From a virus, in IMG/VR virus record IMGVR_UViG_3300002835_001331, positions 1 to 21,009 of that record: 21,009 nucleotides of DNA; one strand, 5' to 3'. The number at the start of each line of letters is the position of its first letter. The first letter of the stretch is position 1. Shown here piece by piece: positions 1-21,009 of this stretch. The notes under the pieces were generated by a model, which saw nothing but the letters and a program-made list of their open reading frames with translations, had not been told where the DNA came from and ran no database searches. Position numbers and translations under genes: made by a program.

Positions 1-324
1 ATCGAACAACAAAAATTAATCATTGAAGACTTTGATATTATTGCAGAATTGTCAACCTTTATTGCTAAAGGAACCAGTTTCGAGGCTGATGATGGTAGTC
101 ATGACGACCTAGTAATGTGCCTTGTACTTTTTTCTTGGGCAACAAATCAGTCATTTTTTGCAGATTTAACGAACACAAATCTTAAAGAGCGTTTATACCA
201 AGAACAAATGAGACAGATTGAAGAAGATGCGTTGCCTATGCCGTTAGCTGGGCATATTGATGTAGATGGAAGAGAGTTTGATTTTGTGTCTGGTGGTTCA
301 GCATGGAAAGTGGTCGAGCATTAA
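1..324 (+). CDS. 17: Terminase large subunit, C-terminal fragment
   Basis: The reading frame is open from base 1 and stops at 322-324, so only the last 107 residues of the protein are visible. The large terminase is the ATP-driven DNA packaging motor and headful nuclease docked on the portal. The visible part holds a HDDLVM motif at fragment residues 34-39, which matches the conserved Asp-rich segment near the end of the RNase H-like nuclease domain of T4 gp17; one of these Asp is probably a metal ligand. The tail after the nuclease domain is short and ends in KVVEH. Its place directly before the tail sheath gene agrees with the 17-18-19-20 order of T4-like phages. A TTG codon at 49 lies inside the frame and is not a real start. 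The identification rests on this one motif plus synteny. Confidence 0.85.
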   Translation: MEQQKLIIEDFDIIAELSTFIAKGTSFEADDGSHDDLVMCLVLFSWATNQSFFADLTNTNLKERLYQEQMRQIEEDALPMPLAGHIDVDGREFDFVSGGSAWKVVEH

Positions 325-337
325 AAACCCCGATTTA

Positions 338-345
338 CTAAATAA
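338..345 (+). promoter_or_regulatory. Candidate late promoter (CTAAATAA) before gene 18
   Basis: CTAAATAA sits in the 59-bp gap between the terminase stop and the sheath gene, 38 bp before the ATG. It differs from the T4 late consensus TATAAATA at its first positions but keeps the TAAATA core. The same nonamer ACTAAATAA occurs at 4327-4335 and 8806-8814, also next to virion genes. This is inferred from the motif and its position only. Confidence 0.45.
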
Positions 346-383
346 ACCGTAGAATTTCTATTCTCCCAGACAGGAGTAAACCC

Positions 384-2126
384 ATGGCATTTTTAGTTTC
401 TCCAGGAGTTAACACTTCTGAAATTGATCTTACAACATCCGTACCTGCAGTCGGAACATCAACTGGTGCAACCGTTGGCGTATTCCGCTGGGGTCCAGCT
501 AACACCATTGTCCAAGTCACAAGCGAATCTGATTTGGCACAAAAGTTTTTTGCACCAGACGCAAATACTGCAGGTTCCTTTATGGCTGCAGCAAACTTCC
601 TTGCATACGGCAACGACCTTCGCGTCGTTCGTGTAATTAACCCAACTGTTAGTGCAAATGCATCAAACAATGCAGTTTCAAACACAAGCCACTATGCAAC
701 GATTGCAAATGACGAAGATTACTTCAACAATCAGTATGCGGCATCAAATACAGTAGTCCAGTGGGCTGCTCGTTATCCTGGTGCTCTAGGAAATTCTCTT
801 AAAGTTTCTGTTTGCTCTGAAGAAGCATCCTTCTCGAGCTGGGCATATGCATCATTCTTCGATGCTGCACCAAACACATCAAACTATGCCGCTGCAACAA
901 CTGGAAACGCAAACCTAAAGGACGAAGTGCATGTCATCGTAGTTGACGAAGACGGTCTCCTAACAGGAACAGCAAATACAGTTCTAGAGCGTTGGGCAAA
1001 TCTATCAAAGGCAAGCGATGCTCGCGGCGATGATGGTTCAACAATCTATTATAAGGAAGTTGTATACCGTAACTCACAGTGGATTCACTGGCTAGGACAT
1101 GCCTCTGGTGCAAACGCAACCAATGCATGGGGTCAGACAGTTGCTACAGTAAATGCTTCTGGTGACAAGTTCCACCAGCCAGCTGTTGCTAACTACTCGC
1201 TTGCAAATGGTGCCGACGGTTCTGTTAAGCAGAGCGATATGGTAGCTGCTGTTGACTTGTTTGATAACAAGGAAAAAATTGATATTTCTCTACTCTTCAC
1301 AGGTGACTGTGGCATTGGAGCAAATTCTGCAATTAATCCAGTAACAGTATCAAACGAATACCTAACAGTTGCAGCAAGTCGTAAGGACTGCGTTGCGTTC
1401 GTATCACCTGCGTACGCAAATGTGGTTGGCTCACAAGCCTCTGTGTCTGCAGTTGTTAACCACCGCAATGCTCTAACCGATACATCTTACGGTGTGATGG
1501 ATTCAGGTTGGAAGTATCAGTACGACAAGTACAACGATGTCTACCGTTGGGTTCCACTCAATGCTGATATTGCTGGTCTTTGCGTTCGTACAGATCTACA
1601 ACGCGACCCATGGTTCTCGCCAGCTGGTCTAAATCGCGGTCAGGTTCGTAATCTTGTTAAGTTGGCATTTAACCCAACTCAATCAGAGCGCGATACGCTA
1701 TACAAGGCAGGTGTAAACCCAGTTGTTTCCTTCCCAGGAGAAGGTACTGTTCTTTTCGGAGACAAGACTCTACAGGGTCGCCCAAGTGCCTTTGACCGTA
1801 TCAATGTTCGTCGCCTCTTTATTGTTCTTGAAAAAGCAATTTCTACAGCTGCTCGTTCAAGCCTCTTTGAGTTCAACGATGAGTTTACAAGAAGCCAGTT
1901 CGTGGCACTTGTAGAACCATTCCTCAGAGATGTTCAGGGTCGTCGTGGTATCTTTGACTTCCGCGTTGTTTGTGACGAAACAAACAATACAGCAGGAGTT
2001 ATTGACCGCAACGAGTTTGTTGGCGATATCTACATCAAACCAGCAAGAAGTGTAAACTTCATCCAGTTGAACTTTGTCGCTGTTCGCAGTGGCGTAGCCT
2101 TCGACGAGATCGTTGGACGCTTCTAA
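384..2126 (+). CDS. 18: Tail sheath protein gp18
   Basis: This 580-residue protein is the contractile sheath subunit that surrounds the tail tube and drives DNA injection. It starts with the typical sheath N-terminus (FLVSPGVNTSEIDL, residues 3-16, then a SVPAVGTSTGATVGVFRWGP-like segment). The C-terminal part has the conserved sheath region with INVRRLFIVLEKAI, FEFND and FVGDIYIKPARSVNFI, ending in EIVGRF. T4 gp18 is 659 aa, so this is a shorter form lacking part of the variable surface domains, as in marine relatives. An AGGAG ribosome site lies 7-11 bases before the ATG. It is followed after 32 bases by the tail tube gene, the usual partner. The large - strand frame at 338-685 is a shadow. 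Confidence 0.95.
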   Translation: MAFLVSPGVNTSEIDLTTSVPAVGTSTGATVGVFRWGPANTIVQVTSESDLAQKFFAPDANTAGSFMAAANFLAYGNDLRVVRVINPTVSANASNNAVSNTSHYATIANDEDYFNNQYAASNTVVQWAARYPGALGNSLKVSVCSEEASFSSWAYASFFDAAPNTSNYAAATTGNANLKDEVHVIVVDEDGLLTGTANTVLERWANLSKASDARGDDGSTIYYKEVVYRNSQWIHWLGHASGANATNAWGQTVATVNASGDKFHQPAVANYSLANGADGSVKQSDMVAAVDLFDNKEKIDISLLFTGDCGIGANSAINPVTVSNEYLTVAASRKDCVAFVSPAYANVVGSQASVSAVVNHRNALTDTSYGVMDSGWKYQYDKYNDVYRWVPLNADIAGLCVRTDLQRDPWFSPAGLNRGQVRNLVKLAFNPTQSERDTLYKAGVNPVVSFPGEGTVLFGDKTLQGRPSAFDRINVRRLFIVLEKAISTAARSSLFEFNDEFTRSQFVALVEPFLRDVQGRRGIFDFRVVCDETNNTAGVIDRNEFVGDIYIKPARSVNFIQLNFVAVRSGVAFDEIVGRF

Positions 2127-2132
2127 TAAATA
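2125..2132 (+). promoter_or_regulatory. Candidate late promoter (AATAAATA) before gene 19
   Basis: AATAAATA overlaps the stop codon of the sheath gene and ends 26 bases before the tube ATG. It differs from TATAAATA by one base. The position would give the tube gene its own late transcript in addition to readthrough from gene 18. The match is short and AT-rich, so chance is possible. Confidence 0.4.
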
Positions 2133-2158
2133 GAATAGGATAAAGTCAGGAGAATACA

Positions 2159-2704
2159 ATGGCTTTTAATGTATCTGAATTTCGTTCTCAAATGCAGTTT
2201 GATGGCGCTCGCGCTAATCTCTTTGAAGTCGAGATGAACTTTCCACCTTTTGCGCAACCAGGGAACGCAGCAAGAAAGCTGCGTTTCGTTTGTAAAACTG
2301 CTCAGATCCCAGGATCTACAGTTGGCGTAGTACCAGTACAATACTTCGGTCGCGAAGTAAAGTTTGCTGGCAACCGCACATTCGCAGATTGGACAGTAAC
2401 CGTTCTAAACGATGAAGATTTCGTAGTCCGTAACGCATTCGAGCGTTGGATGAACGGAATCAATTCCCATCGTTTTAACACTCGCTCCGCTTCTGCTGCA
2501 ACGCCAAGTTCTTATGGTCAAGATGCCCTCGTTAAGCACTATGGCAAAACAGGCAATCTCATCAAACAATACAAGTTTATTGGCATGTTCCCAAATGACC
2601 TCGCACCAATAGATCTTGACTGGGGTAATAATGACTCCATCGAAGAATACTCAGTGACTTTTGCATATCAATGGTGGGAAGCAGCTGCCGAAAGCGTTGT
2701 TTGA
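2159..2704 (+). CDS. 19: Tail tube protein gp19
   Basis: This 181-residue protein is the subunit of the rigid inner tail tube through which DNA passes. The family signature is clear: NLFEVEM (residues 20-26), FVCKTAQIPGSTVG (43-56), the FGREVKFAGNRTFADWTVTV stretch (63-82), LNDED (83-87) and a C-terminal DLDWGNNDSIEEYSVTFAYQWW-like strand. T4 gp19 (163 aa) has the same blocks in the same order. An AGGAG ribosome site lies just before the ATG. The gene sits between the sheath and portal genes, as in T4. It shares a recognisable fold pattern with the protein at 8836-9378. Confidence 0.95.
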   Translation: MAFNVSEFRSQMQFDGARANLFEVEMNFPPFAQPGNAARKLRFVCKTAQIPGSTVGVVPVQYFGREVKFAGNRTFADWTVTVLNDEDFVVRNAFERWMNGINSHRFNTRSASAATPSSYGQDALVKHYGKTGNLIKQYKFIGMFPNDLAPIDLDWGNNDSIEEYSVTFAYQWWEAAAESVV

Positions 2705-2739
2705 TCATTTGCATTATTATTTTATCATGGAGTTAACAT

Positions 2740-4335
2740 ATGGCAGGAATTAATCTATTTGGATTCCAGATAGTCCGTGCTGATCAAACAGAGCAGTTAC
2801 AACCAGCAGTTACTACACCAACTACAGATGATGGTGCAATAAACATTACTTCTGGTGGGTATTTTGGCACATATTTGGATCTTGATGCTACATTTAAAAA
2901 CGAAAACGATCTTATCACTCGTTATCGTGAAATGGCTATGCAGCCAGAACTTGAAGCAGCAATCGATGATGTCGTCAATGAGTCTGTTGTTCATGACGAA
3001 AAAGGTAAATCCGTAACGATTATTCTTGACGATCTAGATCAACCAGACAATATTAAAGATATGATTCGCGCAGAGTTCGATGCAGTTCTGCGTCTATTAA
3101 ACTTTTCTAACAACGGCAATGACCTGTTTCGCCGTTGGTATATTGATGGAAGATTGTATTATCAAGTTCTAATTGACGAAAAACAACCTAAACTTGGTAT
3201 TCGTGAATTAGTATATCTCGACCCTCGCAAGATTAAAAAGGTCAGAGTTGTAGATAAAAAGAAAGATCCAAGAACAGGCATTGAAGTTGTTACAGGCTCT
3301 CGCGAGTTTTATGTTTACAACGATAAAGCAACTACGCTAGGTCAAACCTTTGTTTCATCACCAAGCGATGCAGGAGTAAAGATTGCTGCTGATGCTGTTG
3401 TAAATGTAAACTCTGGGTTAATGGATCCTAAACGCCAGATGGTACTGTCTTATCTACATAAGGCAATCAAACCACTCAACCAACTTCGTATGGTTGAAGA
3501 TGCTATCGTTATCTATCGTATCTCTCGCGCACCAGAACGCCGCGTGTTCTATATCGATGTCGGTAATATGCCGAAGGTTAAATCAGAACAATATCTTCGT
3601 GATATTATGACGAAGTTCCGTAACAAGGTTGTTTATGATTCTTCAACTGGCGAAGTCAAAGACGATCGTAAGTTTATGTCAATGATGGAAGACTTCTGGA
3701 TTCCACGTCGCGGTGAAGGTAAGTCAACAGAGATTACTACGCTACCAGCTGGTGAAAATCTTGGTGAACTTGCTGATGTTAAGTATTTTGAACAGAAACT
3801 TTACAAGTCATTGAATGTTCCTGTTTCAAGACTAGAATCTACTACAGGATTTACACTTGGCAGATCTACAGAAGTAACACGCGATGAATTGAAGTTTATG
3901 AAGTTTATCGAACGACTTCGTGACAAATTTTCATTAATGTTTGATGAACTTATGGAGCGTCAACTTGCATTAAAGGGCATTTGTTCGGTAGACGAATGGA
4001 ACGAATTAAAGCAAAAGATACACTACGACTTCTTAAAGGATAACAATTTTGCAGAACTAAAGGCATCTGAACTATTGGCAAACAGATTGCAGGTTATGCA
4101 ACAGATTGATCCATATGTTGGTGTATATTTCTCGAAGGATTGGATCCGCAAGAAAGTATTGAACATGAACGAAGAAGAGATTGAAGAAATCGCAAAACAG
4201 ATTGAATTAGAAAAAGCAGAAGAACCAGAACCTATTGAGGTTGGTGCTGCACCTGGTGTTGCTGAACCACAACCAACAGCAGCACCTCAAGCAAATGATA
4301 TTAATCAAATGTTTAAATCACAACTAACTAAATAA
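2740..4335 (+). CDS. 20: Portal vertex protein gp20
   Basis: The 531-residue product forms the dodecameric portal at one head vertex, the point of head initiation, DNA entry and tail joining. The length is close to T4 gp20 (about 524 aa). Recognisable family segments are FKNENDLITRYREMAMQPEL near residue 50, DDVVNESVV, the LVYLDPRKIKKVR region, and the core block around residues 255-390 (YRISRAPERRVFYIDVGNMP, then FWIPRRGEGKSTEI and FTLGRSTEVTRDELKF). The C-terminus carries a Glu-rich then Pro/Ala/Gln-rich tail. A TGGAG ribosome site precedes the ATG. The stop overlaps an ACTAAATAA box, and the acidic core gene follows after 11 bases. Confidence 0.96.
   Translation: MAGINLFGFQIVRADQTEQLQPAVTTPTTDDGAINITSGGYFGTYLDLDATFKNENDLITRYREMAMQPELEAAIDDVVNESVVHDEKGKSVTIILDDLDQPDNIKDMIRAEFDAVLRLLNFSNNGNDLFRRWYIDGRLYYQVLIDEKQPKLGIRELVYLDPRKIKKVRVVDKKKDPRTGIEVVTGSREFYVYNDKATTLGQTFVSSPSDAGVKIAADAVVNVNSGLMDPKRQMVLSYLHKAIKPLNQLRMVEDAIVIYRISRAPERRVFYIDVGNMPKVKSEQYLRDIMTKFRNKVVYDSSTGEVKDDRKFMSMMEDFWIPRRGEGKSTEITTLPAGENLGELADVKYFEQKLYKSLNVPVSRLESTTGFTLGRSTEVTRDELKFMKFIERLRDKFSLMFDELMERQLALKGICSVDEWNELKQKIHYDFLKDNNFAELKASELLANRLQVMQQIDPYVGVYFSKDWIRKKVLNMNEEEIEEIAKQIELEKAEEPEPIEVGAAPGVAEPQPTAAPQANDINQMFKSQLTK
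4328..4335 (+). promoter_or_regulatory. CTAAATAA box overlapping the portal stop codon
   Basis: This is the same CTAAATAA found before genes 18 and 3, here formed by the last codons of gene 20 and only 11 bases before the next ATG. A transcript starting about 7 bases downstream would barely include the TTGGAG ribosome site at 4336-4341. It is therefore a weaker promoter candidate than the other two and may be chance. Confidence 0.25.
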
Positions 4336-4346
4336 TTGGAGATATT

Positions 4347-4604
4347 ATGGATACCGTAGAATTAGTAAATTTAGCAATTGCTGGCGATAAAGATGCTCTA
4401 GAAACAGCATTTAATAACGCTATGGCTGCTAAAGTTACAGACGCTTTAGAAATTAAAAAAGTAGAACTCGCATCTAACCTATTAGGCAAAGAAGAAACCG
4501 ATGAAACTACAGACGCTACGATCGAAGCTGACGGAACAGATGGATCAACAGACATCCAGCATGAACCAACAGCAGAAGAATCAGCAGACACAGAACAGAA
4601 CTAA
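4347..4604 (+). CDS. 67: Acidic prohead core protein, gp67-like
   Basis: This 85-residue protein is strongly acidic, with about 22 Asp/Glu against 5 Lys. Its N-terminal half resembles T4 gp67 (an N-terminal helix with GDKDALETAFNNAMAAKV, residues 13-30), and its C-terminal half is an Asp/Glu/Thr-rich tail. T4 gp67 (80 aa) is an internal prohead core component needed for head shape and is cut by the gp21 protease. The place directly after the portal gene matches T4. A TTGGAG ribosome site precedes the ATG. Its last 44 or more bases are also read in another frame by the next gene, an unusually long overlap for this compact block. Confidence 0.8.
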   Translation: MDTVELVNLAIAGDKDALETAFNNAMAAKVTDALEIKKVELASNLLGKEETDETTDATIEADGTDGSTDIQHEPTAEESADTEQN

Positions 4605-5295
4605 CGCGCAGCGTATTGCTCAGTTAGTTAGAGCTGGTTTGATGCGAACCAGTGAGTTGCCTGCACTCAAACTTGCAATGGCGCGTCACGCTAAAGTTGG
4701 TGATGTTGCAAAACTACCAAAAAATCAACGCGATGTATTAAATCGTTACTATCAATCTACAGCATCAGCAGCTCTTGGTTCTCAGCAATCAACAACTGCT
4801 GTTCGCCGTAATATTATGAATGGTTACGAAATTTCCCGCGACGATTATATTAGCGAAGCAACATTCAGCGATCCTCCTATGATGCTCATATTAAAGCGTC
4901 AAGGAATTAGAATTTTCCCTGACGGTAAGCGTGTTGCATTGTATAAGAACGAAAAGCTCGGGTTGTCATTTACAGTACCATATTCTTCAACTGGACCAGA
5001 ACAAGAATTGACTAGCGTTTCTGAAGAAGTTGAAGATGTAATGGAAAGCCTTGATCAAGTTGCAAAATATGCTCAAGAAGAATCACCAAAGCAAACAGCT
5101 CGTCATATGAAATTTGATGATGGCTCTAAACTTAAAGTCAGTCATGGTGCAGCAAAAGCCATTCATATGGTCCATGGTGCATTAAACGACGAAAATAAAA
5201 AGAAGTTTGCTGAGATGCTTACGACGCCAAAGGGATTTGAAAAGGCAGCACATTTTTCCTTGAGCAAAGTAAACTTTTCGATTGGTGGCAAATGA
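4561..5295 (+). CDS. Conserved core-region protein of unknown function (67-21 interval)
   Basis: The frame is open from 4501, with ATG codons at 4501, 4540 and 4561. None has a clear ribosome site. I chose 4561, which gives 244 residues beginning with a Gln/Asn-rich stretch and the least overlap with the gene before. The body has a basic helical segment (residues 16-60) and then a motif of the type SDPPMMLILKRQGIRIFPDG followed by a short beta-like stretch. The C-terminal helical region includes HGAAKAIHMVHGALNDENKKKF. I recall similar proteins of unknown function at this place in marine T4-like phages but cannot assign a role. Position among core genes suggests a prohead component. Its stop overlaps the next start as ATGA. 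Confidence 0.75.
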   Translation: MNQQQKNQQTQNRTNAQRIAQLVRAGLMRTSELPALKLAMARHAKVGDVAKLPKNQRDVLNRYYQSTASAALGSQQSTTAVRRNIMNGYEISRDDYISEATFSDPPMMLILKRQGIRIFPDGKRVALYKNEKLGLSFTVPYSSTGPEQELTSVSEEVEDVMESLDQVAKYAQEESPKQTARHMKFDDGSKLKVSHGAAKAIHMVHGALNDENKKKFAEMLTTPKGFEKAAHFSLSKVNFSIGGK

Positions 5296-5621
5296 GCAGC
5301 ATCTTCTCAGCCATCAAGAATATTATTGTTGAGGCGGTAAAACGCAATCGTAATGTTGTGCGCATGGGTCGCACAAAACTTGTTCGTGCTCGTGTGCGTA
5401 CAGTTAAAGGTAAGGTTACAGTGCAACGCAGAAAGAAGTTTTCTGCTGTAAAGGGTTATACAATTCGTGGTGGTAAAGTTACTCGTATGACTTCAGCTGA
5501 AAGACTAAAAAGAAGAATTTCGCAGCGTAAGGGTAAGATTAAGCGTAAAGCAAAAGCAGCAAGAGCATTAATCAAAAGAAAAAGATCAATGCGTCGTAGA
5601 CAATCACTAGGATTAAAATAA
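5292..5621 (+). CDS. Very basic small protein, possible gp68-like core protein
   Basis: This 109-residue protein has 18 Lys and 22 Arg but only 2 acidic residues, with runs such as QRRKKF, RLKRRISQRKGKIKRKAKAA and RKRSMRRRQ. The start overlaps the previous stop (ATGA), with a GGTGG ribosome site. It ends directly before the protease gene, where T4 has the prohead core gene 68, so a gp68-like role is possible by position; I see no clear sequence match. The extreme charge suggests binding to DNA or to the acidic scaffold (gp22, gp67-like) inside the head. LxE or IxE protease sites are essentially absent, which would make it a stable internal protein if it is packaged. Confidence 0.8.
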   Translation: MSSIFSAIKNIIVEAVKRNRNVVRMGRTKLVRARVRTVKGKVTVQRRKKFSAVKGYTIRGGKVTRMTSAERLKRRISQRKGKIKRKAKAARALIKRKRSMRRRQSLGLK

Positions 5622-6266
5622 ATGAAACTAATCACAGAAACAATCGAATCAGTAAAGTTAATCACCGAAGAAAAGAACGGTGTGAAGACTCTTTACATTT
5701 CAGGTCCATTTCTTGTTGCAGAAACTAAGAATCGCAACGGTCGTATGTATAAGACTGACACTCTTGCAAAAGAAGTCAATCGTTACAACGAAGAGTATGT
5801 AACTAAGAATCGCGCATTCGGCGAATTGGGTCATCCAGATTCACCATCAATCAATCTAGACCGAGTATCACACTTAATCACTTCTTTAAAGCAAGAAGGT
5901 AATCAGTGGATCGGTAAGGCAAAAATTCTTGAAACACCAATGGGTAAGATTGCCAAGTCCCTTATGGAAGGCGGTGCAACTCTTGGTGTATCATCACGTG
6001 GCATGGGTTCACTTAAAGAAGTGAACGGTGTTAATGTGGTACAAGACGATTATTATCTAGCCACAGCGGCAGATATCGTAGCGGATCCGTCCGCACCAGG
6101 GGCTTTCGTTCAAGGTATTATGGAAAATAAAGAGTGGGTGTGGGATAACGGTAAGGTCAAAGAAATTGATGTTAACGCATATTATGAACAAATTAAGAAC
6201 GCAAAGCAAAAACAAATTGACGAAATCTCATTGAAGATCTTTGAGAATTTTGTGTCAAAACTTTAA
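5622..6266 (+). CDS. 21: Prohead core scaffold protease gp21
   Basis: This 214-residue serine protease degrades the scaffold and trims the capsid proteins during head maturation. Family landmarks are YISGPFLVAETKNRNGR (residues 25-41), the His-containing FGELGHP (66-72, candidate catalytic His71) followed by NLDRVSHLI, GVSSRGMGSL (122-131, candidate catalytic Ser124 or Ser125), and ADIVADPSAPGAF (150-162). The length matches T4 gp21 (about 212 aa). The ATG follows the previous stop with no gap, and an AGGAT ribosome site lies in the end of that gene. It stands immediately before its main substrate, gp22, as in T4. The catalytic roles are assigned by motif, not tested. Confidence 0.95.
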   Translation: MKLITETIESVKLITEEKNGVKTLYISGPFLVAETKNRNGRMYKTDTLAKEVNRYNEEYVTKNRAFGELGHPDSPSINLDRVSHLITSLKQEGNQWIGKAKILETPMGKIAKSLMEGGATLGVSSRGMGSLKEVNGVNVVQDDYYLATAADIVADPSAPGAFVQGIMENKEWVWDNGKVKEIDVNAYYEQIKNAKQKQIDEISLKIFENFVSKL

Positions 6267-6270
6267 AATT

Positions 6271-6278
6271 TATAAATA
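6271..6278 (+). promoter_or_regulatory. T4-type late promoter before gene 22
   Basis: TATAAATA is a perfect match to the T4 late promoter box recognised by RNA polymerase carrying gp55. It lies in the 39-bp gap between genes 21 and 22, 27 bases before the ATG and upstream of the TAGGAG ribosome site. A start about 6 bases downstream would leave a short normal leader. It would boost the scaffold and capsid genes, the proteins needed in the largest amounts. Confidence 0.75.
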
Positions 6279-6305
6279 TATTTACTTCTTTAGGAGTTAA
6301 CTAAA

Positions 6306-7400
6306 ATGACAAAGTCTCTATCAGAATCTGCTGCTGAAATTCTCAAAGCATCACTTGCATCAGCAGGTAAGGAACCAGCCGCAAAACTTCCAAGCGCGGA
6401 AGAAGACCTCGGTGGCGAAACAAACGAAGTGCCAGACGGTGGCGATGTTGGCAAAAAGGCAGCAGCTAGTGTAAAGCAAGCAGCCAAGCCAGGACAAAGC
6501 GGCGCACCATCTGAGCCAATTAAGAAAATGGCTACAGAAGAAACAGAAGAAGTCCTTGACGAAAAGAAGGACTATGAAGAAGAAAACGACGAAGATGAAG
6601 AAGAGAAAGAAATTTCTGAGGCAGAACTAGCAGAAGCCAAGAAAAAAATGAGAATGGACATGGTCGCCAAGCACAAAGGCTCAATGGCTGAAGATGTCAA
6701 TGCTCTTTTCAATGGTGAATCACTTTCTGAAGAGTTCCGCGTCAAAGCAACAACTATCTTCGAAGCAGCTGTTCAGTCTCGCGTAGAAAAGATCGTTGAG
6801 GATGTTATTGCCGACAACGAATCAATTCTTGAAGAAGCAGTTGAAGGAATCAAGGCAGAGCTTGCAACACAAGTTGATGAGTATCTCAACTATGTTGTCG
6901 AGCAATGGATGGAAGATAACGCAGTAGCAATTGAGTCTGGTTTGCGTTCAGAACTAACTGAAGACTTCATCAACGGTCTAAAGAATCTATTCGCAGAGCA
7001 CTATATCGATCTTCCAGACGAGAAGCTCGAAGTTGCTGAATCACTTGCAGAAAGAGTTGTTGAGTTGGAAGAAGCGTCAGCTGCTCGCGATGAGCAGTTC
7101 GTTGCTCTTTCAAAGGAACTCAACGAAGCCAAGAAAAACGAAGCAATTCGCAAGATTTGTGAAGGTCTAACCGAAGTACAAGTCGGCAAAATGAAATCGC
7201 TCGCAGAGGGCGTGGAGTTCACCACAGAGGGTGAGTTTAATAATAAGCTCGCAGTTATTCGCGAGAACTACTTCCCAACAAAGAAAATCGTGAGTGAGGT
7301 AAAGGTTTCTGAAGAGACGTCTACAGAACAACCTGAAGTAGTTGCTAATGGTATTATGAGTCATTATGTTAAGGCAATTTCCAAATCACTACCAAAGTGA
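6306..7400 (+). CDS. 22: Prohead core scaffolding protein gp22
   Basis: This 364-residue, highly acidic and largely helical protein forms the inner core on which the capsid shell assembles and is then degraded by gp21. After an Ala/Lys-rich N-terminal region comes an Asp/Glu block (about residues 77-110). Long helical, coiled-coil-like segments follow (about 110-290), with many LxE/IxE tripeptides that fit the T4 prohead protease cleavage rule. T4 gp22 is 269 aa, so this form is longer, mainly through the N-terminal charged part. A TAGGAG ribosome site precedes the ATG. Its position between the protease and the major capsid protein is diagnostic. Confidence 0.93.
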   Translation: MTKSLSESAAEILKASLASAGKEPAAKLPSAEEDLGGETNEVPDGGDVGKKAAASVKQAAKPGQSGAPSEPIKKMATEETEEVLDEKKDYEEENDEDEEEKEISEAELAEAKKKMRMDMVAKHKGSMAEDVNALFNGESLSEEFRVKATTIFEAAVQSRVEKIVEDVIADNESILEEAVEGIKAELATQVDEYLNYVVEQWMEDNAVAIESGLRSELTEDFINGLKNLFAEHYIDLPDEKLEVAESLAERVVELEEASAARDEQFVALSKELNEAKKNEAIRKICEGLTEVQVGKMKSLAEGVEFTTEGEFNNKLAVIRENYFPTKKIVSEVKVSEETSTEQPEVVANGIMSHYVKAISKSLPK

Positions 7401-7429
7401 TATTTTTAACTTGAACGGAGAAATCTATC

Positions 7430-8731
7430 ATGTATCTTAACGAAACACATGCAAAGAAGTGGGCTCCTGTTCTTGATCACCCAGAACTCCCAAAGATCAG
7501 CGATCCATACAAGCGCGCTGTTACTGCCCTAGTTCTCGAGAACCAAGAACGTGCTCTACACGAAGAAGCTGCCAATATGGGTCGCTTGTTTGAAGCAACG
7601 CCAATTAACGTCGCTCCAACATCACCATCTTCAGGCAACATCCAAGGCTTCGACCCAATCCTAATCGGATTAGTTCGTCGCGCACTTCCAAACCTTATGG
7701 CTTATGATATCTGTGGCGTGCAGCCAATGACAGGTCCAACAGGACTTATCTTCGCAATGCGCAGCAGATATGCAGCACCAGATGGTACAGAAGCATTTTA
7801 CAACGAAGCCAACACAGTATTCGCAGGAACAATCGGCGACATCGCAAATGTTCGTTCCGACCTATCATTGAATGTCGCTTCAATGACAACTGCTAACACT
7901 GGTACTGGCGATTCTACAGCAAACTTCGAAACGAAAGTCATGGCAAACATGGCATTCTCAATCGAAAGAGTGTCTGTAACAGCCAAGACACGTGGTCTAC
8001 AGGCTTCCTACACAATGGAACTTGCACAAGACCTCAAGGCAATTCACGGTCTCGACGCAGAAACAGAATTGACAAACATTTTGTCAACTGAAATTCTTTC
8101 TGAAATCAACCGCGAAGTTGTCCGTACAGTCTACGCAACAGCCAATGTTGGTATCCTAGGCGCATCTTCAGCTGTCTTCAATCTATCAAGCAACACTGAT
8201 ACATCAGGTCGCTGGCAGGTTGAGAAGTACAAGAGCCTCCTATTCGCAATCGAGCGCGCAAGCAACAAGATCGCGAAGGATACACGTCGTGGTAAGGGCA
8301 ATATGCTCATCGTTTCAACCGATGTTGCTTCAGCTCTTGCAATGACAGGTCTTCTTGACTACAACTCAGCACTATCAAACAACACCAACCTAGCTGTTGA
8401 CGATACAGGCAATACCTTCGCAGGTACCCTATTCGGACGCATTAAGGTCTATGTTGATCCATACTCTGTAACGAATACGGATTATGTTGTGGTTGGCTAT
8501 AAGGGATCGTCACCATATGACGCTGGTCTCTTCTACTGCCCATACGTCCCACTACAGATGGTTCGTGCTATTGACCCTGACAACTACCAACCAAAGGTTG
8601 GATTCAAGACTCGCTACGGCATGGTCTCAAATCCATTCGCAGGTGGTTCAAACGCAGGACTTAACGGTGCTATTACGACAAATACAAATGTCTACTACCG
8701 CAAGTTCGCTGTGTTGAATGTCAACCAGTAA
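7430..8731 (+). CDS. 23: Major capsid protein gp23
   Basis: This 433-residue protein is the HK97-fold hexamer subunit of the head. It begins MYLNETHAKKWAPVLDHPEL, typical of marine gp23, and has the conserved IGLVRRALPNLMAYDICGVQPM region (about 78-99), the FSIERVSVTAKTRGLQASYTMELAQDLKA segment and a C-terminal GYKGSSPYDAGLFYCPYVPL block. A likely gp21 cleavage site is LFE|A at residues 53-56, since T4 gp23 loses a propeptide at an xxE site. The protein is shorter than T4 gp23 (about 521 aa), suggesting a reduced insertion domain. A CGGAG ribosome site lies 10-14 bases before the ATG, and a strong terminator follows. Confidence 0.97.
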   Translation: MYLNETHAKKWAPVLDHPELPKISDPYKRAVTALVLENQERALHEEAANMGRLFEATPINVAPTSPSSGNIQGFDPILIGLVRRALPNLMAYDICGVQPMTGPTGLIFAMRSRYAAPDGTEAFYNEANTVFAGTIGDIANVRSDLSLNVASMTTANTGTGDSTANFETKVMANMAFSIERVSVTAKTRGLQASYTMELAQDLKAIHGLDAETELTNILSTEILSEINREVVRTVYATANVGILGASSAVFNLSSNTDTSGRWQVEKYKSLLFAIERASNKIAKDTRRGKGNMLIVSTDVASALAMTGLLDYNSALSNNTNLAVDDTGNTFAGTLFGRIKVYVDPYSVTNTDYVVVGYKGSSPYDAGLFYCPYVPLQMVRAIDPDNYQPKVGFKTRYGMVSNPFAGGSNAGLNGAITTNTNVYYRKFAVLNVNQ

Positions 8732-8772
8732 TATTATTGCCAATTTATAAAAATAATAAGGCAAGTGATACG

Positions 8773-8801
8773 GGGGGAGCAGCAATGCTCCCCCTTTTTT
8801 T
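8773..8801 (+). terminator. Rho-independent terminator after gene 23
   Basis: A perfect 9-bp stem (8773-8781 with 8786-8794, GGGGGAGCA/TGCTCCCCC) is closed by a GCAA tetraloop of the stable GNRA class and followed directly by seven T (8795-8801). It is a textbook intrinsic terminator that ends the head-gene transcript. Confidence 0.95.
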
Positions 8802-8806
8802 ATGCA

Positions 8807-8814
8807 CTAAATAA
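8807..8814 (+). promoter_or_regulatory. Candidate late promoter (CTAAATAA) before the gp3-like gene
   Basis: CTAAATAA lies six bases after the gene 23 terminator and 21 bases before the next ATG, with a GGGGGA ribosome site between. Because the upstream terminator should block readthrough, a promoter is needed here. This is the best placed of the three ACTAAATAA copies and supports that motif as a real late-promoter variant in this phage. Confidence 0.55.
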
Positions 8815-8835
8815 GTAATCCTTCGGGGGATTCAT

Positions 8836-9378
8836 ATGACAGTACTAAACCGCAATCCAATTAACACAGATTTATTGCAAAGTACAAAGTTTCAGGTAAA
8901 CTTTGCAAGACTACCTGGCGTCACATACTTTTGTAATAGTGCTAATCTGCCAGGATTGTCATTAACTGAAATTCCTATGCCAACGCCATTCGTAGATTTG
9001 TATCTGCCTGGAGAAAAGGCAATCTACGACACATTTAACATTACATTTTTAGTCGATGAAGACTTGCGCGCATGGACAGAACTACATGATTGGATTAGGG
9101 GCGCGACATTCCCAACAAACTTCGAAGAGTATATTAATCTTGCAAGAACACAACCAAATGCAAATATTCGAAGCGCATACAATCGTCCACCAGTATATTC
9201 TGATGCCGCGCTAACAATCTATACAAACAAAAACAATGCAAATTTTAGAGTTAAGATGGTTGATGTTTTCCCAACAACAGTTGGCAGTTTGATGTTTTCT
9301 TCGGCTGATAGCGCTGAAAATATTATTACAGCAGATGCAACCTTTAGATTCTCTTACTATAACTATGAGAGAATTTGA
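8836..9378 (+). CDS. 3: Tail-tube-fold protein, probable tail completion/sheath stabiliser gp3
   Basis: The 180-residue protein shows the tail tube family pattern: KFQVNFARLPGV (18-29), FCNSANLPGLS (32-42), a proline-rich strand with YLPGEK (56-61), FNITFLVDEDLRAW (67-80) and HDWIRG (84-89). These align block by block with the gp19 protein at 2159-2704. In marine T4-like phages the gene between 23 and uvsY is annotated gp3, the hexameric protein that caps the tube and fixes the sheath; T4 gp3 is 176 aa, close to this length. A second tail tube protein or a baseplate-tube junction protein is the alternative. A GGGGGA ribosome site precedes the ATG, and the box at 8807-8814 probably drives it. 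Confidence 0.7.
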   Translation: MTVLNRNPINTDLLQSTKFQVNFARLPGVTYFCNSANLPGLSLTEIPMPTPFVDLYLPGEKAIYDTFNITFLVDEDLRAWTELHDWIRGATFPTNFEEYINLARTQPNANIRSAYNRPPVYSDAALTIYTNKNNANFRVKMVDVFPTTVGSLMFSSADSAENIITADATFRFSYYNYERI

Positions 9379-9446
9379 GTAGTCCTTTCATCTACTACAT
9401 AGTCTATTATATTCCATTGTAATTACAGTGTCAAATATTGTTGGGG

Positions 9447-9475
9447 TTGCTTTTATTGCAGGCTTATAGTACAAT
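9447..9475 (+). promoter_or_regulatory. Sigma70-like promoter for the uvsY-uvsW-55-47-46 operon
   Basis: TTGCTT (9447-9452) and TACAAT (9470-9475) are separated by exactly 17 bases. The predicted start near 9482 gives a leader of about 24 bases to uvsY. The 127-bp gap between 9378 and 9506 holds no other clear signal apart from a weak 5-bp inverted repeat just after the previous stop. All downstream genes to 15694 are tightly joined, so this one promoter could serve the whole operon. Confidence 0.6.
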
Positions 9476-9505
9476 ATATGATCCTAACACTTATGCCTTT
9501 ATACT

Positions 9506-9949
9506 ATGGAAACACCACCACTTGAAGAAATAATGCGACAGTGGGAAAAAGACAGTAATGTCGATTCGACTGAGCCTGGTAAAGAAATTCTTCGCATCCC
9601 ACTTTTGCACAACAAGTATAACAAATACTTGTCATTACACACGCTATCTGCACGCAAGTGTTCCTTTGAATTTGATAAAACCAAAAAACTCAAATGGATG
9701 TATTACAATGGCAAACTCGACCAAGAAGAACTTGATAAACTTGGCTGGGAACCATTTCGTTTTACTCTCAAGTCGGACATTGCTGTGTATATTGATGGCG
9801 ACGATGACCTGAACAAAATTAAGCGCAAGAAATCTTATCATGAAGAAACAGCAAAGTATTGCGAAAATGTCATGAAAGAATTGAACGCTAGGACATATCA
9901 ACTGCGTGCATTTATGGACTGGGAAAAGTTCATTCAGGGTGCTCGTTGA
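9506..9949 (+). CDS. uvsY: Recombination mediator UvsY
   Basis: This 147-residue protein resembles T4 UvsY (137 aa), which loads the UvsX recombinase onto ssDNA coated with gp32. The N-terminal part has EEIMRQWEKDSNVD followed by a basic helical region (KYNKYL, RKCSFEFDKTKKLKWMYYNGKL). The C-terminal helix (YCENVMKELNARTYQLRAFMDWEKFIQGAR region, residues 118-147) corresponds to the T4 end with its FAIKHIQDMRAFEAGK sequence. No good ribosome site precedes the ATG. A 10-codon frame starting at ATG 9493 overlaps the start, so initiation may be inefficient or aided by that frame. It is directly followed by uvsW, as in marine relatives. Confidence 0.88.
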   Translation: METPPLEEIMRQWEKDSNVDSTEPGKEILRIPLLHNKYNKYLSLHTLSARKCSFEFDKTKKLKWMYYNGKLDQEELDKLGWEPFRFTLKSDIAVYIDGDDDLNKIKRKKSYHEETAKYCENVMKELNARTYQLRAFMDWEKFIQGAR

Positions 9950-11412
9950 TGTGTGATGTGAAGGTTGAAAAATTCAATAACATCTATGCACAAGTTAATG
10001 CTGATGATGGCATCTTGCAAGAGATGTCAGAATTTTTTACCTTCTCAACGCCAGGTTATCAATTTTCACCTGCGTTTAAAAATAAATACTGGGATGGAAA
10101 GATTCGACTTTTGAATCTAAAGACCAAACAAATCTATCTTGGTCTAGTTCCGTATATCAAAAAGTTTTGCAAGGACAGCAACTACACCTGCGAGTATATC
10201 GATGAAGAAAAGGATGTTTACCCTGTTGACACGAAAAATTTGGCAAGTGCTTTATCACTTCCAATGGAGCCGCGAGATTATCAGTTGCTCGCTTCTAGCG
10301 TCGGACTTACGAAGCGGCGAACTGTACTCATTTCGCCCACGGCATCTGGAAAATCGTTAATCATCTATATGGTGATTCGCCACCTGTTGAACACAGGTAA
10401 GAAGCGCGGATTACTCATTGTTCCTACGATTAACCTCGTCACTCAGATGCATAGTGACTTCAAGAACTACTCATCTATCAATGGATGGGATGTAGAAAAG
10501 TATTGCCAAAAGATTTATGGTGGTGAAAGTAAAATCCCTGATAGTGATTTGATTATCTCTACATGGCAGTCGATCTATGACATGCCGAAGAAATACTTTG
10601 CGCAGTTTGATTTTATCATCGGTGACGAAGCGCATACCTTTAAAGCCAAATCTCTTACATCTATCATGACCAAGTTAATTAACTGTGATGTTCGTATTGG
10701 CACAACAGGTACACTTGATGACAGTAAAGTAAACAAGTTAGTCCTTGAAGGATTGTTTGGTCCGACATTTAAAGTTATTTCTACCAAAGAACTTATTGAA
10801 CGCAAACAATTAGCCAATTTCAGTATCAAGTGTATTGTATTGAAGTATCCTGAGATTGTATGCAAGACTGTTAAGGGATTTACTTATCAGGATGAAATGG
10901 CTTTTCTGGTTCAACACGAAGGTCGTAATAGATTCATTACTGATCTTGCATTAAATCTTAAAGGCAATAGTCTCGTTTTATTTACTTATGTTGAGAAACA
11001 CGGTAAACTTCTATATGAATGGATAACTGAAAAAGCAAATGGGCGAAAAGTATTCTTTATTCATGGTGGGGTTGAAGCAGAAGATCGCGAAGCAGTAAGA
11101 CATATTACTGAACAAGAAAACGATGCGATCATTGTAGCAAGTTACGGAACATTTTCGACTGGTGTAAACATTCGCAACCTACATAATATAATATTTTCCT
11201 CACCAACAAAAAGTAAGATTCGAGCATTACAGTCTATCGGTCGTGTGTTGCGTTTAGGTGAAAACAAAGATGCTGCTACGCTATACGATATCGCTGACGA
11301 TCTGCGTTATGGTCCTTATACAAACTTCACATTGAAGCATTACGAGGAACGAGTGAAGATCTATAGTGAAGAAAAATTTCCTTTCGCAACTAACAATGTA
11401 AGGATAACCTAA
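9949..11412 (+). CDS. uvsW: Recombination helicase UvsW
   Basis: I start this at ATG 9949, which overlaps the uvsY stop as TGATG; a TTG three bases upstream is less likely. The 487-residue product is a superfamily 2 helicase of the UvsW type, which drives branch migration and unwinds R-loops, shutting off origin initiation in favour of recombination-dependent replication. Visible motifs: an N-terminal UvsW domain with FFTFSTPGYQFSP and YWDGKIRLL (29-55), PRDYQ (108-112), Walker A SPTASGKS (129-136), DEAH (226-229), GTTGTL (251-256), ASYGTFSTGVNIRNL (397-411) and motif VI QSIGRVLRLG (428-437). The length is close to the T4 protein. It is translationally coupled at both ends. Confidence 0.95.
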   Translation: MCDVKVEKFNNIYAQVNADDGILQEMSEFFTFSTPGYQFSPAFKNKYWDGKIRLLNLKTKQIYLGLVPYIKKFCKDSNYTCEYIDEEKDVYPVDTKNLASALSLPMEPRDYQLLASSVGLTKRRTVLISPTASGKSLIIYMVIRHLLNTGKKRGLLIVPTINLVTQMHSDFKNYSSINGWDVEKYCQKIYGGESKIPDSDLIISTWQSIYDMPKKYFAQFDFIIGDEAHTFKAKSLTSIMTKLINCDVRIGTTGTLDDSKVNKLVLEGLFGPTFKVISTKELIERKQLANFSIKCIVLKYPEIVCKTVKGFTYQDEMAFLVQHEGRNRFITDLALNLKGNSLVLFTYVEKHGKLLYEWITEKANGRKVFFIHGGVEAEDREAVRHITEQENDAIIVASYGTFSTGVNIRNLHNIIFSSPTKSKIRALQSIGRVLRLGENKDAATLYDIADDLRYGPYTNFTLKHYEERVKIYSEEKFPFATNNVRIT

Positions 11413-11837
11413 TGCCAAACCAAAAAAAATTAAAGTTTGTCCGTTTTAGATCTATTCCTGATGATATTATTGGGTATGTTACCCATAAAGATGATTGTAT
11501 TGTGATTGAAATGCCGCTCAGGGTTGATGTTGAAACTATCTTTGAAGAAAATCGACAACTGCTTTTAATGAACGAATATTTACCGCAGTCTATACTTGAC
11601 ATTCAGGAAGTAGAGTTTTATAATGATGAGGTGCTATTAATAGCGCCAGTGAAACAAGAATTCGTTGAGCAGTACGAATATGTTGCAGATTTCTTCTATA
11701 GCAATAAGCACAAATTAAGTATTCCGCAAAAGAAAGAATCGAATTCAAAGAATGCAACTCAAATGGATGAAAAAGTTGAGAAGGTTGTTTCTATTCTTGA
11801 AGCAATGGCAAACAAAAAGGATAAACCAGTACACTAA
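11412..11837 (+). CDS. Conserved phage protein, possible Sm-like domain
   Basis: This 141-residue protein follows uvsW with a TAATG overlap and an AAGGAT ribosome site. The first 90 or so residues look like a small beta barrel (KLKFVRFRSIPDDIIGYV, then DCIVIEMPLRVDV and EVLLIAPVKQEF). That would fit an Sm/LSM-like RNA-binding fold, but this is a guess from pattern only. The C-terminal third is charged and ends in a helix (KVEKVVSILEAMANKKDKPVH). I recall homologues at this same place, between uvsW and gene 55, in marine T4-like phages, with no known role. Coupling to gene 55 suggests a link to transcription or recombination. Confidence 0.85.
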   Translation: MPNQKKLKFVRFRSIPDDIIGYVTHKDDCIVIEMPLRVDVETIFEENRQLLLMNEYLPQSILDIQEVEFYNDEVLLIAPVKQEFVEQYEYVADFFYSNKHKLSIPQKKESNSKNATQMDEKVEKVVSILEAMANKKDKPVH

Positions 11838-11839
11838 TT

Positions 11840-12379
11840 ATGGCTAAAAATCACTACATCAATAATAAAGACTTCCTCAAAGAGATGACGAAGTATCGCA
11901 TATCAATTCGTAAGGCTAAGAGGTTGGGTTTACCAAAACCGCAAATCCCAAGATATGTCGCTGAATGCTTTATGAAGATTGCTGAGAATCTTTCACATAA
12001 GCCAAACTTCTTGTCGTATACTTTTAGAGACGAAATGGTTGCCGATGCAATTGAAAACTGCGTGATGTATGTTGACAATTTTGACCCCGCGAAATCTAGC
12101 AACCCATTTGCTTATTTCACACAAATAACTTATTATGCATTCTTACGTCGTATCCAAAAAGAGAAGAAGCAACTATATGTCAAATACAAATCAACTGAAA
12201 CTGCTGGAATACTCGATGAGTTCGAACTCAATGAAAATGAGGATGGAACTTTCCGCCAATTCGAACTGTATGAAAACATTTCCGAATTCATACAAAATTA
12301 CGAAAACGCTCGGAAAGAAAAGAAAGCCAAGAAAGCCGCAGGAATAGAAAAGTTTGTTGATGAGGATGTAGTTAAGTGA
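11840..12379 (+). CDS. 55: Late-transcription sigma factor gp55
   Basis: This 179-residue protein matches T4 gp55, the small sigma factor that directs host RNA polymerase to TATAAATA late promoters. The region-2-like helices are clear: MKIAENLSHKPNFLSYTFRDEMVADAIE (about 45-72), the NFDPAKSSNPFAYFTQITYYAFLRRIQKEKKQ block (80-111) and KYKS. The N-terminal YINNKDFL matches YVNNKELL of T4. T4 gp55 ends in a hydrophobic SLDFLYE tail that binds the sliding clamp. Here the end is KKAAGIEKFVDEDVVK, with no obvious equivalent. Only a weak ribosome site is seen. The stop overlaps the GTG start of gene 47. Confidence 0.92.
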   Translation: MAKNHYINNKDFLKEMTKYRISIRKAKRLGLPKPQIPRYVAECFMKIAENLSHKPNFLSYTFRDEMVADAIENCVMYVDNFDPAKSSNPFAYFTQITYYAFLRRIQKEKKQLYVKYKSTETAGILDEFELNENEDGTFRQFELYENISEFIQNYENARKEKKAKKAAGIEKFVDEDVVK

Positions 12380-13431
12380 GTAAGATAGCAATACTTGGGG
12401 ATACTCATTTTGGGATGAGAGGCGATAGCATTGCCTTTCATAATCATTATCGTGAGTTTTACAGTAAACATTTTTTTCCGTATTTGGTGCAACATGGAAT
12501 TAGGACCATATTTCAATTGGGTGACTTATTTGATCGTCGGAAGTATATTTCTTTTCAATCTCTTGCTCTTAGCCGCAAGTATTTTTTTGATGAGATATAT
12601 CGGCTTGATCTAGAACTGCATACTCTTCTAGGCAATCATGACATCACATTTAAAAATACTTTGGAGATTAATTCCCCAGAGTTATTGCTTCAAGATTATA
12701 CAAATGTGTATGTTTACAATGAACCATGTTCATGGAACGGTATCGATATTATTCCTTGGATCTGTAAAGATAACGAGAAACAAATCCTAGAGTTTATTCA
12801 AAACAGCAACAATGATGTTTGCTTTGGTCATTTCGAACTTGCTGGATTTGAGATGGATCGTGGCAATATTTGTCATGAAGGCATGGATCCTGTAACATTG
12901 AACAAATATGATCTTGTTCTTTCAGGACACTTTCATCATAAGAGTAACAATGGAAGTATTGTATATGTTGGCACTCCAGGTGAAATGACTTGGTCAGATT
13001 TTAACGACGAGCGTGGATTCCATATCTACGACACTGAGACTCGTCAGTTAGAGTTTATAAAGAACCCATTACAAATGTTCTACAAGATTCAGTATAACGA
13101 TGATGAATTGTTTTACAATGATTTGGTAAATGCAGACTATTCTCATCTCACGAATAAGTATGTTAAGATTGTAGTTGAAAAACGCAATAACTCATTTTTG
13201 TTTGACACTCTATTGGATACACTTACGAAAGTAAATCCACTAGAGGTTTCAGTCGTTGAGGATTTTTCACATCTTAATGAAAATGTAGAAGTTGATGTTG
13301 ACCAAGCAGAAGATACAATATCAATTTTAAACAAGTATGTTGATGGTTTGACTTTACCTGTAGAATCAGATAAGATTAAGACTGTACTGCGCGATGTATA
13401 CAACGAAGCCGTTTCTATGGAGACGCTGTGA
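12376..13431 (+). CDS. 47: Recombination nuclease subunit gp47 (Mre11-like)
   Basis: The start is GTG, overlapping the gene 55 stop as GTGA, with GAGGAT as ribosome site. The 351-residue protein is the nuclease half of the gp46/gp47 complex that resects DNA ends and degrades host DNA. All calcineurin-like phosphoesterase motifs are intact: GDTHFG (8-13), GDLFDRR (49-55), GNHD (86-89), CFGHFE (149-154) and SGHFHH (183-188), which together supply the two-metal site. The C-terminal half is the capping and gp46-binding region. The length is near that of T4 gp47 (339 aa). It shares a four-base GTGA overlap with gene 46, so the two subunits are made in step. Confidence 0.97.
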   Translation: MSKIAILGDTHFGMRGDSIAFHNHYREFYSKHFFPYLVQHGIRTIFQLGDLFDRRKYISFQSLALSRKYFFDEIYRLDLELHTLLGNHDITFKNTLEINSPELLLQDYTNVYVYNEPCSWNGIDIIPWICKDNEKQILEFIQNSNNDVCFGHFELAGFEMDRGNICHEGMDPVTLNKYDLVLSGHFHHKSNNGSIVYVGTPGEMTWSDFNDERGFHIYDTETRQLEFIKNPLQMFYKIQYNDDELFYNDLVNADYSHLTNKYVKIVVEKRNNSFLFDTLLDTLTKVNPLEVSVVEDFSHLNENVEVDVDQAEDTISILNKYVDGLTLPVESDKIKTVLRDVYNEAVSMETL

Positions 13432-15134
13432 TTTTATTTAAAAGTGTTAGATATCGAAATTTCCTTTCTACGGGAAATGTCTTTACTGAGATTCCTCTGA
13501 ATGAAAACGCCACGACGCTAATCGTTGGTGAAAACGGTGCTGGAAAGTCGACTTTCTTGGACGCCATCACATTCTCATTGTTTGGCAAGCCATTCCGCAA
13601 TATTAACAAACCTCAACTCATCAACTCAGTCAACGAAAAAGATTGCGTTGTTGAAGTTGAGTTTGATATTGGCAAGAAGTCATATAAAGTCATTCGTGGC
13701 ATCAAACCAAATGTATTTGAGATCTATTGCGATGGCGATCTTTTAAATCAAGACGCCAAGGCAAAAGATTATCAGGACCATCTTGAAAAGATTATTCTCA
13801 AGATGAACTACAAGTCATTCACGCAAATTGTTATTCTCGGATCGACTAACTTTACTCCGTTCATGCAGTTGTCAGCATCTGATCGTCGCACTGTGATTGA
13901 AGATCTATTAGACATTCAGATCTTTTCTGCGATGAATGTGATTGTTAAGAGTAAGATTCATACTCTGAAAGACGAAGCAGCGCAACTCAAGATTCAAATT
14001 GATAATACTAAAGATAAAATTGAACTACACAAGAAACATCTTGACGAACTCAAAAAGAATACAAAAGAAATCGTAGACGCAAAGAAACAAGAAGTGACTG
14101 AGAACACGGAATCGCTTTCAGCACTTGAAGTCGAAGCAACTGATAAAGAAACTCAAATTGAGAATCTATTAACTGAAGTGTCAGATGATGATTCAACCAG
14201 TAAGAAGTTTACGAAACTAAATCAACTTGAAGCCAAGATTGAAGGGAATATCCAGAAACTCGAGAAAGATATCGAGTTCTATTCTGTAAATTCAACTTGC
14301 CCAACCTGCGACCAAGACATTAATAACAAAGAAGAAAAAGTGCATACCTGTAATAGTAAAATTACAGAACTTACTGAAGGTCTAAGCAAACTAAAGGTGG
14401 AGAGTGATGCTGTTCTACAACGAATCCAAAGTATCAAGGCAACTCAAAAAGAACTCAAGACTCTTGAACAAGATCTTGTGCGCATCAATACTTCTCGCAA
14501 GCAGGTTCGAAACTACATTGCGAAACTTGAAAAAGAGATTGATGACATAGAAAGCAAACCAGCCATGAGCGATGAGTTTAAGGCTCAGTCAAAAGAGTTA
14601 TTAAACGCATTACAAACATATATCGAAAAAAGAAAAGAAGTATCTGAACAAACACAAAATTATGATATTGTCGCGCAGCTGCTTAAAGATGGCGGGATTA
14701 AGTCGAAAATCATTAAGCAATATGTTCCAGTCATAAACAAACTGGTTAATAAGTATTTGGCTGCGATGGACTTCTTTGTCAATTTTAATATTGACGAAGA
14801 ATTCAAGGAGACCATCAAGTCTCGTCACCGAGATGATTTCAGTTATGAAAACTTCTCAGAGGGTGAGAAGAAGCGTATTGATCTAGCACTGTTGTTTACC
14901 TGGAGGTCGGTCGCCAAGTTAAAGAACAGTGTCAATACAAATCTGCTCATCTTCGACGAGGTCTTTGATGGTTCTCTTGACATTAACGGTACTGAAGAAT
15001 TTATGAAGTTGATAAATATGTTTGTAGATAATACAAACATTTTTGTGATTACTCACAAGACTGATCAGATGATTGATAAGTTTAAACACACGATACGATT
15101 TGGTAAAGTGAAGAATTTTTCACAGATGGTGTAA
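13428..15134 (+). CDS. 46: Recombination nuclease ATPase subunit gp46 (Rad50-like)
   Basis: The start is GTG in a GTGA overlap with the gene 47 stop, with a TGGAG ribosome site. The 568-residue SMC/Rad50-type ATPase clamps DNA for gp47. Seen in order: the N-terminal ATPase half with Walker A GENGAGKST (34-42), QIVILGSTNFTPFM (133-146), a coiled coil (about 165-290), a zinc hook CPTCDQDI (291-298, Cys291 and Cys294), the returning coiled coil (about 305-410), the signature FSEGE (476-480), Walker B LLIFDE (506-511) and the switch His in ITHK (541-544). The size matches T4 gp46 (560 aa). Nothing is missing. Confidence 0.97.
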   Translation: MILFKSVRYRNFLSTGNVFTEIPLNENATTLIVGENGAGKSTFLDAITFSLFGKPFRNINKPQLINSVNEKDCVVEVEFDIGKKSYKVIRGIKPNVFEIYCDGDLLNQDAKAKDYQDHLEKIILKMNYKSFTQIVILGSTNFTPFMQLSASDRRTVIEDLLDIQIFSAMNVIVKSKIHTLKDEAAQLKIQIDNTKDKIELHKKHLDELKKNTKEIVDAKKQEVTENTESLSALEVEATDKETQIENLLTEVSDDDSTSKKFTKLNQLEAKIEGNIQKLEKDIEFYSVNSTCPTCDQDINNKEEKVHTCNSKITELTEGLSKLKVESDAVLQRIQSIKATQKELKTLEQDLVRINTSRKQVRNYIAKLEKEIDDIESKPAMSDEFKAQSKELLNALQTYIEKRKEVSEQTQNYDIVAQLLKDGGIKSKIIKQYVPVINKLVNKYLAAMDFFVNFNIDEEFKETIKSRHRDDFSYENFSEGEKKRIDLALLFTWRSVAKLKNSVNTNLLIFDEVFDGSLDINGTEEFMKLINMFVDNTNIFVITHKTDQMIDKFKHTIRFGKVKNFSQMV

Positions 15135-15136
15135 CT

Positions 15137-15694
15137 ATGAGTAGAATTTTAAAATATAGAGATGGCATGTTGGTTGAATATGAAATCCTCAAGTTAGTAG
15201 ATTTCTATGACTCAATTTTAAGGCAGCCAACAATTCCTTTTGATTTTGCTACTCGAAAAGATGCAGAGTATATCGCATACTCATTAGTAGAAACCATGGG
15301 ACATTATGGCGGGTTAGGATTGTCCGCCAATCAAGTTGGACTAAAAGATAGAGTCTGTGTTGTTAACATGGGCGAAAAGGCATGGGTGATGTTTAATCCG
15401 CAAATTTTAGAAACTTCTGGTAAGATTGCAGATTTTCAAGAAGGTTGTCTTTCTTATCCAGGATTGTATGTGAAGTGCAATCGCCTAGACCATATCAATG
15501 TTCGCTTTCAAGCAGTTGGTGGTCAATTTGTAGAACATGAGTTTGATGGGTTGACTGCAGTTTGTGTTCAACATGAAATTGATCACCTAGACGGTATTGT
15601 ATACACCAATCGCATCAGCCCAATTCATCTAGAAAACGCCAAGAGAAAGGTTAAAACCAATCTGAAAAAGATGGCAAAAGTAAGGGTGGCGTAA
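15137..15694 (+). CDS. def: Peptide deformylase
   Basis: This 185-residue metalloenzyme removes the formyl group from the N-terminal Met of new proteins. All three family motifs are intact: GLGLSANQ (59-66), EGCLS (102-106) and QHEIDH (145-150). Cys104, His146 and His150 are the metal ligands and Glu147 the catalytic base. It starts two bases after gene 46 with only a weak ribosome site; Met11 at 15167 is a possible alternative start. Phage-coded deformylases are well known in cyanophages, where the enzyme is thought to favour maturation of short-lived host proteins such as photosystem subunits. The C-terminal tail is short and basic. The end of the gene is the start of a repeat also found at 18050. 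Confidence 0.96.
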   Translation: MSRILKYRDGMLVEYEILKLVDFYDSILRQPTIPFDFATRKDAEYIAYSLVETMGHYGGLGLSANQVGLKDRVCVVNMGEKAWVMFNPQILETSGKIADFQEGCLSYPGLYVKCNRLDHINVRFQAVGGQFVEHEFDGLTAVCVQHEIDHLDGIVYTNRISPIHLENAKRKVKTNLKKMAKVRVA

Positions 15695-15705
15695 GTTATT
15701 GATTT
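15689..15705 (+). repeat. Intergenic direct repeat, copy 1
   Basis: The 17 bases GCGTAAGTTATTGATTT are identical to 18050-18066. Both copies include the last codon and the stop of the gene before, and both are followed about 37 bases later by the same type of promoter. They mark a duplicated intergenic cassette. Confidence 0.9.
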
Positions 15706-15722
15706 CATTATAGTTTTTTCCC

Positions 15723-15751
15723 TTTACTTTTCAGCTATTTTAAGGGATAAT
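15723..15751 (+). promoter_or_regulatory. Sigma70-like promoter, cassette copy 1
   Basis: TTTACT (15723-15728) and GATAAT (15746-15751) have a 17-base spacer. The expected start, about 7 bases after the -10 box, falls on the ATG at 15758, so the message would be leaderless or nearly so. AAGGGA at 15742-15747 could serve as a ribosome site only on readthrough transcripts from the deformylase operon. Confidence 0.7.
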
Positions 15752-15757
15752 GGCTAT

Positions 15758-18055
15758 ATGAAAACGAATTTACAGGCTTCTAAGTCTATCCTCGCCAAAC
15801 TCTTGGCGAGCGAGAATATCACGGTCTCGCACCAAAATGTCAAGACCGCATACTTCGACCTCAAAAATCGTACGATGATTCTTCCTGTTTGGAAGGACAT
15901 GGACGGCGACTTGTATGACTTGCTGACGGGTCACGAAGTCGGTCATGCTCTGAATACTCCTGAGCGTGGCTGGCACGATGCTGTGAAGGAAGGCGACAGC
16001 AAGAAGTTCAAAGATTTCTTGAATGTCGTTGAAGATGCACGCATTGAGAAACTTGTCAAGCGCAAGTTCCCTGGACTTTCCAAGTCCTTTGCTCGTGCTT
16101 ATGCTTCTCTTTATGAGCGCGACTTCTTCGGTATCAAGAAGGTCAGAGACCTTAACAAACTTAATCTGATTGACCGCATCAACCTGCGGTTCAAGATGGG
16201 CACGCATGTCATTGTCTCATTCAATGACTATGAGCGTGACATCATCCGAGAGATCGAGGCTGCTGAGACCTGGGACCAGGTTTATGATATTGCTCGCCGT
16301 GTGTATGATTACACCAAGCAAAATGAGCAAGACAAGATTCAAAATCTTCAAGATCTTCAAGAGCAGATGCGCCAAGAAAATCCAGAAGATTCTGGTGACT
16401 TCGATGACATCGATGACAATTCTGACTTTGAAGATGACATCGACGGTAACGATGGTGATGACTCTGACTCTGACCTAGACGAAGAGTCAGACGGTACTGA
16501 TGCTGAAGATTCGCAGAATCAAACTGAGTCTGAAGACGAAGACGATGCTAGCAGCGATCAATACAGTGCTGGTGAAGGCACTGAAGAAGAACAAGAAGAT
16601 GACAGTGAACCGCAGTCTGTAACTGACCGCAATTTCCGTCGCCGAGAGCAGGAATTGGTCAACGAGACTGGCAAGATCTTCATGTATGAATTGCCTGATG
16701 CTGTTCTTGAGAATATTATTCTTCCGAACACGGAAGTTGTGAATGATCTTGAGCGATTCTTCCGTGTGCAAGTGCTTGATAAGAATCTCCCTTACGGCAA
16801 AAATAATATCTCTTATGACACTGTTGTTCAGAAGTGTGTGCGCAAGTTTAACACCAACAACAAGAAAGTCATCATGCATATTCTGAAAGAATTCGAGATG
16901 CGCAAGAAAGCCAACGAGTATGCTCGAACGCAGACTGCTCGCACTGGTGAGTTGAACATGAATGTGCTGCACAAGTACAAGTTTAGTAATGACTTGTTCC
17001 GCAAGATCACTGTCGTGCCGAAGGGTAAGAATCATGGCTTTGTCATGTTTGTTGATATGTCTGGTTCGATGGCTGATATTCTTCGCAACACGATTGAGCA
17101 GATGCTTGTGCTTGCGTCGTTCTGTAAACTTGCCAAGGTTCCGTTTGAAGTTTATGGCTTCAGTGACGCCACCGCAGGTTATGAAAACAAGAAGTTGCGC
17201 AATATGCTGAGCAAAAGTCGTTTTGTCTCGAATCGTGCTGTTGACATGTCGATGCAGACGACTTGCTTTCACCTCAAGCATCTGATTGGCTCTTCTTTGT
17301 CGCCTGTTCAGTATCGTCGTGCGTTCAATGCGATGTGCGTTGTTGCCAATGAGTATGGTCGCCACTATGATTACTGGAACAACAGCCCTAGCACTGAAGA
17401 CAAAGATCATGGCATGTGGAAGTACGATTGGTACGAGTCTGGTTTTAGTTTGAATGGAACTCCGTTCCAAGAAACTCTGCTTGCTTCTCGTGAAATCATC
17501 ACCAAGTTTCAAAATGCACATCAACTTGATGTTTGCAATGTTGTGTATCTGACTGATGGTGACGGTGGCAGCAATCTATCGTTTCCGACGTGCGACGATT
17601 CTTCTTTGTATGATATTCGTCGTCAATCTGTTGTCTATCTGATTGATAAAAAGACCAAGAAGAAAGTCAAGGTGGAAAATAGTTATAACATGCAGTCTGC
17701 GCTCACGGAACTTGTTACCGATGTCACTGGCTGTAAGCATATCGGTTTCTTTGTTGGCAACAAGAAAGCCATTCAGCGTGATATGAAACATCTTGTTAAT
17801 GATAAGTCTCCCGCTGAACAAGATGCTGCCAAGAAAACTTTCCGCGAGCATAATTACTTTGCTGTTGATCGTCTTGGTTATGACAATTATTTCTATGTTG
17901 CTCTTCCGAGTAGCAACATTGTTGACGAAGAACTTGCTATCACCAGCAATATGAACAAGAACAAGATGGCTCGTGAGTTCTCCAAGAACCTGGGAAGCAA
18001 GAAGAGCAATCGCCTCCTGCTCACGAAACTCGCCGAAGAATTGGCGGTTGCGTAA
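15758..18055 (+). CDS. CobT-like protein: HExxH domain, acidic linker and von Willebrand A domain
   Basis: This 765-residue protein has an N-terminal zincin-like motif HEVGH (59-63) followed by NVVEDARIE (89-97), whose Glu92 could be the third metal ligand. A very acidic low-complexity linker spans about 205-286. The C-terminal von Willebrand A domain (about 425-670) has the metal-dependent adhesion motif DMSGS (433-437), a possible NGT threonine (566-568) and LTDGDGG (598-604). The layout recalls CobT and NorD partners of MoxR-type ATPases, and the next gene encodes such an ATPase. CobT works in cobalt chelation; here the intact HExxH suggests a peptidase or remodelling role instead. No signal peptide is seen, so it should be cytoplasmic. 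The start is ATG 15758 on a possibly leaderless message, with a hairpin at 15791-15810. Confidence 0.9.
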   Translation: MKTNLQASKSILAKLLASENITVSHQNVKTAYFDLKNRTMILPVWKDMDGDLYDLLTGHEVGHALNTPERGWHDAVKEGDSKKFKDFLNVVEDARIEKLVKRKFPGLSKSFARAYASLYERDFFGIKKVRDLNKLNLIDRINLRFKMGTHVIVSFNDYERDIIREIEAAETWDQVYDIARRVYDYTKQNEQDKIQNLQDLQEQMRQENPEDSGDFDDIDDNSDFEDDIDGNDGDDSDSDLDEESDGTDAEDSQNQTESEDEDDASSDQYSAGEGTEEEQEDDSEPQSVTDRNFRRREQELVNETGKIFMYELPDAVLENIILPNTEVVNDLERFFRVQVLDKNLPYGKNNISYDTVVQKCVRKFNTNNKKVIMHILKEFEMRKKANEYARTQTARTGELNMNVLHKYKFSNDLFRKITVVPKGKNHGFVMFVDMSGSMADILRNTIEQMLVLASFCKLAKVPFEVYGFSDATAGYENKKLRNMLSKSRFVSNRAVDMSMQTTCFHLKHLIGSSLSPVQYRRAFNAMCVVANEYGRHYDYWNNSPSTEDKDHGMWKYDWYESGFSLNGTPFQETLLASREIITKFQNAHQLDVCNVVYLTDGDGGSNLSFPTCDDSSLYDIRRQSVVYLIDKKTKKKVKVENSYNMQSALTELVTDVTGCKHIGFFVGNKKAIQRDMKHLVNDKSPAEQDAAKKTFREHNYFAVDRLGYDNYFYVALPSSNIVDEELAITSNMNKNKMAREFSKNLGSKKSNRLLLTKLAEELAVA
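15791..15810 (+). other. Hairpin near the 5' end of the vWA gene
   Basis: CTCGCCAA (15791-15798) and TTGGCGAG (15803-15810) form a perfect 8-bp stem with a four-base loop, within codons 12-18. On a message starting at 15758 the hairpin would begin about 33 bases from the 5' end, where it could affect initiation or stability. Confidence 0.5.
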
Positions 18056-18066
18056 GTTATTGATTT
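18050..18066 (+). repeat. Intergenic direct repeat, copy 2
   Basis: These 17 bases are identical to 15689-15705, again spanning the end and stop codon of the gene before. From here to the ATG at 18120 the spacing of all elements matches copy 1 to within one base (73 against 72 bases). Confidence 0.9.
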
Positions 18067-18084
18067 ATATAAAGAAAATACCGC

Positions 18085-18113
18085 TTTACTTTATAGTCGA
18101 TTCGAGCGATAAT
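18085..18113 (+). promoter_or_regulatory. Sigma70-like promoter, cassette copy 2
   Basis: TTTACT (18085-18090) and GATAAT (18108-18113) with a 17-base spacer repeat the promoter at 15723-15751. The expected start is at about 18120, which is again an ATG, but here it opens only a 9-codon frame (18120-18149) that ends on top of the start of the ATPase gene. Confidence 0.7.
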
Positions 18114-18119
18114 GGTTGT

Positions 18120-18149
18120 ATGGTAAATTATATTTGTTATGGAGTTTGA
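18120..18149 (+). other. Possible leaderless 9-codon leader frame
   Basis: ATG at 18120 stands at the same distance (12 bases) from the -10 box as the start codon of the vWA gene in cassette copy 1. It codes for MVNYICYGV and stops with TGA at 18147-18149, just before the GTG at 18151. It may be a remnant of the duplicated start or a leader that couples translation to the ATPase gene. No independent sign shows that it is expressed. Confidence 0.3.
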
Positions 18150-18150
18150 T

Positions 18151-19494
18151 GTGAGAAAGTCTAATTATGATCTGAAAGGCAAGATGGATGTTCTTGAGAA
18201 GTTGCATGCGCACTTCGACAAGGATGTAATCTCGCTGAAGGAACTCAACGAGTATTGCCTCAACAAGAAGAACGGGATTCCAAATTTCCCATACTTCATC
18301 CTGCGTGAGCGCAAGGTCGGTCGCGGTCTGTTTAATATCGCACCGAGTGCTGCCAGCGCGATCGCTGCTCCGAAGCAGACTGCTGAAGTCCCTGTGGCTG
18401 CTGCTGCGATGGTCGCGCAGGTTGTGAATATTGCCAGCCGTCGTGCCACAAATCTCACTGAGTCGTTTGTGCCTGACCGCAACGAAACTTATGTTCCGTT
18501 CGGATTCTACAACGACATGCGCGACATCATCAAGTCGCGAATCTTCTACCCCATCTACATCACTGGCTTGTCAGGTAACGGCAAGACATTCATGATTGAG
18601 CAGGTTTGTGCTGCGCTCAAGCGTGAGTTGATTCGCGTCAATATCACGAAACGCACGGATGAGTCTGATCTCATCGGCTCTTATGAATTGGTTGATGGCA
18701 ACACCATCCGTCGTGAAGGTCCAGTGATTACAGCGATGCGTCGTGGCGCTGTGCTTTTGCTCGATGAGTGTGACCTCGGCACCGAGGATATCCTGTGCTT
18801 GCAGCCGATTCTTGAGGGCAAGCCATATTTCGACAAGAAGACTGGTGAAGTTGTCCATCCCGCCGCTGGCTTCAATGTGATTGCGACTGCGAACACGAAG
18901 GGCAAGGGCAGCGACGATGGTCGGTTCATCGGTACAAACTTGCTCAACGAAGCATTCCTCGAGCGTTTCGCCATCACGGTCGAGCAGGAATATCCTCCTG
19001 CTGCCACTGAGCGCAAGATTCTTGAGAAGAATTTCGCTGTTCTTGGCATCACTGACACGATTTTCATTGACCGTCTTATCACTTGGGCTGAAGTCATCCG
19101 CAAGAGTTTCTCGGATGGTGCAGTTGATGAAGTTATCTCGACTCGTCGTCTTGTTCATATCAGCAAGGCATTCTCTATCTTCAACAATCGTTTGAAGGCA
19201 ATCGAGATGTGCTTGAACCGATTCGATACTGATACCAAGACTGCGTTCTTGGATCTGTACACGAAGGTTGATGCGGAGGCAACTCCTGCTCCTGCTGTTG
19301 TGGATTGGAATGATATAACGATTGAGCATAACCAATCGACTTTGTCTACTCGATTCTCATACAAGGGTGAGTCTGTGGAATTCTCAGCAAAGGAAATGCA
19401 TGAGTTCTATACACAGGGTCTCACAGAGGAAGCCATCAGGGCTCGAGTTCTTGACACTCTTGTCAAGATTGTTGCTGCGAAGGGAGTGAAGTAA
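18151..19494 (+). CDS. cobS: CobS/MoxR-type AAA+ ATPase
   Basis: I prefer the GTG at 18151 because TGGAG (18140-18144) lies six bases before it; ATG 18139, four codons upstream, has no ribosome site. The GTG form has 447 residues. Counting from the ATG form, the motifs are Walker A GLSGNGKT (143-150), a DLIGSYEL pore or insert region (177-184), Walker B VLLLDE (205-210), sensor 1 ATAN (249-252) and a NEAFLERF arginine-finger region (270-277). Before the AAA+ core is an Ala-rich linker (about 68-102). The pattern is that of the CobS/MoxR clade, and marine phage relatives are usually named CobS. Pairing with the vWA gene before it supports a joint ATPase/vWA machine; a real part in cobalamin synthesis is unproven. 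A TAATG overlap leads into the next gene. Confidence 0.9.
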   Translation: MRKSNYDLKGKMDVLEKLHAHFDKDVISLKELNEYCLNKKNGIPNFPYFILRERKVGRGLFNIAPSAASAIAAPKQTAEVPVAAAAMVAQVVNIASRRATNLTESFVPDRNETYVPFGFYNDMRDIIKSRIFYPIYITGLSGNGKTFMIEQVCAALKRELIRVNITKRTDESDLIGSYELVDGNTIRREGPVITAMRRGAVLLLDECDLGTEDILCLQPILEGKPYFDKKTGEVVHPAAGFNVIATANTKGKGSDDGRFIGTNLLNEAFLERFAITVEQEYPPAATERKILEKNFAVLGITDTIFIDRLITWAEVIRKSFSDGAVDEVISTRRLVHISKAFSIFNNRLKAIEMCLNRFDTDTKTAFLDLYTKVDAEATPAPAVVDWNDITIEHNQSTLSTRFSYKGESVEFSAKEMHEFYTQGLTEEAIRARVLDTLVKIVAAKGVK

Positions 19495-19667
19495 TGGAAC
19501 TGCAAGAAAAGGTGAATGTGTTTCTTGACAAACTTCGCGAGTCTGGTGCAATCAATATGTTTGGTGCTGCTCCTTATGTCTCTGATGCTTTTGGTGTCAG
19601 CAGGAATGAGGCTAAAGATCTTGTGAAGAATTGGATGCAAACTTTTGCTGAGAGGCATCCACAATAG
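19494..19667 (+). CDS. Small 57-residue protein coupled to the ATPase gene
   Basis: ATG 19494 overlaps the ATPase stop (TAATG) and has a GGGAG ribosome site. The 57-residue product is two or three predicted helices, with a central SGAINMFGAAPYVSDAFGVS segment (residues 17-36) and a NEAKDLVKNWMQTF end. The FGVSRNEAKDLVKNWM part looks like a short helix-turn-helix. I recall very similar small proteins in marine T4-like phages, all of unknown role. Tight coupling suggests it is made together with the ATPase and may be an adaptor or regulator. The codon pattern is clean and the frame ends only one base before the -35 box of the next promoter. Confidence 0.8.
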   Translation: MELQEKVNVFLDKLRESGAINMFGAAPYVSDAFGVSRNEAKDLVKNWMQTFAERHPQ

Positions 19668-19696
19668 TTTACTTTTGCCATTTGTTGTAGTATAAT
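19668..19696 (+). promoter_or_regulatory. Sigma70-like promoter for the 98-aa gene
   Basis: TTTACT (19668-19673) and a perfect TATAAT (19691-19696) are separated by 17 bases. The -35 region shares the octamer TTTACTTT with the promoters at 15723 and 18085. The start is expected near 19703, giving a leader of about 65 bases. Confidence 0.8.
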
Positions 19697-19703
19697 AAAT
19701 GGT

Positions 19704-19750
19704 ATATCGCAAGGAAAGCCCCAATCTTGCGGTATTATTGAAGGGGTATT
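19704..19750 (+). promoter_or_regulatory. Structured 5' leader (hairpin, possible pseudoknot)
   Basis: A 10-bp stem (19704-19713 with 19726-19735, one G-U pair) has a 12-base loop containing CCCC (19719-19722). GGGG at 19743-19746 could pair with that loop, forming an H-type pseudoknot or an alternative stem that is followed by TATTTTT. The structure starts almost at the predicted transcription start and ends before the AAGG ribosome site at 19757-19760. Confidence 0.5.
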
Positions 19751-19767
19751 TTTGTTAAGGTGATTAT

Positions 19768-20064
19768 ATGTCTAATGCTCTTGAATCTTTTGTTAGTTAT
19801 CTTGCTCGCGGCAACACCGTGACATCGCGACAGGTTCGTGCGATGTTTAAGGTTGACAATGCTGCTGACCTTGCGTATCGTGCGCGTAATGAGGGTATCT
19901 CGGTTTACACGAACCGTACGACTCTCAGCGACGGCACCAAGACTCTGTCGTATCGCCTCGGCAATCCTTCTGCGCAGTTCGAGAAGTATCTCGAGCGCGG
20001 TCAGATTGCTCGTGCGCGCAAGACGCTTTATCGCGACGCCATCAGCGTTCCGATGAATGCCTAA
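19768..20064 (+). CDS. Small probable winged-helix protein
   Basis: This 98-residue basic protein has an AAGG ribosome site seven bases before the ATG. Residues 17-62 look like a winged helix: helices around TSRQVRAMF (19-27) and AADLAYRARNEG (32-43), then a strand-turn-strand wing VYTNRTTLSDGTKTLSYRL (46-64). Residues 71-91 (FEKYLERGQIARARKTLYRD) echo the N-terminal FVSYLARGNTVTSRQVRAMF (8-27), suggesting an internal duplication of the first helices. A DNA-binding or regulatory role is inferred only from this pattern. The gene stands alone between its own promoter and a strong terminator and is GC-rich (about 55% over 19861-19920). Confidence 0.85.
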   Translation: MSNALESFVSYLARGNTVTSRQVRAMFKVDNAADLAYRARNEGISVYTNRTTLSDGTKTLSYRLGNPSAQFEKYLERGQIARARKTLYRDAISVPMNA

Positions 20065-20090
20065 TTGTTTAGGCTAAACCGTTCTGGTTT
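20059..20090 (+). repeat. Overlapping small inverted repeats before the terminator
   Basis: Three nested options exist: GCCTAA/TTAGGC (20059-20064 with 20069-20074, over the stop codon), GTTTA/TAAAC (20067-20071 with 20075-20079) and AAACC/GGTTT (20076-20080 with 20086-20090). The last has the loop GTTCT, the same loop as the terminator hairpin that follows at once. Confidence 0.5.
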
Positions 20091-20123
20091 CTGTGGGGGC
20101 AGTTCTTGCCCCCACAGTTTTTT
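20091..20123 (+). terminator. Rho-independent terminator after the 98-aa gene
   Basis: A perfect 11-bp stem (20091-20101 with 20107-20117, CTGTGGGGGCA/TGCCCCCACAG), loop GTTCT, is followed by six T (20118-20123). The last two T are also the first bases of the next promoter's -35 box. Confidence 0.95.
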
Positions 20124-20150
20124 GACATTGCAACTTGCTGGATATATAAT
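20122..20150 (+). promoter_or_regulatory. Perfect-consensus sigma70 promoter
   Basis: TTGACA (20122-20127) and TATAAT (20145-20150) are both perfect and 17 bases apart. This is a strong early-type promoter for the gene at 20171, with a start near 20157 and a short leader containing AGGAG (20160-20164). Confidence 0.92.
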
Positions 20151-20170
20151 ATCATGAGCAGGAGAAACTT

Positions 20171-21009
20171 ATGACAAAAATTATTATCGCGCAATCTAAA
20201 ATTGACTGTGAGCATTTGCTAGGACAATTCCTAGATGAATCTCATTTTGATACTGTTATCAATGAAGACACTGATTGCTTTCTGCATAGTGAAGATGAAA
20301 GCAATATTGCATTTAAGTTTCGTAAAAACTATTTCAGCAAGCAAGAGCAAGATGCTGCATATACTGGATTGCGTGAAGCAGCAACAGCAACTCAAAATCG
20401 TGGACTTGCCGCAGGACCGAAAGGTGAAAAGTGTGGTGGTCGCGAGTGGGTAAATGAATTTCAATTGCGCGTTCTAGATTTCTTCAAGAAACAGACAGAA
20501 TATTCTGTCATCAAAATTAATATTGCCGAAGAAGTTGCTGCCTTGCGCGAACGATACGCATCCGAAGATTCTTCACGCGGTCTAGTGTGGTTGAGCGCAA
20601 AGGTCAAAGAAGATAATTTTGATTTTGAAACTTGGCTTAAGAAAGTTATCAAAATGTCAATCAAAGAGCGCAAGGAAGAAGCACATGGCGTTGAAGAAAC
20701 ATACATCTCCGATACGACATATGCTAATGTCGTCAATTCAGGTATTGCTGGATGGTTTGATCGTTATCCTCGGATTCCTTACGGTCGTGCTACTTCTTAT
20801 ACACAAAATCATTACGACAAGTTTCAGATGGGTTTTCCGTTTCTTCAAACGCTAGACAAGGGATTCAGGGAACTGTTACCCACAAAACATGCCGCTCAAC
20901 GCGCAGCGGCTGATAAAATTGATCCAGCATTCCTGGTTCCAGGAACTGTGTTTACTACAGTTACAGTAAACAAGACATTCCGAACAGCAGCGCATCGCGA
21001 TGCTGGTGA
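20171..21009 (+). CDS. TET/JBP-like Fe(II)/2-oxoglutarate DNA-base dioxygenase (3' end outside window)
   Basis: The frame runs from ATG 20171 (AGGAG ribosome site six bases before it) through the end of the window, giving 279 full codons. The last third matches the pattern of phage TET/JBP dioxygenases: a GRATSYTQNHYDKFQ segment (about 202-216), PFLQTLDKGFRELLP, VPGTVFTTVTVNKTFRT (256-272) and the iron-binding HRD (His275, Asp277) in AAHRDAG. The second His ligand and the oxoglutarate-binding Arg would lie past the edge. Such enzymes hydroxylate the methyl group of thymine or 5-methylcytosine in DNA, often as the first step of hypermodification. The N-terminal 190 residues have no domain I recognise. 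The strong early promoter fits an enzyme needed before or during replication. The alternative is another 2-oxoglutarate oxygenase family. Confidence 0.72.
   Translation, partial: MTKIIIAQSKIDCEHLLGQFLDESHFDTVINEDTDCFLHSEDESNIAFKFRKNYFSKQEQDAAYTGLREAATATQNRGLAAGPKGEKCGGREWVNEFQLRVLDFFKKQTEYSVIKINIAEEVAALRERYASEDSSRGLVWLSAKVKEDNFDFETWLKKVIKMSIKERKEEAHGVEETYISDTTYANVVNSGIAGWFDRYPRIPYGRATSYTQNHYDKFQMGFPFLQTLDKGFRELLPTKHAAQRAAADKIDPAFLVPGTVFTTVTVNKTFRTAAHRDAG

Follow-up and report, generated by a model that had tools for sequence, protein, structure and literature searches.

The question raised by the right-hand end of this DNA is whether a T4-like phage carries an enzyme that oxidizes bases in its own DNA and, if so, which base would be oxidized and what would become of the product. 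The window, as we call the whole stretch analyzed, is an entire IMG/VR record of 21,009 bases (G+C 41%), across which T4-like genes, named here by resemblance, follow in order (tail sheath, portal, prohead genes, major capsid protein, UvsY/W, gp55, and gp47/46); scanning it against Rfam and for tRNAs gave no matches. Its last gene runs off the end of the record (Table 1). A preliminary description of the sequence had read this gene as a TET/JBP-like base hydroxylase from a VPGTVFTTVTVNKTFRT strand followed by HRD, and both elements are present in the open frame, at residues 256–277. The piece of the gene within the window matched the Tet_JBP profile at 1.5e-6 and 28 bits, which is under the cut-off of 34.9 bits. 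The gene was completed from sister contigs 99–100% identical to the window: L007 is identical to it over the 1547 bp of overlap and encodes a complete TET protein of 430 residues, and L008 shares 99.25% identity with it over 10.8 kb.

Table 1. Features of the TET/JBP gene and of the region preceding it (positions in the window).
Feature	Position	Strand	Remarks
Intrinsic terminator, 12 pairs + T-run	20091..20117	+	ends the upstream unit, setting the promoter apart from it; most relatives have a comparable stem-loop upstream
Consensus sigma-70 promoter, TTGACA-17 bp-TATAAT	20122..20150	+	12/12 match; best in 15000-21009
AGGAG ribosome-binding site	20160..20164	+	from sequence; 6 nt 5' of ATG
TET/JBP-type Fe(II)/2-oxoglutarate DNA dioxygenase gene, 5' part	20171..21009	+	279/430 codons; ATG start; truncated by record end
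VPGTVFTTVTVNKTFRT core strand	20936..20986	+	residues 256-272; conserved in A1-A3
HxD iron-binding motif, H275-R276-D277	20993..21001	+	from sequence; after the VPGTVFTTVTVNKTFRT strand

The complete protein matched Tet_JBP (PF12851) at 88.3 bits (E = 4.2e-25), well over the curated cut-off, and phrog_24024, a PHROG of unknown function, at 552.5 bits. The distal His and Arg which the preliminary description expected further downstream lie beyond the window, as does a clamp-like tail discussed below, and were read from L007 as H328 and R342. Of 117 full-length relatives, 116 retain the iron ligands H275, D277, and H328 and the 2-oxoglutarate (2OG)-binding R342. This conservation, together with an intact frame in the sister contigs, makes it hardly credible that the gene is inactive or decaying, even though one short-form TET (L117:2381-3286) has Gln in place of its first iron-binding His (QYD) and is either a dead enzyme or affected by a sequence error.

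An AlphaFold2 model of the TET protein, built with 40 relatives, was confident throughout (pLDDT 90.5). In a Foldseek comparison with the PDB its best 26 matches were all TET enzymes (NgTET1, CcTet, CMD1, and human TET2; top E 4e-10), followed by FTO at 2e-5, with AlkB, and in a profile search of PDB sequences TET2 came out on top, matches to TauD-like proteins being weak. Those TauD-like matches and the versatility of the 2OG-Fe superfamily could be taken to mean that the enzyme acts on a free nucleotide, a protein, or RNA, but DNA-acting TETs account for all of its nearest folds, ahead of FTO/AlkB, and its polymerase-like tail and DNA-modifying partners such as ADDT and TAGT (see below) render such a substrate very improbable. 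Thus profile, motif, fold, and gene neighborhood all back the initial assignment, and the gene encodes a TET/JBP-family Fe(II)/2OG dioxygenase, for which oxidation of the methyl group of a DNA base is very probable.

One element of the preliminary description, that an N-terminal extension of roughly 190 residues may form a separate, unnamed domain, has to be given up. Short-form TETs of ~300 residues occur in Pelagibacter-type phages, and residues ~1–84 of our protein align with them, while residues ~85–178 correspond to an insertion of ~95 residues that is extra in the long form. We rejected a free-standing N-terminal domain, since one part of the region is common to the short-form enzymes and the rest is inserted in a confidently predicted fold.

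The perfect promoter attributed to the TET gene was borne out, with all 12 positions matching, a spacer of 17, and a location right behind a strong terminator. Promoters matching at 12 of 12 positions were also found in 34 of 45 distinct upstream regions of relatives, compared with 22 of 3000 random 100-mers. It may act “early,” as proposed. Further upstream, the window encodes a phage peptide deformylase (15137-15694; 135.8 bits), which is near the TET gene in phage DLP6 too and is also present in Cr30, and a pair formed by a peptidase-like protein (phrog_459) and a CobS-like AAA ATPase (phrog_249, labeled porphyrin biosynthesis) at 15758-19494, which is kept upstream of TET in relatives. Between the CobS-like ATPase and TET is a 98-residue ORF (19768-20064) with a weak winged-helix match, a possible regulator, which is upstream of TET in most relatives.

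Downstream of TET, L007 encodes a GT-B glycosyltransferase (PF00534, 35.8 bits), an Anp1-like GT-A, a dNMP kinase, the sliding clamp, and the clamp loader, and in all contigs of the window's type the PF00534 GT-B is directly 3' of TET. An HNH/NUMOD3 endonuclease gene, probably that of a homing endonuclease, lies between the clamp and clamp-loader genes (L007:6840-7520) and is not there in most relatives. We compared 80 related loci, 54 of which have a complete slot between TET and GT-A. Most loci share the same flanks, TET to the left and GT-A, dNMP kinase, and clamp to the right, around a slot whose content differs: this slot holds a GT-B in 19 of the complete loci, a P-loop kinase with an amino-acid:DNA transferase (ADDT, PF18724) in 33, and a TET-associated glycosyltransferase (TAGT, PF20691) in two. 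GT-B and ADDT were together in none of the 54 complete slots, and the ADDT and kinase cassette was absent from the window's own (GT-B) type among the loci compared. A class-II glutamine amidotransferase usually accompanies ADDT in these slots, and a putative amidoligase, a GNAT, and a ParB-like protein often do so. The ADDT of sister phages scored 72.8 bits and the L048 kinase 49 bits against Ploopntkinase3; the L023 kinase had a weak AAA match only. When slot content was placed on the TET tree, at least five changes were counted, four of them forced by well-supported branches, and L020 (GT-B) is sister to L047 (ADDT). The TET gene opens a predicted modification operon with an exchangeable slot that is swapped between related phages.

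Similar associations were found outside these loci. On a contig assigned to a Gammaproteobacteria MAG (L241:7977-10997), a single protein of 1006 residues joins Tet_JBP through an unnamed middle region to a P-loop kinase; the kinase part and the cassette kinase share 48% identity across 189 residues, and an ADDT homolog is encoded ~5 kb upstream on the same contig. In Gordonia phage LittleMunchkin the genes for Tet_JBP, ADDT (97 bits), and Ploopntkinase3 (196 bits) adjoin one another, and in cyanophage S-CBWM1 and locus L242 TET is followed by TAGT. The structural model of the cassette GT-B was weak (pLDDT 67), with the T4 α-glucosyltransferase (α-GT) at Foldseek rank 2; we rejected this structure as proof of a DNA glucosyltransferase, as general GT4 enzymes score like T4 α-GT and in view of the low pLDDT. 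Sugar-metabolism genes also occur near TET, namely an inositol-1-phosphate synthase in Cr30 (L003:17293-18474) and a UDP-galactopyranose mutase in C48C1 (L004:14375-15385), which hint at unusual sugar caps.

Neighboring genes had been proposed as a check on base modification: glycosyltransferases, a kinase, and (in sister phages) ADDT are indeed encoded downstream, and no C5-methyltransferase was found in the long-form relatives searched. TET enzymes can take 5-methylcytosine (5mC) to further oxidized states, so that the enzyme might instead serve as a demethylase or counter-defense acting on 5mC of incoming or host DNA, with no hypermodification pathway and with neighbors that are coincidental. 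We regard this as very improbable, given that TET is consistently linked to glycosyltransferase or kinase-ADDT cassettes in loci with readable context, that a TET-kinase fusion exists, and that TET and its glycosyltransferase partner have tails in common. Modification of the phage DNA is strongly suggested: the downstream glycosyltransferase, kinase, and ADDT genes supply the enzymes that a hypermodification pathway would require, and the DNA of DLP6 is listed as restriction-resistant (PMC8228603). This cultured phage has a full-length TET ortholog (49% identity) and a TAGT gene, and profile searches, together with its annotation past the first 15 kb, gave no C5-methyltransferase, thymidylate-synthase-type hydroxymethylase, or deazaguanine-annotated gene.

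Which base is oxidized, thymine or 5mC, was addressed through the enzymes that could supply either substrate. A profile search for C5-methyltransferases (PF00145) gave none in DLP6, Cr30, C48C1, S-CBWM1, HTVC112P, P12024L, Nigel, MementoMori, and LittleMunchkin, none in G001 (173 kb), G074 (197 kb, GT-B type), or any long-form relative searched, including records of 156–197 kb, and none in 36 short-form loci or in the fragments searched; the same search scored 187 bits in phage Melnitz. A thymidylate-synthase-type protein (PF00303, the dUMP/dCMP hydroxymethylase family) was likewise found in none of G001, G074, DLP6, and C48C1, and once in Cr30. We also considered a hidden phage C5-methyltransferase in G001 or DLP6 and rejected it, the SAM-binding ORFs of the former and the annotated methyltransferases of the latter all being FkbM or small-molecule types. 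With neither enzyme found in the large close relatives, TET is left as the one recognized enzyme that could introduce a hydroxymethyl group, and among methylated bases only thymine is abundant, which makes thymine, converted to 5-hydroxymethyluracil (5hmU), the preferred substrate, a reading that we hold with somewhat better than even confidence.

The same pathway could operate on cytosine, with 5mC provided by the host or by an unrecognized phage methyltransferase, oxidized to 5hmC, and then glycosylated or aminoacylated. Phage TET is reported to be active on 5mC (Burke et al., 2021), and the related marine T4-like phage Melnitz encodes TET near its polymerase, an HhaI-type C5-methyltransferase, and a P-loop kinase. 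The active site also speaks to this: in a comparison restricted to TET2, NgTET1, and CMD1, D280 aligned with TET2 N1387, NgTET1 D234, and CMD1 D350, which hydrogen-bond N4 of 5mC (PMC7854593), and its presence at that contact position argues for 5mC; R350 aligned with R418 of CMD1, which is a 5mC enzyme. Against cytosine stand the methyltransferase searches above and the consideration that host 5mC would be sparse and host-dependent, and we consider cytosine an unlikely substrate, if one to be taken seriously. At two loci (L048:2006-2791 and L049:4680-5465) a methyltransferase-like protein of 261 residues is encoded between TET and ADDT; it has FAGVG, has FPNSS where C5-methyltransferases have PCQ, and gave no good Pfam match.

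The long-form TETs end in STLEDLFG or a near variant, which resembles the SLDFLFG at the end of the T4 DNA polymerase gp43 and the SLDFLYE near the end of gp55; hydrophobic and acidic C-termini of this kind are ligands of the clamp, gp45, and can replace one another (PMC2988020). The tail is present in 53 of 56 distinct long-form TETs vs. none of 27 short-form TETs, and the TET of Cr30 has a tail that is cut down. GT-B relatives of at least 69% identity with a readable end are all tailed, and the tail is missing from three distant GT-B homologs without TET. The TAGT proteins of DLP6 and Cr30 end in DLSSFFN and DLSKLF, respectively (cf. DLSSLFD in the Cr30 polymerase). A strict form of the motif occurred in the 173 kb genome G001 only in TET and the DNA polymerase (0.16 expected), and a looser form occurred 10 times in four genomes vs. 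0.87 expected, although both patterns were picked after the tail had been seen, so that the expected counts are a guide and not a formal test, and the conservation and the two absence controls weigh more. Eight of the 10 looser occurrences were in polymerases, TETs, the Cr30 TAGT, and an adenine-methyltransferase-like protein of C48C1 adjoining its polymerase; the gene for the latter (33480-34364 in OQ984149) is right after the DNA polymerase gene and its product ends in STLDAFFG. Sharing of this tail between TET and its glycosyltransferases suggests, at the level of sequence, that modification may take place at the replication fork through tethering to the clamp. T4 α-GT binds gp45 (PMC13216743) and its C-terminus is without this motif, so such a tail is not the sole route to the clamp.

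We propose that the TET/JBP enzyme would hydroxylate the 5-methyl group of a pyrimidine in the newly replicated DNA of the phage itself, the base being most likely thymine and the product 5hmU, and that its C-terminal tail, of the kind found in T4-type polymerases, would bind the sliding clamp and keep the enzyme at the fork. The hydroxyl would then be capped with a sugar or amino acid by an enzyme of the next, exchangeable cassette: in the window phage by the GT-B glycosyltransferase with the same tail, which would give a base-J-like glycosylated base, and in sister phages by P-loop kinase and amino-acid:DNA transferase, or by TAGT. All this would presumably serve to protect the DNA against restriction and other host defenses, and modified bases may shield the phage DNA in the manner envisaged in the preliminary description. 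We think this scheme of a clamp-held TET, hydroxylation of probable thymine, capping by the neighboring cassette, and protected DNA rather probable as a whole. The more pointed proposition, that a bacterial virus has a replisome-coupled counterpart of base J in which a clamp-tethered TET/JBP enzyme would oxidize thymine in its own DNA and the cap would come from an exchanged cassette, seems to us evenly balanced.

Several known systems bear comparison. In the kinetoplastid base J pathway (JBP1/JBP2 and J-glucosyltransferase) a TET/JBP oxygenase is likewise followed by a glycosyltransferase acting on 5hmU, as in the scheme predicted here; the present system differs in being from a phage, with thymine specificity that is predicted, no J-binding domain, and a GT-B of the GT4-like family (PF00534). 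Phages ViI, M6, and phiW-14 make 5hmdU at the nucleotide level via a thymidylate-synthase-type enzyme. Their thymidine hypermodification (Lee et al., 2018) employs a DNA kinase and ADDT-type transferases on 5hmU, as in the sister cassettes, but here none of the synthase-type enzyme was found except the PF00303 protein of Cr30, leaving TET as the only candidate source. With the glucosylation of hydroxymethylcytosine in T4/T6 (α-GT, β-GT, and TAGT) our system would have post-replicative glycosylation in common, and TAGT occurs in related operons; however, no dCMP hydroxymethylase was found here, the hydroxyl is predicted to be introduced in DNA by TET, and the tail is like that of gp43, not α-GT. 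Phage TETs coupled to a C5-methyltransferase, reportedly described by Burke et al. (2021) and found here in Melnitz (Kyanoviridae, source Bermuda/BATS), are also Tet_JBP proteins of a tailed phage in an operon with DNA-tailoring enzymes; at L185:1415-8090 the DNA polymerase, HhaI-type C5-methyltransferase, Tet_JBP, an unknown 427-residue protein, and a P-loop kinase are in a row. In contrast, searches of the window clade found no C5-methyltransferase, its TET is the long form with insertion and clamp-like tail, and in the Melnitz TET the position eight residues downstream of the 2OG-binding Arg is D instead of R. Hence the earlier statement that modified bases are not standard in marine T4-like phages is right only in part, given Melnitz and the Tet_JBP and TAGT of S-CBWM1.

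Known components of phage DNA hypermodification include TET/JBP proteins, glycosyltransferases, kinases, and ADDT enzymes, reportedly described by Iyer in 2013 and Burke in 2021, and Pfam already names TAGT and ADDT. Four elements seem to be new: a T4-like clade apparently lacking a methyltransferase, an exchangeable slot flanked by fixed neighbors, the common clamp-like tails, and the TET-kinase fusion; the literature searched returned no description of them, and their novelty is provisional. If correct, the scheme would represent a third phage route to hypermodified pyrimidines, by methyl oxidation in DNA without a phage methyltransferase or modified nucleotide pool, and would suggest that such oxidizing enzymes ride the replication clamp. 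It would also offer a set of natural variants at one locus, the same oxidase being combined with sugar-, amino-acid-, or TAGT-type capping in different phages, and the chemistry is directly testable in the cultured phages Cr30 and DLP6.

The TET homologs of DLP6, Cr30, and C48C1 have 45–49% identity to the window enzyme and that of S-CBWM1 29%, and a search for related loci with the Cr30 protein returned Cr30 only. The phrog_24024 proteins and the “SNF2 DNA repair protein” of DLP6, Cr30, and S-CBWM1 are direct homologs of the window enzyme, there unannotated or misannotated and actually Tet_JBP. In the GenBank records of DLP6, Cr30, S-CBWM1, Nigel, and MementoMori the TET/JBP proteins carry the misleading labels, for anyone searching, of “SNF2 DNA repair protein” or “queuine tRNA-ribosyltransferase,” and the present analysis offers testable names for proteins so annotated or of unknown function.
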